Below, in pieces: positions 1-64,000 of a DNA stretch of 64,000 nucleotides (positions are counted from its first letter, which is position 1; each line of letters begins with the position of its first letter). The notes under the pieces are model-generated. The model worked only from the letters and a program-made list of their open reading frames with translations, was not told the origin of the DNA and did no database searches. This DNA is from Halostella limicola. GTDB taxonomy: Archaea > Halobacteriota > Halobacteria > Halobacteriales > Natronoarchaeaceae. The stretch spans positions 124,001 through 188,000 of the forward strand of contig NZ_RCDI01000004.1 of NCBI RefSeq assembly GCF_003675875.1, in the 5' to 3' direction. The translations under genes and the position numbers were made by a program.

Positions 1-2
1 CG

Positions 3-857
3 CTGCTGGAGCCGCTGTTTCGCAACACACTCCTCGCCTCGGTCGGCGCCGGCGGCGTCGTCGCGTTCGTCATCATCAACCTGCTCCACCTGACTCACGG
101 CGAACAGACGCCCACGTATCTCGGCGTGGAGCGGACGAAGTTCGTGGCCCGCTACGCCGCGACGCCGCTGTACTGGTTCGCGAAGGCCATCTCTCCGGTC
201 ATCGTGCTGGGCGACGGCGTCGCCAAGTGGACGCTCCGGCTGTTCGGCGTCGAGATGACCGGCGCCTGGCTCGAAACCGAGACCGACGTCATCGAGTCGC
301 GGGCCGACCTCCGCCATCGGCTGGACTCGCTGCTCGACCGCGGTGGGATCTCCAGGGAGCGGAAAGAAGAGATCCTCAACGCGTTCGCCGTCGGCGACCG
401 TCCCGTTAGCGAGGTGATGACCCGCCGCGAGGACGTCGTGTTTCTCTCGACGACCGAACCCGTCGAGGAGAACCTCCGACGGATCGGGAACAGCCCCCAC
501 ACCCGATTCCCTCTGATCGGCGAGGAGCCGAGCGACTTCCGGGGAATCGTCTACGTGCCCGCGATCGTCGACAACATCGACGACCTTCGGAGCGGGGTGG
601 TGACCATCGAGGAGGTGGCCGCGCAGCCGATGACGATCCGGGAAGACACGTTCATCAGCGACGCAGTCGACCGATTTCAGGACGAACATCAGGAACTGGC
701 ACTGGTGCTCGACGAGGGCGAACGAGTCGCGGGGCTGATCACGGCGACGGACGCGCTCGAAGCGATGATGGGGGAGATCGAGGACCCCCTCGACGTCGAA
801 CTGAAAGAACGAAATCGCGGATCCGGGACGAGGTCCGCGTCCGGCGGCGACGCGTGA
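3..857 (+). CDS. CNNM/CorC-type membrane protein with CBS pair, 5' end outside window
   Basis: The reading frame is open from the first complete codon at base 3 to TGA at 855-857, so this is the C-terminal part of a gene that starts before the window. The visible part begins with a hydrophobic stretch (LLASVGAGGVVAFVIINLL) and a T-H-G-E-Q-T-P-like turn typical of the end of a DUF21/CNNM transmembrane domain. After residue ~75 follow two CBS units: the segment around DRPVSEVMTRRED opens CBS1 and the segment around AAQPMTIRED opens CBS2. CBS2 ends with LVLDEGERVAGLIT and the usual EALEAMMGEIED tail. CNNM/CorC proteins are linked to Mg2+/Co2+ or Na+ transport; the CBS pair binds nucleotides. The cytosolic CorC_HlyC domain seen in some relatives is not visible. 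Family assignment is firm; the substrate is unknown. Confidence 0.85.
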   Translation: MLEPLFRNTLLASVGAGGVVAFVIINLLHLTHGEQTPTYLGVERTKFVARYAATPLYWFAKAISPVIVLGDGVAKWTLRLFGVEMTGAWLETETDVIESRADLRHRLDSLLDRGGISRERKEEILNAFAVGDRPVSEVMTRREDVVFLSTTEPVEENLRRIGNSPHTRFPLIGEEPSDFRGIVYVPAIVDNIDDLRSGVVTIEEVAAQPMTIREDTFISDAVDRFQDEHQELALVLDEGERVAGLITATDALEAMMGEIEDPLDVELKERNRGSGTRSASGGDA

Positions 858-924
858 AGGGGTCGATCCCGGGCGGAATCAGTCGTGTCCCGCGTCCGCT
901 GTTCGCGTTCCGGCCCTCCAGTCT

Positions 925-1140
925 GTGCCAGGGAACGCGCTGACCACGTTCGGGCCCGCCACGTTGTTACCGACGGAGCCGAGTTTGAGGTTCTTCGAGC
1001 GCTCATCGTGAGGGACGTCCAGTCCCCGGAACGTGTGGGAGTTTGTGACTCCGTAGCCGATCGCGGTCGCCGAGGCCTGTGAGAACCAGCGGGCGTAGGC
1101 ACGTCGAGCGCCTCCGCGATGGTGGTGAGAATTGCGTATG
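925..1140 (-). pseudogene. Decayed DsrE-family gene fragment
   Basis: On the minus strand this stretch aligns base by base with the middle of the intact dsrE-like gene at 7869-8447. Shared runs include the segments around TTCGAGCGCTC and GAACGTGTGG, and the order of matches is the same over about 200 bases. Reading frame is lost by several indels and there is no start or full length. The remnant lies between the CBS protein and the thioredoxin gene and fills most of this otherwise gene-free 530-base stretch. It is an old copy of the sulfur-relay gene, either left by duplication or from another lineage. The flanks (858-924 and 1141-1330) show nothing else. Confidence 0.75.
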
Positions 1141-1336
1141 CTTCGAACAGCTACGATACCTAATCCCTGTTCAGGCTAGCTATCAGTCCCAGCACTCGGC
1201 CTGCTTCTATTGAATTCTCGCACCGGTATTCTGTATCGCGTATTCTGGTGAGTACTGTACAGCGGTTGACCTCCCATCCGGTCCTTCCCTACTACTCGGC
1301 CTGTAAGTACCGGCATTGCGGACACTCTGATGACGA

Positions 1337-1370
1337 TATTGTACATTTTACCCAAAACCCTTAATTACTG
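1337..1370 (+). promoter_or_regulatory. Promoter and probable operator of trxA-trxB
   Basis: TATTGTACA (1337-1345), five bases, then CCCAAAACCC (1351-1360) and TTAATTA. The same TATTGTACA-N5-CCCAAAACC arrangement recurs at 12564-12586 before the small-protein/TauE unit. The CAAAACCCTTAA part would serve as BRE/TATA; its distance to ATG 1391 fits a leaderless or very short-leader transcript. The TGTACA core is a palindrome, which suggests a protein-binding site overlapping or abutting the core promoter. Function is inferred from recurrence only. Confidence 0.6.
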
Positions 1371-1390
1371 ACGGGGCGTACGAACAGGTG

Positions 1391-1750
1391 ATGACAACTG
1401 AAACCGCTTCCGAGACCAGCACAGATGCTCTCGACGAACCGGTCCACGTGGACGGGCAATCCGAGTTCGACGAGCTCGTCGCGGACTACGACGTCGTGCT
1501 CGCGGACTTCTACGCGGACTGGTGCGGTCCGTGCCAGATGCTCGAATCCGTCGTCGAGCGCCTCGCGGCCGAGACCGGCGCCGCGGTCGCGAAGGTCGAC
1601 GTCGACGCCAACCAGCAACTCGCCGGCGCGTACGGGGTCCGCGGTGTTCCGACGCTCGTCCTGTTCGCCGACGGCGAGCAGGTCGAAGAAGTGGTCGGCG
1701 TCCAGTCCGAAGACCGACTGCGCTCGCTGATCGAGAGCTACACGGAATAG
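1391..1750 (+). CDS. trxA: Thioredoxin
   Basis: This is a 119-residue single-domain thioredoxin. The active site is WCGPC at residues 44-48 inside the usual FYADWCGPCQ context, and the conserved cis-proline lies in RGVPTLVLF near residue 80. About 20 extra acidic residues precede the fold, common in haloarchaeal thioredoxins. ATG 1391 was chosen; an in-frame GTG directly precedes it at 1388. The stop codon abuts the ATG of the thioredoxin reductase gene at 1751, so the two form an operon and probably a reductase/acceptor pair that keeps cytosolic disulfides reduced. The setting beside sulfane-sulfur genes suggests it also reduces protein persulfides; that is inference. Confidence 0.93.
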   Translation: MTTETASETSTDALDEPVHVDGQSEFDELVADYDVVLADFYADWCGPCQMLESVVERLAAETGAAVAKVDVDANQQLAGAYGVRGVPTLVLFADGEQVEEVVGVQSEDRLRSLIESYTE

Positions 1751-2776
1751 ATGACCGGGCACGTTCGCGACCTCGTGATCGCCGGGTCGGGCGTCGCCGG
1801 TCTCTCGGCAGCCGTGTACGCTGCGCGCGCCGACCTCGACCCGCTCGTCCTCGAAGGCGACGAGCCCGGCGGCCAGCTGACGCTCACTACCGACGTGGAG
1901 AACTATCTCGGGTTCCCCGACGGCGTCGGCGGGATGGAACTCGTTCAGCGCGGGAAAGACCAGGCCGAACAGTTCGGGGCCGAGTTCCAGCGCGGCAGCA
2001 TCGACGCGGCGGCCCTCGACGGCCAGCCGATGGAGCTCTCGCTGTCGACCGGGGGAACCGTCCGAACCCGTAGCCTCGTCGTCGCGACCGGCGCGAGCGC
2101 TCGATGGGTCGGCGCCGAGAACGAAGATGAACTGATGGGATACGGGCTCTCGACGTGTGCGACCTGTGACGGCGCGTTTCACCGCGGGGACGACGTCCTC
2201 GTTGTCGGCGGCGGCGACAGCGCGATGGAGGAAGCGCTCTTCCTCACGAAGTTTGCCGATACCGTGACGGTGGTCCACCGCCGCGACGAGCTTCGCGCGT
2301 CCGAGATCATGGCGGAGCGGGCTCGCGACCACGACGACGTCGAGTTCCGCTGGAACACGGAACTGCAAGCGATTCACGGCTCGCAAGCGGAGGGCGTGAC
2401 CGGTGCGACGCTTGTCTCTCATCCCGACGGTTACCCGAAGGAGAAAACCTCCGACGGGATCGACGTCGATACGGAAACGGTCGACGTCGGGGGCGTGTTC
2501 TACGGTATCGGTCACACGCCAAATACCGAGTTCCTGGACGGAACCGGCGTCGAACGCGACGAGGAGGGCTACGTCGTTACCCTGCCCGACGAGACCGGGC
2601 GGATGACGGCGCACACGGACGTCGAGGGCGTCTTCGCTGCCGGCGACGTCGCCGACCCCACGTATCGACAGGCGATCACCGCCGCTGGGACCGGCAGCAT
2701 GGCCGCCCTCGACGCCGAAGCGTACCTCGAAACGCTCGAAACGGCGGATCAGGCCGAAGTCGACGCTTCGGCATAG
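1751..2776 (+). CDS. trxB: Thioredoxin reductase-like FAD/NAD(P)H oxidoreductase
   Basis: 341 residues with the complete layout of low-molecular-weight thioredoxin reductase. An N-terminal FAD-binding GSGVAGLSAA lies at residues 12-21, and the ENYLGFP segment at 50-56. The redox-active CATC is at 136-139, followed by D140. The NAD(P)-binding GGGDSAMEEA starts at about 153, and the second FAD motif GVFAAGDVAD is near 300. It should move electrons from NAD(P)H through FAD to thioredoxin. The gene starts with no spacing after trxA, so translation is likely coupled. The C-terminal acidic tail (residues ~325-341) is a halophilic extension. Only the electron donor preference is open, since the HRR-type NADPH motif appears as VHRRDELRAS. 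Confidence 0.93.
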   Translation: MTGHVRDLVIAGSGVAGLSAAVYAARADLDPLVLEGDEPGGQLTLTTDVENYLGFPDGVGGMELVQRGKDQAEQFGAEFQRGSIDAAALDGQPMELSLSTGGTVRTRSLVVATGASARWVGAENEDELMGYGLSTCATCDGAFHRGDDVLVVGGGDSAMEEALFLTKFADTVTVVHRRDELRASEIMAERARDHDDVEFRWNTELQAIHGSQAEGVTGATLVSHPDGYPKEKTSDGIDVDTETVDVGGVFYGIGHTPNTEFLDGTGVERDEEGYVVTLPDETGRMTAHTDVEGVFAAGDVADPTYRQAITAAGTGSMAALDAEAYLETLETADQAEVDASA

Positions 2777-2798
2777 AAACAATATTTTCGATCAGTTC

Positions 2799-3143
2799 AT
2801 GATTTCCAGAGTTACAGACGTACTCAGGCGAACGGCTGTAGGGACGATAGCGTCGATCGGTCTGAGTGGCGTCGTGACGGCGCAGGGCGGTGGTCACGGG
2901 GGAGGAATGAGTGGCGGTATGAACGGTCTCGGCGGGTGGCCGCTCCTCTGGGTAGTCGTCGCGCTCGTCGCCCTCGGCTTACTCGTGTACGTCGCCGCAA
3001 CTCAGCGGCGCACGAATCCCGACAATGAGAGAGACGGGGCGGCCGATGACGCCCTCTCGACGCTCCGTGCTCGCTACGCCCGCGGAGAGATCTCCGACGA
3101 AGAGTTCGAGGAACGGCGAATCAGATTAGAAGAGTGGGAGTAA
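2799..3143 (+). CDS. SHOCT-domain small membrane protein
   Basis: 114 residues. An N-terminal hydrophobic stretch (residues ~10-28, ending SGVVTAQ) resembles a signal peptide. A Gly/His/Met-rich linker (GGHGGGMSGGM) follows, then one strong transmembrane segment (WPLLWVVVALVALGLLVYV, about 48-66). The C-terminus is a SHOCT motif (LRARYARGEISDEEFEERRIRLE, shortened here as ARGEISDEEFEERR). SHOCT tails are thought to mediate oligomerisation; the Gly/His/Met linker may bind metal. It starts 22 bases after trxB in the same direction and may belong to that operon. A related protein with the same linker-TM-SHOCT order sits at 63438-63818. Exact function is unknown. Confidence 0.8.
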   Translation: MISRVTDVLRRTAVGTIASIGLSGVVTAQGGGHGGGMSGGMNGLGGWPLLWVVVALVALGLLVYVAATQRRTNPDNERDGAADDALSTLRARYARGEISDEEFEERRIRLEEWE

Positions 3144-3234
3144 ACAGCCGCCGCCGCACTGTTCCTTGCGAACCATCCGACGGCACCGTCCACGAACGGA
3201 CGAATTCGCGTTCGTTCCGGAGGCCGTTAATCGA

Positions 3235-3621
3235 TCACAGCGCGTTGAGGACCCGTTCGAACCGAGCCGCGACGTCCTCGGCGATCTCGTCGAGGGCGGG
3301 GTTCTCAGCGATACCGACGAGTTCCGCCGGATCGACCGCGCTCACGGTCACTGTTCCGTCGTCGGTCTCGTAGACGATGACGTTACAGGGGAGCAGCGCC
3401 CCTAGTTCGAGTTCGTCTTCGAGGCCCTGATACGCGAGCTCCGGGTTGCACGCTCCGAGGATACGATACTGGCGGAAGTCCTTGTCGAGTTTCTCCGCGA
3501 ACGTCTCTCGGACGTCGATGTCACAGAGTACGCCGAATCCTTCGTCTTCGAGAGCGGAGGTCGTTTTCTCCACGGCGTCGTCGAACGATTCGCTCACCTG
3601 CTTTTGGGTTGTATAGGCCAT
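3235..3621 (-). CDS. DUF302 family protein
   Basis: 128 residues from ATG 3621; an upstream in-frame GTG at 3630 is possible. The protein is a single DUF302 domain. The family hallmarks are present: Y-R-I-L-G-A-C-N-P near residue 70 and L-L-P-C-N-V-I-V-Y-E near 98, both with the conserved cysteines, and the C-terminal VLNAL helix. DUF302 proteins are small, soluble, often found with sulfur and redox genes; the two cysteines suggest a thiol- or metal-linked role, but no reaction is established. The gene points toward trxAB/SHOCT and its promoter region carries CTGTACA, similar to other sulfur-gene promoters here. A broken relative lies at 28280-28482. Confidence 0.85.
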   Translation of the reverse strand: MAYTTQKQVSESFDDAVEKTTSALEDEGFGVLCDIDVRETFAEKLDKDFRQYRILGACNPELAYQGLEDELELGALLPCNVIVYETDDGTVTVSAVDPAELVGIAENPALDEIAEDVAARFERVLNAL

Positions 3622-3748
3622 ACTGTACACGACGGTGTCGACACTAATGACTGTTGTGCGGACGGCGGTTACTCGGAACGCGATCCCCTCTGATCTCGGC
3701 TACCGGAGTGGAAGCGGGCGCCCGTCTCGTCTGCCAAGGCGACACCGG

Positions 3749-4597
3749 CTACGCTTCGCCGAGGAACTGTTCTGCCGCACCTCGGAACAGGTTCTCGAAC
3801 GCCGTTTCCGAGAGGTCTCGACGGACTAACCCCTCGTATTCCCGGGCGTAGGCGTGCGGCAGGTTCGGATAGTCGGAGCCGTACATGACGCGGCCGGCGA
3901 GGTCCTCGAAGACGGCGTCGTCGATGGCGGCGGCGTCGAAGTCGACGTAGCGGTCGACGACCGGCGACGTCGCGAAGCTCGTGTCCAGATACACGTTCTC
4001 GTCAGCGCGGGCGATCTCGACGAACGCCTCGTGCTCGAAGGTACCCATGTGGGCACAGCAGGCCCGCACCTCCGGGAACCGCTGGCGGAACCGCCGGAAC
4101 CGTTCGATCCCGACGTACGGGCTGTCCTCGAACATCGGCGCTGTGCCGGCGTGATGAAGGACGGGACGGTCGTACTCGGCACAGAGCTCATAGGCGGGAT
4201 CTAGCCGCGGGTCGTCCGGCGCGACCTCCTGCACGGGGCACTGGAACTTCAGCCCGCGGGCGCCGCCTCGGAAGGCCGCCTCGACGACCGCGCGGACGTC
4301 GTCGGCGGGGTGGACCGTCACGAAGGGGATACACATCTCGGAGTCGCTCGCCTCCTCCAGCAACCAGTCGTTGAGGTCGGCGGCGATACCCGGTTCGTGA
4401 GCGTACGGTAGCGCGACGTATCGCTCGACGCCGTGCTTGCGAAGCACGGCCTCGACCGCCTCTCTGTTCGTCGGATGGTCGAACTCCCAGCCTGCGGCGT
4501 CGTTGAGCGCCTCGCGGATGGCGTCCATCAGCCGGTCAGGCATCAGGTGGGCGTGCGCGTCGATCGCGCCGTCGACGGGGATCCCATTGCTCGTCAT
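3749..4597 (-). CDS. Amidohydrolase-2 family metal-dependent hydrolase
   Basis: 282 residues forming an amidohydrolase_2 TIM barrel. The metal-binding H-A-H is at residues 15-17 (DAHAHL), strand-4/5 histidines in LHHAGT at 148-149 and in CCAHMG at 183, and the catalytic aspartate in YGSDYP at 242. Members include decarboxylases such as aminocarboxymuconate-semialdehyde decarboxylase and lactone hydrolases; nothing here fixes the substrate. The length and ending LFRGAAEQFLG are normal for the family. It is convergent with nothing and lies 127 bases downstream (minus strand) of the DUF302 gene's promoter side, so it is probably transcribed alone. Start ATG at 4597 directly precedes a consistent N-terminus. 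Confidence 0.85.
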   Translation of the reverse strand: MTSNGIPVDGAIDAHAHLMPDRLMDAIREALNDAAGWEFDHPTNREAVEAVLRKHGVERYVALPYAHEPGIAADLNDWLLEEASDSEMCIPFVTVHPADDVRAVVEAAFRGGARGLKFQCPVQEVAPDDPRLDPAYELCAEYDRPVLHHAGTAPMFEDSPYVGIERFRRFRQRFPEVRACCAHMGTFEHEAFVEIARADENVYLDTSFATSPVVDRYVDFDAAAIDDAVFEDLAGRVMYGSDYPNLPHAYAREYEGLVRRDLSETAFENLFRGAAEQFLGEA

Positions 4598-4820
4598 TGA
4601 CTAGCCTCTCCCTCGCGATCGCGAAAAAGACTCTGTCGGTTCTCGACCGCCTAACGCCACGCCGCTCGAGTGAGAACGTGCCACGAAAACAGGGAATCAA
4701 CGACCAGAGTACCACTGGAACAGTTCTCCAGTGTACCCGCTTACGTATCGGTCACCAGTGATTAAAGCACTCTGCACGACTGCTGCTCATAGTCGGAAGG
4801 TGCGTAATATCGGTTGGGAG

Positions 4821-4827
4821 AAAAAAA
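4821..4827 (-). terminator. Oligo-T terminator after osmC
   Basis: On the minus strand seven consecutive T residues follow the osmC stop codon by about 28 bases, behind a GC-rich stretch. Archaeal RNA polymerase terminates at such oligo-T tracts without needing a hairpin. Confidence 0.5.
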
Positions 4828-4854
4828 TCGCGCCCGCCCGTCCCGACCGTTCTC

Positions 4855-5478
4855 TCAGTGAGCGGGCTCGGGCGTTCGTTCCACGGTCACGACCGGCTCC
4901 ATGTCGTGGGCGTAGCGCATGAGGCTCCAGACCGGAGACCGCTTCGCACCGGTTGCCAGAAGGTCAGCGTCCTCGTTCGAAAGGTTCTCGCCGCTCACCT
5001 CTATTTCGACCCGGATGTCGTCGAAGGCCTCCTCGGAACGGTCGATGTCGTGGATCATGAGCACTACACGCGGATCGAAGTCCAGCCGAACCGTCGTTTC
5101 GAGGTCGTCGAGTTCGATCTCGTTGGCTAGTGCGGTGACGCCTACGGCAACGTTCAGGCAGCCACTGAGTGCCGCAAGTGCCACTTCGATCGGCTCCATT
5201 CGATCGGTGGGGTCGATAAAGCCTGCAGCTTCCTCGACCTCTTTCCATGCCCCCAGTGGTAGCGTGTACTCGCGAGTCTCTCGGTGAATCTCTTCCCCGC
5301 CAAGCGTATATTCGTCGACGCTCGCCAGGCTGTGAAAGAGTCGCCCCTCATACGGAGCACGGGCACCGAGCTCCATCTGCACATCGTCGGGGTTCGCCGT
5401 CGCGTGCTCGACGAACTCGTGGAACTTCTCTAGATCGATCCCTTCTTTTACCGATTCTGTCGGTTGTGTCGTTGTCAT
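4855..5478 (-). CDS. OsmC-like peroxiredoxin-type protein
   Basis: 207 residues from ATG 5478, chosen because a purine-rich GGAGGGAGAACC stands directly before it; the frame stays open upstream to 5574 but that part is not conserved-looking. The OsmC fold is recognised by the LPLGAWKEVEEAAGFIDPTD region and by the helix with the key cysteine, ALSGCLNVAVGVTALANE, then DDLETTVRLDFDPR. The second family cysteine is not obvious: the region near the C-terminus has KRSPVWSLMR where classic OsmC/Ohr often has a Cys. OsmC/Ohr proteins reduce organic hydroperoxides or act on persulfides. Its position in a thiol-redox island fits. A palindrome lies upstream at 5586-5601. Confidence 0.85.
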   Translation of the reverse strand: MTTTQPTESVKEGIDLEKFHEFVEHATANPDDVQMELGARAPYEGRLFHSLASVDEYTLGGEEIHRETREYTLPLGAWKEVEEAAGFIDPTDRMEPIEVALAALSGCLNVAVGVTALANEIELDDLETTVRLDFDPRVVLMIHDIDRSEEAFDDIRVEIEVSGENLSNEDADLLATGAKRSPVWSLMRYAHDMEPVVTVERTPEPAH

Positions 5479-5585
5479 TGGTTCTCCCTCCGTTCTAACC
5501 CACGGCAAAATCGCGTTGGCCCCGACCGCGCCGAACCCTCCGAAGACGTTCCGCTGTGGATCACCTTTAACCACGCGCTCTAAGG

Positions 5586-5601
5586 TAATGAATGTTCATT
5601 A
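5586..5601. promoter_or_regulatory. Perfect inverted repeat TAATGAA-TG-TTCATTA
   Basis: Two 7-base arms (TAATGAA and TTCATTA) separated by two bases form an exact palindrome about 110 bases upstream of the osmC start. AT-rich palindromes of this size are typical binding sites of dimeric HTH regulators. It lies at the edge of the 440-base stretch between osmC and the DsbA-like gene. Confidence 0.55.
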
Positions 5602-5920
5602 TGGAAAACTGGGATCTGATTCTCAGAGTACTCCATGCTGGGGACGAATTTCGTCGCTGGACAACCGACCGAACGTCTCGACGGGACGCAGGAGGCGGAG
5701 TCGCGTTCGCTCATCGGAACGCACACTGGTTCCTGACTGGAGATCACACGGATGTGGAGCAACCGAACGGCCCACGACGCGAACGGACACACGGCGCGTA
5801 CGCGGCTGTCGGTCCAATGAACAGTCGCTTCCGTAAGCCCAGGCCCGTATTCCGCGGGACGGTCTCGCGGTGGCTCGACCACAAACCCGATAAATGAGGG
5901 TGCCGCATACTTGTACGTCA
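5602..5920. other. Stretch between osmC and the DsbA-like gene, no convincing gene
   Basis: Several overlapping frames remain open here (for example about 100 codons on the plus strand from 5592 to 5897), but none has recognisable motifs, an acidic halophilic composition or a consistent start. The plus frame begins MENWDLILRVLHAGDEFRRW, which could be the eroded start of a small protein. I call no gene. The promoter of the DsbA-like gene must lie near its right end, where ACTTGTACGTCA precedes ATG 5921. Confidence 0.4.
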
Positions 5921-6658
5921 ATGGAAAGCGAGAGCAATATTACACGGCGCCGGATCCTCGCTGCCGGCGGCGCATCCGTCGCTTTCGGCGGCGGGATCGC
6001 GTACTTCGCATCCCGCGACGGTTCGTCCGACCGGGAGTACGTCCCGGATACCTTCCACCGGAGTGACGAGACGACAGGGTTCGGCGTCGAACTCGCCGGA
6101 CGACCGATCGCGGGGGAGCGGGACGCTCCCATGGACATCTACTACTGGACGGACTACCTCTGTCCGTTCTGCAAGCAGTTCGAGACGGAGACGCTCCCCG
6201 ACGTCGGGACCGACTACGTCGATACCGGAGAGGCAAGACTGATCGTCCTCTCGTATCCCAACATCGGGGAGTACTCCACCCCTGCGGCGGTCTGGGGCCG
6301 CTGCGTCTGGGAACAGGTCGCCGAGGATGTCCCGGCGGCGTTCTGGCGCTGGCACGGGGCCGCGTTTGACGAGCAATCCGAGTCGGGTCACGACTGGGCG
6401 GACGATGAAACGTTCGCGGCCGTCACGGAAGAGACCGAACATGTCGCCGTTTCCGAGGTCAACGACTGCCGACAGACACGTGGCGACGCGGTCCGCGAGT
6501 CGATCGGGACCGACGTCGACGCTGCACGATCGGCGGAGATACGGGGGACGCCCGGCTTCGTTCTCTACAACCGCGAGGCCGATGCAGCGGGTAAGCTGGT
6601 CGGTGCGCATCCCTACGAGAACTTCTCGGACGCACTGGATCAGGTGCTAGAAGCGTGA
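5921..6658 (+). CDS. Tat-exported DsbA-like thiol oxidoreductase
   Basis: 245 residues from ATG 5921. The N-terminus carries a twin-arginine signal (TRRRILAAGG, residues 8-17) followed by a hydrophobic core, so the protein should act outside the membrane. A thioredoxin-fold DsbA/DSBA-like domain follows with the active site CPFC at residues 81-84 after YYWTDYL, and a cis-proline loop RGTPGFVLYN near 208. A second pair of cysteines (RCVWEQ, NDCRQT) is present in the helical insertion. CPFC resembles BdbD and archaeal DsbA relatives. Its stop overlaps the GTG start of the next gene, so it forms an operon with two membrane proteins having CxxC motifs, which could be its redox partners. Confidence 0.88.
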   Translation: MESESNITRRRILAAGGASVAFGGGIAYFASRDGSSDREYVPDTFHRSDETTGFGVELAGRPIAGERDAPMDIYYWTDYLCPFCKQFETETLPDVGTDYVDTGEARLIVLSYPNIGEYSTPAAVWGRCVWEQVAEDVPAAFWRWHGAAFDEQSESGHDWADDETFAAVTEETEHVAVSEVNDCRQTRGDAVRESIGTDVDAARSAEIRGTPGFVLYNREADAAGKLVGAHPYENFSDALDQVLEA

Positions 6659-7200
6659 CGCCGAGTGTCGGGGACTCGGGGTGGGTCCGGACGCTCCCCG
6701 ACGCGCTCGCGTATCCGCTGACGTCGAACAGGCGACTCCTGACCGCCGGGGTCGTTACCGTGCTGACCTACGTCGGGCTGGTGCTGAACACGTTCCCGCA
6801 GTTCACCGTCCAGCTCCTCGCGCGGGACCCGACTGACCTGTTCTACGCGGTCACGGTGCTCACCAGGGAAACGTATCTTAGCGTCGGCTGGCTCGGGCTC
6901 GTCCTGGTCGCGACTTACGCACTGCTCACCGGGGTCGCCGTAACGGCCGCGGTGACGCTGTTCAGCCGGGCACGGCGGCGGAGCGCGTCGACGGTGTTCG
7001 GGGTCCTTCCGGGCCTGCTCGCCGCCAGCTGTGCGAGCTGTGGGGCCGGAGTCCTCGGAGCACTGGGGTTCGTCGGCGCGATGGCGGCGCTCCCGTTCCA
7101 GGGAAACCTCCTTCGGGTCGGCGGGATCCTGTTGCTCGTGTTCTTCCTCGGGCGGACTGGCGACCCACGAACGTGTACGATCAACCTTTCAGACACATGA
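6655..7200 (+). CDS. Polytopic membrane protein with CxxC (CASC) near a membrane segment
   Basis: 181 residues starting at GTG 6655, overlapping the DsbA-like stop by four bases. Four hydrophobic segments can be drawn: LLTAGVVTVLTYVGLVLN (27-44), LGLVLVATYALLTGVAVTAAV (81-100), the VLPGLLAASCASCGAGVLGALGFVGAMAAL region (115-145, with CASC at ~124-127), and VGGILLLVFFLG. The CxxC sits at or inside the membrane, as in disulfide-relay proteins, but no CcdA, DsbB or VKOR signature is visible. The next gene has a similar layout, with CPIC in the same relative place, so the two look like paralogs. Function as electron donor or acceptor of the DsbA-like protein is inference. The family was not recognised. 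Confidence 0.75.
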   Translation: MTPSVGDSGWVRTLPDALAYPLTSNRRLLTAGVVTVLTYVGLVLNTFPQFTVQLLARDPTDLFYAVTVLTRETYLSVGWLGLVLVATYALLTGVAVTAAVTLFSRARRRSASTVFGVLPGLLAASCASCGAGVLGALGFVGAMAALPFQGNLLRVGGILLLVFFLGRTGDPRTCTINLSDT

Positions 7201-7285
7201 ATCAGGATCGGATACTCCACAGCGACGGGGGGTCTCGTCACGGAAACGAGAGGCGTACTGAGCGTCGGGAAGGTGTTCGCAACGG

Positions 7286-7699
7286 ATGACGTCGCTTTCG
7301 CACCCGCGCTTCTTCAAGAGTGCCGGCATCGGCGTCGGGGTTTTCCTCCTGTTCGGGACGGTGACCGGACTGATCCCGAACCCGGTCTACGTCAGGATGG
7401 TGGACCGGACGCCGGCCGATTACCTGTTCCTCGTCGCGACGTCCGCGTTCGCCGCGGCGTTCGTCTACCAGCGCTCGTTGGCCGCCGAACCGATCGGGGA
7501 CCGTTCCGCGGTCGGCGGCATCGTCGGAGGGTTCCTCGCGTTCGGCTGTCCCATCTGCAACGCGGTCCTCCTGGCGCTTTTCGGTTCCTCGGCGCTGATG
7601 ACGTATCTCGACCCGTTACGCCCGGTACTGGGGGCAGTGTCGGTCCTCTTTTTCGCTGGGCTCCTCTACTACCAGCGACGGCGGTGTGAGGTCTGCTGA
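7286..7699 (+). CDS. Small membrane protein with CPIC motif and CEVC tail
   Basis: 137 residues from ATG 7286, preceded by GGGAAGGTG. Hydrophobic segments: IGVGVFLLFGTVTGLI (14-29), DYLFLVATSAFAAAFVY (46-62), VGGIVGGFLAFGCPICNAVLLALFG (77-101) and VLGAVSVLFFAGLLYY (115-130). CPIC lies inside the third segment; the extreme C-terminus is RRCEVC. It resembles the preceding protein in the CxxC segment (G-L/F-L-A-x-x-C-x-x-C followed by a Gly/Ala-rich helix). Together with the DsbA-like gene it makes a three-gene set with five CxxC-type sites. No established family was recognised; a disulfide or metal shuttle in the membrane is the most natural guess. Confidence 0.75.
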   Translation: MTSLSHPRFFKSAGIGVGVFLLFGTVTGLIPNPVYVRMVDRTPADYLFLVATSAFAAAFVYQRSLAAEPIGDRSAVGGIVGGFLAFGCPICNAVLLALFGSSALMTYLDPLRPVLGAVSVLFFAGLLYYQRRRCEVC

Positions 7700-7868
7700 C
7701 CCCTCTTGTGCCTATCTGCTGTTACATCGACTGGACCCCACTCACAGGCGACCCACGTGACTTTCCTCATCCTGTCCGATGCGACCGACAGTATCGAATT
7801 GCCAGAGGTGTTACTGCTGCCGTCGGAGAACCGATGACGAAGAAGAGCAGCCTTACGGTGCGATGCGG

Positions 7869-8447
7869 TCAGACGAGGAGCTGGATGTCGGCGTCGGCCA
7901 TGTCCTGCAGAGCGGTTGCGGCGCCGACGCCGGTGGTGACGCCGTCGTAGAAGTCGTCCTCGTCGTAGTCCATCAGGTCGATGGTCATCTGGCAGGCCTG
8001 GAACTCGACGCCCATCTCGAGGCTGGTTTCGACGAGTTCCTCGATCGTCGCCGTGTCGTTGTCTTCGATTTTCTTCTCCATCATCTTCGTCGTCACGCGG
8101 TCCATTCCGGGGAGCGCGCCGACGACGTTGGGAACCGGCATGTTCGGATTGCCGACCGAACTGAGCTTCAGGTCCTTCGAGCGCTCCTCGTGGAGGATCT
8201 CCAGCCCCCAGAACGTGTGGAACACGGTCACGTCGTAGCCGAAGGCGGCCGCCGTGCTCGCGAGGATCAGCGGCGGGTACGCCATGTCGAGCGTGCCCTT
8301 GGTGGCGATGATGCTCATCTTCCTGCTATCGTCCTCGCTGTCCGCCGTGGCCTCAGCGAGCGCGTTCTCGAGGTCGTCGACGCGCGCGGCGAGTTCCGCA
8401 CGCGAGGGTGCGTCGTCGGCCGGCACGTCGGATGTCTCCGTGCTCAT
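7869..8447 (-). CDS. DsrE/DsrF-like sulfur-relay protein
   Basis: 192 residues from ATG 8447; a GTG at 8453 that overlaps the tusA stop is the alternative start. An N-terminal acidic coiled stretch (residues ~12-40, RAELAARVDDLENALAEA) precedes the DsrE domain, which begins KMSIIATKGTLDMAYPPLILASTAAAFG. A cysteine in EFQACQMTIDLM near residue 150 matches the position of the active cysteine in DsrE/peroxiredoxin-like DrsE family proteins. DsrE-like proteins take sulfane sulfur from TusA. The gene follows tusA directly in the same operon, which matches the known tusA-dsrE partnership. A decayed copy lies at 925-1140. Confidence 0.9.
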   Translation of the reverse strand: MSTETSDVPADDAPSRAELAARVDDLENALAEATADSEDDSRKMSIIATKGTLDMAYPPLILASTAAAFGYDVTVFHTFWGLEILHEERSKDLKLSSVGNPNMPVPNVVGALPGMDRVTTKMMEKKIEDNDTATIEELVETSLEMGVEFQACQMTIDLMDYDEDDFYDGVTTGVGAATALQDMADADIQLLV

Positions 8448-8449
8448 CG

Positions 8450-8695
8450 TCACTCGGTCTTGCGCACGTAGTGTTTGTACACGTCGTCGCCCTCCTCTTG
8501 GTCGACGAGTTCGACGCCGGCGGTGCCGGACGCCCAGCCGTCGATGTCGCTCATACTCCCCGGGTCGGTCGCCAGCACTTCCAGTACCTCACCCTCCGCC
8601 AGGTCGTCGATGGCGGATTTGGTCTTCACGACCGGCATGGGACACGATGCGCCTTTCACGTCGAGCGTCTCCGCGATGTCGAATTCCGTACTCAT
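8450..8695 (-). CDS. tusA: TusA-family sulfurtransferase
   Basis: 81 residues from ATG 8695. The TusA signature is complete: LDVKGASCPMPVVKTK with the active cysteine at residue 18 in C-P-x-P, and the typical two-layer alpha/beta fold spacing with EGEVLEVLATDPGSM. TusA carries sulfur as a cysteine persulfide and hands it on to DsrE or other acceptors. Its stop overlaps the alternative GTG start of the dsrE-like gene. It is divergent from the rhodanese/MBL gene, sharing a 250-base control region that contains matching CCTATATTGTG elements. Its own TATA box is TTTTAAC on the minus strand at about 8751-8757. Confidence 0.92.
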   Translation of the reverse strand: MSTEFDIAETLDVKGASCPMPVVKTKSAIDDLAEGEVLEVLATDPGSMSDIDGWASGTAGVELVDQEEGDDVYKHYVRKTE

Positions 8696-8732
8696 TGGTT
8701 GTCCGCTCCGTTGGTCTGTATTGGAGCTATCG

Positions 8733-8743
8733 CACAATATAGG
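8733..8743 (-). promoter_or_regulatory. CCTATATTGTG element, tusA side
   Basis: On the minus strand this reads CCTATATTGTG and stands about eight bases downstream of the TTTTAAC box of the tusA promoter. An identical 11-mer on the plus strand lies at 8871-8881 before the rhodanese/MBL gene, so the pair is inverted across the divergent control region. Its placement next to the transcription start suggests an operator. Confidence 0.5.
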
Positions 8744-8870
8744 GCCCATGGTTAAAAGAATGTTGGTTCTTGTGGTGAATCTGAACAACCATGCTCTATC
8801 CCTGTCGGCTTATATGGGTCAGTACCTCCGATTCGAGTGTCTTGGAGAGTGTGGAATTTGATATCGGGGT

Positions 8871-8881
8871 CCTATATTGTG
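8871..8881 (+). promoter_or_regulatory. CCTATATTGTG element, rhodanese/MBL side
   Basis: Plus-strand copy of the 11-mer found inverted at 8733-8743. It lies 20 bases upstream of the presumed BRE/TATA of the rhodanese/MBL promoter. The TATTGT core also starts the TATTGTACA elements at 1337 and 12564. Confidence 0.5.
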
Positions 8882-8900
8882 TGGTTAGTGGATTACTATG

Positions 8901-8916
8901 CAAACCCTTTTGTACA
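8901..8916 (+). promoter_or_regulatory. Core promoter with TTTGTACA, rhodanese/MBL gene
   Basis: CAAACCCTTTTGTACA resembles the core promoters at 1352-1364 (CCAAAACCCTTAA) and 12579-12591 (CCAAAACCGTTTT). It sits about 13-28 bases before ATG 8929, a usual distance for leaderless haloarchaeal transcripts. The TGTACA core overlaps its right end. Confidence 0.5.
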
Positions 8917-8928
8917 TCCGTCCGGTAG

Positions 8929-10137
8929 ATGGGGGTACACGATATGAACGCCGAAGACTTCCCGACTCCCGACGTCGAAGTCGAAACGATCGCACCGGAG
9001 ACGCTGAAGAGCCGCATCGACGCGGGCGAGGAGCTCACGCTTCTCGACGCGCGGATGAACTCCGACTACGATGAGTGGCGCATCGACGGCGAGAACGTCA
9101 CCTCCATCAACGTCCCGTACTTCGAGTTCCTCGAAGACGACATCGACGAGGACGTTCTCGAACGGATCCCCGCCGACCGCGAGGTGACCGTCCTCTGTGC
9201 GAAAGGCGGCGCCAGCGAGTTCGTCGCGGGAACGCTCGCCGAGCGCGGCTACGACGTTAACCACCTCGAAGACGGCATGAACGGCTGGGCGCGCATCTAC
9301 GAGGCCGTCGAGGTCGCAGACTACGACGGCGCCGGCACGCTACTGCAGTACCAGCGCCCGTCCTCGGGCTGTCTGGGCTACCTGCTGTACGACGACGGCG
9401 AGGCCGCGATTATCGACCCGCTGCGCGCGTTCACCGACCGCTACCTCGCGGACGCTGATGACCTCGGCGTCGAGCTCGAGTACGCGCTCGACACGCACGT
9501 CCACGCCGACCACATCTCGGGCGTGCGCGACCTCGACGACGACGGCGTCGAGGGCGTCATCCCCGATGCCGCCGTCGACCGCGGCGTCACCTACGCCGAC
9601 GAACTCACTCGGGCCGAGGACGGCGATACTTTCGAAGTCGGTGACGCCACCATCGAGACCGTCTACACGCCCGGCCACACGACCGGGATGATGTCGTACC
9701 TCGTCGACGACAGCCTGCTCGCGACCGGCGACGGGCTGTTCATCGAGAGCGTCGCGCGCCCCGACCTCGAGGAGGGTGACGACGGCGCACCCGACGCCGC
9801 GCGCATGCTCTACGAGTCGCTCCAGGAGCGGGTGCTGACCCTCGACGACGACACGCTGGTCGGGGGCGCGCACTTCAGCGACGCGGCCGAGCCCGCCGAT
9901 GACGGCACCTACACCGCGCCGATCGGCCAGCTCGTCGAGGAGATGGACGCGCTCACGATGGACGAAGAGGCGTTCGTCGAGCTGATCCTCTCGGACATGC
10001 CGCCGCGGCCGGCCAACTACGAGGACATCATCGCGACGAACCTCGGTCAGAACGAGGTCGACGACGAGGAGGCGTTCACCCTCGAACTGGGTCCGAACAA
10101 CTGCGCGGCGAGCCAGGACTCGCTCGCGGGTGACTGA
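8929..10137 (+). CDS. Rhodanese-metallo-beta-lactamase fusion, persulfide dioxygenase-like
   Basis: 402 residues; ATG 8929 or ATG 8944 (five codons later) may be the start. A rhodanese domain comes first (residues ~15-125, ending GMNGW) with the active-site loop CAKGGAS at 90-96. The metallo-beta-lactamase domain follows: SSGCLGYLL at ~145-153, the metal ligands TH-VHADH (H190, H192, D194, H195), the TPGHTTG histidine near 245, and a TGDGLFIESVARPD loop. This matches ETHE1/PDO-like persulfide dioxygenases, which oxidise glutathione- or other low-molecular persulfides to sulfite. The end of the MBL part (NYEDIIATNLGQNE, LGPNNCAA) is the usual PDO-like tail. Rhodanese N-terminal is the reverse of the better-known PDO-rhodanese order. 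It leads an operon with two YeeE-type genes. Confidence 0.9.
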   Translation: MGVHDMNAEDFPTPDVEVETIAPETLKSRIDAGEELTLLDARMNSDYDEWRIDGENVTSINVPYFEFLEDDIDEDVLERIPADREVTVLCAKGGASEFVAGTLAERGYDVNHLEDGMNGWARIYEAVEVADYDGAGTLLQYQRPSSGCLGYLLYDDGEAAIIDPLRAFTDRYLADADDLGVELEYALDTHVHADHISGVRDLDDDGVEGVIPDAAVDRGVTYADELTRAEDGDTFEVGDATIETVYTPGHTTGMMSYLVDDSLLATGDGLFIESVARPDLEEGDDGAPDAARMLYESLQERVLTLDDDTLVGGAHFSDAAEPADDGTYTAPIGQLVEEMDALTMDEEAFVELILSDMPPRPANYEDIIATNLGQNEVDDEEAFTLELGPNNCAASQDSLAGD

Positions 10138-10145
10138 AACCGCCG

Positions 10146-10637
10146 ATGGTGACTGACCCGCTCCCGCTGCAGGTGGCCGCCGAACTGTTCCCCAACGGGA
10201 TCAGTCGCTACGCCGTCGGCGGGCTGCTCGTCGGGCTCGGCGTGACCGTCATCTACCTCGGCACCGGCATCAGCGCTGGCGCGAGCACGTTCCTCGAGTC
10301 CACGCTGTCGTACGTGTCCGACCGGTCCCGGTTCCAGCAGTACGTCAGCTCTCGTGATTGGCGGCTGGTGTTCACGGTCGGGATCGTTCTGGGTGCGGCC
10401 GTGTACGCGGTCGTGTATCAGGGCGGGGCGTGGACGACGGACGTCCAGCCGTGGCGACTGCTCGTCGGCGGTATCTTCGTCGGCGTGGGAACGCGCGTCG
10501 GCAAGGGCTGTACCTCCGGCCACGGCGTCTGCGGTGTCGGTTCGGCGTCGAAGACGTCGATCGTCGGCGTCGTCACGTTCCTGCTCGTCGCCATCGCGAC
10601 CGCGCAACTCGTCGCGGCACTGGGGGTGAGCCCGTAA
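10146..10637 (+). CDS. YeeE/YedE family sulfur transporter, first half
   Basis: 163 residues, starting eight bases after the MBL gene. Four membrane segments: YAVGGLLVGLGVTVIYLGTG (21-40), LVFTVGIVLGAAVYAVVY (73-90), LLVGGIFVGVGTRVG and IVGVVTFLLVAIATAQLV. The hallmark GKGCTSGHGVCG is at about 121-132, carrying the conserved cysteines that in bacterial YeeE contact thiosulfate. YeeE-type proteins import thiosulfate or related sulfane species. Here the family is split in two genes: this one and the next, each one half. The two are adjacent (stop then start without spacing), so they should assemble as a heterodimer. Confidence 0.9.
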   Translation: MVTDPLPLQVAAELFPNGISRYAVGGLLVGLGVTVIYLGTGISAGASTFLESTLSYVSDRSRFQQYVSSRDWRLVFTVGIVLGAAVYAVVYQGGAWTTDVQPWRLLVGGIFVGVGTRVGKGCTSGHGVCGVGSASKTSIVGVVTFLLVAIATAQLVAALGVSP

Positions 10638-11096
10638 ATGTCCGACCGACACCCCGCGTTCATGCCGCTGGTGCTCGTCGGCGGCCTGATCTTCGGGTTC
10701 GGGCTGGCGTACAGCCACATGGCCCGCCCGGAGGTGGTGCTGAACTTCCTCCAGTTCGAGGACTTCGGGCTGGTGTTCGTGATGTTCGGCGGGGCCGCGG
10801 TGACCGGGCTGACGTTCTTCGTCGCTCCGCGGCTCGTAGGACGGGCGCCCCTGACCGGCGACAGCTTCGAGCGGCGACTGAAGTCCTTCGACCGGGACGT
10901 GCTCGTCGGAGGAGCGATCTTCGGCGTCGGCTGGGGGCTGTCCGGGATCTGTCCCGGTGCGGCCTACGCTAGCCTCGGGATCGGTAACGTGACGATCCTC
11001 TGGGCGCTCGCCGGGATGTTCCTCGGGGCGTACCTGCAGGGCTACTGGCGGAGCCGCACGACCGAGACCGGTCCCGTGGCATCGGGTGCCGACTAA
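10638..11096 (+). CDS. YeeE/YedE family sulfur transporter, second half (DUF6691-like)
   Basis: 152 residues starting right after the previous stop. Segments: PLVLVGGLIFGFGLAYSHMA (10-29), FGLVFVMFGGAAVTGLTFFVA (45-65), VLVGGAIFGVGWGLSGICPGAAYAS (89-113) and a final ILWALAGMFLGAYLQGY. The hallmark GLSGICPGAA has the conserved cysteine. It is the partner half of the gene before it. The unit order rhodanese/MBL-YeeE-YeeE suggests that imported sulfane sulfur is fed to the dioxygenase. Confidence 0.88.
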   Translation: MSDRHPAFMPLVLVGGLIFGFGLAYSHMARPEVVLNFLQFEDFGLVFVMFGGAAVTGLTFFVAPRLVGRAPLTGDSFERRLKSFDRDVLVGGAIFGVGWGLSGICPGAAYASLGIGNVTILWALAGMFLGAYLQGYWRSRTTETGPVASGAD

Positions 11097-11117
11097 CCCC
11101 GCATACTTCGTTCAGAG

Positions 11118-12299
11118 ATGGATCCCTCCACAGTCGGACTGTTCCTGACCGCCGGATCGGCGAGTCTGTTCATGGCCTGGGTCATCGGGGCCGGGTCGAG
11201 CGGCGCGACGCCGTTCGCCCCCGCCGTGGGTGCCAACGCCGTTTCGACGATGCGAGCGGCGTTCATCGTCGGTATCTTCGGCTTTGCGGGCGCGGTCGTA
11301 CAGGGGAGCAACGTCTCCGAGGCCGTCGGTCGAGGACTGATCGGCGGCGTGAGTCTCCCGGCGACGGCCGTCATCATCGTGTTGCTGATCGGCGCCGGGC
11401 TCATGGCGATCGGTATCAAGACGGGCTATCCGATCGCGACAGCGTTTACCGTGACCGGGTCGGTCATCGGGGTCGGACTCGCGCTCGGTGGAACGCCCGT
11501 CTGGCCGAAGTACCTCCAGATCGGTGCCGTCTGGGTGCTGACGCCGTTCGTCGGCGGCGGCCTCGCGTACGCCATCGCGAGTGTCCTCCCCCGGTCCGAC
11601 GTGCCGGAGCGATACAGCGTCTCCATTCTGGCCGGTCTGGTCGGTGCGGTCCTCGCGAACGTCGAGTTCGCGTATCTCGGTCCGAACGGCGCGGCCGGCT
11701 CCCTCGTCGGGGTCAGCCAGCGGACTCTCGGGAGCGACGGGATAGCGATCCCTCTCGCAGTTTCGCTGCTCGCCGCAGCTGTCGTCGCCGGGTTCGTCAC
11801 GCGAGACATCCGTCGTGATATGAGCGGGGGACTGCGACGGGTGCTTCTCGCTCTCGGCTCGCTGGTCGCGTTCTCCGCGGGCGGGAGCCAGGTCGGACTC
11901 GCCGTCGGTCCGCTGCTCCCCCTCCTCGACGGCCCGGAGACGGTTCCGGTGATCGCGATCCTGACCGGCGGCGGATTCGGGATCCTCGTCGGATCGTGGA
12001 CCGGCGCGCCCCGGATGATCAAATCGCTGGCGCAGGATTACTCGTCGCTCGGGCCCCGTCGGTCCATCGCCGCGCTCGTGCCGTCGTTCCTGATCGCGCA
12101 ACTCGCCGTCCTGCTCGGGGTCCCCGTCTCGTTCAACGAGATCGTCGTCAGCGCGATCATCGGGAGCGGCGCGGCCGTCGGCGGAAGCGACGCGATCGAT
12201 TCGCGGAAGATACTCGTGACGGTGAGTGCATGGGCCGGATCGCTACTGCTTGCCCTGGCAGTCGGCTATATCGCAGTCGTCCTCCTCCCGGTCGGCTGA
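11118..12299 (+). CDS. PiT-family permease, candidate sulfate/thiosulfate transporter
   Basis: 393 residues with about ten membrane segments and two PiT repeats. The first repeat has AVGANAVSTMRAAFIVGIFGFAG near residues 37-60 (GAN-x-V-S replaces the classic GANDVAN). The second is the C-terminal IGSGAAVGGSDAIDSRKILVT region. PiT proteins carry phosphate, but CysP-type members carry sulfate. Starting 21 bases after the YeeE pair and in the same operon as a persulfide dioxygenase, a sulfur anion is the likelier substrate; no phosphate-related gene is nearby. A hydrophilic loop GVSQRTLGSD lies mid-protein. Substrate assignment is inference. Confidence 0.85.
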   Translation: MDPSTVGLFLTAGSASLFMAWVIGAGSSGATPFAPAVGANAVSTMRAAFIVGIFGFAGAVVQGSNVSEAVGRGLIGGVSLPATAVIIVLLIGAGLMAIGIKTGYPIATAFTVTGSVIGVGLALGGTPVWPKYLQIGAVWVLTPFVGGGLAYAIASVLPRSDVPERYSVSILAGLVGAVLANVEFAYLGPNGAAGSLVGVSQRTLGSDGIAIPLAVSLLAAAVVAGFVTRDIRRDMSGGLRRVLLALGSLVAFSAGGSQVGLAVGPLLPLLDGPETVPVIAILTGGGFGILVGSWTGAPRMIKSLAQDYSSLGPRRSIAALVPSFLIAQLAVLLGVPVSFNEIVVSAIIGSGAAVGGSDAIDSRKILVTVSAWAGSLLLALAVGYIAVVLLPVG

Positions 12300-12563
12300 A
12301 CCGTTTCTCAGCGAACCGGGTTCCGCAAGGCCAACCCTCGGGACCGTCACCGCTGTGGGTCAATTGCGCGCGTTCAGTTTCCTTCCGCTCGTTCTAGCAG
12401 ACGACGCTCTCGTGGTGACTGAGAGACCAGTTCCCGGGCAACTGCCCGCTCGCGACACCGAGCGAACTTCGATCCGTACGAAAGAAGGTAGGCCGCCGGC
12501 TCGGTTCGAGCGATAACTTATGAGTAGCATACGTGACGCCATCTCGGAGTTACGGGGATATAG
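12300..12563. other. Stretch after the PiT gene, nothing recognised
   Basis: No open frame with family features was found on either strand. The right part becomes AT-rich before the promoter at 12564. Confidence 0.5.
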
Positions 12564-12621
12564 TATTGTACAGTAGTCCCAAAACCGTTTTCAACCCCTC
12601 TCCATTAGATAGAATTGTACA
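12564..12621 (+). promoter_or_regulatory. Promoter region with TATTGTACA and ATTGTACA elements
   Basis: TATTGTACA at 12564-12572, five bases, CCCAAAACC at 12578-12586 then GTTTTCAA, followed by a second ATTGTACA at 12614-12621. The first part repeats the trxA promoter layout at 1337-1360 including the exact five-base spacer. The second TGTACA core would lie downstream of the transcription start, as for a repressor site. Transcripts from here would read through 12672 and the TauE gene. Confidence 0.6.
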
Positions 12622-12671
12622 GAATAGTATGAAGCAGACAATCTCGACTGCAAGAGAAGAGGTGACGTACG

Positions 12672-12821
12672 ATGATCGGCGTTGAATCGCTCGGCGGATG
12701 GTCCCAAGCAGCGGCTGTCATCGGTGCTGTCCTGCTGGAAGCGATCGTGCTGTACGTGGGATACGGGGCGTTAGAGCGATTCCTCGGACCGTCGATCACC
12801 GACGCGATTCGAGGTGACTGA
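12672..12821 (+). CDS. 49-residue single-TM protein (DUF7512-like)
   Basis: ATG 12672 to TGA 12819-12821. One membrane segment (AAAVIGAVLLEAIVLYVGYG, residues ~13-32) is followed by a short amphipathic tail LERFLGPSITDAIRGD. It ends two bases before the ATG of the TauE/SafE gene, so it is surely in that operon. Its size and partner match the small haloarchaeal DUF7512 proteins, as far as I remember that family. A role as a small subunit or regulator of the exporter is likely but unproven. Confidence 0.75.
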   Translation: MIGVESLGGWSQAAAVIGAVLLEAIVLYVGYGALERFLGPSITDAIRGD

Positions 12822-12823
12822 CG

Positions 12824-13861
12824 ATGGAGATATTCGGCATCGCCGCATCACTGCTCGTGATGTTCTCCGGGTTCGGCCTCCTGATCGGCCTGCTGTTCGG
12901 CTTTTTCGGAATGGGCGGGTCGTTTCTCGTGACTCCCGCGTTGCTCGTGATGGGGTACGAGACCGATGTCGCCGTCGCGTCCGGGCTCGCGTTCGTCTTC
13001 GGGACCTCGGTCATCGCGACGCTGAAACACCGCGACCTCGGTCAGGTCGACTACAAACTCGGCGTGCTGATGATCGCGGGTACCACTGCAGGTATCGAAG
13101 TCGGCAAGCAGGGACTGCACCTACTGCAGGACCTCGGACTCGCCGATACCGTTGTGAGTGTGGCGTACGTGGGGTTGCTCGGTGGTATCGGGCTGTTCAT
13201 CACTCACCGAGCGATCAGTGACGACAGCGGCGGGGGCATCGCCCACGATGCCGAAACCGACGGGGAGTTCGACGAGGAGGACGTCCCGGAGATCGCCAGG
13301 ACGATCCAGTCGTACGAAGTCCCTCCGATGATGTCGCTCCGTGGCGGCGTGACGGTTTCGCTGTGGATGATCCTCGCCGTCGCGTTCGCCACAGGCCTGT
13401 TGTCGGGGTTCCTCGGCGTCGGCGGCGGATTCATCCGAATGCCGGCGCTGTTCTACCTCATCGGTGTGCCCGTCCCCGTCGCGGTCGGTACCGACCTGTT
13501 CGAGATCGTCTTCTCGGGCGGGATCGGTAGCTTCCTCTACGCCATCGACGGCGCGGTCGATCTCGCGATCGTCGCGCCGCTGCTGGCCGGGAGCGCCCTC
13601 GGTGCTCGGGTCGGCGCTGCGGCGACGAGCATCGTCGACGAGGACGAGATCAAGGTGTACTTCGGCGTGATGCTGCTGCTGGGCGCTATCGCCGTCGCGA
13701 TCCGGAAGATCGGCGGCGTCATCGAGATGCCCGTGCTCGACGTGGTCGCACTGGCCATCATCGTCGGTGCAGCGCTATTGGTGAGTAGCGCAGTCGTCTA
13801 CAGTTCCATCCGTGAACTCCGGACGACCTCCAACGAGACCGATACCGTCACAGCTGACTGA
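12824..13861 (+). CDS. TauE/SafE (TSUP) sulfite/organosulfonate exporter
   Basis: 345 residues with about eight membrane segments in two similar halves. The first half has LIGLLFGFFGMGGSFLVTPALLV near 20-42; the second repeats it as LLSGFLGVGGGFIRMPALFYL near 190-210, the TSUP signature G-x-G-G-x-x-x-P. A cytosolic acidic loop (residues ~135-165) separates the halves. TSUP proteins export sulfite, taurine or related sulfur anions. Sitting under the same type of promoter as trxA and downstream of the dioxygenase operon, it probably removes sulfite made by persulfide oxidation. A T5 run at about 13891 could end the transcript. Confidence 0.9.
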   Translation: MEIFGIAASLLVMFSGFGLLIGLLFGFFGMGGSFLVTPALLVMGYETDVAVASGLAFVFGTSVIATLKHRDLGQVDYKLGVLMIAGTTAGIEVGKQGLHLLQDLGLADTVVSVAYVGLLGGIGLFITHRAISDDSGGGIAHDAETDGEFDEEDVPEIARTIQSYEVPPMMSLRGGVTVSLWMILAVAFATGLLSGFLGVGGGFIRMPALFYLIGVPVPVAVGTDLFEIVFSGGIGSFLYAIDGAVDLAIVAPLLAGSALGARVGAAATSIVDEDEIKVYFGVMLLLGAIAVAIRKIGGVIEMPVLDVVALAIIVGAALLVSSAVVYSSIRELRTTSNETDTVTAD

Positions 13862-14103
13862 GGTGCGATCCGGCTGCCAGTAACGCGGTATTTTTGCACA
13901 GTTTCGACTGAGCACGCTTCGTGGGTGTCCCCGCTTCCGAGTGTTCTTCCCGGACGACCAGCAGACCGTACCACGCGTCATCGTCGACGTGATGAGGGAT
14001 ACCCGGCCTCTCGAGTTGTGTCTCATGTTCGTGGTTGGGTCTGGTTCCCTCTGTTTGAGAACTCGCCCCGTCGCTTATCGGGGTGTCTGGCGTACCACTC
14101 GGC

Positions 14104-14391
14104 ATGGGAGAACTCGAAACCGAGGCCGAGAAAACGCGGTCAGAAATCGCATCGTACCTCCGCGAATTAGCTGCGCAGCTTGACGGCGGGGGAGACGTGA
14201 CCGTTGAACTCGGCGGTCAGCAGGCACGGTTGAATCCGACGAACCCGGTGACCTTCAAACTGGAGGGAGAATCGGACTGGACCGAGGGCGAGACCGAGGC
14301 AAAACAGAGTATCGAGTTCGAGTTAGTCTGGTGGCGTGATGCTCGGACGGCGGACGAGGGAAGACTGGACATCAACACCGAGGGGGAGTAA
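14104..14391 (+). CDS. Amphi-Trp domain protein
   Basis: 95 residues from ATG 14104. The protein fits the short amphi-Trp domain family: an N-terminal helix TRSEIASYLRELAAQLDGGG, a strand DVTVELGGQQARLNP, and a last strand with tryptophans SIEFELVWW. Function is unknown; members are common in haloarchaea next to stress genes. It stands alone 29 bases before the Usp gene and may be co-transcribed. A paralog with the same I-A-S-Y-L-R helix and IEFELEW strand lies at 62373-62660. Confidence 0.85.
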   Translation: MGELETEAEKTRSEIASYLRELAAQLDGGGDVTVELGGQQARLNPTNPVTFKLEGESDWTEGETEAKQSIEFELVWWRDARTADEGRLDINTEGE

Positions 14392-14420
14392 CATTCCTTG
14401 TTTCCTTGAACCACGTGACT

Positions 14421-15302
14421 ATGTACGAGCAAATCCTATTCCCGACGGACGGAAGCGAGCCAGCAGATTCAGCCCTTGATTATGCACTCCAGATAGCGTC
14501 CGAACACGAGGCCACGATCCACGTCCTCAACGTTGCGGATACGAACCAGGACAGCCTCGTCCGGATTCAGGGGAATGTAATCGACGTCTTGGAGCAGGAA
14601 GGAGAAGAGATCGTGGAGGACGCGGCACAGCGTGCAACAGAACGCGGCATCTCCGTCGTCTCGGAGGTACTCCAGGGCGACCCGTACAGAACGATCGTCG
14701 ACTACAGCAAGCAGTGGGATATCGACTGTATCGTCATGCCGACGCACGGCAGACGTGGGCTTCAGCGGTTCCTTCTCGGGAGTGTCACTGAACGGGTCAT
14801 CAACACTGCGCACGTACCAGTAATCGCGGTCAGCCCCGATCGAGATCGGCCACTCACGTATCCACCTCAGCACATCCTCGTTCCGACGGATGGGAGTCGG
14901 GGTGCGGAACTCGCAGTAACGGAGGGAATTAACGTTGCGAAGGCGTCAGGGGCAACGCTCCATCTGCTTCATGTGGTTGAGACGGGGAACATCGGCCCGG
15001 ATGCACGATCCGTCCTGAAACAGGGCGAATTGACAGAGCGGGCATACGAAGTTATGAACGAGGCTACCGAGAGGGTCGAGGAAGCGTCGCTTGATCCAGT
15101 CACCAGCGTGATCGAGCACGGTGACCCGTCGAAGGTGATTCGTGACTACATCGACGAGAACGGAATCGATCTCGCCGTCTTGGGAACTCATGGCCGAACC
15201 GATTTCAGTCGGTACGTCATGGGCGGTGTCAGCGCCAAACTCGTCCGAACGTCACCAGTACCGGTGATGTGGGTTCGAGAATCTGACTCAGATGATACCT
15301 GA
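14421..15302 (+). CDS. Tandem universal stress protein (two UspA domains)
   Basis: 293 residues from ATG 14421 (in-frame TTG upstream disregarded). Domain 1 starts YEQILFPTDGSEPAD; domain 2 starts QHILVPTDGSRGAE near residue 150. Both keep the ATP-binding tail: MPTHGRRGLQRFLLGSVTERV in domain 1 and LGTHGRTDFSRYVMGGVSAKLV in domain 2, i.e. G-x2-G-x9-G-S/T-like. Two-domain Usps act as intramolecular dimers. Stress role is known in general but the trigger is not visible. Confidence 0.92.
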   Translation: MYEQILFPTDGSEPADSALDYALQIASEHEATIHVLNVADTNQDSLVRIQGNVIDVLEQEGEEIVEDAAQRATERGISVVSEVLQGDPYRTIVDYSKQWDIDCIVMPTHGRRGLQRFLLGSVTERVINTAHVPVIAVSPDRDRPLTYPPQHILVPTDGSRGAELAVTEGINVAKASGATLHLLHVVETGNIGPDARSVLKQGELTERAYEVMNEATERVEEASLDPVTSVIEHGDPSKVIRDYIDENGIDLAVLGTHGRTDFSRYVMGGVSAKLVRTSPVPVMWVRESDSDDT

Positions 15303-15396
15303 CTCCTGAAAGGGATGCCCCAGAGCAATTCCACTCCTTCGGTAGAATTCGACGTGTCGAGGCACAACTTTTCGCAACCGAGCCCGAATTATTCGT

Positions 15397-15855
15397 ATGG
15401 AAGATGTCCGCTCGGTACGGATGAGTAGAGAAGAACGGAACGAGTTCTTAGGGAGTGGTGGTACGGGTGTCATCTCGTTCGATCCGCCGGACGACGGCCC
15501 TCCGTACTCCTGACCGATTTCGTATGGATACGACGCAGATACGGGGAATTTCTATTTCCGGTTCGCCATTGGTCCTGAAGACACTGGAAAGAAAGACTTC
15601 ATCGACGAAGACAGGGAAATATCATTCGTTACGTACGACGAGACGGATCGTGGCTGGCGAAGCGTCATCGCAACCGGTAGACCGGACGCGGTTACAAAAT
15701 CAGCACTCGACACCGAAGTCGCCGAGGCGATGCAGCGAGTGAGAATCCCGTTTGTGGATGTGTATGATAGTTATCCTCTCACGCCCGTGTTCCGATTTTT
15801 CCAGCTCATCCCGGAGGAGGTTACTGGCCAACAAGAAGTAGGAACTGGGGAGTGA
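15397..15855 (+). pseudogene. PPOX (pyridoxamine 5'-phosphate oxidase) family gene with nonsense codon
   Basis: From ATG 15397 the frame reads MEDVRSVRMSREERNEFLGSGG and so on, then meets TGA at 15511-15513 (codon 39) right where relatives have the S-x-P-x-S-Y-G-Y segment. It continues in the same frame to TGA 15853-15855 with well-kept family features: DTGNFYFRFAIGPEDTGKK, SFVTYDETDRGWRSVIATGR, and the Y-P-L-T-P-V-F-R-F tail. Total 152 codons, a normal length for haloarchaeal flavin/heme-binding PPOX proteins. Only the single stop breaks it, so decay is recent, or it is a sequencing error. Confidence 0.8.
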
Positions 15856-16313
15856 GAAGCTCGAAGAGAGCGGGTTACATCTCCCCCTTAACATCCTCAT
15901 CGCGTAATCACGCGCTGTATGCCATCTGAACTGGCTTCGAGTTCGTCGTAAATTCGGCTGATCCCTTGTGAATGCCAGCTTTCGGGCTCCGCCGACGAGG
16001 AGACGGCCATCGAAATGTAAGATAGGTTACAAACCAGTGGTCAGTGTTCAGTATCGTCCGGGTGATGGGAGCCTCGTACTTCGACTGGTGAGCGCTTTCG
16101 ACTCGGATCCAGCATTCAGAAGCATATCCTCACTCCTGATAGACAGATCACTCGACTTCGTTACTTGTGCATCGTGTTGTCGCATTCACCCGGTCTTTTT
16201 CGACTGCCAGTGACGATAAACGCCACCTCTTACTCTGCGAAACGATGCATGATGGTTCCCGGCGGGGGGAAACGGATTTATCCGCTCACATTGCTCTTGC
16301 AAGCGATGAGAGA
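15856..16313. other. Gene-free stretch before the halocyanin-like gene
   Basis: No frame shows family motifs. A short inverted repeat (GCGTAATCACGC near 15902) is the only structure seen. A TATA-like GGATTTATCC near 16272 is well placed for the downstream copper-protein gene. Confidence 0.4.
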
Positions 16314-16376
16314 ATGAAATCAGAAGGTTTGTCACCGCGGCGTTCTACGGGCAGAACTCGGTGCGGCGGAAACGAA

Positions 16377-16886
16377 ATGAGCCGTCGTACGTTCGTCGCC
16401 GCGGGTGTCACCACGGCGGGAGCCACAGCCGGAACCGCCGTCGCGAACGCGACGCAGGAGACGCAGACGGTGGAACTGGTTGACTATGCGTACGAGCCGG
16501 GGACCGACGAACCGCTCGTTATCGCACCGGGGACTACCGTCCGCTTCGTGTGGATCACCGACAATCATAACATCGCCGTCGACTCACAACCGGACGAAGC
16601 CGAGTGGGAGGGGCACCAACCCATCGAGAACGCGGACTTCGAGTACGAGCACACGTTTGAGGTGGAGGGGGTGTACGAGTTCCACTGCGACCCCCACCAG
16701 AGCCTCGGGATGGCGGGGACGATCGAAGTCCGCGAGGGCGGCGCATCGGAAGAGGAGGGGGGTCCCGTAGAGGACCTCCTGCCCGACGAGGCGTTGACGG
16801 TCGGCATCTGGGCCCTTGGCGCGCTGCTGGTCATCGTGTTCTTCGCCTACTTCTTCACGAAGTACAGCGGAGACTACGGGGAGTGA
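16377..16886 (+). CDS. Halocyanin/plastocyanin-like blue copper protein, membrane anchored
   Basis: 169 residues from ATG 16377; an in-frame ATG 16314 would add 21 residues and suits the upstream TATA box better. The N-terminus is a Tat signal (SRRTFVAAG plus an Ala/Gly/Thr core). A cupredoxin domain follows (about 30-120). Copper ligands are visible: the histidine in TDNHNIAVD and the C-x2-H-x4-M of FHCDPHQSLGM. After an acidic linker there is one C-terminal membrane segment (VGIWALGALLVIVFFAYFF). The architecture suits an electron carrier tethered to the outer face of the membrane. Start choice is the main uncertainty. Confidence 0.88.
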   Translation: MSRRTFVAAGVTTAGATAGTAVANATQETQTVELVDYAYEPGTDEPLVIAPGTTVRFVWITDNHNIAVDSQPDEAEWEGHQPIENADFEYEHTFEVEGVYEFHCDPHQSLGMAGTIEVREGGASEEEGGPVEDLLPDEALTVGIWALGALLVIVFFAYFFTKYSGDYGE

Positions 16887-16956
16887 CCGTCCCGGGCGAA
16901 TCAGCGGTGCGGGGATGCCGGTGAAAGCGGCGATCGATCGCATTCACCCCGGCGTT

Positions 16957-17725
16957 CACGCCGCGTAGTTGTTCGGTCCGAGATCCAGTTCGGTCGCCTC
17001 GTCCTCGATTTCGGGCGATTTTCGGCCGTTGTTCATCGCGATAACGTCCTCGTAGTTCGGCGGCTTCTCGGAGACGTCGACGGTGCGCCTATCGAGGAAC
17101 GCCTCTCGATCGAGTCGCAGCAGGTCGAGGTCTTCTCTGAGAGTATCCCAATCGGGCCATAATCAGGTTGCCCGGCGACCCCGTGTTCGTACCGCCCGTC
17201 GGATGACACCGAAACGTGGCCGGGGAGGACGGTCGTGTGGTCCGGTAGGTCGAGGATCTTCTCATGGAGCGTATCGTTGAGCAGCGCCGCCCCGTGGGCG
17301 GCCTCGGCCTCGCCGAACTGGAGTTCGGTGCGTCCGACCGATTCGACGGACAGCGTGTCTCCTGTCAGTAGAAACTCGTCATCAATCCCGTAGTTCATCA
17401 TCTCCCTGGTGTAGCCGGGCGCGTAGATCGCACGGACCCGGATATCTCGAGTTCGATGAGATCGTGATCGGTGACCGGTTCGTACTCGAGGTACGGTCGG
17501 CCGCCACCTCACCGAGGTGGTACGACGTACCGACCTCGGCGGCGAGGTCGTGGCCACCGGAGATGTGGTCGGGACGTGCGTGTCGAAGACGCCTTCGAGC
17601 GTCAGTCCTTCCGATACGGGGTGACTACGTAGGTGTTTGTCTGCCGCGTCGCGTCGAACACGGCGGTTGCGCCCGCCTCCCGAGACCCGACGTCGTTCCC
17701 CAGAGACCCCTTCTCACAGCACTGG
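16957..17725 (-). pseudogene. Broken MBL-fold (persulfide dioxygenase-like) gene
   Basis: Read on the minus strand the protein can be followed through several frames. They include SREAGATAVFDATRQTNTY near the start, DTHV then DHISGGHDLAAEVG with a few bases missing inside the metal site, and IYAPGYTREMMNYGIDDEFLLTGDTLSVESVGRTEL. Further on come LPGHVSVSSDGRYEHGV and the tail NYEDVIAMNNG and LGPNNYAA ending at the stop 16957. At least two frameshifts and the damaged THxHxDH motif make it non-functional. It is a single-domain relative of the intact gene at 8929, with the same tail signature. The 5' border is uncertain; eroded sequence may continue to about 17940. Confidence 0.75.
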
Positions 17726-18090
17726 TCCTGACGGACGTCGAGGTCGTCATTCGACGGTTCGGCCAGGACGATGACGTACACCTTCCCAGGAGTGTCACCG
17801 ACTGTGTCTCCCGATTGACGATCCGACCAACGACCGTAATGAGGTCTGCGAGTACCGACAGTGCGGTTCGTAACCCGTGAAGTCGGTTTGCCGCAGCACT
17901 CCACCGCAGCAAGGATGTCGTCTGTCTCGTCTCTACGTTCCAAATCCCTGAGTACTAAGACGGTGTCGTCGGTGCAGAGAGGTTTGGGAGTTCTGCAGGA
18001 TTGGGACTGAGAACTGCTTCGTTTCTGCGCTGTTCTCGGGTGTGTAGAGCTATGAAGAACGTTAAATCCGAATAGGTCGTACAGTAGCGT
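17726..18090. other. Eroded stretch upstream of the broken MBL gene
   Basis: The minus strand stays open for part of it and may contain more of the decayed MBL neighbour, but no family is recognisable. Bases 17950-18090 show no gene. Confidence 0.3.
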
Positions 18091-18267
18091 ATGTTGCGAT
18101 CCATGATGGACCAGAACCTGTTCTGGATTCCTCGTAACAGATCAGTTATGACCGCTGACCAGTACGTGCCTATCTTCCTCGGATTCGAACTCAGTGCTGC
18201 AATCGGTGGATTCAGGAAGCGAGGCGACTACCAGTTCCGGTCAGCAGGTAAACAGCGATGGATATAA
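18091..18267 (+). CDS. Short frame before the ion-channel gene, doubtful
   Basis: 58 codons from ATG 18091 overlapping the ion-channel start by ten bases. The middle (TADQYVPIFLGFELSAAIGGF) is hydrophobic, but there is no known motif. It could be a small leader protein or a fragment of a lost gene. Confidence 0.3.
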   Translation: MLRSMMDQNLFWIPRNRSVMTADQYVPIFLGFELSAAIGGFRKRGDYQFRSAGKQRWI

Positions 18268-19259
18268 TACCTTTTGCAGTCGGTGTACTCCTCCTCGCCA
18301 GTGTCGTTATTGATCTCCTCTGGACAACGCTCTGGGTTGAGGGAGGCGCCGGACCCCTGACCTCGCTGTTGATGGTGTCGGTGTGGCGAACGCTACGACG
18401 GTTCGGAGGGGTAGAGTCACGAGCCCATACCCTCTCAGGTCCGATAATTCTCACTGTTAGCCTAACGACGTGGATTATACTACTTTGGGGAGGGTGGACG
18501 TTTATCTTTGCGAGTGGGGAGAGTTCTATCATCGATACCGTGAACCAAGATCCTCTGTCTTGGTCAGACTGGGTGTATTTCTCTGGATACACGATCTTCA
18601 CATTGGGGATCGGAGATCTCGTCCCGCGAGAGGGTTTCTGGCAAATTATGACAACTCTCGCGACGGCGAGCGGGATGCTCTTTATCACACTCAGTGTTAC
18701 ATATCTCCTCAATGTCCTGAGTGCAGTCACGCAGAAACGGTCTTTCGCCAGTGGTGTGAACGGGCTCGGTGAACACGGTACTGAAATTCTTCTCACGAGT
18801 TGGAACGGCGAGGAGTTCGAGGGACTTGAGTTACCTCTGAACACCTTTACTAGCCAACTGAACATGCTTACGTCGAATCACAAGGCGTATCCAATCCTCC
18901 ATTACTTCCACAGCAAACATCCCGGCCAGTCACCAATTGTGAGCGTTGCCATCTTCGACGAGACATTGTCGCTTCTCCAGTTTGGGTTCTCCAAACGCTC
19001 TCATCCGAGTAACGCTATTCTTAAAAACGCCCGGTCGAGCGTCGATAGCTATCTAGAAACGCTCCAGAATTCTTTCGTCGAGCCCGCTGATCGCTCCCCA
19101 CCGCCACCCGACCTCGATGCGTTTCGAGAAAACGAACTTCCGACTGTCTCTGACGAGGAGTTTACCACCGCTCTTGAAGCCATGGACAAGCGGCGGCGTG
19201 CACTGCTCGGTCTCGTCGAATCTGACAAACGAGAATGGCCCTCACAGGACGATGAGTAA
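18258..19259 (+). CDS. Two-TM ion channel family protein with atypical filter
   Basis: 333 residues. The first segment (PFAVGVLLLASVVIDLLWTTLWV) is followed by a second (IILTVSLTTWIILLWGGWTFIF). A pore region SDWVYFSGYTIFTLGIGDLVP comes next (filter T-L-G-I-G-D at 115-120), then the last segment IMTTLATASGMLFITLSVTYLLNVL. K+ channels carry T-x-G-Y/F-G-D; here isoleucine replaces the aromatic residue. The C-terminal ~170 residues are soluble and helical with no RCK/TrkA nucleotide motif; they may sense another signal. Ion selectivity is uncertain. It is transcribed alone. Confidence 0.8.
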   Translation: MDIIPFAVGVLLLASVVIDLLWTTLWVEGGAGPLTSLLMVSVWRTLRRFGGVESRAHTLSGPIILTVSLTTWIILLWGGWTFIFASGESSIIDTVNQDPLSWSDWVYFSGYTIFTLGIGDLVPREGFWQIMTTLATASGMLFITLSVTYLLNVLSAVTQKRSFASGVNGLGEHGTEILLTSWNGEEFEGLELPLNTFTSQLNMLTSNHKAYPILHYFHSKHPGQSPIVSVAIFDETLSLLQFGFSKRSHPSNAILKNARSSVDSYLETLQNSFVEPADRSPPPPDLDAFRENELPTVSDEEFTTALEAMDKRRRALLGLVESDKREWPSQDDE

Positions 19260-19349
19260 TGAAGTATTGACGTCTTGTTTCGACACAGCGTAAGAAGGTG
19301 CTCTGCTCCACAGGATCCGAAATTGTCCATACACCAACTCCCTCCAGAA

Positions 19350-19527
19350 GGTGGGCGACAGGACGAGAACCGTGCCGCCTAACATCGTGACGATGGCCAG
19401 CGCCGCACGGTCGACGGGGACGTAAAATAGTACGTAGACAAGAGCTGTCTTTAACGGCCCGCATGCCGCGAACTGGGTATTTTCCTAGTGATATTGACGG
19501 GATATACCCCCTGACAGATGTATTCAT
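19350..19527 (-). pseudogene. Fragment of a membrane-protein gene, copy of 38818-38983
   Basis: About 170 bases align with the 5' part of the broken gene at 38415-38983. GGGCGACAGGACGAGAACC matches GGGTGACAGATCGAGAACC, and GGACGTAAAATAG matches GGACGTAGAACAG. The match runs on to the shared start region TATTCATG. Frame is lost and the remaining two thirds are missing. Confidence 0.7.
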
Positions 19528-19654
19528 GTGTGAATAGACAGCATTCGATATTTCGAAGTGCGGCACTATCTACCGTACAGCGAGAACCAACACTCGTTTC
19601 TGGATCCCCAAATTCCCGAACTCTGTAATCTTAGTTTCCTGTCGTCCGGTTATT

Positions 19655-19766
19655 TCAGAGGTGTATGGCGGTGAGAACGAGGTTTGCGACAGCCACGATG
19701 GCTAACCAAGGCCAGATACTTTGTGTTCGTTGGCCGGCAGCACCCTCGATTCTGCCAAGCCCAGCA
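19655..19766 (-). pseudogene. CPBP protease C-terminal fragment, copy of 40551-40660
   Basis: On the minus strand it encodes AGQRTQSIWPWLAIVAVANL and ends TAIHL-stop, almost identical to the C-terminus of the CPBP gene at 40551 (AQRTQSIWPGLAVVTVANL, ending TAILV). DNA identity is very high over about 110 bases. The rest of the gene is absent. Together with the 19350 fragment it keeps order and orientation of the 38.4-41.3 kb locus, minus the bactofilin gene between. Bases 19260-19349, 19528-19654 and 19767-19929 show nothing else. Confidence 0.8.
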
Positions 19767-19929
19767 CGCATCCATCCCGTCGAGGCTAACCGGATTGCTT
19801 CTCGATGGTCTTCCACCTCACTGCTGATATTCGCATTCCTGCTAACGAAAACCCGACTCTTGGAACTAGGAACCACCACCACCATTTTTTAACACTTCTG
19901 TGGAATTCAATTGTGTGGTGAAGAATGCC

Positions 19930-20463
19930 ATGTCAACACAATCCATCCGTACGAGGTTCCTCGGAACCGAGACGTCGTACTCGGTCTCGGGAGCCTGGTT
20001 GTCGTATTGGATCCTGCTGCTCCGGCTGACCGCCGGGTGGTGGATGCTCCACGCCGGTCTGGACAAGATCTGGGCGTGGCCCTTCGACGCCAGCTGGTTC
20101 GTCGGCGGGGCCGCTCAGGGCACGATTCTCGCTCCCTTCGTCACGCCGTTCAGCGACGGCATCCTGTTGTCGTTCGTCAACGTGGCGGTACCGCTCGGGC
20201 AAACCGCCATCGGTATTGGGCTCATACTCGGCCTCCTCACGAGGACCGCTGCCTTCTTCGGCGCCTACCTGATGCTCTTCTTCTACTTCATCAACGGCTA
20301 CGGCGGCGGCTGGGCCCACGGCATGGTCACCGGTGAACTACTCGGGATCATGGTCTTCGGGACCATCGTGGCCCTTGGAGCGGGCGGCGTCCTGGCAGTC
20401 GACAACCGCCTGCGGGAGATGGAACCGTTCGAAAACACGCGATTACGGAGACTTCTCGGGTGA
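19930..20463 (+). CDS. DoxX family membrane protein
   Basis: 177 residues from ATG 19930 (in-frame ATG 19900 also possible but poorly placed). Four membrane segments: WLSYWILLLRLTAGWWMLHAG near 25-45 with the DoxX-like L-R-x-x-x-G-x-x-x-x-x-A/H-G, then ILLSFVNVAVPLGQTAIGIGLILGLLTR, FFGAYLMLFFYFING and ELLGIMVFGTIVALGAGG. DoxX proteins are quinol- or thiosulfate:quinone-linked in Acidianus (DoxD/A), but most are of unknown role. The short protein at 20470 follows by six bases and is co-transcribed. Confidence 0.85.
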   Translation: MSTQSIRTRFLGTETSYSVSGAWLSYWILLLRLTAGWWMLHAGLDKIWAWPFDASWFVGGAAQGTILAPFVTPFSDGILLSFVNVAVPLGQTAIGIGLILGLLTRTAAFFGAYLMLFFYFINGYGGGWAHGMVTGELLGIMVFGTIVALGAGGVLAVDNRLREMEPFENTRLRRLLG

Positions 20464-20469
20464 CTAGCA

Positions 20470-20757
20470 ATGAGTGACCTAACAATGGCAGACAAAATCG
20501 CCATGTACGTCGGCGGCGGACTGGTCGTCCTTGGCGTCGTCGTGATCGGCCTGCTCGACATGCTGCTGGGAGCCGGGCATCCGGTCAATAGCGAGGGTGC
20601 AATCGAACACGCTGCAGTGGTCCCCATCGACATCAGGGCGGGTATTATCCTGCTTGGCCTGGTGGTCTGGGGGTCCGTCGCCGTTTACAAGTTCGCCGCA
20701 GGGCCGGCGCCGACCGGAACGTCTGCCGGCCAAGCGCCATCCGGCATGGACGACTAG
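20470..20757 (+). CDS. Small two-TM membrane protein after DoxX
   Basis: 95 residues. Two membrane segments, IAMYVGGGLVVLGVVVIGLLDML (11-33) and GIILLGLVVWGSVAVYKFAAG (58-78), with an acidic/His loop HPVNSEGAIEHAAVVPIDIR between. The tail is Pro/Thr/Ser-rich. It likely works with the DoxX-type protein upstream (six bases apart). No family recognised. Confidence 0.75.
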   Translation: MSDLTMADKIAMYVGGGLVVLGVVVIGLLDMLLGAGHPVNSEGAIEHAAVVPIDIRAGIILLGLVVWGSVAVYKFAAGPAPTGTSAGQAPSGMDD

Positions 20758-21100
20758 TTCAACGCCTCGGTCAGTGACGCCATTTGCCGGTATCTTTCCG
20801 TGGTGCTCGCGTTAACGTCCATCCAATGCACCTCTACGTGAGGATGAACACGATTTTCAGAGCGAACCTATCCTTGCTCGGTTTTTCTTCTGGTCGATAA
20901 GCGCTGTGTATTCAGCACGACCGCCGGAATATATATCTACTGAGGGTTTCAACAGAGTCGTTCCCCCGAAACGCGCTGAAAGAGCACGCAGTCCCTGATT
21001 TGGGCACCACCAGTCTCGTCGAACCCCAGCAGTCGAATACAGGATGTCAAGGACAGTATTCGGGAGATGGATTAACGAGTGTATGGCGCATATCGCACAC
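20758..21100. other. Gene-free stretch, AT-rich box only
   Basis: No gene features. A GGAATATATATCT box near 20927 looks like a TATA element, but no start codon of a real gene lies at the right distance. Confidence 0.4.
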
Positions 21101-21271
21101 ATGGCGTATCAATTCGAGTGCACGGCCCCGGACTGCGTGTTCCTGATTCGGGCCGCGGACCAAGAAGAGGTCATCGCACAGGTCCAACGACATTCGGAAG
21201 AACAACATGAGAAATCCCCGCCACCCAAGGACGTACTCCTGGAGCGAATGGAGACCGTCGACGTCGAGTGA
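21101..21271 (+). CDS. DUF1059-like small zinc-ribbon-type protein
   Basis: 56 residues from ATG 21101. YQFECTAPDCVFLIRAADQEEV has a C-x4-C pair, and VQRHSEEQHEKSPP has two spaced histidines, giving a C-x4-C/H-x5-H metal site like DUF1059 small proteins. Function unknown. It runs toward the MMPL gene tail and ends 12 bases before it, convergently. Confidence 0.7.
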   Translation: MAYQFECTAPDCVFLIRAADQEEVIAQVQRHSEEQHEKSPPPKDVLLERMETVDVE

Positions 21272-21282
21272 TACTGCTGAAC

Positions 21283-24200
21283 TCAGTCCCCTTCGAGCCA
21301 GACACGGCGAAGGCGGTCGACTTCCGTGGGCGTGACGTCGTCGCGTTCAACTGCCTCCTCAATGTCTACGTCGGTGACTGTGCCACGTTCGAGAACTCGC
21401 TGAAAGACGTCCTCGACGACGGTGGCTGTCTCGTCACCGTTGACCGAATGCAGACCGTCTCTGTTTTCGACGATACCCTCCAACGTGACTACGTCGCCGT
21501 CCGCCGCTTCTCCAGGGAGTTCGACCGTGTACTCGAGGGTCACCTTGGATGGTGACTCACCGACATCCCAGAACACGGTCACACGCCCGTCACACCGGTC
21601 TATGGTAACCGGTTCAGGGACGACATCGAAGTCTGCAATCTCGCCTGGGACTGTCTCTCGGAGGGACACCCGGCCGCGGACGTTCCGGAGTGAGACCGTT
21701 ACTGGAATAGACTGGTCTGGCAAGATGTAGGGGCGGTGAATCGCACGCGTCGCGTCGAGATCGACCGTGAGTGCTTTACCGTTCGATTCCGCCGCTGTGA
21801 CCGTGCCGGCCCTTTCCGTGGCCGTGTCATGCCCCATGAACCGCGCCCAGACGACCAGCAGACTCGGGAGGACGAACACGCTGGCGAGGAACGCGAAGAC
21901 GATGGTCAGTGCGGTGATGAGGCCGAACGACTGAAGGAACGGCAGGATCGCGACGAGCAACACGGCGAATCCACTGGCGGTCGTCGCCGCACTCGACAGC
22001 AGGGCGCCGCCGGTCCCGGTCAGGGACTCGTGTAACGCCGTTGTAACCGTCTCCGCTCCGGCGAGTTCCTGATTGAACCGCTCGCTGACGTGGAGGCTGT
22101 AGTCCACGCCGAGCCCGATGGTGAGCCCGGTGATCATGCCAGTGACGATGTTGAACGGGATGTCCAGCAGCGCCATCGTCCCGAGCACCCACGTCAAGGT
22201 GAACGCGACAGGCACGATCGTGACGATGCCAAGTGACGCGCTCCCTTCGATGACCCGGTAGGCTGCCGCGAGGACGACAAATACCGATAGTAGCGCGACG
22301 ACAAGACTCAGGAGCGCCGTCTCCGCGAGCTGATCGGCCGTGATCTGGTTGACGATGACGTCACCCGTCGCAATCGTGGAAACACCTCCCTCGTCGGCGT
22401 CGTCGGCAATCCATCCCATCTGGTCGCGGACCACATCGCCGTCGGCTCCACTGTCGACGGTCACGACCATCCGGACGGCCTGGTACTCACCGTCTTCCCG
22501 GTGGACAACATCGGCGGCCTCCTCGGGTGCGACCCGGTAGAGTTCGTCATAGACGGCGCTCACGTTCTCGCCGGGAATGCCGTCGCCGTCGGTGTCGGCG
22601 ACCGACAGCGTCCGGTTGAACGACTCGTTGTCCGTTGCGACGCGGTCCATCACTGTGATCGGGTCGGTCACTGCGGGCTTACCGTCGGCGTACGTCTCCG
22701 TCGCCGACATGTCGCTAGCGTTCGTGCGTGCGGCATCGAGCCGGTCGAGTGTCGCGGGATCAGTCACGTCGCCTCTGACGAGTATCGTGGCTGTGGTGTC
22801 CTGTCTGACGAAGTCCTGGTCGAGCGTGTCGATTGCCGTCTCCGCCGTGTACGTCCTTGGCGCGATCGGATCAGGGAGGTCCTTCAGCCAGTCGTCGGGA
22901 TCCTCTGCGAGGAAATCTGACTGCTCGAAACTGGCGTCGATATCCGTCGCTCCGTAGGCTCCCGCGCCGCTGACGAGAAGCGCAACGGCGATGACGACGT
23001 AGGGAACCTTCGTCGCGAGCGTCGCACCCGTATCGAGGAGGCGATTGACCGGCCCGCCTCCGGTTCCGACGGCAGGTTTCACCCGGTCGATTCCCCGGCC
23101 TTCGAGCAGTTCGTCGAGTTCGACTTTCAGAGCCGGAACGAGGAGGCCGAAGACGAGGAGCGTGGCCACGATGCCGATGGCGCTGACGACGCCGAGTTCG
23201 CGGAAGACCGCGAGCGGGCTCGTGAGATTCGAAAGGAACCCGATGACGGTCGTCGTGGTGACGTAGACGAGTGCGACCCCAACACTCCCGAGCGCGACAG
23301 CCATGGCACGACTGGGTGGTGTCTCGCTGGACCCGCGGGCCTCGCGATATCGCATCACGACGTGGAGGCCGTAGTCGATAGAGAGACCGGTCAACAGGAC
23401 GAGCACGACGATGAACGGCTGGCTGAACGCGATGTCGAACCACCCCATCGCACCGAACGTCCACACGAGGACGAGCGCGATCCCGAGGAGGCCGAGCAGG
23501 ATGTCGAGCAGGTCCCGGTAGACGACCCCGAGCACGAGCAAGACGAACGCGACGGCGAGCGGGCCGACCAGCAGGACACTGTCGATCATCGAGTCCATGA
23601 TCTCCGTGGACACGATCCCGTCGCCGTAGACCAGGACGGACATCGAGTCGTCGTTCGCCGCCAGGCCCGTCATGGCGGTCTGCGCGTCTTCGATCTCATC
23701 GGGCGCGTCACCGGGCGCGAACGACCCGCCCGCTGTCTCCTGGGTTACGACGAGCAGCGTCGCGTTTGTCTCAGTAGATCCTGATTCGTAGTAGTCGGGC
23801 ATGAAGGCGAGTGCTCGTGCCGACTGGTTCGAATCTCCGCTCAGTACGTCCGCGACGAGGGTATCGATTTCCGAATCGTTCAGCGACTGGAGTTCCTCGG
23901 TCTGATCCTCAAGTGTGGGGTCAAGGTTCGCTATCTCCCGCCTGTCCTCGGCGAGGCTTGCGTACTCGTCCGTGAGTATCTGTTCCGTGACGTTCCTCGT
24001 ACTATCTCTCGTCTCGTTTTGACCCGCAGCTGTTTCGGTTCTGTTGGTCGTTGCGTTTCCGTCAGTCGCTTCGCGTCGCTCCTCGACAACGTCTGCGAAC
24101 AGAGCGTAGTCCTCCTCCGTGAGAGTCACTGACGTGTTGGCGTCGACGGCACCGAACGCGGGTCGGACGCTCGCGTTCGGGTTGCTTGCGAGCAAATCAA

Positions 24201-24642
24201 GGGTATCCGCAAGGACCGCCTCTGACCTGGCCAATTCGCGTTCGCGGGTCTGGAGGTCAGCAGCCCGGTCGTCGCGGATCGCGGCGGTCGCGATTAGGTT
24301 CGCGACGCTTTGGGTGGAGTCGTTCTCGACGAGTGTCTCGTTGATTGTTTCGTTGGTCTGGAGCGCTCGCTCGTATTCGATCATGGAGACGAGCGTCTCC
24401 TTATCGAGGACGTCGTCGTCTTGGACGATGACCTGTGCGGACGTTGTGTCCGTCGTCTCGCTAGAGAAATTTCCGTCGACGTAATCGAGCGCATCAGCCT
24501 CGTCGGCGTCGGTCTGGAACTGGTCGAGCGATGTCGAGCGGTCGACCATTGGCACTCCAGCGGCGACGACCGCGGACGCGACGAGCATGACCGCAATGAC
24601 GAGCCGAGCATTGTCCGTGATCCACTCGCTCGTGTCGAACAT
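21283..24642 (-). CDS. MMPL/RND superfamily exporter with C-terminal extra domain
   Basis: 1119 residues. Membrane segment 1 is at residues 13-31; an extracytoplasmic domain rich in helices follows to ~350. Then a five-segment bundle has LLTGLSIDYGLHVVMRYREAR, a typical GxxxDY motif of MMPL/SSD proteins. The second half repeats this: segment 7, extracytoplasmic domain 2, then ITGLTIGLGVDYSLHVSERFNQE. After the last segment (~residue 925) there are ~190 further residues including a beta-rich stretch (IPVTVSLRNVRG, VSLRETVPG, LEYTVELPG) like a DUF11/Ig-type domain and a helical end. It should export lipids or hydrophobic compounds with proton or sodium drive. It is divergent from the Bat-type regulator. 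Confidence 0.9.
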   Translation of the reverse strand: MFDTSEWITDNARLVIAVMLVASAVVAAGVPMVDRSTSLDQFQTDADEADALDYVDGNFSSETTDTTSAQVIVQDDDVLDKETLVSMIEYERALQTNETINETLVENDSTQSVANLIATAAIRDDRAADLQTRERELARSEAVLADTLDLLASNPNASVRPAFGAVDANTSVTLTEEDYALFADVVEERREATDGNATTNRTETAAGQNETRDSTRNVTEQILTDEYASLAEDRREIANLDPTLEDQTEELQSLNDSEIDTLVADVLSGDSNQSARALAFMPDYYESGSTETNATLLVVTQETAGGSFAPGDAPDEIEDAQTAMTGLAANDDSMSVLVYGDGIVSTEIMDSMIDSVLLVGPLAVAFVLLVLGVVYRDLLDILLGLLGIALVLVWTFGAMGWFDIAFSQPFIVVLVLLTGLSIDYGLHVVMRYREARGSSETPPSRAMAVALGSVGVALVYVTTTTVIGFLSNLTSPLAVFRELGVVSAIGIVATLLVFGLLVPALKVELDELLEGRGIDRVKPAVGTGGGPVNRLLDTGATLATKVPYVVIAVALLVSGAGAYGATDIDASFEQSDFLAEDPDDWLKDLPDPIAPRTYTAETAIDTLDQDFVRQDTTATILVRGDVTDPATLDRLDAARTNASDMSATETYADGKPAVTDPITVMDRVATDNESFNRTLSVADTDGDGIPGENVSAVYDELYRVAPEEAADVVHREDGEYQAVRMVVTVDSGADGDVVRDQMGWIADDADEGGVSTIATGDVIVNQITADQLAETALLSLVVALLSVFVVLAAAYRVIEGSASLGIVTIVPVAFTLTWVLGTMALLDIPFNIVTGMITGLTIGLGVDYSLHVSERFNQELAGAETVTTALHESLTGTGGALLSSAATTASGFAVLLVAILPFLQSFGLITALTIVFAFLASVFVLPSLLVVWARFMGHDTATERAGTVTAAESNGKALTVDLDATRAIHRPYILPDQSIPVTVSLRNVRGRVSLRETVPGEIADFDVVPEPVTIDRCDGRVTVFWDVGESPSKVTLEYTVELPGEAADGDVVTLEGIVENRDGLHSVNGDETATVVEDVFQRVLERGTVTDVDIEEAVERDDVTPTEVDRLRRVWLEGD

Positions 24643-24861
24643 TACTGAAGACTCACCCCTGGTTTCGAAGACGTGGACGAGACATGAGACGCAGCAGTTG
24701 CCACCCCACGCGTGACGCGAGACAGTTTTCCGTCAACAGAAGTCCGGACGACGGGAAACTGAAAGTCCGGTCCTATTGCCACGTATTCGTGGTGTATCGA
24801 CATTACGTGTCTGTATACTCCTCGGCCGGTTAGTGATCAGTACGAATCATCGAGAAGTACC

Positions 24862-24870
24862 CTAATATAT
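24862..24870 (+). promoter_or_regulatory. TATA-like box before the Bat-type regulator
   Basis: TAATATATT lies about 50 bases before ATG 24919, and a second AT-rich ACTATAAGT lies at about 24885-24893. The second is at the usual distance for a near-leaderless transcript, so it may be the true box. Confidence 0.35.
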
Positions 24871-24918
24871 TCGCAATTGCCGCTACTATAAGTGGTCGGT
24901 TAGAGTTACCTACCGACG

Positions 24919-25599
24919 ATGCCACACGCGAAACTCGCGATAGATCTTCCAGATCACACCTGGATTGGTGACCTCTCAATCGCTCATCCGGAGGTAGTGT
25001 TTCAGGTCGTCACGAGTATCCCAGGTGAAGGAACCGGTATTGGACTCGTTCGACTCATTGCGACCGACCCGCTGCCTATCATCACCGACATTCAAGTTCG
25101 TGATGACGTCGAGGACCTTGAACTGCTTTGGAAACACGACGACGAAGCGCTCCTCCAGATACAGACGGCGAATCCGCTCCCGCTTCTCCCGGTCTGGCGG
25201 GCCGGTGTGCCGCTCAAGATGCCCTTCGACATTCAGGATGGGGAGGCCACGTGGGAGGTGACGACATCGACGAGTCGCCTCTCGAGCCTCCGCGACCACC
25301 TCGACGATTTGGGCATCGGATTTTCTATCGAGTACGTTCGTGAGATCGATGCGAGCCAGGCTGACCAATTGTTGACTAACCGCCAGCAAGAAGTACTGAT
25401 GGCCGCCGTCAAAGCCGGTTACTACCGCGCACCACGGGAATCGACGTTAGGTGATGTGGCCGAGACGCTCGGCGTCGCGAACGCAACATGTAGCGACGTA
25501 CTCCATCGTGCCGAGGGTCACATCATCCACTGGTTCGTCGAGGAGCACATGGAAGCGTATGATGTCGGGCCTCACATGAGTTCTAAGTTTAATGAATAG
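24919..25599 (+). CDS. Bacterio-opsin-activator-type HTH_10 regulator
   Basis: 226 residues. The N-terminal ~150 residues are a beta/alpha sensor region of the kind found in Bat-like regulators (HPEVVFQVVTSIPGEGTG). The C-terminal HTH_10 domain is clear: LTNRQQEVLMAAVKAGYYRAPRESTLGDVAETLGVANATCSDVLHRAEGHIIH, residues ~152-207, quoted here by its key parts LTNRQQEVL and VANATCSDVLHRAE. It is divergent from the MMPL exporter with 276 bases between, so it probably controls that exporter and itself. Confidence 0.9.
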   Translation: MPHAKLAIDLPDHTWIGDLSIAHPEVVFQVVTSIPGEGTGIGLVRLIATDPLPIITDIQVRDDVEDLELLWKHDDEALLQIQTANPLPLLPVWRAGVPLKMPFDIQDGEATWEVTTSTSRLSSLRDHLDDLGIGFSIEYVREIDASQADQLLTNRQQEVLMAAVKAGYYRAPRESTLGDVAETLGVANATCSDVLHRAEGHIIHWFVEEHMEAYDVGPHMSSKFNE

Positions 25600-25627
25600 A
25601 ACAGATCCGTTCGATGCGGTTCGGGAG

Positions 25628-25860
25628 CTAAAGGTCGTTTGAGAAGTCCCGGTAGCGTTTCTGACAAGCGATCGCGTACGAACCCTCGACTTCGATCTCA
25701 CCAGGGAACGTGCAGATTTCATCGGTGATCTCAGACTCGGGATCGAGAGAAACCGTCGCTTCCCCAGCGTCTGCAATGATCCCGATCTGCAATCCATTGT
25801 CGTTGATCGCGGGCTTTTCGGTATGTCTGAGGTCGAGTAGTCGACTTAGTTTGTTATTAG
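25628..25860 (-). pseudogene. Frame remnant of unknown family
   Basis: On the minus strand about 75 codons stay open with good protein character: NDNGLQIGIIADAGEATVSL, ESEITDEICTFPGEIEVEGS and the end YRDFSNDL-stop. No start codon is present, so it is a 3' fragment. I do not know the family. Confidence 0.4.
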
Positions 25861-25914
25861 TGGCAAGTGAAGCGCGTAGGATATGGAAAACTGTTACCTG
25901 GTTGATGGGGCGTC

Positions 25915-26103
25915 GGCTTGTTCCACAGCCGTCATTTCAACCGCTACCGTTGCCGAAACATGAACGAGACAGTCAACGCGGCGATCAACCAGCAGTTCGG
26001 AGCGTTCGTACGGTCACGCCGGTGGTGGAAGTAGTTCCGCGAACTCGTCATCAAATGCGTCGCTCACAATTTGGAACGAAGCCTAGCCGTTTCGCATGAA
26101 TAG
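25915..26103 (+). mobile_element. Transposase C-terminal remnant
   Basis: The plus frame gives FHSRHFNRYRCRNMNETVNA then INQQFGAFVRSRRWWK, TAG at 26032-26034, and FRELVIKCVAHNLERSL. This is the typical C-terminus of haloarchaeal DDE transposases (NETVNAAI, RSRxWWKQFRELVLKC, HNLERSL). The element is truncated at the left and has an in-frame stop; no terminal repeat is seen. Confidence 0.65.
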
Positions 26104-26260
26104 TGCGGATGTCCCTATTGCTGAGAGGAATGAACTGCTGGATATAGAGGTGCATTCGGCAACGGACAGAGATACTTGCGATGGTAGTCCATCGGGTCTT
26201 CCGGGTGGCTCAGCAGATCAGTTCGGACCGACTGCGGCGGTTTCATCAACGTCAGGACGT

Positions 26261-26709
26261 TCAGTCGTCGAGATCCTCGGCTTCGAGAATCAGTTTAGTG
26301 TTTTCCCGCGTCGCGTTCGCATTCCGTTCGAGGTAGCGTCGCAGAAGCGAGCCCGTCAGTCGCCCAAGAAGGCCAAATCCAGGTGGTTCGATTTCGTTTG
26401 TAAAGGCATATCGTGTTTGCTCGTCCTCGCTCGACAGTTCATACGTTGTGCGAGCGTCGACATCGTCCTCGACTTCGAAGACGCGTCGATTCGGCGGGAC
26501 GAAGTTGATGTCTCGTGCCCGTGAAGGTTTCTGCCGAGCATCTGGAATGTGAACTCCGCCTCGTGACCGCCGTTCGGGAGCTCTTCGACACCAGTGACAT
26601 CGATGATGCTCGGATTCATCGTGGAGTGGTTTTCAGGGGCACCCACGTACTTGAAGACCGTTTCGAGGGGGGCGTCGATGAGAATGTCCGCTTTTGATGG
26701 TTTGCACAT
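26261..26709 (-). pseudogene. SRPBCC (START-like) family gene with frameshift
   Basis: From ATG 26709 the frame starts SKADILIDAPLETVFKYVGA and runs to GRNLHGHE. It must then switch frame near 26510 to go on with INFVPPNRRVFEVEDDVDAR, TTYELSSEDEQTRYAF, PPGFGLLGRLTGSLLRRYLE and the stop 26261-26263. The two parts together make a full polyketide-cyclase/SRPBCC protein of ~148 residues. A single indel explains the break. Confidence 0.8.
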
Positions 26710-26866
26710 CTCTATACTGTAGCCTCTGTGACAACATCAAAATAGCGGTGATGGGATCAAACACATGCTAACGCTGGATCAGCGCTATACAACGATGCCT
26801 GCGCCCACGAACTCGGGATGGAATCCTGAACATGGACTTAACCTCCTGCGGATGAATCTCTCACCT

Positions 26867-27745
26867 ATGACTGGCCTTGACCGAATTCTCGTCTGTGTGG
26901 ATGGGAGCGACTGCGCACTTCGCGCGGCGAAGTACGGGATCGAACTCGCCAAGGTCCACGGGGCTAGCGTCGACGTGTTACACGTCATTGAGCGGGGTCG
27001 AAGGGTTGCGCGCGAACCCAAGGGACTGAGCAAACGTCGGAGAGAAGCAGGTGAGGAGTACTTGGACGAGGTGGGAGATCTCGCTATCGAAATCGGCTAC
27101 GACGTTGATACCCATCTAGAAGAAGGAGTCCCCCACCGTCGAATCACCGAATATGTGAGGGAGAACGATGTTGACATAGTTGTAATGGGGCGTCGCGGGC
27201 GGTCGAAGTTGGCGGAGAGGCTGCTCGGCGGCGTCACTGAACGTGTACTTCGACGTACAGATCGGCCGGTGCTCACCGTTCCAGCCGCCGAAGGCGCCTC
27301 CGGATCGGCGGTGGAACGCGTCCTCCTACCGACGGACGGTAGTGACAACGCGGTACAGGCGGTACCCGTAGGGACGGAAATCGCCGGACAACACAGTGCA
27401 ACGATTCACGTTCTCACCGCGGTGGATGTCGCGGCGGAGGCGGGTCTATTCGACGCTGGCGGAGTTGACCGGGAGTACATCGAACGGTTGGAGGCCGATG
27501 GACAGGAGGATGTCGATGCGGCTGCAGAGCGCATCCGGTCTGCGGACTCCGGCGTCGTCATTGAGACCGCTGTCATACGCGACACGCCACATGTGGCGAT
27601 CCGAGAGTACGTCGAGGAGAACAATATAGACCTCATCGTCATGGCCTCAGAGGGTACGTCCGACCTTGCCGGGCAGGTACTCGGAAGCGTCGCGGATCGC
27701 GTACTCAGAACCGTCGACGTCCCAGTCTTGATAATCGTCATCTGA
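26867..27745 (+). CDS. Tandem universal stress protein
   Basis: 292 residues from ATG 26867, where the Usp fold begins (LDRILVCVDGSDCALRAAKYG). In-frame ATGs at 26765, 26795 and 26852 would add a non-conserved leader. Domain 1 ends VMGRRGRSKLAERLLGGVTERV; domain 2 begins VERVLLPTDGSDNAVQAV and ends MASEGTSDLAGQVLGSVADRV. The ATP-loop glycines are kept in domain 1, weaker in domain 2 (EGTSDLAG). It is the second double Usp of the window. Confidence 0.9.
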   Translation: MTGLDRILVCVDGSDCALRAAKYGIELAKVHGASVDVLHVIERGRRVAREPKGLSKRRREAGEEYLDEVGDLAIEIGYDVDTHLEEGVPHRRITEYVRENDVDIVVMGRRGRSKLAERLLGGVTERVLRRTDRPVLTVPAAEGASGSAVERVLLPTDGSDNAVQAVPVGTEIAGQHSATIHVLTAVDVAAEAGLFDAGGVDREYIERLEADGQEDVDAAAERIRSADSGVVIETAVIRDTPHVAIREYVEENNIDLIVMASEGTSDLAGQVLGSVADRVLRTVDVPVLIIVI

Positions 27746-27802
27746 CCGTGGCTAATCAGAAGGTAATGCTGCGATGGCGTTGTCGCGATACGCTCTCGAC
27801 AG

Positions 27803-27990
27803 ACATTAGCTTAATCGGATAAGAGTCACGCGAACCGGTGACCGAAATGCGACGGCTTCCGTGACACCACCGAACAGTATTCGGCATCCTAGGCGAGATC
27901 CGACCGCTAATCCTCGAGGAGTTCGGTCAGGAAGAGACCACACGTATGTGCTTGACCTCGGAGTAGAGGTCCCGTACACGGCGATCACCG
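27803..27990 (-). pseudogene. Universal stress protein 3' remnant
   Basis: Minus-strand frame ends ILFGGVTEAVAFRSPVRVTL-I-R-L-S stop, the typical Usp C-terminus (G-S/G-V-T-E-A-V-x-R-S-P-V-P-V). Upstream the match fades after VWSLPDRTPRGLA. The first two thirds of the gene are gone. Confidence 0.6.
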
Positions 27991-28019
27991 CCGTATGACT
28001 ACAGCGAAGGCGGCCCTGG

Positions 28020-28180
28020 AGGTATGTTTTTGCCGGCGCTCTGGTAGTGCTGGCGGCGCTGTTGGCGCCGATCCTTCTAGCCATCACCCTCAGCGACGTG
28101 CTGGATAACGTTGTGTCGCTGACATTGCCGCTGATCCTTGGTACTGTCCTCCCGCCCAGCGGTCTTCGCCATCAGGTACC
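28020..28180 (+). pseudogene. Hydrophobic gene fragment
   Basis: FAGALVVLAALLAPILLAIT and VSLTLPLILGTVLP read like two membrane helices of a small protein, but there is no start and the frame soon degenerates. It lies between the Usp and DUF302 remnants. Confidence 0.35.
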
Positions 28181-28279
28181 TCCGCACACTCGACTAATAC
28201 GAACGAGGTGGCACTCTGACGACGGACGGAGGGTGGACTCGTACCTCCCATCGGGTCTCGCTTTCTCTCCCGTACGTTC

Positions 28280-28482
28280 TTGCTTCCCTCCCAACGCTGG
28301 TGCTTCTAGCGTGCAACATTGTTGTGTATGAATCGACGATGTCGAAACCGTCGTAATCATTGTCGATCCCGGGACAATATTATCGGGAGTTGATATCTCA
28401 CCCTTACCGAGATTCCCTGGGACGTGAGCAAGCAGTTCGACCGAGTGCTGAATGCACTCTCTTCCGAATCAGTTGCCTGACG
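28280..28482 (+). pseudogene. DUF302 gene 3' remnant
   Basis: Pieces LLACNIVVYE, VVIIVDPGTILSGVDIS and KQFDRVLNALSSESVA-stop follow each other in shifting frames. They match the LLPCNVIVYE, SAVDPAELVG and RFERVLNAL parts of the intact DUF302 protein at 3235. At least two frameshifts are needed. The 345 bases that follow (28483-28827) contain no gene. Confidence 0.65.
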
Positions 28483-28827
28483 CTGCGTCGCCTGCGGTGT
28501 GTTCTCAGTAGGAACTGAGACCGATAATCACCTATTTTTTATCATGGATAGCCTTCCGTCTCATCAGTTCTATTCGAATCTACTCAGTACCGATGCTCCG
28601 TTCGACGAACCTCATAGACTTTTGCCGTTAACAGTCATCCTCCGAGTCACAAATGTCCGGTGAAGAAATATGCGAAACGCACGTATGGGCGTCCGTGGGG
28701 GTCGTCACCCGGAACGGGGCAGTCTGCCGGATCTGGGAGTGCGAGCAGTGTCCGGTTTGGACCGCGGAGCCGTTTGATCCTGACTTCGAACAAAACTGGA
28801 GTGACACGTGGCTATCCGAAGGTTGAT

Positions 28828-29817
28828 ATGCAGGTTTCAGGTGAGCTACTGACCCAGATCTCCATCGGTGCAGTTGCCCTGTACGCCTTGGTCACAGCCG
28901 CGAGTCGGGCGATCGATCGGCTGTTGGCACTCGCCGAGTACTATGATATTGACGAGGTTCTGATGGGGATGACCGTCCTCGCGGTGGGAACGGGCTTGCC
29001 CGAACTGAGCTCACACCTGATCGCGTCGCTGGGGATTCTCTCTGGAACCCTCGACTACCAAGTCACCTCCGCCGTCGTCATCGGCGGGAACACCGGTTCC
29101 TCGACCGTCCAGCAGTTTCTGCTCGTCGGCGTCCTCCTCATTGGGTACGGGAGTATACAGCTTACGCGAACGTTCATCCGCGAGAGCTACGTCCCGATGC
29201 TGGGCGCGTTCGCCGTGACGATTCTCGTGGCTTGGGACGGGTCGATCAGCCGGCTGGACGGTGTGGTCCTCTTCGTGCTGTACCTGGGGTACGTTGGCAT
29301 CCGAGTGTCTCGTCGAGAGCAACTCCCGACGCTCAGGGAACGACCGAGTCTGAATCCCCGCTGGGATATCCTCGTTGCCACAGGTCTGCTCATCCTCGTT
29401 CTTCTTTCTGCGTCAATCATGCTGTCAGTCGTGGAATTGATCGTGAATACGCTGGCTCTCGGCGGGTCGACGATCGGCGTCATGACTATCGGTGTGGCCG
29501 CTGCGCTCCCAGAACTGACCGCCGTGATCGACTCGATTCGCCGTCGGGCACCGAATCTCGCGCTTGGGACCCTCATTGGGAGCAATATTGTCAACCCCCT
29601 CGTCGGCATTGGGCTGGGTGGTGCAGTATCGACCTACTACGTGCCGCCCGCCGTCATCCTCTGGGACCTTCCATTCAAGCTAATCGTGGGCGCCGGCCTC
29701 CTCATCTGGACGCTGTACTGGCGTGACGGTGAACTCACCCGACGGGAGGGGGCCTATTTGTTGGGGTTGTACGTCGTGTTCGTGACAGGCCGGCTGTTGT
29801 TGTTCTCAGGCCAGTAG
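28828..29817 (+). CDS. CaCA-type sodium/calcium antiporter
   Basis: 329 residues from ATG 28828 (an in-frame ATG at 28660 would add a low-complexity, basic leader that does not look like protein). Ten membrane segments in two inverted repeats. Alpha-1: MTVLAVGTGLPELSSHLIAS followed by GGNTGSSTVQQ. Alpha-2: MTIGVAAALPELTAVIDSIR followed by LGTLIGSNIVNPLVGIG. The G-T/A-x-x-P-E and G-S-N-x-x-N/P motifs are the ion-binding sites of this family. Alpha-1 has GNTGSS instead of GSNIxN, a divergence that may change the ion. Likely exchanges Ca2+ or other cations for Na+. Confidence 0.88.
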   Translation: MQVSGELLTQISIGAVALYALVTAASRAIDRLLALAEYYDIDEVLMGMTVLAVGTGLPELSSHLIASLGILSGTLDYQVTSAVVIGGNTGSSTVQQFLLVGVLLIGYGSIQLTRTFIRESYVPMLGAFAVTILVAWDGSISRLDGVVLFVLYLGYVGIRVSRREQLPTLRERPSLNPRWDILVATGLLILVLLSASIMLSVVELIVNTLALGGSTIGVMTIGVAAALPELTAVIDSIRRRAPNLALGTLIGSNIVNPLVGIGLGGAVSTYYVPPAVILWDLPFKLIVGAGLLIWTLYWRDGELTRREGAYLLGLYVVFVTGRLLLFSGQ

Positions 29818-29920
29818 TGGTTCGTACCGCAATAGTGGTTCTCGGCGCCGATTTTTGACTAGATGAAGTATCGCCACAAATCCCAATACGACGCATTTAG
29901 TTAGTTACACATCGAGACTC

Positions 29921-30184
29921 ATGACAGCATACATTGTAGATTCCATCGGAGTCGTATCATTAGCAAAGATCCTCGGTGTCATTGGATTGCTCTGGGGGAT
30001 CATACTTGCACTCAGCTGGATTGTTATCGGCGGACCGATGGGTGGCCGGCCTGGACTGCCAGATCTCCTTATTGCGACCATTGGTGGTGCTCTATATGGT
30101 GTAATCGGCGGAGCAATCACGGCACTCATCTATAACGCTGCAGCAGGACTGATGGGTGGGATCGAACTCGAATTATCCTGCTAA
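29921..30184 (+). CDS. Small haloarchaeal two-TM membrane protein
   Basis: 87 residues. Two long hydrophobic helices (LAKILGVIGLLWGIILALSWI and IGGALYGVIGGAITALIYNA) with a Gly/Pro-rich loop between and a GGIELEL tail. This helix-loop-helix-GGIELEL pattern occurs in haloarchaeal proteins of unknown function. It stands before an AT-rich patch and a series of other small membrane genes. Confidence 0.7.
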   Translation: MTAYIVDSIGVVSLAKILGVIGLLWGIILALSWIVIGGPMGGRPGLPDLLIATIGGALYGVIGGAITALIYNAAAGLMGGIELELSC

Positions 30185-30240
30185 TAATACTTATGTTATA
30201 TATTAAATCGCAATATAATTTATTATGGATAGCGGTTAAT
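30185..30240. other. Very AT-rich patch
   Basis: About 80 percent A/T over 55 bases (TATGTTATATATTAAATCGC and following) in a GC-rich genome. It lies between a small gene and a 5'-damaged DUF5518 gene and may be a promoter region or an insertion/deletion scar. Confidence 0.4.
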
Positions 30241-30274
30241 CATCCGATATGGAATTGCAATGAGCAGCCAGTAG

Positions 30275-30530
30275 CGCAATTCTCGGTGCGGTCGTCTCGA
30301 TCGTCGCCGGCTTCCTGCCATTCGTATCATTCGTCGCACCGTTGCTTGGCGGCGTTGTTGCGGGAGATGTCTACCACGCTGGTCTACGAGACGGGGTAGG
30401 TGCAGGCGCACTTACGGGTGTTTTTCTCGCCGCCCTCGGGATACTGCTCCAGATATTGGGACCCACCTTTCGTCGTTCCCCGCAGCGGTCGTCCTCGGAC
30501 CCTGGACCCGTGGATTTTGGCTCGGAATGA
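30275..30530 (+). pseudogene. DUF5518-like membrane protein, 5' end damaged
   Basis: Open frame after TGA near 30261: GAVVSIVAGFLPFVSFVAPL, GGVVAGDVYHAGLRDGVGAG, LTGVFLAALGILLQI, tail SSSDPGPVDFGSE. The DUF5518 features (P-x-x-x-F-V-A-P-x-x-G-G-x-x-A-G) are clear, but no ATG or GTG starts it; the first possible start (TTG 30342) lies inside the domain. The N-terminal ~40 residues are therefore lost or in another frame. Confidence 0.6.
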
Positions 30531-30658
30531 TGAGTAGTATCGTTGCGATCCTCGCCGCGAGCGCGGTATTGCTCGTACTCGTTGGGGCAATTGGTGGTGC
30601 TATCGGGGGAGTTCTTTCTGGACAGGGAGCACAGCAGACAGACGAAACCCTCGGCTAG
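30527..30658 (+). CDS. 43-residue single-TM protein
   Basis: ATG 30527 overlaps the DUF5518 stop (ATGA). One helix (IVAILAASAVLLVLVGAIGG), then GGVLSGQGAQQTDETLG. The overlap suggests translational coupling with the gene before. Function unknown. Confidence 0.5.
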   Translation: MMSSIVAILAASAVLLVLVGAIGGAIGGVLSGQGAQQTDETLG

Positions 30659-30664
30659 GACTCG

Positions 30665-31039
30665 ATGACACGAGATGACAGAAATCGTATAGATAGGGCC
30701 TCACGCCGACGATTCTTGAGAAACATCGGCGCGACGACCACCGGCGCGGCTAGTATCGGGCTCGCAGGCTGCCAGGGACTCCCGTTCGGACCGAGCGCCA
30801 ATGCGGCGTTTTATCATGCATATGGTCTAGCACTCGACGTCGACTACGATGCGATCATGGACGCAGCACTGGATGCGGGATACACTGTCGACGAGTCCTT
30901 CGACTTGCACACCGAGGATAGTTTCATCGGGGTCGTGGCTGGTTTTCCACTCGAGAAGGGAGTGGTAGGCATCGCGAACGTCCGCGATCGGGATTCCTAC
31001 TTCAACGCCGTCAATTGTCGTACTATAGAAGAGGAATAA
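30665..31039 (+). CDS. Tat-signal lipoprotein-like secreted protein
   Basis: 124 residues. Twin-arginine signal SRRRFLRNIG (13-22) followed by TTTGAASIGLAGC, a lipobox (L-A-G-C at about 33-36), so the mature protein should be a lipoprotein on the outer membrane face. The ~85-residue mature part is compact (VDYDAIMDAALDAGYTVDES, FIGVVAGFPLEKGVVGIANV) and of unknown family. It starts six bases after the 43-residue gene. Confidence 0.75.
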   Translation: MTRDDRNRIDRASRRRFLRNIGATTTGAASIGLAGCQGLPFGPSANAAFYHAYGLALDVDYDAIMDAALDAGYTVDESFDLHTEDSFIGVVAGFPLEKGVVGIANVRDRDSYFNAVNCRTIEEE

Positions 31040-31117
31040 CATGCGGGAGCACAATTCAGCTGGCAGCACTTCTGTGGTCCCATCACCACTATTTGCTCGC
31101 CGGAGTGTTTATGCAGT

Positions 31118-31648
31118 ATGCTGACCCGTTTCCTCGACTCCGATATCAAATCATCCGGGGCGTATCTGGCAGAGATCATCTATGGGGCGAACGACGGGAT
31201 CGTCACGACGTTCGCGGTCGTTGCCGGCGTCGCTGGTGCAGCACTCGATCCGGGTATCGTGGTCATCCTCGGAGTAGCGAATCTGCTTGCGGATGGGTTC
31301 TCGATGGGGATGAGCAATTACCTGAGCCGACAGTCCGATATCGCCTATCAGGCCACCATCGGTGAGACGACTGACATCGAGAAAGCACCAGTCTATACTG
31401 CGCTCGTGACGTTTGTCTCGTTCGTCATCGCTGGATGGACCCCACTGCTTCCGTATATTGCGTCCGTTCGTCCATTCTTCGAACTCTCGGTGGTGACGAC
31501 TGCAGTCGTCTTCTTTCTTGTGGGGGCAAGTCGAACGTTCGTCACCCAACGGAGCTGGTATCGAAGCGGCACTGAAATGCTTTGCATCGGTCTCGTCGCA
31601 GCCGGCGTGGCCTACGGGGCAGGGGCCTTCCTGAGCGGGGTGGCCTGA
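31118..31648 (+). CDS. VIT1/CCC1-type metal transporter
   Basis: 176 residues with five membrane segments. The CCC1/VIT1 signature is present: [26 protein letters not shown] near 16-41 and [19 protein letters not shown] near 52-70 (G-A-N-D-G and L-A-D-G-x-S-M-G). The long metal-binding loop of plant VIT1 is short here. It likely moves Fe2+ or Mn2+ out of the cytosol. The DASS gene follows two bases later in the same operon. Confidence 0.88.
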
Positions 31649-31650
31649 CA

Positions 31651-33156
31651 ATGGTGTCCGGGCGGTCACGGCTCTTTCTCGTAAGTGCCTTGATCGCTAT
31701 GGGCCTCGTCATTCTCCTCCCACTGCCGGGGTTATCACAGGCCGGAACGTTCGCGCTTGCGACGATGGTGTTCGCCGCCGTCCTCTGGGTGACCGAGGGA
31801 CTACCCCTTCCGGCGACGGCCCTCTGCGTGCCGATCCTGCTGACGCTCTTCGGCGTCTTCCCTACGATGGCCGGCGCACTCCAGGCGTTCGCGGATCCGA
31901 TCATCTTCCTGTTACTCGCCGGCTTCGTGCTCGCCGAAGCGCTCAAGAAACACGGCATCGACCGTCGAATTGCCTATTATTTGATTGGTGGGCTGGGAAC
32001 TTCCGCTCGTGGGATCGTGTTCGCGGTTATGGCGGCGACTGCCCTCCTGTCGATGATCGTCTCGAACTCCGCGACGACGGCGATGATGGTTCCTATCGCG
32101 CTCGGGATTGCACGTGAATTGACCGAAACTCAGGCGGAAAGCCCAGCATCCACCTCCAATATTGAAATCGCACTGCTGTTGGGCACGGCCTACGCGGCAA
32201 GCATCGGCGGCGTTGGGACGCTCATCGGGACGCCCGCCAATGCCATTGTCGTCGCTCAGCTCCAAACACAGCTCGACCATCACATCAGTTTCCTCGACTG
32301 GCTGGCCATCGGGCTGCCACTCGTAGCGGTCGGTCTTCCGGTCGCTTGGTACCTGCTCGTGTACCGGCTTTTTCCGCCAGCAACTGTCGACGTAGAACAA
32401 GCCCAGTCCCATGCGGCAGGGGCACTCGACGAACTGGGGTCGCTGAATTCGGCTGGCCGGCGGACAGTTGGGATTACAAGCGCGACCGCCGGACTTTGGG
32501 TGCTCGGAGGGCTCGATTTCCTGTTCGAAGATATCCTGCCACCGGCTTGGTACAGCACGATCTTCGGCGGTGCCGGCAGTATTATCGGTGCCACACACCA
32601 GGGCGTGCTGTATTACGTGTTAGTGGGACTCGCAGCAGTGCCGATGCTGCTGGCCGCTGACGCTCTCGAGTGGGACGACGTCTTACGAATCGATTGGGGG
32701 ACGTTGGTGCTCCTCGGAGGTGGGCTCGCACTGGCAGATGGCTTAGCAGCGACTGACGCGACACAGTGGCTTGCAGAGCTCACGTTTGGTGGTCTAACCG
32801 GTGTGTCCGTCCTTGTGCTCATTCTCGTGGTCATAAGCGTCACCGTGTTTCTCAGCGAACTCGCATCGAACACGGCCGTGGTCGCTATTTTCGCTCCGAT
32901 ACTTATCACCATCGGCCCACGATATGCAACCGTCCTGAATACGACCGACGAGGGCGCAGCTGTCTTCCTGGCAGTGGCTGGCGCCGTCGCCGCAAGTTTT
33001 GGGTTCGCACTACCGGTTGCGACGCCCCCGAACGCCATTGCATTCGGGACCGGAACTATCCACCGAGAACATATGCTTCATGCCGGGGTCCGGTTGGATA
33101 TACTGATGATTCTTCTGTCAGCGGTGGTTCTCCTCGGTGGTTTTGTTCTCCTCTGA
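31651..33156 (+). CDS. DASS (SLC13) family anion transporter
   Basis: 501 residues from ATG 31651. Twelve or so membrane segments. DASS features: TEGLPLPATALCVPILL near 50, SNSATTAMMVPIAL (first SNT-like motif) near 136, GTLIGTPANAIV near 190, and the second SNTAVVAIFAPIL motif near 410 followed by PVATPPNAIAFGTG. This family carries dicarboxylates, citrate or sulfate with Na+. In this window sulfate or another divalent anion is possible, but nothing decides it. Confidence 0.9.
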   Translation: MVSGRSRLFLVSALIAMGLVILLPLPGLSQAGTFALATMVFAAVLWVTEGLPLPATALCVPILLTLFGVFPTMAGALQAFADPIIFLLLAGFVLAEALKKHGIDRRIAYYLIGGLGTSARGIVFAVMAATALLSMIVSNSATTAMMVPIALGIARELTETQAESPASTSNIEIALLLGTAYAASIGGVGTLIGTPANAIVVAQLQTQLDHHISFLDWLAIGLPLVAVGLPVAWYLLVYRLFPPATVDVEQAQSHAAGALDELGSLNSAGRRTVGITSATAGLWVLGGLDFLFEDILPPAWYSTIFGGAGSIIGATHQGVLYYVLVGLAAVPMLLAADALEWDDVLRIDWGTLVLLGGGLALADGLAATDATQWLAELTFGGLTGVSVLVLILVVISVTVFLSELASNTAVVAIFAPILITIGPRYATVLNTTDEGAAVFLAVAGAVAASFGFALPVATPPNAIAFGTGTIHREHMLHAGVRLDILMILLSAVVLLGGFVLL

Positions 33157-33237
33157 GGTAGACTGTGAGTGATTCAGACAGCCCACCCCCGATTCGCTGG
33201 AACTCGTTCTCGATGTACTCCCGTCCGAATGTTGGTC

Positions 33238-33447
33238 TCATTGTGGTAGTGGCACCTCGTAATCAGCCGCCAGTTCCTGGAACTCGTCCCATTCCGGAAG
33301 ACGATCGTCGTCGACCTCACCACGCGTGTCGAGGTAGTGGAGCAAGGCGTCGATTCCATCTTCGAGCCCGTATTCCGCCGCTTGCTCTCGGAGGTCGTCC
33401 TCATCAACGTCGATATGGCTGAGTAGTAGGAAACAGTACGGTGGCAC
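33238..33447 (-). CDS. Small acidic protein, possibly a gene fragment
   Basis: 69 residues from GTG 33447, very acidic and helix-rich (VDEDDLREQAAEYGLEDGID, LPEWDEFQELAADYEVPLPQ), typical haloarchaeal protein composition. A stop lies a few codons upstream of GTG. It may be a small protein or the C-terminal piece of a lost gene. Bases 33448-33641 show nothing. Confidence 0.45.
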   Translation of the reverse strand: MPPYCFLLLSHIDVDEDDLREQAAEYGLEDGIDALLHYLDTRGEVDDDRLPEWDEFQELAADYEVPLPQ

Positions 33448-33641
33448 GTATCGTGTTAATTAGCAACGTGTGACAGCAGAGTTCGGCCGGCGATATCTCC
33501 CCTACGTTCTCGGAGTAGAGGTAGTAGTGATGGCGGGTCAACAGAAATAGGACATCGAGTCGGTGAACTCAGCGATGTGCCGCGGAAGCGTTGTCTGAGA
33601 TTGATGGATTGTGGAATGGGGCTTCTACACAGAATATCTTC

Positions 33642-34370
33642 TCAATGGGCTGTCCACCCACCATCCACTGGAATGTTCGCCCCTGTAATGTAGGAAGCCT
33701 CGTCGGACGCGAGAAACATCGCGATCCCGCCGATTTCCTCGGGTTGGGCAACACGACCCATCGGTGTTTGCCCGTGGACGAACTCATAGAACTGTTCCTG
33801 ATCGAGATATTCGTCGGTCATCGGTGTTTCGACGAAACCGGGACAGATGCTGTTGACCCGTACCCCGTCGCTCGCATAGTCGACGGCGATCTCCCGGGTC
33901 AGGTTCACGACGCCACCTTTCGCGGCGGAGTACGCTGCTGCTCCCGGTCCACCGACGAGTCCGTAAATAGAGGCCACATTGATAATACAGCCGTCGGTCT
34001 GTTTGAGGTAAGGAAGCGCAACGCGGGTGCCGTACATCACTCCCGTAAGATTGATCTGAATGACGTCGTTCCAGTCCTTGATCGTCATATCTTCAACCGT
34101 GCCAACCCGCCCGATCCCCGCATTGTTCACTATGGCATCCAACCGGTCGTACTCGTCAATCGTGCTCTCGACGAGATGCTGGGCCTGATCGTAATCAGCT
34201 ATATCACACTGCTGGAAGTCACAGCCTAGTTCCGCAGCCGTCTCACGTCCAGCTTCTTCTGAGCGATTCGCGATTACGACCTCCGCACCGTACTCGAGAT
34301 ACTTTTCTGCGATCGCTTTCCCGATGCCTGTCGAACCACCCGTGACGATTGCGATTTTGTCGTCGAGCAT
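33642..34370 (-). CDS. Short-chain dehydrogenase/reductase
   Basis: 242 residues from ATG 34370. Nucleotide-binding TGGSTGIGKA near residues 9-18, NNAGIGRVG near 80, catalytic serine in NVASIYGLVG near 131, YSAAKGG (Tyr and Lys) near 145, and the C-terminal ITGANIPVDGGWTAH. All classical SDR residues are present, so it is likely active. The preferred cofactor is suggested by IANRSEEA after strand 2 (R at the NADP site). Substrate unknown; glucose or 3-oxoacyl reductase relatives are closest in layout. Divergent from the broken ATPase gene. Confidence 0.9.
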   Translation of the reverse strand: MLDDKIAIVTGGSTGIGKAIAEKYLEYGAEVVIANRSEEAGRETAAELGCDFQQCDIADYDQAQHLVESTIDEYDRLDAIVNNAGIGRVGTVEDMTIKDWNDVIQINLTGVMYGTRVALPYLKQTDGCIINVASIYGLVGGPGAAAYSAAKGGVVNLTREIAVDYASDGVRVNSICPGFVETPMTDEYLDQEQFYEFVHGQTPMGRVAQPEEIGGIAMFLASDEASYITGANIPVDGGWTAH

Positions 34371-34420
34371 ACGAACCCATATACTATTGTCCAGTGTTAT
34401 CAATACACAGGGGATTGGAT

Positions 34421-35712
34421 ATGACTGCCACCGCTACTGAGGATACCTCATGGCACACGGAGCCCCTTGAGGCGGTATACTCCCGATTAGCGGGTGCCAG
34501 CTCGGGGCTCTCCTCGGAGGAAGCCACAGCCATGCGGGCGGAATATGGGCCGAATCGGCTCCCGCAGAAGGAGCCAACCCGGCGTGGCTCATCTTCCTTC
34601 GGCAGTTTCGGAGCCCGCTCATTTACATCCTCGGTGTGGCGGCGATCGTCTCCATCGCTGTCGGGGAAACTACGGATGCGGGGTTTATCGCGCTCGTTCT
34701 GGTCATCAATGCGATAATTGGCGGGACCCAGGAGTTTCAGGCTGAACGGAGCAGTCGTGCATTGCAGCAGCTGCTTCGGACCAGAGGGACAGTCATTCGC
34801 GACAGTGAGACGATTGATATCGATGGCGAAGATACTGCCTCAGGCGATATGGTTCTGCTGGAGTCAGGCGACTGAGTCCCTGCGGATATCCGGTTGACGT
34901 CGGGAACAAACCTTGAAGTCGACGAATCGGCGTTGACCGGTGAATCCGCTCCGGTCCTGAAAGATCCTGATTGGTGGGGTAAGGAAAACGCCCCATTAGG
35001 AGATCGCCGTAACATGGCCTTCGCTGGCACAACCGTCACCCGAGGTCGAGGACGTGGTCTCGTCGTTGAGACCGGCTCCGAAACAGTCATCGGACGTCTT
35101 GCTCGCGATGTGTCGGCCGTCGAAGGAGGCAATCCACCGCTGGTGGTTCGGATAGAGCGATTCACTCGGCTCGTTGCCGTCGTGGTTCTTATTGCAGCGC
35201 TCGTCACTGCACTGTTGGGGATTTTTGTCCGTGGCTTCGGCGCCAACGAGATATTCCTGTTTGCTGTAGCCCTCGCTGTGTCTGCGATTCCTGAAGGCCT
35301 ACCAGTCACCATGACCGTCGCGCTCGGCGTCGCGACCAACCGGATGGGGCGGGCCGGCGTCATCGTTCGCCAACTCGTCGCTGTTGAGGGACTGGGAAAC
35401 TGTACGATGATTGCAACGGACAAGACGGGCACGCTGACCGAGAACGAACTGACCGTTCGGCAGCTCCGACTCCCGATTGGAACGACGCTGGAAGTGACTG
35501 GTGCTGGATACACCCCTGACGGGACAGTCCTGCAGGACGGGAGCCAGCCGGATCCGGCTGTGGCGGATGACCTCGCTCGCCTTGCTCAAGCGGCAGCACT
35601 ATGTAACGAGGGTAGCACGCTTGTAAACGTATTAGCTGACACTGGCGGTTCTCATCGGAGAGGAACTCGTCTTGTTGACGTCCAGAACGGGATCGTTTCT
35701 CGAAACGGGTAG
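34421..35712 (+). pseudogene. Cation P-type ATPase (P2-like), broken and truncated
   Basis: Starts MTATATEDTSWHTEPLEAVY (cation ATPase N-domain). The frame shifts near 34580 and continues SPLIYILGVAAIVSIAVGET; an in-frame TGA at 34873-34875 interrupts SGD-x-VPADIRL. The frame goes on through LEVDESALTGESAP, AVALAVSAIPEGLPVTMTVA and the phosphorylation site ATDKTGTLTENEL. It stops at 35710 after about half the normal ~900 residues; the nucleotide-binding and last membrane domains are missing. The PEGLP motif is that of Ca2+/Na+ (P2A/P2B-like) pumps. A tandem repeat marks the break. Confidence 0.88.
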
Positions 35713-35738
35713 TCATACGATACGGGTAGTCATACGAT
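35705..35738. repeat. Tandem 17-bp direct repeat at the ATPase break
   Basis: ACGGGTAGTCATACGAT occurs twice with no gap (35705-35721, 35722-35738), exactly at the truncated end of the ATPase pseudogene. It could be a duplication formed when the deleted 3' half was lost. Bases 35739-35888 have no gene. Confidence 0.7.
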
Positions 35739-35888
35739 ATCTTAGAATCAACCTCAGCGTCTCATGGCGGACTCGGTGGGAATCCGAGTCACCGTTGGAA
35801 CCCGGTTGACCTCACTATTGTCCGAGGCGATCGTTCGTGATGGGAAATCAGTCATATATGACGACGACGTATCATGTGACAGCAAACC

Positions 35889-37331
35889 ATGATCTCTCGA
35901 CGAACGATTCGTAATGGGGTGATCGGGGCGGTAGTCGGGAGCGTGTTAGGGTTCGTCCCGCTCGTGCTGCTGGTCGCGCCGGTGGTCGGCGGCGGTGTCG
36001 CGGGATATCTCGAACGTGACGGCGCGAAACGTGGTGCGGTCGCCGGAGGCGTTGCCGGCCTCCTGATGGCCGCTCTCACGACCGTCATCACCGGCACGAT
36101 TACGTTCGTTCGGTTCGGCGACCTGCCGTTCGCGTCGCCGAACGTCCCCTTGGAGGGGCTCGCGCTCGCGGCGGCCCTGTCGTTGCTCGCATCAATCGGA
36201 CAGATCGTCGTCGCGGGGATCGGTGGCGGACTCGGGGGAATTCTTGAAGCCGACCGACGGCGGGCTGACGACCGCGAGTCACTTTCAGGTGAGGTCCGTC
36301 CTCGTTCGTGGCTGTGGATCCTCGGCAGTCTCCTCGCCGGATTGGTCACGTTCGGTGTCGTCGCTGTCGTGCTGACCACCGTCCTGGATCCGCTGATTTG
36401 GCCGTCACTACTAGTGAGCCTTCCCTTCGGAATCATCGCTGGTATCGGGGTCGCGGTCTTCACCAACCACTACCTCGCTCGAGCAGCCGAGGGGCGCGTC
36501 GACTGGCGACCGGTCGCTGTCGGGGCGGTTGCTGTGATACTCGTGTTCGGCCTCGTCGTCGGTGGCCTGTCGGTGCTCGGCCAGCAGCGCCAGGCCGCGA
36601 CGACCGAAAGCACCTACCAGTACGAAGTGACGATCGCTGCCGACGAAACTCTCGAGAACGCGACGTTCTACGTCCCCGTACCGACCGAAAACGGCTCTTC
36701 CCTCCTCGGCGAGCGGTTCGTCGAGGACGTCCGGTACGACAGGTACACCCCGGCGGTGCAAGGGTACGACCGCGACCCCGCGCCAGTGAATTTCTCGTAC
36801 GAACTGGTTGAGACCGAACGGGGACGGATGCTGGCGATTACCGCTGACAGGATCGAGGTGACGAACGTCTACTACCGGGAGGTCGAAAACGAAACGATGG
36901 GCTGGTACGAGCAGATCCCGGCCGAGCAGTACGATCCTGACGACCCGGACATGGGTGTCCAGAACGACGGCAGCTTCACGTTCACTGTGACGCTCGTCGC
37001 CGACGACCCGATCGAGACGGCCGACCCCTTCGACGACGAACCGCTGCTCGCCCCGGGAGTCGACCGGACGGAGGTCGACTGTTTCTCCGGGGACTCGGCG
37101 ACACACCGCTGTTTCGAGTACGATGGCCAGATGTACGCCGACTACGAGACCAGCGAGGAGACGACCGTCTACGTCTCCGCACAGCTCGACGGTCGCAACG
37201 AGTGGTTCTCCGGAGGCTGGACCGGCAACGAGTACCGCGAGTGGTCCCGGGTCGAACTCCGTGGTCCTCAGTCGGGCTGGGTCCTCACAGACGGCGAACT
37301 CGAGATCGGGAGCGGCAATTACCGGAATTAA
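35889..37331 (+). CDS. DUF5518-like membrane domain fused to an extracytoplasmic domain
   Basis: 480 residues. The N-terminal part has two DUF5518-type units: VVGSVLGFVPLVLLVAPVVG at 14-33 with GVAGYLERDGAKRGAVAG, then LASIGQIVVAGIGGGLGG. More helices lie at 138-165, 166-185 and 205-225. From ~245 an exported beta-rich domain follows: STYQYEVTIAADETLENATF, Y-V-P-V-P, a Cys pair (EVDCFSGDSATHRCFEYDGQ), then EWFSGGW and the end LTDGELEIGSGNY. The same domain, with ENATFHLPFP, C-x-C pair, EWGFWLSNSF and LHAGMGRYDG, makes up the protein at 51389. Function unknown. Confidence 0.75.
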   Translation: MISRRTIRNGVIGAVVGSVLGFVPLVLLVAPVVGGGVAGYLERDGAKRGAVAGGVAGLLMAALTTVITGTITFVRFGDLPFASPNVPLEGLALAAALSLLASIGQIVVAGIGGGLGGILEADRRRADDRESLSGEVRPRSWLWILGSLLAGLVTFGVVAVVLTTVLDPLIWPSLLVSLPFGIIAGIGVAVFTNHYLARAAEGRVDWRPVAVGAVAVILVFGLVVGGLSVLGQQRQAATTESTYQYEVTIAADETLENATFYVPVPTENGSSLLGERFVEDVRYDRYTPAVQGYDRDPAPVNFSYELVETERGRMLAITADRIEVTNVYYREVENETMGWYEQIPAEQYDPDDPDMGVQNDGSFTFTVTLVADDPIETADPFDDEPLLAPGVDRTEVDCFSGDSATHRCFEYDGQMYADYETSEETTVYVSAQLDGRNEWFSGGWTGNEYREWSRVELRGPQSGWVLTDGELEIGSGNYRN

Positions 37332-37409
37332 CAGCCCAGAAATGATTAACCGACATGAACTGGAGCCGACGTAGAGAACGCAGATGTCAGAACCGGACTC
37401 ACAAGTCAG

Positions 37410-38333
37410 ATGACGAACGTCCACGAACTCATCGATGTGGGGACTATTCAGGTCAGTGCACTCCTGCTTCGTGATGCGAAGTTCTTCACCCGAGCGCTTG
37501 ACTCACGAGCACTCATTAAGGTGGCGAGTGAATCGGAGGCCAGTGTCGAGGATCTCAGTAGTGCTGGTGAGCGGACTGTACCCGTCGACACACCAATCGG
37601 GGCGTTCGAGACGGCGTTCATGCCCTGGCAATGGCGTGGTCCAGACTATCCAACCCTCATCTATCACCACGGGAGTGGCGAGCGACCGTTCGACTTCGGG
37701 CGGTTCAGTTCGAACTCGTTTCGGCGGTTATTCGTCGCAACCGATGAAGCGATCCCAGCCAACGTCGTAGCCGTCAGGGCACCGTTTCACGACGGGTCGA
37801 ACATGGATTACGCCCGGGCGATGGGCGAACTCGAGAACTTTGTGGGGATGCTCTCCGCCTCGGTCGCCCTCATCGACGTGCTCGCGACACAGGCGAGCGA
37901 TCAATCCAGTAGCTCGGTTCTCGCATCGGGGATCAGCCTCGGTGGCTGGGCCGTCAACCTCCACCGGACCTGCTTCGACACCGTCGATCGTTACGTCCCG
38001 ATCTTCGCCGGAGCCGCACTGGGTGAGATGTTCGTTTCATCCGTCTATCAGAAGATGACCGCCGGGCCAGCCCAGATACGGCCGGACCACCTCCGTGAGG
38101 TGCTCGACTTTGAGGAGGAGTTCAGGGCCGTCGAAGCGGCTAACTGTGCCCCACTTCTCGGCCGGTACGACCGTATCATCGAATATGACCGACAGCGTCG
38201 GGCTTACGCGGGGATGTCGCTGTCCGTACTCGATAAAGGCCACATCACTGGGTCGCTTGCGACTAATCAGCTCCGCGAGCACGTCCTCCGTGTGCTCTCG
38301 GCACGTGACATCAACCGGATCTGTCGAGGATAG
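37410..38333 (+). CDS. Alpha/beta-hydrolase-like protein
   Basis: 307 residues. A loosely conserved alpha/beta-hydrolase layout: LIYHHGSGERPFDFG (strand-3 oxyanion HG) near 85-99, nucleophile elbow ASGISLGGWAVN (G-x-S-x-G, serine near 176), and a histidine in LDKGHITG near 277 as the possible base. An acid residue is plausible in GRYDRIIEYDR. No lipase or peptidase subfamily was recognised. It is transcribed alone; 80 bases separate it from the DUF5518 fusion gene. Confidence 0.7.
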   Translation: MTNVHELIDVGTIQVSALLLRDAKFFTRALDSRALIKVASESEASVEDLSSAGERTVPVDTPIGAFETAFMPWQWRGPDYPTLIYHHGSGERPFDFGRFSSNSFRRLFVATDEAIPANVVAVRAPFHDGSNMDYARAMGELENFVGMLSASVALIDVLATQASDQSSSSVLASGISLGGWAVNLHRTCFDTVDRYVPIFAGAALGEMFVSSVYQKMTAGPAQIRPDHLREVLDFEEEFRAVEAANCAPLLGRYDRIIEYDRQRRAYAGMSLSVLDKGHITGSLATNQLREHVLRVLSARDINRICRG

Positions 38334-38414
38334 GTATCGAGCAGTCGGGAGCAATCTGAGTGGGTCGGATCTATCTCTGACTGGGAGTGGATAGCGATAG
38401 GCGGAGAGTCGCTA

Positions 38415-38983
38415 TCAAAACCACTCAGATATTAGTGCTCGAATTCCGCCAATCACCAGCCTGTCGAGGGAGTGAGCTGTGACGCTGTAGGCGACGAAGA
38501 ACACGACCAATACGAACAACCCGATGAAGTCGACCGGGACGACGTCGACGGTAGCGATAACGGGGATCAGCGACAGCAGGGCCTTGACCGCACGGTTGAA
38601 CGTTATCACGGCGATTGCGGTGCCGGCGATTAGGGCCAAGAGGTACCGGCTGTTCGGAGCGACGGCGTGTTTACACGTGACCACACGCGTAATTGGTAGT
38701 CGTCGTACGTACCGACGCCGAGCGCCGCGAGTGGACGCCGTGTCTGGTCGATTGCGGTCACCAGAAGTATGAACCACAGCGCGGTCGCGAGCCCGAATCG
38801 GACGAACGAGGGTGACAGATCGAGAACCGTGTCGCTGAACACCGTGACGACGGCCGGGGTCACGCGATCTACGAGGACGTAGAACAGGAGGTAGCCGAGG
38901 CTTGCCTCTATCGGACCGTATGCCGGGAATTGGCTATCGTCCTCGTCAACGTGACGAGCCTCGACCGCGATAGACATATTCAT
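38415..38983 (-). pseudogene. Membrane-protein gene with frameshift
   Basis: From ATG 38983 (or 38977) the frame gives SIAVEARHVDEDDSQFPAYG, LGYLLFYVLVDRVTPAVVTV and FGLATALWFILLVTAIDQTR up to DDYQLRVWSRVN near 38690. A shift of frame is then needed to continue SRYLLALIAGTAIAVITFNR, VVPVDFIGLFVLVVFFVAYS and the end RALISEWF. Together ~190 residues with five or six helices. Family unknown. The 5' third also exists as a fragment at 19350-19527, so this gene type has been duplicated and lost more than once. Confidence 0.7.
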
Positions 38984-39281
38984 GCGTAACCAATAGCGAA
39001 GAGCGTCTCCAAGTAAAATATTTGCTGGCGAGGAGGATGTTACTCGGCTTACGGTTGCACGAGGTTCGGCAGGCACCCGTACTGACTACGCACCCGTAAG
39101 TTCGTCAGAGACGTCCCATGAGTACGGAAGTTTGTTCGTCGGTGGCCTAGGATTGTTTGAACAGTGATATTGGTTTTTGCTGGGGGAGACGCCCCATTTC
39201 CCTCGATGACAGAATCTGGAGTGGAGGCTGGTACGTCGTGTACCACGTTGAGCGCATCCTCTTTTAAGTAATCGAGTTGTA

Positions 39282-40391
39282 ATGAGTGGTGTGCGACTCT
39301 CTTTCGGGACGGCGGAGCGCCGGGGCGTTGTAGTCGCCCTCGTCGCGGTGCTCCTCCTTTCGACGGTGACAGGCGTCGCAGCGGCACAGTCCGTTAGGGG
39401 TGCCTCGGGAACGATTGTCGTCGAAGAAGGGCAAACAGTCTCCAGCGTCGACGCACTCGCGGGGAGCATCGTAGTTCGTGGAACCGTCACGGGAGACGTC
39501 TCCGGGGCCGCCGGGACGATTCACGTCGCCGAGGGTGGGCGCGTCGGGGGATCGATCTCCGGCGCGGCCGGGGACGTCCGTATCGACGGTAAGGTTGGGG
39601 GCGACGTTACCGCTGGCAGCGGAAACGTCCAAGTGACCGAGACCGCCACGATTGGTGGCGACGTTGAGATTGGCGCGGGATACGTCCGCATAGACGGCCA
39701 GATTGACGGCGACGTCCGTGTCGGCGCTGAGACAATCGTGCTTGGACCGAACGCAGATATCGGTGGCGAGTTCCGCTACGATGCCGCCGAGTTCACGCAA
39801 GATCCCGGCGCGACAGTCGCGGGCGGCGTCGTCGAGGATCCGGATCTCCGAGGCAACGTCGGTACCTTCACCCTCCCCAACTGGGTAACAACGGGGTACA
39901 GCCTCCTCGCAAATCTTCTACTCGGAGCGATTCTGCTCGCCCTCTTTCCGGCCTTCTCGGCGAGGCTCGCGGGGCGTGTGTCCGACGAGCCTGCGAAAAC
40001 CGGCGGCGTTGGATTGCTGACCCTCGTCGGAGGACCGATTCTCTTGGCGCTGGTCGCCATCACGATCATCGGCATTCCACTCGCCGTCCTCGGCGCAATT
40101 GCGTTCGGGCTCGCAATCTGGGTTGGAGTCGTCTACGGTCAGTACGCCATCGGTGCGTGGATTCTCCGGCGGGCCGGACGGGATGACCGGTGGTTGGCGC
40201 TCGTGACCGGTCTCGTCGGGTTCGCAGTTCTGGATTTGATCCCGGTCTTGGGCGGATTTCTCGTATTCGGTGCACTCCTACTGGGACTGGGTTCACTCAC
40301 GTTGGAACTCCGGGACTCGTTCCACACCCGGCGACGTTCGGGTCCCAGTGATCGACAGACGACGTTCGCCGAGTCGTTCGGCGATTCATAG
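39282..40391 (+). CDS. Bactofilin-like beta-solenoid protein with membrane domain
   Basis: 369 residues. A signal peptide (VVVALVAVLLLSTVTGVAAA, residues ~16-35) leads to ~150 residues of short repeats with G-D-V/V-x-G-x-V periodicity: IVVRGTVTGDVSGAAGTIHV, RVGGSISGAAGDVRIDGKVG, IGGDVEIGAGYVRIDGQIDG. This is the bactofilin/polymer-forming beta-helix. After residue 195 come four membrane segments (YSLLANLLLGAILLALFPAF, LLTLVGGPILLALVAITIIG, GAIAFGLAIWVGVVYGQYAI, VTGLVGFAVLDLIPVLGGFL). The solenoid should lie outside the membrane, unlike cytosolic bacterial bactofilins. A second such protein is at 46505. Confidence 0.85.
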   Translation: MSGVRLSFGTAERRGVVVALVAVLLLSTVTGVAAAQSVRGASGTIVVEEGQTVSSVDALAGSIVVRGTVTGDVSGAAGTIHVAEGGRVGGSISGAAGDVRIDGKVGGDVTAGSGNVQVTETATIGGDVEIGAGYVRIDGQIDGDVRVGAETIVLGPNADIGGEFRYDAAEFTQDPGATVAGGVVEDPDLRGNVGTFTLPNWVTTGYSLLANLLLGAILLALFPAFSARLAGRVSDEPAKTGGVGLLTLVGGPILLALVAITIIGIPLAVLGAIAFGLAIWVGVVYGQYAIGAWILRRAGRDDRWLALVTGLVGFAVLDLIPVLGGFLVFGALLLGLGSLTLELRDSFHTRRRSGPSDRQTTFAESFGDS

Positions 40392-40550
40392 GCCGAGTCT
40401 TCCACCGAACGGACGACGGACGGTCAGTGAGTACGGTCGGACATCGGGTGTAGCTTCCGAGGTTCGATACAACCGAGGGCGAAGTTCGGCGGAGCTACTG
40501 GCGTCGGGACATCCTCCGCACCGACGGGTCAGGTAGTTCCGCACGTGGTT

Positions 40551-41255
40551 TCAGACGAGTATTGCAGTGAGAACGAGGTTTGCGACAGTCACGACTGCTA
40601 ACCCCGGCCAGATACTCTGTGTTCGTTGGGCGCCTGCACCGACGATTACGCCAAGCCCGAAGGCATAGACAAAGAGATACAGCCCAGCCTGAAGCGGTTC
40701 GAAAAAGAAGATGGGAATGGATTGGAAGATAGTAAATACAACTGCCTGACCAGCGACTGCTACTCTCGGTGTCGTCCGCCGGTTCAACGCCTGTAGCAAC
40801 CAGCCACGAAGGAACAGCTCTTCGCTATACAGGGTTACGAAGCCGCTGAAAAGAGCTAAACCCGCCCATCCACCCACACCATCAAGGCGAACTAACCACG
40901 CGAACGTGGGATCCGGCCCTTCTAACGCGAGGACGAGCAAGCGGTCGTAGACTCCGCTCCACGGTTCGGCGAGGATGAGTAGAGTCCCATAAGAGATACC
41001 TGCAGCGATCGCCGCTCGAATTCCTTGCCCACGGTCAGGAGTTCGGAATTCAACCCGGTCGATTTCACGATGCCGAACGAGACTGATCAACGGGACGATC
41101 AACCAGAACATCTGGAAGATCGGCGTCGTCGTCCGCAGTATTAGCGGAGTAATCACTAGTGCAGCGAGCGCGAGTCCTGTCCAGAGGAGCGCGATGGTGA
41201 CCCGATGCCGCGATAATAGATGCATCGATGTCTCCGATTCACCAGTTGATGTCAT
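40551..41255 (-). CDS. CPBP intramembrane glutamic protease
   Basis: 234 residues with six membrane segments. The catalytic E-E-x3-R is in LYSEELFLRGWLLQALN near residue 150. Later motifs are modified: instead of the usual F-x2-x-H the helix reads VVFTIFQSIPIFFF. Near the end FVYAFGLGVIVGAG and AQRTQSIWPGLAVVTVANLV take the place of the H-x3-N/D motif. Missing histidines question protease activity. An exact-looking copy of its C-terminus lies at 19655-19766. Usual CPBP roles are protein maturation or immunity against peptides; here unknown. Confidence 0.8.
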   Translation of the reverse strand: MTSTGESETSMHLLSRHRVTIALLWTGLALAALVITPLILRTTTPIFQMFWLIVPLISLVRHREIDRVEFRTPDRGQGIRAAIAAGISYGTLLILAEPWSGVYDRLLVLALEGPDPTFAWLVRLDGVGGWAGLALFSGFVTLYSEELFLRGWLLQALNRRTTPRVAVAGQAVVFTIFQSIPIFFFEPLQAGLYLFVYAFGLGVIVGAGAQRTQSIWPGLAVVTVANLVLTAILV

Positions 41256-41334
41256 ATACTACAGATCATACCTCACTCGTAAGCCAGCTGGTGGGGGCTG
41301 ATCATATTCAGCCAAGCATTCTACCAACACAGAG

Positions 41335-41553
41335 TCAACGCTTTCTGAGTTCAGCCAGGGCGATACTCACATACAGTAACCCGATGAGGCGAGTTCCGGA
41401 GTATACCCACGATTTCCACTTACAGGTGGTGGCGTCAGTGTACGTAATCTCAGCTGCGTAGTCAACGTATGCACGTGGGTACAGTAGCGCAAGCAGACCG
41501 GTAATTCCGAGGAATTTCTTGAATAGTGAATACGATGTATCGCTTCGCCACAT
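41335..41553 (-). CDS. Small membrane protein
   Basis: 72 residues from ATG 41553. Two helices (FLGITGLLALLYPRAYVDYA and WVYSGTRLIGLLYVSIALAE) flank a loop with E-I-T-Y-T-D-A-T-T-C-K-W. This L-Y-P-x-x-Y-V-D-Y-A pattern is known to me only as an unnamed haloarchaeal type. Bases 41599-41822 to its left show no gene. Confidence 0.55.
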   Translation of the reverse strand: MWRSDTSYSLFKKFLGITGLLALLYPRAYVDYAAEITYTDATTCKWKSWVYSGTRLIGLLYVSIALAELRKR

Positions 41554-41822
41554 CAGTACGAGGAAGACAAGCCCTTCGAGTCGTGCACCAGGAACCACTC
41601 ATGACTTCAATTCACACTCGTCTGGATTATCCAGCGCGATTTCCTCTGCGGCATCAATCAGTGTCTCCGGCCACAGGGCTTCGACGATCGTTATCGACGT
41701 CAGGACTTTGCGGAGCAGACACAGAGATTAGAGCCCCCGCTAGATGAACGTATTTTCTGTCTTCATCGCATCGTGAATAACTCAGACCATGGGATTTTGA
41801 GGAGGGTACACGTACTGACAAT

Positions 41823-42818
41823 ATGAAAACTCCTGCTCGTTCGATATCTGATTCGAGAGAATCGGCCAATAACGGGGCGATTGCCATCCAGACCACAGGA
41901 CTGACAAAACGATATGGGAAGGACGTTCTCGCTGTTGACGATCTCGATCTAACAGTCTACGAAGGCGAGATATTCGGGTTTCTCGGGCCGAATGGCGCCG
42001 GCAAATCAACGACGATCGATGTGATTATGGACTACGTCCGTCCGTCGGCAGGAAGCGCAACTGTCCTCGGATACAACGCGCAGACTGAGACGCGAGAAAT
42101 CCACGATCGAGTCGGCATTCTTCCGGATGGATATGGACTCTACGACCGCCTCACCGGTCGTAAACACCTGGAGTACGCAATCGCGTTGAAGCAATCCAAC
42201 GACACTGTCGACGACCTCCTCGATCGAGTCGGCCTCGATGCTGCAGCTGCTGACCGAGTCGTCGGTGGCTATTCGAAAGGGATGATGCAGCGATTGGCTC
42301 TCGCGATTGCCCTCGTCGGCGATCCCGAATTGTTGATTCTCGACGAGCCGTCCTCGGGGCTCGATCCCAATGGCGTTCGCCTCGTGCGTGAGATTGCTCG
42401 AACCCACGCTGACCGGGGGAAGACCGTCTTCTTCTCTAGCCATATTCTCAGTCAGGTCGAAGCGGTCTGTGATCGCGTCGCGATACTCAATCGTGGCCGA
42501 CTCGTCGCCATCGATTCCATAGACGGGCTTCGCGACACACTCGGAACCGGATCGACGGTAACGCTCTCAGTCGATGCCATCCCAGACTCACTGACTCTCG
42601 GGGAGCTAGCCGGAGTCTCCGATGTCGCAGTCGATGGCCGAACGATTCGCGTAAGCGTTGATGAGGCCACAGCGAAAGTTAACGTGATCGACCGCATACG
42701 CGATGATGGCGCTGCAATTCTCGACGTGACGATCGAGGAGTCGTCGTTGGAAGATCTGTTCAGCGCCTACACTGGCGATGCACCCCCAAAGGTCGATACT
42801 TCGGAGGTGGAGCGATGA
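41823..42818 (+). CDS. ABC transporter ATP-binding protein
   Basis: 331 residues. Walker A GPNGAGKST at 55-63, Q-loop variant in VGILPDGYGLYDRLTG, signature GGYSKGMMQRLALA near 140, Walker B LLILDEPSSGLDPNG near 164, and H-loop FFSSHILSQVE near 197. The C-terminal ~95 residues are the usual extension of ABC-2-type exporters. It overlaps the permease gene by four bases (42815-42818), so the two form one exporter. Confidence 0.93.
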   Translation: MKTPARSISDSRESANNGAIAIQTTGLTKRYGKDVLAVDDLDLTVYEGEIFGFLGPNGAGKSTTIDVIMDYVRPSAGSATVLGYNAQTETREIHDRVGILPDGYGLYDRLTGRKHLEYAIALKQSNDTVDDLLDRVGLDAAAADRVVGGYSKGMMQRLALAIALVGDPELLILDEPSSGLDPNGVRLVREIARTHADRGKTVFFSSHILSQVEAVCDRVAILNRGRLVAIDSIDGLRDTLGTGSTVTLSVDAIPDSLTLGELAGVSDVAVDGRTIRVSVDEATAKVNVIDRIRDDGAAILDVTIEESSLEDLFSAYTGDAPPKVDTSEVER

Positions 42819-43654
42819 CGCTTGCCACGATCTGGCTGACGATCGCTCGTAAGGAATTCGCCGACGCCCTCCGGTCGCGTATGATTTGGGGCATCGTCGT
42901 CATCATCGCCGTGATGACGTCGCTGTCGGCGGGTATCTCACTACTTATTCCGGATGTCGAAGGCGGTGCCGAGATGGCGATTGGCGGTGCATCGCAGTTC
43001 GCGGGACTTCTCGTCCCGATCATGGCGCTGATCGCCGCCTATCTTGCGATCGCCGGTGAACGGGAGTCGGGAAGTCTGAAGGTGATACTTGGACTCCCGC
43101 CGTCGCGGGGCGAAGTGCTCCTCGGGAAGTTTCTCGGCCGGAGCGGTGTGGTCGCGATCGGTCTCGTACTGGGGTTCGTGGTCTCAGGCGTGGTTACGGC
43201 GGTTCTCTACGGCGGACTACCGGTGGGTGCCTTTATTGGGACGACGGTCTTGACTGTCCTTCTCGGCGTTTCGTTCGTCGGCATCGCTATCGGGATTTCG
43301 GCTGTCACGGCGACACGCGCCCGTGCGATGACCTTGGCGATCACGGCCTACCTCGGGCTGACGCTCCTCTGGGATCTGGCTCCCAATGCGGTTCATTTGC
43401 TTGTCACCGGCGAGATGCCCGGTGGAGTCGTCCCCGCCTGGTTCCTGCTCTTGCAGGGTCTCAGTCCGACCGGGGCGTACAATGCGCTCGTCCAGCGGCT
43501 GTTGCTCGGTGGCGGAACTGCTGTGGAAGCGCGGATCGGCGGCCCGGCGCCCAGTTACCTCGAACCAACGGTATTTCTTCTCATCCTGCTCGCCTGGGCA
43601 GTCGTCCCGCTCCTCGTCGGATATCTCAGGTTTCGCCGGGCCGATCTGAGCTAA
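42815..43654 (+). CDS. ABC-2 family permease
   Basis: 279 residues, six membrane segments: the first after TIARKEFADALRSRM (IWGIVVIIAVMTSLSAGISL), then QFAGLLVPIMALIAAYLAIA, GVVAIGLVLGFVVSGVVTAV, TVLTVLLGVSFVGIAIGISA, AYLGLTLLWDL and the last FLLILLAWAVVPLLVGYLRF. The cytosolic motif ERESGSLKVILGLPPSRGEV is the hallmark of ABC-2 (NosY/GldF-like) permeases. The substrate is unknown. No substrate-binding protein is nearby. Confidence 0.9.
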   Translation: MTLATIWLTIARKEFADALRSRMIWGIVVIIAVMTSLSAGISLLIPDVEGGAEMAIGGASQFAGLLVPIMALIAAYLAIAGERESGSLKVILGLPPSRGEVLLGKFLGRSGVVAIGLVLGFVVSGVVTAVLYGGLPVGAFIGTTVLTVLLGVSFVGIAIGISAVTATRARAMTLAITAYLGLTLLWDLAPNAVHLLVTGEMPGGVVPAWFLLLQGLSPTGAYNALVQRLLLGGGTAVEARIGGPAPSYLEPTVFLLILLAWAVVPLLVGYLRFRRADLS

Positions 43655-43837
43655 CTGGCCTTATTGAAACCCTCAACCGATTAGAAGTTTCGGGAATCGT
43701 GATAACTACAGGGCGCGCACCTCACAGGGCTGGGTCAGATGGGGTATCCGCGAACCGTGCAATTCGGGCTGTAACGGTATTCGTAGGTGTCAATATCCGT
43801 TCGACGGTGGCGTACGAGAGTGATCAGGAGTCGCGAC

Positions 43838-44350
43838 CTAATTCAACACCCAGAAGCGGTAGTTAAGATAGGCGGCGAAGGAGACCCACAGGAGATACGG
43901 GACGAGGAGGAGAGCGGCCCGTCGATCAACGCGGTCGAATGTCCACATCGTTGCGACGATGAGCAGCCAGAGGAGTCCGATCACGGCCAGCCCCCATCCG
44001 ATCTCCTGCATGCCGAAGAAGACGACCGACCATCCCACATTGACGGCGAAGTGTACCACGAATACGCCGAACCCGAACCGGACTTCACGAGGTGACGAAT
44101 CGAGTCGTCGCCAGACGAGCCATAGCGCAACTCCGATGAGTGCGAACAGGGCCGTCCAGACGGGACCGAATACCCAGTTCGGTGGCGCAAGTATTGGCCG
44201 CTGAAGGGTGTCGTACCACGTGTTGAGACCTTGGGCCGTGAAGATGGACCCGGAAGCCCCGACGATTTCGACGGTCAGGATGGCGATTGCGAGTGCGAGG
44301 ATCGGATGATCGCGTGGAAACCGGCGAAAACGAGCCACGAGTGATGCCAT
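43838..44350 (-). CDS. tspO: TspO/MBR tryptophan-rich sensory protein
   Basis: 170 residues from ATG 44350, five membrane segments. Family motif: GLNTWYDTLQRPILAPPNWVFGPVWTALF near 42-70 (key parts W-Y-x-x-L-x-x-P and P-P-x-W-V-F-x-P-V-W-T). Other conserved parts: WLVWRRLD, FAVNVGWSVVFFGMQEIGWG, and the ending YLLWVSFAAYLNYRFWVLN. TspO binds porphyrins and tunes stress responses. A TATA box at 44377-44383 lies at the right distance for a leaderless message. Confidence 0.93.
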   Translation of the reverse strand: MASLVARFRRFPRDHPILALAIAILTVEIVGASGSIFTAQGLNTWYDTLQRPILAPPNWVFGPVWTALFALIGVALWLVWRRLDSSPREVRFGFGVFVVHFAVNVGWSVVFFGMQEIGWGLAVIGLLWLLIVATMWTFDRVDRRAALLLVPYLLWVSFAAYLNYRFWVLN

Positions 44351-44376
44351 GTGATCCGATTGGGGCTCTCGACTCA

Positions 44377-44383
44377 AAATTAA
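44377..44383 (-). promoter_or_regulatory. TATA box of tspO
   Basis: On the minus strand TTAATTTT lies about 27-33 bases before ATG 44350, the usual spacing for leaderless haloarchaeal transcripts. Confidence 0.5.
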
Positions 44384-44492
44384 GGACGTCGAACCCTAGC
44401 CGCTTGACCTTCTCTCAGAGGAAATTTCTCCATGCTCCGACGACAGACCGTTACAGCCACTTTCCGCACATAGGCCCGCGATTCCGCCCTCA

Positions 44493-45161
44493 TCATCCTG
44501 CGACCTGTGCTATCGCGACGGCTTCCCGGTAGCACGCGACTGCCAGCAACAGATATCCACCGACCAGGAGCGCCCACTCACGGCCCGTTAACGACCAGTC
44601 GCTGGGCGATCGTACGCGGACAAATTCCTCTTTCCACCGGGAGCCGGATTCCTGATGCCACAGCATTACGCCCCGCGTCGCGACCACGACCGCGACGAGC
44701 GCCGTGATCTCCATCGGGCCGCTGCGTTCGATGAGCACGGCCAGCGACGGCGCGATGCGCTCTCCCGTCCCGATTGCGAGTGACCCGGTTCCCCAGACTG
44801 CCCCGTACCAGGGCGCTTGGACGACCTCGATGACATAGCCCATCGGTGTGTTCACCGACCGGAGCGTGTTCGCACCGACGGCGATTAGAGAGACGCCAAC
44901 GTTCCACCCGAACAGCCACAGGAATTCTCGCGTGATACTCCCTGCGTATCCAGCGGCTGCGCCCGGGTTCCCGCCGCGTAACAGCCCTTGGGGGAGGAAG
45001 AAGTAGCTGAGGACCCACGCCGCCGTGAACACGCTCGCGACGACGATCCACAGGGAGACGAACCGGACAAGGACCGTGTCGTGATTGACGTACCGCCCGA
45101 TTCGCTTTGACATCAGACCGACCAGCCGGGTCGCGTTCGACGCCGCCATACGGACAGGCAT
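44493..45161 (-). CDS. Membrane protein, SpoIIM-like layout
   Basis: 222 residues. Helices: WIVVASVFTAAWVLSYFFLP (38-57), FLWLFGWNVGVSLIAVGANT (81-100), a helix after VVQAPWYGAVWGTGSLAIGT, GPMEITALVAVVVATRGVML and WALLVGGYLLLAVACYREAV. The N-G-V-x-L-x-x-x-G order and E-I-x-A in the fourth helix recall SpoIIM/DUF95 proteins, but the similarity is weak. It starts 22 bases behind the CPBP gene at 45183 (same strand) and is likely in its operon. Confidence 0.55.
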   Translation of the reverse strand: MPVRMAASNATRLVGLMSKRIGRYVNHDTVLVRFVSLWIVVASVFTAAWVLSYFFLPQGLLRGGNPGAAAGYAGSITREFLWLFGWNVGVSLIAVGANTLRSVNTPMGYVIEVVQAPWYGAVWGTGSLAIGTGERIAPSLAVLIERSGPMEITALVAVVVATRGVMLWHQESGSRWKEEFVRVRSPSDWSLTGREWALLVGGYLLLAVACYREAVAIAQVAG

Positions 45162-45182
45162 CGTGCTCTGCTGACAAATACA

Positions 45183-45758
45183 TTAACGAGCAGGACGGGC
45201 AACGCCAAGCGACTGCCCAGCACTGATGGCAAGGGCGACAACGGCGATTGCGAGCATCATAACGAGAAGTCCGAACCCGAGGGGTGTCGTCGCACCCGCG
45301 GCACCACCGACCGGATAGTAATTCAAGAGTGCGTTGGCGCCCGCGTGCAAGAGAATCGCTGGTAGGATGCGTCCGTCGACCCAGTTCGTGAGCCACGTCA
45401 ATAAAATCGAAAGTTCGACGAGCTGGAACAGGTAGAGACCGAGTGGGAGCGTGTGTTGGATGGTACCTGGAATGAACACTAGCGGAAGGTGCCACCCGGC
45501 CCAGACGACGCCAACGAGGAGTCCAGCCGTGAGGGGACTGTAGGCTTCTTGGTGTGCCGGTAGGAGGTACCCGCGCCGACCAGGTTCCTCGAGCCCGCCG
45601 CCGAACAGGAGTGTTCCTGGGGGTGTCGACCCGGTCTCGCTGATCGCCCACACACCCCAGAGCGACCACGAGATGGCGTACGTGAGGGCGGTGTACCCGA
45701 GGAGTGTCGCTCGAGCCGACCAGTCGTCGACAGCGACAGCGTGCGAACGTGACGGCAT
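45183..45758 (-). CDS. CPBP protease with internal deletion
   Basis: 191 residues. The CPBP core is present: GGGLEEPGRRGYLLPAHQ with E-E-x3-R near residue 57, VGVVWAGWHLPLVF (histidine near 90) and ILLHAGANALL (H-x3-N). But between the first helix (LLGYTALTYAISWSLWGVWA) and the E-E motif only ~20 residues remain; relatives such as the gene at 55009 have about 80 more, including two helices. The frame is intact, so it is a clean in-frame deletion. The active-site residues remain; whether it folds is uncertain. The bulky EEPGRRG replaces the usual EEPGWRG. Confidence 0.75.
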   Translation of the reverse strand: MPSRSHAVAVDDWSARATLLGYTALTYAISWSLWGVWAISETGSTPPGTLLFGGGLEEPGRRGYLLPAHQEAYSPLTAGLLVGVVWAGWHLPLVFIPGTIQHTLPLGLYLFQLVELSILLTWLTNWVDGRILPAILLHAGANALLNYYPVGGAAGATTPLGFGLLVMMLAIAVVALAISAGQSLGVARPAR

Positions 45759-45762
45759 TCGA

Positions 45763-46449
45763 TCACACCCGGCGGTTCGGGGACGCGATCGTCGTCACGC
45801 CGGGACTGTAGTAGTGTACGGGCTCGGTTTCGGGGTGGGCGAACCCATTGGCCTCGAACAGCGTGTTGGTCTCGATAGCTGGGTCGGCCTCGTACAGCGG
45901 CCACGACTCGTGGTCGATGGCTGCGTACCGGAGCGAGCCGTCTTGTGCCTCCGTGTAGTACCGGTAGCGCTCGGTGAGGAACGCTTCGAGCGAGCCCGAC
46001 TGTACGTCGAGTGCCGGGCTGGATGGACCGTAGGTCCCCTCGAAGTGGACTGGGCGAGCGCCGGGATGCAATCGTCTGCTCCGAAACCAGACATCGCCGT
46101 TGACTTCGGTGAGCGAACAGCGCGCGTAATAGTACGGGAGGTGGTGGAAGAGGCGTGCGCCGACGACGCCGATGGTGCCCTGGGCGTCGAGGCTGAAGAA
46201 GTACACGCCGTCGTGGCCGCCCTGAGTAACGTATGTCCGGAGGTTGAGTTCGGGGAGCGGGAATCCGCAGCCGTCAGGGACCCACGTCGGATGGACGTCG
46301 ACGTTCGTGAACGGGACGACGGAGAGCCACGCGTCGTCGTCGTACGTATCGACCGTGAGTGACGACGGAAGGTGTGGGTCGAGGAGGTCGGGATCGACGG
46401 GCCAGTTCGCGAATAGGACGTGCCGCCAGCCCATGTGAATCGATGTCAC
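45763..46449 (-). CDS. DUF2071 (YqjF-like) protein
   Basis: 228 residues; ATG 46434 (MGWRHVLFANWPV) is an alternative start and fits the family better. DUF2071 features: MGWRHVLFANWPVDPDLLDP, WLSVVPFTNVDVHP, LNLRTYVTQGGHDGVYFFSL, RLFHHLPYYYARC and the C-terminal VHYYSPGVTTIAS. These are soluble, acetoacetate-decarboxylase-like folds without known reaction. Its end is four bases from the CPBP gene at 45758, so both are co-transcribed. Confidence 0.88.
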   Translation of the reverse strand: MTSIHMGWRHVLFANWPVDPDLLDPHLPSSLTVDTYDDDAWLSVVPFTNVDVHPTWVPDGCGFPLPELNLRTYVTQGGHDGVYFFSLDAQGTIGVVGARLFHHLPYYYARCSLTEVNGDVWFRSRRLHPGARPVHFEGTYGPSSPALDVQSGSLEAFLTERYRYYTEAQDGSLRYAAIDHESWPLYEADPAIETNTLFEANGFAHPETEPVHYYSPGVTTIASPNRRV

Positions 46450-46504
46450 TATCGCCTAGACACCTCGATTCGGGTACTCGAGTGGGGAAACGCTGTGTAC
46501 ATGG

Positions 46505-47377
46505 CTAGGTCCCTCCGGGAATGGTGACAGGCTCGAATCGCTGAAGGCCGAAGTACGTGTTCAGGACAGCACCGACCCCGACCACAGCGACGGCGAGTTG
46601 CGCGATTCCGCCGAGGTACGGCACGAGCCCAAAGAGCTCGAGGCCGAGTAGGAACACGGCGATCCCTGCGAGCGTCGCGACGCCGTCGCGTTCGATCGGG
46701 AAGCGCGTCCCGATGAGGTACCCGAACACTGCCTGGCCGTAGAGGATGACGAGGAACTCGGCAAACAGCCCGATGATCGCGAGCGGGAGCAGGATAAGGG
46801 TGAATGCCATGTAGACGAAGAGGACGAGGAGGGTCGTTGTGCCGAGGCTGCCGACGACGCCGCTGACGAGCGCGTGCTCGGTGATGGCCGCGCCGACGTT
46901 CTCGATGACGAGTGGGTGCCGCTCGACGAGCCACCATCCGAACGCGCCGAGGAGGAGGAACTGCAGAAGGAACCCTCCGACCCGCTGTGCGGGCGAACTC
47001 GACGGGGTAGGTGCCTCGAATCGCGAGATCTGCCCGACCGATGCGTCGGAGTTGACTGCAGCGGATCCCGAATACGTCTGGACGGTACCGCTCACAGTCG
47101 CGCCATCACGTACCGAGAGATTTCCGTTGAGGAGCGTCACGTCGCCGTCGACCGTCCCGTCGATGGCTGCGGTGCCACCGATCACGTAGACGTCGCCCTC
47201 GACGATGGCGTCACCGGGAACGGTGGTGGTCCCGCCGGCGACGACGTGGACGTCAGCGAGTGAATCGACGTCGTTTTCGCCCTGGAACGTCACGGACATC
47301 TCCTGGATGTCGCCGCCCCCGATGGAGATCATGAGGAGGACGACGATGAGAAGCGGGATGGCTTCCGTCGGGCTCAT
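46505..47377 (-). CDS. Bactofilin-like protein with membrane domain, second copy
   Basis: 290 residues. Short N-terminal helix (AIPLLIVVLLMISIGGG), ~100 residues of polymer-forming repeats (VHVVAGGTTTVPGDAIVEGD, VYVIGGTAAIDGTVDGDVTL, NLSVRDGATVSGTVQTYSGS), then four helices (VGGFLLQFLLLGAFGWWLVE, GTTTLLVLFVYMAFTLILLP, IIGLFAEFLVILYGQAVFGY, LGLELFGLVPYLGGIAQLAV). The membrane part resembles that of the protein at 39282 (FLVxGY/QYAIGAW, PYLGG/PVLGG). Its ATG overlaps the end of the MFS gene by four bases, so translation is coupled. Confidence 0.83.
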   Translation of the reverse strand: MSPTEAIPLLIVVLLMISIGGGDIQEMSVTFQGENDVDSLADVHVVAGGTTTVPGDAIVEGDVYVIGGTAAIDGTVDGDVTLLNGNLSVRDGATVSGTVQTYSGSAAVNSDASVGQISRFEAPTPSSSPAQRVGGFLLQFLLLGAFGWWLVERHPLVIENVGAAITEHALVSGVVGSLGTTTLLVLFVYMAFTLILLPLAIIGLFAEFLVILYGQAVFGYLIGTRFPIERDGVATLAGIAVFLLGLELFGLVPYLGGIAQLAVAVVGVGAVLNTYFGLQRFEPVTIPGGT

Positions 47378-48687
47378 ACGCTCGCACCTCCGTTCTCGCG
47401 AGCGAGTTCAACCATCCGTCTGGCGTATAGGCCGACTGCGAGTCCGAACAAGAGGAGCAGGGAGAGCGCCTGCACCACGTTCAGATGTGAGAGGAGCGTG
47501 AGGTCGGCCGCCTGGAAGTACAGCGCGAGCGCGGTGCTCGAGAACGTGGCGAGCCAGCCGGCGACGCCGATCCCGATCGCAGAGTGCGTGCCGATCGTCT
47601 CGGGTGTCGAGAGGTCGGGCCAGAGCGCGAAGTTCAGCGTCGTGTAGAAGCTCACGGCGATCGCGTACAGGGCGGGATTCAGGGGTGAGGTACCACTACC
47701 CGCGATCGTGGGGAACACCTCGACGATTCGCAGGTCGGACGTGTACATGATGTGCGTGAGGGCGAACAGCGCGAACGTCCAGAGGAAGACGCGCGAGAGC
47801 GAGTAGTTCGCGTAGACGACGCCAGCCATCACCGCACCGACGACGTGTGCGACGGCGATGAATAGGCGCGTCGAGAGGTTGGGCGACTGCCAGGAACTCA
47901 GCAGGAGCGATGACGTGTCGATGATGCGGAGAAACCCGAGGCTATCGATGAAGAAGACGCCGAACATCAAGACAACCGGGACGACGAAGGCTAGACTTCG
48001 CGCCCGAATTGGATTTCTGTGGCAGAATCGACCCGTGCCGTACGTCTCGTATTGCGTTCCAAGAGCGTCGAGGATCGCATCGAGACGATCGACGCGGACG
48101 AACGACAAGACGGCCAGCACGACGATACCTGGTGCCATCGCGACGACCATTAACTGACTGAAGACGTCGATCGACCAGGAGAGCGGAATCACATTCGCGA
48201 AAAAATATGCGATCGCCGTGATCGCCGCAGCGACGTACCCTCGGTCCGGTACCGGCACGAGGTCAATCGCGAGCGAGAACGAGACCGGAAATCCAATACC
48301 GAGTCCGATTGACGCCAGGATGATCCATGCACCAAAGGCGGGCATGGTTCGAATTATCGGGGCGACGAGTGTGAGTACGAACTGGACACAGACCACGCCG
48401 AGCAGGAGCCGGAGCTTCGTCCGGAGGTCAGTGCTCCACCCGTGGCGGTCCATCGTCACACCGGTCGTGACGGCGACGACGAGTGTGCAGAGCGCGAGCG
48501 CCGCCATCCACATCGAGACGGCTGTCTCGGACAGACCAACGAGGCGCGTGCCGAGGTCGATGAGTCCGAGTTGAACGAACGTGATGTTGTAGTAGTAGCC
48601 GGCGACCATCAGCGCGATGAAGATGCCGTATCCGGATACTGTCGTCCACCGTTGTTTTCGGATGTGTGTTCCAAGCTCCATTCCCAT
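47374..48687 (-). CDS. MFS-type permease
   Basis: 437 residues from ATG 48687 (48681 and 48726 also possible). Twelve hydrophobic segments in two groups of six. After helix 2 comes TTGVTMDRHGW, the MFS loop 2-3 motif in reduced form (G-x-x-x-D-R-x-G). Other helices: AWIILASIGLGIGFPVSFSL, FVVPVVLMFGVFFIDSLGFL, AVSFYTTLNFALWPDLSTPE. Substrate unknown. It is the first gene of a pair with the bactofilin-like protein; it could move an envelope precursor. Confidence 0.75.
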   Translation of the reverse strand: MGMELGTHIRKQRWTTVSGYGIFIALMVAGYYYNITFVQLGLIDLGTRLVGLSETAVSMWMAALALCTLVVAVTTGVTMDRHGWSTDLRTKLRLLLGVVCVQFVLTLVAPIIRTMPAFGAWIILASIGLGIGFPVSFSLAIDLVPVPDRGYVAAAITAIAYFFANVIPLSWSIDVFSQLMVVAMAPGIVVLAVLSFVRVDRLDAILDALGTQYETYGTGRFCHRNPIRARSLAFVVPVVLMFGVFFIDSLGFLRIIDTSSLLLSSWQSPNLSTRLFIAVAHVVGAVMAGVVYANYSLSRVFLWTFALFALTHIMYTSDLRIVEVFPTIAGSGTSPLNPALYAIAVSFYTTLNFALWPDLSTPETIGTHSAIGIGVAGWLATFSSTALALYFQAADLTLLSHLNVVQALSLLLLFGLAVGLYARRMVELARENGGASV

Positions 48688-48774
48688 CCCGACGTTCTTG
48701 ATATGTCGTGGGAATGCTCTCCTCATAAATTTGTGCCACGGTGATTCGTGGAGGGGCTGCGGGATCTACTGCAG

Positions 48775-49584
48775 TCAGAGCAGCGTGACTTGTACGAGCG
48801 ATAGTGTTACCAAGGGGACGTGGAAGGCGGCGTGGGCCACCATCGCCGCTTCGAGGCTTCGCTGCCAGTACAACCACCCAAAGAGGACGCCTGCGATCGC
48901 GTTCAGCAGAATCGTCCGGGCGACGAGTGCCGGAGTTAGATCGACGGACTGAGCGAGCGCCGGGAGATGACCGATCCCGAACAGCACTGCAGAGATTACG
49001 ATCGCGACCCACATGACTCCCGATCCGGGACCGTCCGACGGACGACCGCTAAGTACCCAGCCGATGAATGCGAGCCCCGACATGAGTCCATATCTGAGCA
49101 GTAGCTCCTCCGTGATGCCCCCGTAAAGGAATCGAACCTGGGCATACGCGATGACGTTCATCATAGTCACGTCGGTCACCCCGCTTGCGGACTGGGGCAA
49201 GTCCTGAGCGACGAACGGCGCCAGCGCGACATCGAGAAGCAGAATCAGTAGGCCTCCGATGACGCCGAAGCCGACAGCAAGTCGAACCTCGGGCCGGAGG
49301 CGTCGCCAGAAGTCGTCGCCTGTCTTCACCCAGTCGATAAGGTACGATGGCAGCTCTACTCGCGGGGCGGTATACGTACCGACCAGACACGCGACGGCGA
49401 GCAGGAGAAGTGAGTTGACCCCGGCAGACACAGCCAGTAGTGGAAGCGATAGTCCGGCCGGAACGGCTGTCGGCGGTGTCGTGAGATAGATATACCCACT
49501 AAGGGCGAGGATTCCAGGCGTACCGGCAAGCAGTGTCACGCCGAACCGCTTTGCGAAGGATGCGGTCCGATCGGATGGAGACAT
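48775..49584 (-). CDS. CPBP intramembrane protease
   Basis: 269 residues from ATG 49584. Eight helices. Catalytic E-E-L-x-x-R in GGITEELLLRYGLMSGLAFI near residue 164; then VLFGIGHLPALAQ (F-x3-H) and VAHAAFHVP (H-x3-H) near the end complete the four CPBP motifs. All catalytic residues are present, so it is probably active. It is separated from the MFS gene by ~90 bases on the same strand. Confidence 0.87.
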   Translation of the reverse strand: MSPSDRTASFAKRFGVTLLAGTPGILALSGYIYLTTPPTAVPAGLSLPLLAVSAGVNSLLLLAVACLVGTYTAPRVELPSYLIDWVKTGDDFWRRLRPEVRLAVGFGVIGGLLILLLDVALAPFVAQDLPQSASGVTDVTMMNVIAYAQVRFLYGGITEELLLRYGLMSGLAFIGWVLSGRPSDGPGSGVMWVAIVISAVLFGIGHLPALAQSVDLTPALVARTILLNAIAGVLFGWLYWQRSLEAAMVAHAAFHVPLVTLSLVQVTLL

Positions 49585-49895
49585 ACCGGTGACGAATATT
49601 GGCACCGAAAAAATAGTTGTGTCACCTCTGTCTCTCCCGCGATTAGCGTCTCGGATGTGACTTATCTAACCTATCGCTGACCGACTCTCAGTAGAGCTAT
49701 TCTTGAAACGGCTGATAAGTAGTTCGGGTATGTGTAGTAGATGATTGTCGCTCATTTCACCACACAAGCGATGAAGCGGCTGTTAGGTGAGTATGCGTAT
49801 CGATTACTCACCAATATGCGAAAGCTTGGTACCTAAAGCTCTTGACTGCTACCTCCAAAAGTGGATTTTCATCGCCTGCAAGGCTATTGGCCGGA
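49585..49895. other. Gene-free AT-rich stretch
   Basis: No gene features; base composition is clearly more AT-rich than the neighbours. It holds the promoter side of the CPBP gene and the 3' side of the serine hydrolase gene. Confidence 0.4.
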
Positions 49896-51014
49896 TCACT
49901 CCACCTTCGAGATTGATCGTAGCGTTTGGAAGAGAAACATCATGCTCTTCCGCATATACGACCACTGGTTGAATGTCCCGATCAGGTAGACATCAATAGT
50001 GGGGTTATACACCATGAATGCACTACTCGCCCCGAGTCCACCCCACGAGTGGAATCGTTTGAGAAACGGCAACGGACGGATACGGACGACGCCGTAGCCG
50101 TAGTCGATTCCTTGCCACAGTTTGTTCCACTGTAGCATCTCCTGTAGCGTTTCCTCGGATACGAGTTCTCCCTCGACCAAGGCTTGATGGAACCGGAATA
50201 GTTCTTCTGCGGTGTTCACTGTCTGTCCACCGGCATAGAAGGCGCTCAACGAGGGTACATCATCCACATCGATTTTCTTTTCGTCGATGTAAAACGGGGC
50301 TGGGGGAAGCCCGCTGTCTACAGCGGGTTCCGAGAACGGCGGTAAGTACGAATGCTCCATCTCCAACGGATCAAAGAGGAACTCCTCCAGCGCCTCGTGA
50401 TATGGTTGGCCGGTCACGCTTTCGATGATCAACCCGAGCAGGTTGTATCCGAACTCCGAATAGTAGCAGTCCTCGCCGGGTGGGAAGTGGGGTTCCAAAT
50501 TTCGTTTTGCCCATTCGATCGTTTCCTCTGGTTCCCATGTCCGGTCCGGTTCTTCCAACATTTCGTCGAACAGCGTCTTCCCCTCGGGGGATTCTTCTAA
50601 TCGCGTGTTCAAGAACATTTTTCCACCCTCTGGGAGGGAATGCGGAAGTCCGGAGGTGTGACCGAGGAGATGACGGATGCGGATATCGCCGGTGTAGTCT
50701 GTCCCGTCGATAGTGTGAAGATTATCGAGAATCGACTCCGATAGATACTCCGAGATCGGGTCGTCGAAACTGAGCCGGCCGTCGTCGGATAACATGGCCA
50801 CGAGTGTCGAGGTGAAGGTCTTGCCGATGCTGGCGGCGTAGTATGGTTGCTTTGGAGAGGCCTCGACGTCTCCCGTCTGCCCCGTGGCCATATTCCAATG
50901 TAGGTCACGGCTGTCGGAATGTACCAACAAGTACGCAGAGTGGAGGTCAGAGTTGTCTTCGACGGCAGATTGTAATCTGGATTCCAGACGAGATTTGGCT
51001 TCGTTGCGCTCCAT
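49896..51014 (-). CDS. Serine hydrolase, beta-lactamase/class C fold
   Basis: 372 residues. Catalytic S-x-x-K in AASIGKTFTST (S62, K65), the Y-x-N-type motif as YYSEFGYNLLGL near 186, and the third motif as HSWGGLGAS near 330 (H-x-G type). GHTSGLPHSLPEGG follows the S-x-x-K helix, as in family S12. No signal peptide is visible, so it is cytosolic or exported by other means. Members include esterases, D-aminopeptidases and lactamase homologs; substrate unknown. Base composition is more AT-rich than the flanks, hinting at separate origin. Confidence 0.88.
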   Translation of the reverse strand: MERNEAKSRLESRLQSAVEDNSDLHSAYLLVHSDSRDLHWNMATGQTGDVEASPKQPYYAASIGKTFTSTLVAMLSDDGRLSFDDPISEYLSESILDNLHTIDGTDYTGDIRIRHLLGHTSGLPHSLPEGGKMFLNTRLEESPEGKTLFDEMLEEPDRTWEPEETIEWAKRNLEPHFPPGEDCYYSEFGYNLLGLIIESVTGQPYHEALEEFLFDPLEMEHSYLPPFSEPAVDSGLPPAPFYIDEKKIDVDDVPSLSAFYAGGQTVNTAEELFRFHQALVEGELVSEETLQEMLQWNKLWQGIDYGYGVVRIRPLPFLKRFHSWGGLGASSAFMVYNPTIDVYLIGTFNQWSYMRKSMMFLFQTLRSISKVE

Positions 51015-51388
51015 AACACTCGAATATACGGTTTTAGAGATATTAAATGGCGGTATCGCTCCCGACTCCTAAGAATGGCTTCTACAAGAAATCGTACTTC
51101 GAGAGGTTCTCAGGAATGTCGGGATAGGAGTGGTAGCTTGGACAGTGACCGGTCCCGACGAAAACGAGGTGATCTTGGAACTCTGCCAGAGTATTCCTAG
51201 TAGAAGGATAGTTTCATACAGGATTATCCTTTGGATCCAACGATAGAGAGCACTCTGTAGTGACCGTTCAGAGTGGTCTTTGAGAGATTCGCCGCCGTTG
51301 ATGAGATGTCGGACACTTTGATGACCGCGGATTCTCACCACGGTCGATGACATACTCCTTGAGAGTTCACCCGCTCGTTCGTAGTGCG
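51015..51388. other. Stretch with a possible gene fragment, minus strand
   Basis: On the minus strand 51213-51082 ends with EFQDHLVFVGTGHCPSYHSY, PDIPENLSKYDFL-stop, preceded by a stop and without a start. This may be the end of a lost gene. The rest has no recognisable content. Confidence 0.35.
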
Positions 51389-52219
51389 TTACCGTGATGG
51401 ACCGTCGTATCGCCCCATTCCGGCGTGGAGATGGCCATCGAGCTGCGTCCATCCCTGGCGGTCGTCCGCGTAGATTGCCGGGGTGGTGCCCGCCTCGAAC
51501 GTGTTGAAGCTGTTCGAGAGCCAGAATCCCCACTCGTTCCAGGCTTCGAATCGGAATTCGTCGATGGTAACGATCGCTTCGGTTGGCGTGTCGTACGTGG
51601 CTGCGGCGACAGTCGTGAACCTCCAGCACGCGTCGGAATCGTCCCACGCATACTCACAACTGGTCGAAGAGACATTGCCGAGCGGTGCGAGGAACGACGC
51701 GTTCCCGATCGGATATCGCGTTTCGATGTCGTGGCCGACTGACTGTTGCCATGCAATCGAATACCTGGTCGGGTCAGGGGAGAGCTCTTTGTTGGTCATG
51801 TTCGCAGGAATCTCGTCGGGACCAATTTGTTCCCGGTCGATTACCGAGCCGTTCGGGTCGTACGTCCAGAGGATGTAGCGATCCTCACCGACGAGGCGAT
51901 CAACGTGGAGACGGAGCATCGAACCGTGGGCGGTCTGGACGATGGCTGCATCCCAGTTCGTCAGCTCTGTGCCGTTGTCGTCGTAGATCCACAGGTTCGA
52001 TGCGGCGTCAGCTTCCACGTCCCCGCCGGCAGGAAACGGGAGATGGAACGTGGCATTCTCGATCGTGGTATTCGTGCTAATAGACGTCGTGTAGGAGTAC
52101 GTGGACGTGTGGGAGTACGCGAAATCCGGTGGGAAGAAGAGAAAGCTGACGGCTACGACCGGCACGAGAATGACGAGGACCGCGAGTGCGAGAACGAGAA
52201 GTTGCTTCGATGAAACCAT
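51389..52219 (-). CDS. Membrane-anchored extracytoplasmic domain protein
   Basis: 276 residues. One N-terminal membrane helix (LLVLALAVLVILVPVVAVSF, residues 7-26), then an exported domain: STYSYTTSISTNTTIENATF, HLPFP, a Cys pair in TSCEYAWDDSDACWRFTTVA, FRFEAWNEWGFWLSNSF, and the end WTQLDGHLHAGMGRYDG. This matches residues ~245-480 of the DUF5518 fusion at 35889 in order and motifs. Cysteine spacing suggests a disulfide, consistent with location outside. Function unknown. Confidence 0.75.
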   Translation of the reverse strand: MVSSKQLLVLALAVLVILVPVVAVSFLFFPPDFAYSHTSTYSYTTSISTNTTIENATFHLPFPAGGDVEADAASNLWIYDDNGTELTNWDAAIVQTAHGSMLRLHVDRLVGEDRYILWTYDPNGSVIDREQIGPDEIPANMTNKELSPDPTRYSIAWQQSVGHDIETRYPIGNASFLAPLGNVSSTSCEYAWDDSDACWRFTTVAAATYDTPTEAIVTIDEFRFEAWNEWGFWLSNSFNTFEAGTTPAIYADDRQGWTQLDGHLHAGMGRYDGPSR

Positions 52220-52706
52220 ACAACGAATACGTTTGTATAAACTATAATACTATTGTGACGCCGGATAGCATTCAACAGCATTCTGAGGGCTGCGAGTTCG
52301 CGATTGCACGATGATTTGTATGTCAACATTATGACGACGTTGAGATACCGCCCGTCGTCAACCGAGGTTTGCATACGAGGACATCATCGTTCTTGTTCAG
52401 AACGTTGATCGTGGAGAGATCGCTTGACAATCACTACATAGAAGGCGATCCGCGCTGAGCTCCCTTGTCACTGGTATAGAGGTCAGTTGAGCGATTTCGT
52501 CGAAATGGAGAACACAATATCAACGACCTGCTCCACATGATCTGAGGGTGTCATGGGACGATTACAACACCAGAGAGGTGATTGTGGAAGAGGTGTGTAT
52601 AGTAAGAAGTCTTATTAGACGCCTATAGAATATGCTTTCGTCCCAAGATGAGCATGTTCACTAATTCCCCCAATTAACAAAAGTCAGCTAGTGGATCACT
52701 CTGCTC
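52220..52706. other. Gene-free AT-rich stretch
   Basis: Nothing recognised on either strand. A TATA-rich section near 52600-52640 may hold the promoter of the membrane protein at 52707. Confidence 0.4.
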
Positions 52707-53174
52707 ATGATAATCGTCGATTCCACCGTGTTCGTCGCTGGATTCACCATTATCCACACGATCGCGTACACCGTCGCGGGAATGATCGAACTACAATTCG
52801 CTGACTATATATACGGTGAAGAGGAGCGCCGGGTCGATTTCGTCCGAGATATGACAATCCCCGAAGAATCGAGGCGAATTGGCCTCGTGTTCCTTCCGGC
52901 ACAATTGGTGCGGGGCGTTCTCATGGCGATCGTATTGCTGCCGTTGCTCAACGCGATGGGCGAGCTCACGTACGTCATTCGAGTTACGTTTCTAGCAGGG
53001 CTGATGTTCGTGTACGCTGACCTCGCCTCTGCAGTTCCGTTTCCTAATACCATCGAGGGCCTCGTATATTTGGAAAAAGAATACATCAGCCGCGACGCGT
53101 TTCTCACGATTCAGTTTGAGGCCGTAATGTATAGCCTGCTGTTCGGACTCACAGCCGGGTGGATCCTGTTCTGA
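52707..53174 (+). CDS. Four-TM membrane protein of unknown family
   Basis: 155 residues. Helices: VFVAGFTIIHTIAYTVAGMI (8-27), LVRGVLMAIVLLPLLNAMGE (68-87), VTFLAGLMFVYADLASAVPF (93-112) and FEAVMYSLLFGLTAGWILF at the end. Between helix 1 and 2 lies a charged cytosolic stretch (ADYIYGEEERRVDFVRDM). Codon use and topology look like a real gene. No family recognised. Confidence 0.7.
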   Translation: MIIVDSTVFVAGFTIIHTIAYTVAGMIELQFADYIYGEEERRVDFVRDMTIPEESRRIGLVFLPAQLVRGVLMAIVLLPLLNAMGELTYVIRVTFLAGLMFVYADLASAVPFPNTIEGLVYLEKEYISRDAFLTIQFEAVMYSLLFGLTAGWILF

Positions 53175-53631
53175 TAAGGGTGTATAGCAGAGTCTTGGAA
53201 GGACTCTCATATCGTGGTCACGGTGTTTCCCAAGATAGCCCCCACGCTCGAAATTGGCGATTGCGATGATCAAACGAGGACACAGAGCAAGGAATACCTG
53301 TGTTTGGGCGTGGATACGGCATCGGGCGCGGCTGCGCCGTGGGCGCAGTCATTAACTGCCTTGTTAGTACGTTTGTCCAGACCGATGTTTTCGTGCCGCC
53401 TCAATCGTCGATTGCCTCAGATGTATTTCTTCACTATGACAATTGATCTGGTTTATCGACTCAATATTCGGTGAATTGTAGGGTTGCTAGGTGCATGCCA
53501 ACTCAGCTTTCACCCTGCTTTTTGGTTTTATAACCGTTCTATGTCGTCCTATAGTGCGGGTTCTCAAACTCGAATCCCTTGCGGGGGTGGAAAATCGGGG
53601 TACTTCTCGTTCAGACTGGTTGTGTTGCTGC
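53175..53631. other. Stretch without a recognisable gene
   Basis: Short open frames only, no motifs. HANSAFTLLFGFITVLCRPI (53491 on) is hydrophobic and might be part of a lost membrane gene. Confidence 0.35.
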
Positions 53632-54281
53632 TCAGGCGTGCGGATGGGTGGCAGAGGTATCAGGTGGGATGGCTCGGATGAATCGAGTCACTAGAGTGAG
53701 GCCAGTGAGACTCAGGAGAGCGAACAGCACGATCTGGGGAAGCGGGACGGATTGGCCGTTCTGGAGCATGAATACAATCATAGCGAGGACCGCGAGGCCG
53801 AGCGTGGTGCCCTTCACGAGGAGGACGTCGGTGAAGACGTACCCCCACGCTCGGTGCTTCCAGAGGTACGCCGCCGAGAGAGCGAATGATGGAACGACGA
53901 CGCCGAGATCAAGTGACTGGATAACGGGAACCGGGAGCGTCGTCTCGGCGATGCTCGGGGGTCTGGTTCCGGCGAGACTCGCCGGACCGACCTCACCGAG
54001 CCACAACAGCGCCATGAGTCCGGCGACGAGAAGCTGGAATGCGACGTAGCCACGGAGTGATCCTCTGTGAGCATAATACAGAGCCACGGTAAGTGTGGGG
54101 ACAGCAACGATGAATGTCAGTAGGTCCTGTCCGTACAGCTGTGGGAGGTGGACCTCAGCGTCCCGGTAGAAACTCGGGACAAACAGGCAATACCAGTCGC
54201 TACAACCGAAAGCACGATGATGAGCATCGACGACACCACATACGGCCGAGAGAGTCGTTGGGAGGGTGGCGTGGCGGTCAT
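53632..54281 (-). pseudogene. Membrane-protein gene with frameshift near the start
   Basis: From ATG 54281 the frame reads TATPPSQRLSRPYVVSSML, IIVLSVVATGIA and must then shift near 54190 to continue LFVPSFYRDAEVHLPQLYGQ, LLTFIVAVPTLTVALYYAHR, GYVAFQLLVAGLMALLWLGE, GLAVLAMIVFMLQNG and LFALLSLTGLTLVTRFIRAI. Five to six helices, ~215 residues. The start overlaps the flavodoxin stop by four bases. Family known to me only as unnamed; the F-Y-R-D-A and L-P-Q-x-Y-G-Q-D-L motifs are typical. Confidence 0.7.
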
Positions 54282-54859
54282 ATCTCTGGATTTTCTGTAC
54301 TGTCCGGAGTGACGCCAAGGCGACCTTCGACAAACGCCGCGACATCCGCTGCAAACGCATCGACCGCATCCCAGTCGGTGAATTCAACGTCACCGTTCGA
54401 CCTCCGCTCTTCGTCGAGCAGATCCTTTGCGATCTGTTTCATCATGAGACGCCTGAGGAATCCATACTCTGAGAACCGAAGCGCGCCGCCGAACTGCCCG
54501 ATTCGATCCGGATGCCACCCGGTTTCGGTGATGAATGACTCGACGTATCCGGCAGCTTCTTCCCGCTTCTCCTCGGTTGCTGAGGACAGCGAGACCTGGC
54601 GGAAGGCTGTCGGCATCTCTGCCAGAGCGTCTCGAGTTTCGGTGACGAAGTCGCGAATCGCGTCCTGATGCTTGCCGACGTGGATCGTTGCGCCCACGAC
54701 GTCGGCGTCGTATTCGTCCAAGGTGAACGAGTCCGGTCGATTACGTACGTCGAGCGCGCTCGCCTCGTGACCGCGCTCGCTGAGCGTCGCCACAATTCGA
54801 TCTGCGACCTTCGCTGTTTGGCCTTCACCCGTCCCGTAGAGTATCAGAAAGGAGCTCAC
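54278..54859 (-). CDS. Flavodoxin-domain protein (HemG-like)
   Basis: 193 residues. FMN-binding phosphate loop LYGTGEGQTAKVADRIVATL near 8-20 (T-G-E-G-Q-T), the second loop ADVVGATIHVGKHQDAIRDF near 53-72, and the third SLSSATEEKREEAAGYVESF near 92-110. This spacing matches menaquinone-dependent protoporphyrinogen oxidase HemG and related flavodoxins rather than electron-transfer flavodoxins. The membrane-protein pseudogene follows in the same operon. The heme-pathway role is not certain. Confidence 0.88.
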   Translation of the reverse strand: MSSFLILYGTGEGQTAKVADRIVATLSERGHEASALDVRNRPDSFTLDEYDADVVGATIHVGKHQDAIRDFVTETRDALAEMPTAFRQVSLSSATEEKREEAAGYVESFITETGWHPDRIGQFGGALRFSEYGFLRRLMMKQIAKDLLDEERRSNGDVEFTDWDAVDAFAADVAAFVEGRLGVTPDSTENPEI

Positions 54860-55008
54860 ACGTTCTCACACCTCAAGACGGTGTTCGACGCACCAGTAGA
54901 TAAATTCTGGTCGAACTTGCAATTCCGTCCAAGTTACGGTGTGACGGGGCGTTAGTACGTACCGGGATAATTCAGAATTCGCAGTAGGCGTTCAACGTTG
55001 GTCCGTGT

Positions 55009-55905
55009 TCACTCGTCAGGGTCCGAATCAGTTTCCGGTGGGAGACCGGCATCTTGTGGGGTTGGCGGGTCACGATCCGCGAGGCGGTTCCCGCCGTAGA
55101 CGACGATTAGGAGGAGCGCGACCAGCACGAGTGGGACTGCCCCGGTGACTTCGGCGAGCAGGTTCAGCCAGGGGTCTGGCACACCGTTCGGGAGGAGTGC
55201 CTCTGGATCGGCGGGGTGGTAGATCCCCATCGAGTTCACGCCGGCGTGGAACACCGCGACGGCCAGGACGCTTCCACCGGTGCTGTTGTACATCCACGTC
55301 CAGAGAACCGAGCCCGCCAGGATGGAGACCATCCAGAGGAGTTGCTGGGAGAGCGGCCACCCGCCGTGGGTGGTCGTCGCGTTCAGGAACAGTGGGAGGT
55401 GCCAGGCGGCCCACGTGACGCCCACGATGGCACTCGACACCAGCGCGCTGTAGGAGTCCTGCAGGATAGGCAGCATAAAGCCACGCCAGCCGAGATCCTC
55501 TTGGCCCCCACCCCACACTGTCCCCCACGCCATTGCGAATAGGTAAATGAATGGTGACTCGAACTCGGTCAGGTCGATCGGACCTCCGGCTACGACGAAC
55601 AGTAGGACGCCCAGCAAGAGGATCATCAACGGGAGTCCGAACGCGAGCGCCCACCATTTCACACCGATCCGCCATTTGAACATCTGGCCGACCCACCTGC
55701 GGAGGCTCCCACCGGAGGCCCAGATGACTACCGCCGCGCCGATCGGCGGACCGAATCCGCCGAAGCCGATCAGGATCGAGTGGGTCCAGGAGGCTTCCAT
55801 GCCCGAATACGCGAGCGCCCCCTGGATCGTCCAGGTGAACGCATACGCGATTGCGACGAAGCTCAGGAGGCGATGTTGATCGATCCACATGCGGACATTA
55901 GACAT
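55009..55905 (-). CDS. CPBP intramembrane protease, full length
   Basis: 298 residues from ATG 55905 (55923 and an inner ATG also possible). Eight helices. Core motif GGGQEDLGWRGFMLPILQ near 137 (E-D in place of E-E), GVTWAAWHLPLFLNA (histidine near 170) and VAVFHAGVNSMGIYHPA (H-x3-N near 222). The GWRG and WHLP motifs are those of the Abi subfamily. E-D in place of E-E is conservative; activity is likely. Its length shows what is missing from the shorter gene at 45183. Confidence 0.88.
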   Translation of the reverse strand: MSNVRMWIDQHRLLSFVAIAYAFTWTIQGALAYSGMEASWTHSILIGFGGFGPPIGAAVVIWASGGSLRRWVGQMFKWRIGVKWWALAFGLPLMILLLGVLLFVVAGGPIDLTEFESPFIYLFAMAWGTVWGGGQEDLGWRGFMLPILQDSYSALVSSAIVGVTWAAWHLPLFLNATTTHGGWPLSQQLLWMVSILAGSVLWTWMYNSTGGSVLAVAVFHAGVNSMGIYHPADPEALLPNGVPDPWLNLLAEVTGAVPLVLVALLLIVVYGGNRLADRDPPTPQDAGLPPETDSDPDE

Positions 55906-55998
55906 ACCAACGAGTGGGATCACATCGCAGTTAATGGTACGCCCAGTTGCCGAGTTTTCGGCACCACACTCTTCTCAACACGTCTCGAATCCACTCGT

Positions 55999-56427
55999 AT
56001 GCCCGACAACGTTCTCGTCGCCTTCGACGGTTCCCCGCTTTCTGAGCGTGCGCTCACCTACACTCTCGAAAACTTCCCGGACGCCACCATCACCACACTG
56101 TACGTTATCAATCCGATTGACTCGGTAATCGATGTGGAGGCTGGTGGCTTGCCAGTCGCTGAGGATTGGTACGACAACGCCCAGGAACGCGCTACCAACA
56201 TTCACACGACAGCTACAGATCTCGCGGCAGAGTATGGCATTGACCTCCAGACGGCCACAGAAGTCGGTAGGCCAGCGCGTACAATCCTCGAATATGCCAG
56301 CGACCACGGGATCGACCAGATCGTTCTGGGTAGCCACGGCCGGTCAGGAATCGACCGGACGCTCCTCGGAAGCGTCGCCGAGACAGTCACCCGCCGAGCA
56401 CGGATTCCGGTGACGATTATTGGATGA
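55999..56427 (+). CDS. Single-domain universal stress protein
   Basis: 142 residues from ATG 55999. NVLVAFDGSPLSERALTYTL at the start and the ATP loop VLGSHGRSGIDRTLLGSVAETVTRRARIPV (G-x2-G-x9-G-S) at the end, both complete. Unlike the other two Usps it is one domain and would dimerise. It lies between the CPBP gene and the P-type ATPase. Confidence 0.93.
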   Translation: MPDNVLVAFDGSPLSERALTYTLENFPDATITTLYVINPIDSVIDVEAGGLPVAEDWYDNAQERATNIHTTATDLAAEYGIDLQTATEVGRPARTILEYASDHGIDQIVLGSHGRSGIDRTLLGSVAETVTRRARIPVTIIG

Positions 56428-56521
56428 TCTCTTCTACTAACGGTCCAGCATCCAGAGGCGTTCTGAGGGTGCTGTGGGTTGATCTATGTAGTCCGACGAA
56501 TGTCGCTAGAATATCTAAAAC

Positions 56522-58735
56522 GTGAAATCTACCCAACCCATAGGTCCCGAGAACGTGGCCGTTACTGAATCTCCGTTTCCCTCGACGTATTCTGTTCGAA
56601 TTGAACGGCGGGGAGGTCGTGGTAAAGCGGGAGCGCGGGCACTAGAACGACATCTACAGAGTCTATCCGGCGTACACGACGTCGATGTTTCGTTTCGAAC
56701 GGAGAGTGCTCGGATCACCTACGACGGGAGCGTCACCTCGGAAGCAACGATTCGAGACGCGATTCGCGATCGTAACATCTCGATCCAGGACGACCCCGAT
56801 ACTACAACGGATGACGTGAGCACCCGCTCGGAACTCCGACGGGAGGCGGTGTTCGTCGGCCTGACGCTGCTCGGGATGGTGACTGGCCTCGCAACAGGAT
56901 GGCTTAGGGGACCGGGACTGCTTATGTGGGCCGGTTACGGTGTCGCATACAGCTTCGGTGGGTGGTACGGACTCAAAGGCGCGATCGAGACGCTCCGGCA
57001 CCGTGCAGTCGACATCGACCTCCTGATGATCGTCGCCGCGCTTGGCGCCCTCTCGATTGGTGCACCGTTCGAGGGGGCGATGCTGCTGTTCCTGTTCTCG
57101 CTGTCGAACACGCTCCAGCACTACGCCATCGGACGTTCCCGCCGGGCGATCAAGTCGCTCGTCGAGATGCGACCGGACGAGGCACAGGTTCTCCGCGACG
57201 GTGAGGAGGTCACGGTGCTTATCGACGAGGTTGCTGTCGGTGACGTATTCGTCGTGCGGCCCGGCGACAGGATTCCGCTTGACGGCGTCGTCGCGTCCGG
57301 CGAGGGGACGGTCGATCAGGCCTCGCTCACTGGGGAATCCGTCCCGGTACCGAAGGGACCCGGCGACGAGGTGTTCGGCGGGACGATCAACGAGAGCGGC
57401 AGCCTGGAGATCGAGGTCACGCGGCAGGCCCACGAGTCGGCGATCAGCCGGCTCATCCACATGGTCGAGCGCGCCCAGAGCGAGAAGGCGCCGACACAGC
57501 GGCTCATCGACCGCCTCGAACAGCCGTACGTCCTCGGCGTGTTCGCGCTCACGATCGCGGCGATCGCCACCCCGCTCGCGCTCGGAAGCGAGTTCACCAG
57601 CACGTTCTACCGCGCGATGACCCTGATGGTCGCCGCGTCGCCGTGTGCAGTCATTATTTCCACGCCAGCAGCGGTGCTGTCGGCAATTGCCTCCGGTGGC
57701 CGGCAGGGCGTTTTGTTCAAGGGCGGTGAGCACGTCGAAACGGCCGCAAACGTCGACGCCGTTGCGTTCGACAAGACGGGCACGCTCACACGGGGTGAGA
57801 CACAGCTGACAGACGTGTTCGTCCGTGACGGCCTCGCGGACGAGTCGCTGACTGCCGACGAGCTGCTCTCGCTCGTGGCCGCCGTCCAGGCCCGCTCGGA
57901 GCACCACCTCGCTCGTGCGACCGTCTCGGAAGCCGAAGACCGCGCACTCGACGTTCCCGACGCGCGGCGGTTTCAGTCAAACGCCGGGAAAGGGGTCCAT
58001 GCCGACGTCGACGACGGGACCATCCACATCGGGAATCGCAGTTACGTCAAGACGGTTCTCGAAGACGCTGCGATCGAGGGGCTCGAACCTGGTCTCGATC
58101 GGCTTCAGACCCTGGAGGCGGAGGGGAAGACGAGCGTCCTCGTCGTCCGCGAGCACGGCGACGACGTCACGGTGCTGGGATGGCTGGCGTTCACAGACAC
58201 GGTTCGTCCTGGTGCCGCCGAGATGATTGAGGACCTCCGCTCGCTCGGCGTGGAGCACATCGTCATGCTGACCGGCGACAACGAACGCGTAGCAGAGCAG
58301 ATCGCCGACGAGGTCGGTATCGACGAAGTGCAGGCGGAACTCCTGCCGGAGGAGAAGGTGGATACCATCGAAGAGCTGGTTGAGCGATACGAGAACGTGG
58401 CGATGGTGGGCGACGGCGTGAACGACGCACCGGCACTGGCGACGGCGACACTCGGGATCGCAATGGGTGGCGCCGGGACCGACGTTGCCCTCGAGACGGC
58501 TGACGTCGTGTTGATGGGTGACGACATCGGAAAGATACCGTACGTGCTTGGACTCGGTCGCAGGACGCGTCGGACGCTGAAAGTCAATCTCGCAATCGCG
58601 TTCGGTGCAATCGCGCTGATGGTTGGCACGATTCTGCTTCGAGGCATTCCCTTGCCGCTTGCCGTGGTCGGCCACGAGGGATCGACGGTCCTCGTTTCCC
58701 TGAATGGCCTTCGATTACTCGGCTTTCGAGACTAG
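56522..58735 (+). CDS. P1B-type metal ATPase, P1B-4-like (SPC/HEGST)
   Basis: 737 residues. N-terminal ~95 residues have the fold of a heavy-metal-associated domain (YSVRIERRGGRGKAGARALE, VHDVDVSFRT) but no C-x-x-C. Six to eight helices; the ion site motif is AASPCAVIIS (S-P-C at 373-375). Phosphorylation site DKTGT at 417-421, TGDNERVAEQIADE and GDGVNDAPALATA hinge. The last helix carries GHEGST at 717-722. SPC plus HEGG/S-T is the P1B-4 signature, pumps for Co2+, Fe2+ or Ni2+ (CoaT, CtpD, PfeT-like). It should export such metals. Closest neighbour is a soluble GHSCP protein on the other strand. Confidence 0.9.
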   Translation: MKSTQPIGPENVAVTESPFPSTYSVRIERRGGRGKAGARALERHLQSLSGVHDVDVSFRTESARITYDGSVTSEATIRDAIRDRNISIQDDPDTTTDDVSTRSELRREAVFVGLTLLGMVTGLATGWLRGPGLLMWAGYGVAYSFGGWYGLKGAIETLRHRAVDIDLLMIVAALGALSIGAPFEGAMLLFLFSLSNTLQHYAIGRSRRAIKSLVEMRPDEAQVLRDGEEVTVLIDEVAVGDVFVVRPGDRIPLDGVVASGEGTVDQASLTGESVPVPKGPGDEVFGGTINESGSLEIEVTRQAHESAISRLIHMVERAQSEKAPTQRLIDRLEQPYVLGVFALTIAAIATPLALGSEFTSTFYRAMTLMVAASPCAVIISTPAAVLSAIASGGRQGVLFKGGEHVETAANVDAVAFDKTGTLTRGETQLTDVFVRDGLADESLTADELLSLVAAVQARSEHHLARATVSEAEDRALDVPDARRFQSNAGKGVHADVDDGTIHIGNRSYVKTVLEDAAIEGLEPGLDRLQTLEAEGKTSVLVVREHGDDVTVLGWLAFTDTVRPGAAEMIEDLRSLGVEHIVMLTGDNERVAEQIADEVGIDEVQAELLPEEKVDTIEELVERYENVAMVGDGVNDAPALATATLGIAMGGAGTDVALETADVVLMGDDIGKIPYVLGLGRRTRRTLKVNLAIAFGAIALMVGTILLRGIPLPLAVVGHEGSTVLVSLNGLRLLGFRD

Positions 58736-58749
58736 GATGTCGAAGCCAG

Positions 58750-59403
58750 TCACGCTGTCTCGACGGTGAACAACGAGTCGTCGTCAAGGACGACCTGCAC
58801 GCGATGGTGCCAGGCCTCCGCGAAAGCCGCCCGCTGCTCCTCGCTCGTAGACCCATCTAGGATTCCCTGAAGATTCTCGATTGCGGGCCCGCCGTCGGGA
58901 ACGTCGCTGACGTGGTAGGTCACTTCGACGGTCTCGTCCGTGTCGGTTCGCCGGAGCCGGAACGTCGGATCCGGTGTAGCCGGGTCGAATGCGCTGAAGA
59001 CCAGGAGGTCGCGGCGGCCGCCGTAGCCGCCGGCAAGCCCGCCAAAGCCGTCGTCTTCGGTCGCGCCAGTCACGTACGAGATGATGCGGCTCATCACGCC
59101 GTACGCAGCATCGTCCCGCGGGCCGGCCGCCTGGACCTCGATTTCGCTCCGGACTGGATAGCCGTCGGGATACAGGGCGTCGAGGCCGAGCTGGACGATC
59201 CGGTAGGCGCCCGAGGCAGTCGGACAGGAGTGCCCCGCCTCTTTCACCGCGTCCGCGTAGGTGACGACAAATGGGTCGCCCGGTTTGAGGACGCCGAGGC
59301 CCTCCGCGACGGGGTCGCGGATTTCGATCGGATCAACGTCGTAGTCGACCTGCCAGTTGGTTCTAGTCTGAGTTCCGTCAGTCGCAGTGGAATTCGATGT
59401 CAT
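58750..59403 (-). CDS. Soluble protein with GHSCP motif (FmdE-like metal binding)
   Basis: 217 residues, no membrane helix. The motif VKEAGHSCPTASGAYRIVQL near 55-74 resembles the H-x-C-P-G/T motif of FmdE-domain proteins, which bind metal. GFGGLAGGYGGRRDLLVFSA follows near 120. The end is a small beta domain (VQVVLDDDSLFTV). It lies between two metal ATPases on the strand of the second one and 28 bases after it, thus probably in that operon. A metal-sensing or delivery role is inferred from context. Confidence 0.7.
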   Translation of the reverse strand: MTSNSTATDGTQTRTNWQVDYDVDPIEIRDPVAEGLGVLKPGDPFVVTYADAVKEAGHSCPTASGAYRIVQLGLDALYPDGYPVRSEIEVQAAGPRDDAAYGVMSRIISYVTGATEDDGFGGLAGGYGGRRDLLVFSAFDPATPDPTFRLRRTDTDETVEVTYHVSDVPDGGPAIENLQGILDGSTSEEQRAAFAEAWHHRVQVVLDDDSLFTVETA

Positions 59404-59431
59404 GAGTGGTGGTGGTGATCGTGTCTCGTGG

Positions 59432-61351
59432 TCAGTAGCGGAGCAGTCGCATCCCGTTGAGGATGACGAGGAGGACGCTTGCCTCGTGGACCAGCATCCC
59501 CGACGCGAGGGTGACGTAGCTGGTGAGCACGCCAGCGAGGAGAACGGTCACGGTCAGCACCGCGAGTCCGACGTTCTCGAGAACGTTCCAGCGCGTCGCC
59601 TTGCTCAATTTGACCGCGTACGGGATGCGTTCGAGGTCGTCGGCCATCAGCGCCATGTCAGCCGTCTCGATAGCGGTGTCCGTCCCCGCTGCGCCCATCG
59701 CGATGCCGACATCGGCGGTCGCCAGCGACGGCGCGTCGTTGATGCCGTCGCCGACCATCGCGACGACGTGGCCGTCGGCCTGGTAGGCCTCGATGACGGA
59801 CTGCTTGTCCTCGGGGAGGAGTTCGGCGCGGTACTCGTCGATGCCGACCTCTTCGGCGACCGCGGCGGCCGTCCGCTCGTTGTCGCCGGTGAGCATCACC
59901 GTCTCGATGCCGGGGTCTTGGAGCGCCGCGACGACCCCAGGAGCGGCCTCCCGGAGCTCGTCTCGCAGCGCGATCGCGCCGATGATGTCCCCGTCCCGGA
60001 CGACGTGGACGACCGTCTCGCCGCGCTCCTCACGCTCGCGGACGTAGTCGGCGACCCGACTGGGGACGTCGATGTCGCGGTCGTCCAGCAGTGCGCGGTT
60101 GCCGACAACAACTTCCTGGCCATCGGCATGGGCGATGACGCCCTTGCCAGCGACCACGTCGAAGTCATCCGGATCGGGAGTCGACTGGCGCCCTGCGTCC
60201 ATATCGTCCGCCTGGGCGATCGTGGCCCCACCGTCCGTCGCAGCCGTCGGTTGCTCGCGGGCCGCGTCGACGATGGCGTCGGCGAGGTGGTGTTCGCTCT
60301 TCTTCTCGGCGGTCGCCGCGAGCGAGAGGACCTCGTCGTCGGCGACGCCGAACCCCTCGACGTCGGTGACGGTGGTCTCGCCCTTCGTGAGCGTCCCCGT
60401 CTTGTCGAAGGCGACGAGGTCGATCTTGCCGGCGCGTTCGAGGTGTTCACCGCCCTTCATCAGCACGCCAGACCGAGCGGCGTTGCCGATGGCCGAGACG
60501 ATGCTGACCGGCGGCCCGATTACCAGCGCGCCCGGACAGCCGATAACCAACAGGGTCAGCGACAGGATCGCGTTCTGCGTGACTGCATACGCGCCGATGG
60601 CCAGCACGATGACGGCCGGCGTGTAGTACTTCGCGAACCGGTCGATGAGACTCTCCGTGGGCGACTGGGCCTCCTGGGCCTCCTCGACGCGGCAGATGAT
60701 GCGTTCGAGCATCGTATCCGAGCCCGCACCCGTCGTCCGGATGTCTAGCGCGCCCTCCTGGTTGACCGTCCCGGCGTAGACTTCGTCGCCGTCGGCCTTG
60801 TGGATGGGCGCACTCTCGCCGGTGACTGGCGCCTGATTGACGGCGCTCTCGCCGTCGACGACGATCCCGTCGACCGGAATCTTCCCGCCTGGCTTCACGA
60901 TGACGACTTCACCCTCCTCGACCTCGCGGGCGGGGACTTCCTGGAGTTCCCCGTCGCGACGGACAGTCGCGGTGTCGGGCGTCATCTCCAGCAGCTCTTG
61001 GAGGGCTGTCCGGGTCTTCCGCATCGTCCGTCCCTCGAGGTAGCTGCCGAGGCTGAACAGGAAGACGACGGCGGCGGCTTCCCAGTACTCCCCGATGACG
61101 ATGGCACCGATAGCGGCCAGCGTCACCAGCGTCTTGATGCCGAGCGTCCGGTTGGTAACTTCGTGGTAGGCGGTCTTGGCGATGTCGTAGCCACCCACGA
61201 TCGTCGCGAGGACGAGGATGGCGGCGCTCGCCGTATCGAAACTCGTGAGATAGCCCAGGCTCCAGCCACCGCCGTACAGCAGGCCGCTCGTCGCCGTGAC
61301 GATGGCCTTCCGGTGTTTCCGGTAGTACTGCGTGATCGATTGTTTGTTCAT
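59432..61351 (-). CDS. P1B-type metal ATPase with CPG motif, no fused HMA domain
   Basis: 639 residues. No N-terminal metal-binding domain; the protein starts directly at the membrane helices. Ion-site motif LLVIGCPGALVIGP with C-P-G at 272-274 where most relatives have C-P-C. Phosphorylation site AFDKTGTLTKG at 316-320, second domain with LTGDNERTAAAVAEEVG and MVGDGINDAPSLATA, and the end VHEASVLLVILNGMRLL. The lack of N-terminal domain is balanced by the stand-alone HMA protein encoded directly upstream. The predicted nucleotide domain contains an acidic insert (ATDGGATIAQADDMDAG). Probably a Cu+, Zn2+ or similar efflux pump; the CPG makes the metal uncertain. Confidence 0.9.
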   Translation of the reverse strand: MNKQSITQYYRKHRKAIVTATSGLLYGGGWSLGYLTSFDTASAAILVLATIVGGYDIAKTAYHEVTNRTLGIKTLVTLAAIGAIVIGEYWEAAAVVFLFSLGSYLEGRTMRKTRTALQELLEMTPDTATVRRDGELQEVPAREVEEGEVVIVKPGGKIPVDGIVVDGESAVNQAPVTGESAPIHKADGDEVYAGTVNQEGALDIRTTGAGSDTMLERIICRVEEAQEAQSPTESLIDRFAKYYTPAVIVLAIGAYAVTQNAILSLTLLVIGCPGALVIGPPVSIVSAIGNAARSGVLMKGGEHLERAGKIDLVAFDKTGTLTKGETTVTDVEGFGVADDEVLSLAATAEKKSEHHLADAIVDAAREQPTAATDGGATIAQADDMDAGRQSTPDPDDFDVVAGKGVIAHADGQEVVVGNRALLDDRDIDVPSRVADYVREREERGETVVHVVRDGDIIGAIALRDELREAAPGVVAALQDPGIETVMLTGDNERTAAAVAEEVGIDEYRAELLPEDKQSVIEAYQADGHVVAMVGDGINDAPSLATADVGIAMGAAGTDTAIETADMALMADDLERIPYAVKLSKATRWNVLENVGLAVLTVTVLLAGVLTSYVTLASGMLVHEASVLLVILNGMRLLRY

Positions 61352-61355
61352 GGTG

Positions 61356-61571
61356 TTAGGCGGGCTGGGGCGTGTACCCTTGGTTTTCGATGGTCTCTGC
61401 GAAGGCGTCGGGGGTAGCGACGCTGTCGTCGTACTCGATTTCGACGCGGCCGGTCGCGTAGTGGACTTCGACGTGCTGGACGCCGTCGACGTTCGACAGG
61501 GCGCGTTCGACGGTGCTCGCGCAGGTCGGGCAATCGAAGTCGAGGACGCGGAATTGGGTTGTGTCGCTCAT
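61356..61571 (-). CDS. Stand-alone HMA metallochaperone
   Basis: 71 residues: one heavy-metal-associated domain. Metal site DFDCPTCASTVERAL (C-x-x-C at residues 14-17), then VDGVQHVEVHYATGRVEIEY. It ends four bases before the P-type ATPase gene, so they are one operon; it should deliver metal to the pump, which has no such domain of its own. Divergent from the ArsR-type regulator with ~200 bases between. Confidence 0.92.
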   Translation of the reverse strand: MSDTTQFRVLDFDCPTCASTVERALSNVDGVQHVEVHYATGRVEIEYDDSVATPDAFAETIENQGYTPQPA

Positions 61572-61772
61572 TACAGTTTGAGGTAGTGCCCGTACCCCAA
61601 TGAGTATTTTTTAGATGATATGTTTGAATTCGGAGACGGATCGTTGGAACAGTCAAACAGGTCGTCTAGGGCTTTCGCTATCGTGGGCCCATTCTGTACT
61701 CGATTCCTCGACAGACACCTACCCGACTCCTGCCCCGCTACCTTTTCCCGCGTGCTCGTGCTCAGTTCTCGT

Positions 61773-62297
61773 ATGAGTGATTCCGATACCGACCACCGTC
61801 TCGACGACATCGCGGTGCGAGACACTCGGATTTCGGACGCCATCGACGAGCCGATGCGGGCGATGATCCTCGATATTCTGGCCGAGGAGGCCCTGACCGC
61901 GACCGAGGTCCACGAACGCCTCGACGATCGCGGTGTCGACCGGACAGAGAACACGGTTCGCCATCACATCAACGAGCTCCGGGACGCGGGCCTCGTCGAC
62001 GTCGTTCGGTTCGAGGAGGGTCGTGGTGGGACGACGAAGTACTACCACGCAAACACGATCGTTCTCTCGTACTCACTACCAGATCCGGCCGACGCCGCCG
62101 TCGAGGCGATGATCGACGCTGTCCAGCCCCAGATCACGGACGCGCTCACCACGCTCACCGACGAGTACGACGACGCTATTGAGGAGATCGTCGCGGATAT
62201 GCAGCCCTGCGAGCACTGCCAGACCCAGAAGTACGAGACGTATGTGCTTCTGACTGTCCTCCGACGTGCGTTCGTTCGTGCTCACAGAGACTCCTGA
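61773..62297 (+). CDS. Winged-helix (ArsR-like) metal-responsive regulator
   Basis: 174 residues from ATG 61773. Winged-helix part: ISDAIDEPMRAMILDILAEE, LTATEVHERLDDRGVDRTEN, TVRHHINELRDAGLVDVVRF, with wing EEGRGGTTKYYHA. C-terminal helix pair (VEAMIDAVQPQITDALTTLT) then a MQPCEHCQTQKYETY motif that could bind metal by C-x-x-C plus histidine. It is divergent from the HMA/ATPase operon, so it likely controls that operon and senses the same metal. Confidence 0.87.
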   Translation: MSDSDTDHRLDDIAVRDTRISDAIDEPMRAMILDILAEEALTATEVHERLDDRGVDRTENTVRHHINELRDAGLVDVVRFEEGRGGTTKYYHANTIVLSYSLPDPADAAVEAMIDAVQPQITDALTTLTDEYDDAIEEIVADMQPCEHCQTQKYETYVLLTVLRRAFVRAHRDS

Positions 62298-62372
62298 GCG
62301 AGAAAACTCGGGATTGGCGGGATTTCACCAGATACGACACGAAACCACCGGTCGCTGAAGGCTGCGAATTGA

Positions 62373-62660
62373 TCACTCAATTTCTAACTGACTGCTCCCA
62401 CCGTCCTCCCTATTGTCGTTCTCATCCCATTCGAGTTCGAATTCGATACTCAATTCACCGGGTCCGTCCGTTGGTCCCTCACGCTCGGCTTTGACCTCGA
62501 ACGTCGGGCGCGCTGGTGGTTCCATTGTCACGGACTCGGAACCGGATTTGAGTGTGACTGCGTCCCCTTGTTCGAGTTTATCAGCGATGTTACGGAGATA
62601 CGACGCGATTTCTTCTCGAGTCTGGCCACTCTCTGATTTGAACAGGACTTCTTCAGGCAT
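62373..62660 (-). CDS. Amphi-Trp domain protein, second copy
   Basis: 95 residues from ATG 62660. PEEVLFKSESGQTREEIASY, LRNIADKLEQGDAVTLKSGS, LSIEFELEWDEND. Same family as the protein at 14104 (shared E-I-A-S-Y-L-R and S-I-E-F-E-L). The tail is very acidic. Function unknown. Confidence 0.87.
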   Translation of the reverse strand: MPEEVLFKSESGQTREEIASYLRNIADKLEQGDAVTLKSGSESVTMEPPARPTFEVKAEREGPTDGPGELSIEFELEWDENDNREDGGSSQLEIE

Positions 62661-62769
62661 ACTGAACGATACGCTGCCTGTACCGATAAGTGAATCCCCT
62701 AAATCACCCTCGCTTGAGTCAGAATCACCATACACCAATGTTATCAACAGGCCTGAAACCAACCTCCGG

Positions 62770-63372
62770 TCACAGTTCCTCAGGTTCCCGTTCCGTTGTC
62801 CGTCGGTATCCCTCGTACAGAGCTGGTAATCCGAGGGGGAGTGCGAGGAATCCAAATCCGAGAAGGGCATACTCATCTGCGTTCTGGTGTCGCATGGCGA
62901 GGAGCGTCGCGACGATGCCGAGAAGCGCAATTACGTAGGCTGTATTACTCCAGACCACGTCATATGAGGAGCAGTACAGCCAGCAGACGAACGTGTAGGA
63001 GGGGGCATTCCAGGTCGGTGGATGGAGTTTCGGCCAGAAGAATCGACAGTACGTCGTCCAGCCGAGCATCGCCAGCGTGGGAAGTCCCGCGAGCCATGTC
63101 GTCGAGCCGAATGGCGTCCGAGCACCGAATCGTCTGTAGCCAGCGAGGAACAACGCCGGAAATCCGAGGATCCACAGCCAGATGCCGATAGTCTATGACA
63201 CGGGCCAGTGCTTGATCCGTGGTTGCTCGAAGGGAAGTCGGAGCGACTCCGGCAGCGTCGCCCAAGGGAAAGAGGGATCAGGGACTGGATTCGTAACGAA
63301 TGCGATCAGACAGAGTCCCGTCCCGACGAGTAGTCCGTAGAGGCCCAACGTTGTATATCGGCCGAGCTAGGC
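62770..63372 (-). pseudogene. Membrane-protein gene with internal stop
   Basis: On the minus strand the frame GRYTTLGLYGLLVGTGLCLI, AFVTNPVPDPSFPW, LRLPFEQPRIKHWPVS runs into TAG at 63193-63195 and continues TIGIWLWILGFPALFLAGYR, YTFVCWLYCSSYDVVWSNTA, YVIALLGIVATLLAMR and the end TEREPEEL. Five or more helices, ~200 codons. The start region also has a stop (63370), so the true N-terminus is missing. Family not recognised. Confidence 0.6.
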
Positions 63373-63437
63373 CGGGAGCGACGGGTGCACCGTTGTGGCA
63401 TGGCGATCGGGTGTGCCCGTCATTCCTCGAATCAGTC

Positions 63438-63818
63438 TTACTGCGACTCCGTGTCGCGCTCAAGCGCCTCTCGTCGTTGTTCGTATTCGTCGTCGCTCAA
63501 TTCTCCACGAGCATACGCGAGTCGGAGTTCTTCGAGTGCTTGGTCTGAGCTGCTCTTATTCCCTGCTATTGCTCGGTAGATGAGGTAGCCACCGCCGATG
63601 AGAGCGATCAGGAACAGGAGTTGCATGACGATTCCAGTGATAACCATCCAGGTTGGCATCGTCCCGTCTCCCCACATATGGCCGCCCCACGTGCCACCCA
63701 TCATCGGGCCAGCCCCCATCATCCCGAAGCCCATGAAGAACATCGGGAAGAGGACGAACGCACCGATGATAATGAGGACAATCGTAATGAGTCGTGTCTC
63801 ATCTGTTTTGTCAGGCAT
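63438..63818 (-). CDS. SHOCT-domain membrane protein, second copy
   Basis: 126 residues from ATG 63818. First helix ITIVLIIIGAFVLFPMFFMG (10-29), a Met/Gly/His-rich linker (GFGMMGAGPMMGGTWGGHMW), second helix VITGIVMQLLFLIALIGGGY, then SHOCT tail LAYARGELSDDEYEQRREAL. Similar to the protein at 2799, with an added helix. The Met/His-rich linker suggests Cu or other soft-metal contact at the membrane, fitting the nearby metal cluster. Bases 63819-64000 show no gene. Confidence 0.82.
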   Translation of the reverse strand: MPDKTDETRLITIVLIIIGAFVLFPMFFMGFGMMGAGPMMGGTWGGHMWGDGTMPTWMVITGIVMQLLFLIALIGGGYLIYRAIAGNKSSSDQALEELRLAYARGELSDDEYEQRREALERDTESQ

Positions 63819-64000
63819 AGTTTTCCCTCCGTGAGATCCGTCTCCAGTAATCAATACGGGTTCCCTATTCAATGCGATTGTGGCTTCCCTTCTTGTGGTC
63901 TATCCCGTGAATACTTTTGCCATCCAGGTTTTGGACCTGTTTTGCGTTCGAATCCCATCTCATTCTGGGAGTCGTCGCGCTGTCACGTTGACTCACCGGA

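Follow-up and report, generated by a model that had tools for sequence, protein, structure and literature searches.

A candidate thiol relay of an exported DsbA-like protein and two paralogous CxxC membrane proteins in Halostella limicola

The three genes and their surroundings

Three closely spaced genes lie on the forward strand of the window, i.e. the whole 64,000-nucleotide stretch of Halostella limicola DNA analysed here. The first encodes P0001 (5921–6658, 245 aa), an exported DsbA-like oxidoreductase with matches to Pfam Thioredoxin_4 (3e-16) and DSBA (9e-8). Its Thioredoxin_4 score of 60.3 bits, against a Pfam cut-off of 23.2, places it in the DsbA/Thioredoxin_4 family, and it is not the Rcas_1661 (seleno)lipoprotein of NF041057 (72.7 bits against an equivalog cut-off of 190 bits). 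P0001 has a Tat-type N-terminus (TRRRIL), one hydrophobic segment, a CPFC motif at residues 81–84, a cis-Pro loop (GTPG) and a second cysteine pair at 128/183. The CPxC motif and Pro211 are each present in 73/73 relatives, and Cys128 and Cys183 co-vary, being both kept in 70 of these, both lost in 2 and discordant in 1. Its best solved relative is BdbD (1.9e-15), which is an oxidase. The P0001 stop overlaps the GTG start of the next gene by 4 nt. This gene encodes P0002 (6655–7200, forward strand, 181 aa), with a CASC motif at residues 126–129 and, passed over in the first-pass annotation, a further cysteine, Cys174, in its tail; pairs of P0001 and of P0002 sequences gave dN/dS values of 0.2–0.45. 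After a gap of 85 nt follows P0003 (7286–7699, forward strand, 137 aa), with CPIC at residues 88–91 and CEVC at 134–137 in its tail.

Upstream on the same strand lie a gene for a cytosolic thioredoxin (1391–1750; Pfam Thioredoxin, 4e-27), the proposed electron donor, and, directly 3' of it, one for a thioredoxin-reductase-like flavoprotein (1751–2776; Pyr_redox_2, 1e-42). In 4.1 Mb the genome holds only 7 thioredoxin-domain genes, and each of two copies of the three-gene module has one of them nearby. The second copy (G000:C5:202271–203820; L158:6269–7820, minus strand) is degenerating: an in-frame stop interrupts P0001 and P0002 is internally deleted, with P0003 intact, and genes for thioredoxin, DUF302, a methyltransferase and a persulfide dioxygenase (PDO)-like protein lie beside it.

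Downstream, the reverse strand carries a DsrE2-like sulfur carrier (7869–8447; Pfam DrsE_2, 1.6e-52; NCBIfam NF047629, 1.7e-48, under the NF047629 cut-off) and a TusA sulfurtransferase (8450–8695; 2.7e-22). These are followed on the forward strand by a rhodanese and metallo-beta-lactamase protein resembling persulfide dioxygenases (8929–10137; Rhodanese, 2.5e-9; Lactamase_B, 1.8e-11) and two half-size YeeE/YedE sulfur transporters (10146–11096; Sulf_transp, 8e-13 and 1e-9), the first of which weakly matches TsuA. Straight after the YeeE halves comes a PHO4-type permease (11118–12299), found again in locus L159 (genome G059), whose cargo may be a sulfur oxyanion and not phosphate. The first-pass annotation had described a CPFC protein overlapped by a CASC membrane protein and followed by a CPIC/CEVC membrane protein, all within a sulfur gene island; each of these elements is present at the positions given above, the island spanning 7869–11096. 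Its remark that no DsbB, VKOR or CcdA signature is present holds genome-wide, as no match to CcdA PF02683, VKOR PF07884 or DsbB PF02600 was obtained in this genome.

Cysteines, topology and kinship of P0002 and P0003

Hydropathy gives four hydrophobic segments each for P0002 and P0003, with the CxxC of CASC and CPIC in the third. In about 90 P0002 relatives these three cysteines recur with unchanged spacing; the motif reads CASCG, rarely CATCG or CAGCG, and the tail cysteine follows it by exactly 43 residues, the exceptions being mainly truncated or frameshifted copies. CPxCN is kept in about 80 P0003 relatives, archaeal and bacterial. Since these features are conserved across so many relatives of both proteins, chance does not account for them. 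Most haloarchaeal P0003 proteins have the tail CxxC, three (L050, L055 and L056) lack it and have a CxxxxC in the TM2–TM3 loop, actinobacterial members have a single tail cysteine, and alphaproteobacterial members have a loop cysteine, some with a tail cysteine in addition. Two variants were also seen: one P0003 (L062:1489–1938) reads CPIY in place of CPIC with its tail CxxC intact, a natural single-cysteine variant, and in a remnant in Halorussus litoreus (L133:9935–10249) a deletion has fused the P0002 TM3 region to TM4 and the tail of P0003.

Loop charges suggest the orientation of the two proteins. In P0002, the Lys/Arg values are 4.1 for the N-terminus and 2.4 each for the TM2–TM3 loop and the tail, compared with 1.0 and 0.0 for the outside loops; P0003 points the same way less clearly, its two middle loops showing little contrast. 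The N-terminus, TM2–TM3 loop and tail of both proteins are thus predicted to lie inside, an orientation that would place a CxxC midway through the membrane and a thiol on the cytosolic side in each. The loop cysteines of P0003 members lacking the tail CxxC are likewise predicted to be on the cytosolic side.

P0002 and P0003 match nothing above cut-off in Pfam or NCBIfam, and the bacterial P0003 homologues are likewise without a family. With bacterial members included in the P0003 alignment, hhalign against the P0002 family returned a probability of 88% with an E-value of 3.2e-6 (for a single comparison) over 106 columns, pairing TM2 to TM4, CASC with CPxC and tail cysteine with tail cysteine. 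Controls (CcdA, YeeE, TauE, DUF7521, DUF2270, NrfD and MerF-like neighbours) gave 0.1–1.3% and E-values of 0.04 or worse. Against haloarchaeal P0003 alone the signal is weak (16% and 11%), so that the case for paralogy leans on the wider alignment, in which bacterial sequences raised the probability to 88%. The profile comparison nonetheless supports P0002 and P0003 being paralogues, as the first-pass annotation had called them.

The same methods place neither protein in a known transporter or redox family. CcdA/DsbD_TM gave no match to Pfam PF02683 and 0.1–1.2% in hhalign, and the YeeE proteins are unrelated to both by profile comparison. Neither is placed in MerT/MerF by Pfam, and the MerTP score of P0003 is 12.8 bits against a cut-off of 180 (E 0.066). 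The family of MerF-like neighbours described below relates weakly to P0003 (probability 5%, E 0.0075) and has no profile relation to P0002. A sequence-profile search of the PDB returned chance matches alone for P0002; the weak match of P0003 to the complex I subunit NDUFC2 (E 0.008) was dismissed as similarity between transmembrane segments. AlphaFold2 models had mean pLDDT values of 73.6 (P0002) and 66.4 (P0003), with low confidence at the CxxC of both, and Foldseek found no meaningful match to them in the PDB (best E 3.1 and 1.1). Because the alignments behind the models are shallow and of low diversity and confidence is low at the CxxC, this blank does not argue for a new fold. A structure match to CcdA, VKOR or MerT, which the first-pass annotation had named as speaking against its reading, was found for neither protein, though the models are poor.

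Distribution and gene neighbourhoods

P0002 relatives occur in 27/98 related genomes (one further weak match discounted), and all 71 loci found across GTDB, as well as all 24 plasmid occurrences, are haloarchaeal. P0003 is likewise present in 27/98 genomes (one weak match discounted), and it is found on plasmids of Rhodococcus, Streptomyces, Arthrobacter, Mycolicibacterium, Rubrobacter, Alphaproteobacteria and Thermomicrobium, the bacterial members being known through plasmids only. P0003 is thus no haloarchaeal novelty, and PMC6305408 had already noted a bacterial form of the cluster in 2018.

Both membrane proteins are encoded in 22 of the 98 genomes (Fisher p=1e-12, shared ancestry ignored). 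A P0001 homologue lies near P0002 in 69/70 non-remnant loci, and a P0003 homologue lies within 3.5 kb in 45. Co-occurrence, whose lack the first-pass annotation had named as speaking against its reading, is therefore strong. The P0001 and P0002 genes are co-stranded within 60 nt in 33 pairs, 23 of which show the 4-nt overlap. The module is kept through at least four gene orders: all three genes co-directional as P0001-P0002-P0003; P0002-P0003 with P0001 divergent from them; P0001-P0002 with P0003 convergent on them; and P0001-P0002-CcdA. This persistence despite changed gene order is stronger evidence than the Fisher co-occurrence. Gene calls in unannotated loci were made with a simple script.

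CcdA recurs at these loci. It lies directly 3' of P0002 in six haloarchaeal loci, as in Halococcus, Halospeciosus and Halomarina, and many Natrialbaceae have a SCO1-TlpA-CcdA string downstream; P0003-MerF-like-SCO1-TlpA-CcdA is found on a Halomicrobium plasmid that lacks P0002 (L157). Genes for a DsbA/Trx-domain protein, CcdA and P0003 overlap or abut in this order in Arthrobacter D5-1, A. crystallopoietes and Pseudonocardia, and CcdA with a Trx-domain protein is divergent from P0003 in Rhodococcus PR4 pREL1 and Arthrobacter pA40H2. Genome-wide, CcdA is above cut-off in 6/27 genomes with P0002 and 10/71 of the others, i.e. there is no avoidance. A strict replacement of CcdA by P0002 was therefore rejected, as CcdA adjoins P0002 or P0003 in some relatives. 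VKOR is present in 9/27 P0002 genomes.

Thioredoxin and DsbA-like genes recur as well. A thioredoxin gene lies within 10 kb of P0002 in 36/71 loci, and immediately beside P0001, P0002 or P0003 in only 3; in L159, Trx, TrxB and P0003 form a string on one strand adjoining a sulfur island. A DsbA gene and P0003 share a 4-nt overlap within a sulfur island (YeeE/YedE, TauE, metallo-beta-lactamase) of Azospirillum, and the pair recurs in Indioceanicola. P0003 is followed by TlpA in Mycolicibacterium, overlaps a rhodanese gene in Rubrobacter, and lies near a DsbA with an ScsC_N domain in Tabrizicola. No DsbA-like gene was found in the stretch examined around the P0003 genes of Streptomyces, Sinorhizobium and Thermomicrobium.

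Two further small membrane proteins accompany the module. One, without a Pfam family, has an SLCC-type motif, a cysteine-rich tail and a MerF-like layout and occurs in 17 haloarchaeal loci, often adjoining P0003 (e.g. L087:10677–10991, L098:10538–10792 and L157:3648–3908). The most frequent extra neighbours are a DUF7521 small membrane protein (e.g. L093:10952–11215) and an adjacent winged-helix regulator, in 44 and 41 loci; in this window, the clustering put no member of either group close to the module.

Sulfur genes (PDO-like, TusA, DsrE2, YeeE and TauE) lie near 33/71 haloarchaeal P0002 loci, and the Arthrobacter DsbA/P0003 pairing sits in a sulfur island with DsrE, rhodanese and TauE. The other recurring context is copper genes, namely P-type ATPase, CopY, multicopper oxidase, SCO1, DUF305 and DUF411. 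As a general reading, a sulfur-specific function was rejected, since no tallied sulfur gene lies within 10 kb of 38/71 loci; sulfur transfer is thus not an obligatory function of the module.

A proposed reductive relay, its rivals and known systems

We consider it somewhat probable that the three proteins form a reductive relay running from thioredoxin through P0002/P0003 to the exported P0001, in sulfane-sulfur and copper islands. Electrons would pass from NADPH via thioredoxin reductase to thioredoxin, which would reduce the cysteines on the predicted cytosolic side (Cys174 of P0002 and the tail CxxC of P0003), and from there to the TM3 CxxC of P0002 and P0003 and on to the CPFC site of P0001, exported and anchored in the membrane. 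Under sulfane-sulfur or copper-stress conditions, P0001 would reduce thiol targets outside the cell, such as carrier proteins or copper proteins that are persulfidated or mis-oxidised, and it may release sulfane sulfur beside the half-size YeeE proteins. P0002 and P0003 may form a heterodimer doing work comparable to that of CcdA, the protein to which bacteria commonly leave this task. With no match to CcdA, VKOR or DsbB in the genome, P0002 and P0003 stand out as the evident partners, in the membrane, for its main exported DsbA-like protein. The flow is probably reductive, from the cytosol to the outside, as CcdA occupies the same slot, thioredoxin is nearby and cysteines lie on the predicted cytosolic side.

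Several observations count against this relay. BdbD, the nearest solved relative of P0001, would as an oxidase fit the opposite direction; some loci have CcdA next to P0002; a thioredoxin gene is nearby in only half of them all; the L062 P0003 has CPIY; several bacterial P0003 genes have no DsbA-like gene in the examined stretch; the AlphaFold2 models are weak at the CxxC; and the P0003 topology draws on loop charges of little contrast. On balance, the thiol-relay reading of the first-pass annotation gains from the co-occurrence, the retained cysteines, the CcdA slot and the thioredoxin neighbours, while the transfer of sulfur that it also considered is not obligatory.

Among the alternatives, an unlikely one, ranking first, is a conduit in which P0001 takes up or releases sulfane sulfur and the cysteines of P0002/P0003 pass a sulfur atom, not electrons, to cytosolic TusA/DsrE2 and the dioxygenase. 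The sulfur genes in the window and at 33/71 loci and the DsbA/P0003 pairing in the sulfur islands of Azospirillum and Arthrobacter would suit it, as would the release of sulfane sulfur proposed in PMC11582611 for a DsbA-like protein next to a YeeE-type importer. However, the tallied sulfur genes are missing within 10 kb at the other 38 loci, the YeeE proteins, unrelated to P0002/P0003, already supply an importer, and the same slot is filled by CcdA, an electron mover.

Slightly less likely still, P0002/P0003 would re-oxidise P0001 in the manner of DsbB, handing electrons to quinone or another acceptor. That BdbD and DsbA oxidases are the closest solved structures to P0001, that a genome without DsbB and VKOR would need another oxidant for it, and that four-helix membrane bundles recall DsbB and VKOR are all consistent with oxidation; yet the extra cysteines are on the predicted cytosolic side, whereas those of DsbB/VKOR sit in an outer loop, the CcdA and thioredoxin neighbours point to reduction, and VKOR is present in a third of P0002 genomes (9/27). 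Least likely is a MerT/MerF-like conduit exchanging Cu(I) or Hg(II) between the cytosol and a thiol protein on the outside: the membrane and cytosolic cysteine pairs resemble the MerT/MerF layout, copper genes surround many loci and P0003 weakly matches MerTP, but the MerF-like neighbours are unrelated to P0002 and only weakly related to P0003, the partner that recurs throughout is a thioredoxin-fold protein with CPxC and not a metal-binding domain, and CPxC motifs and CcdA partners suit redox.

Returning to the reductive relay, a bolder version is somewhat less likely than not: P0002 and P0003 would constitute a new superfamily of 4-TM CxxC proteins in archaea and bacteria that moves electrons through the membrane, a counterpart of CcdA/DsbD of independent origin, with the haloarchaeal heterodimer doing the whole job. 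To our knowledge, few protein families (DsbD/CcdA/ScsB) move reducing equivalents across membranes. If a second, unrelated family exists, the task of supplying reducing power across the membrane has been solved more than once, haloarchaea without CcdA, VKOR and DsbB gain control of thiols outside the cell, and an unclassified membrane family in the sulfur and copper islands of Actinobacteria and Alphaproteobacteria acquires a function.

The proposed arrangement can be compared with several known systems. The ScsB/ScsC system of copper islands pairs an exported DsbA-like protein with a membrane electron supplier and resembles P0001–P0003 in this respect and setting, although ScsB is of the DsbD/CcdA type and unrelated to P0002/P0003. 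DsbB and VKOR share a 4-TM bundle acting on a DsbA-like partner; unlike them, P0002/P0003 show no sequence match, lack the outer-loop cysteine pair and have their extra cysteines on the predicted cytosolic side. Literature searches by function turned up no work on P0002 or P0003. An Arthrobacter CYT module of a regulator, two CcdA, a DsbA-family protein and DsrE, adjoining a sulfur module, has been described, with no mechanism proposed for it (PMC6305408). A P0003 homologue lies beside this module in pA40H2, and, in contrast to the haloarchaeal set, there is no P0002. Since the pA40H2 record has a single CcdA there together with a P0003 homologue, the latter labelled hypothetical, the second "CcdA" of that description is probably a P0003 homologue.

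The closest likeness is to CcdA-ResA and SoxV-SoxW, in which a small polytopic membrane protein with essential-looking cysteines stands beside an exported thioredoxin-fold protein, often with a cytosolic thioredoxin. CcdA has two single intramembrane cysteines in separate helices, whereas P0002 and P0003 have four TM segments with a CxxC in TM3 and tail cysteines; homology between them is not detectable by profile comparison, and operons common to both occur in relatives. SoxV, a CcdA, reduces SoxW in sulfur oxidation, as cited in PMC10451225, and SoxV-SoxW is the nearest characterised parallel to the proposed P0001–P0003 relay. P0002 and P0003 probably work like CcdA-type relays while standing, on the tests run, outside the CcdA family.
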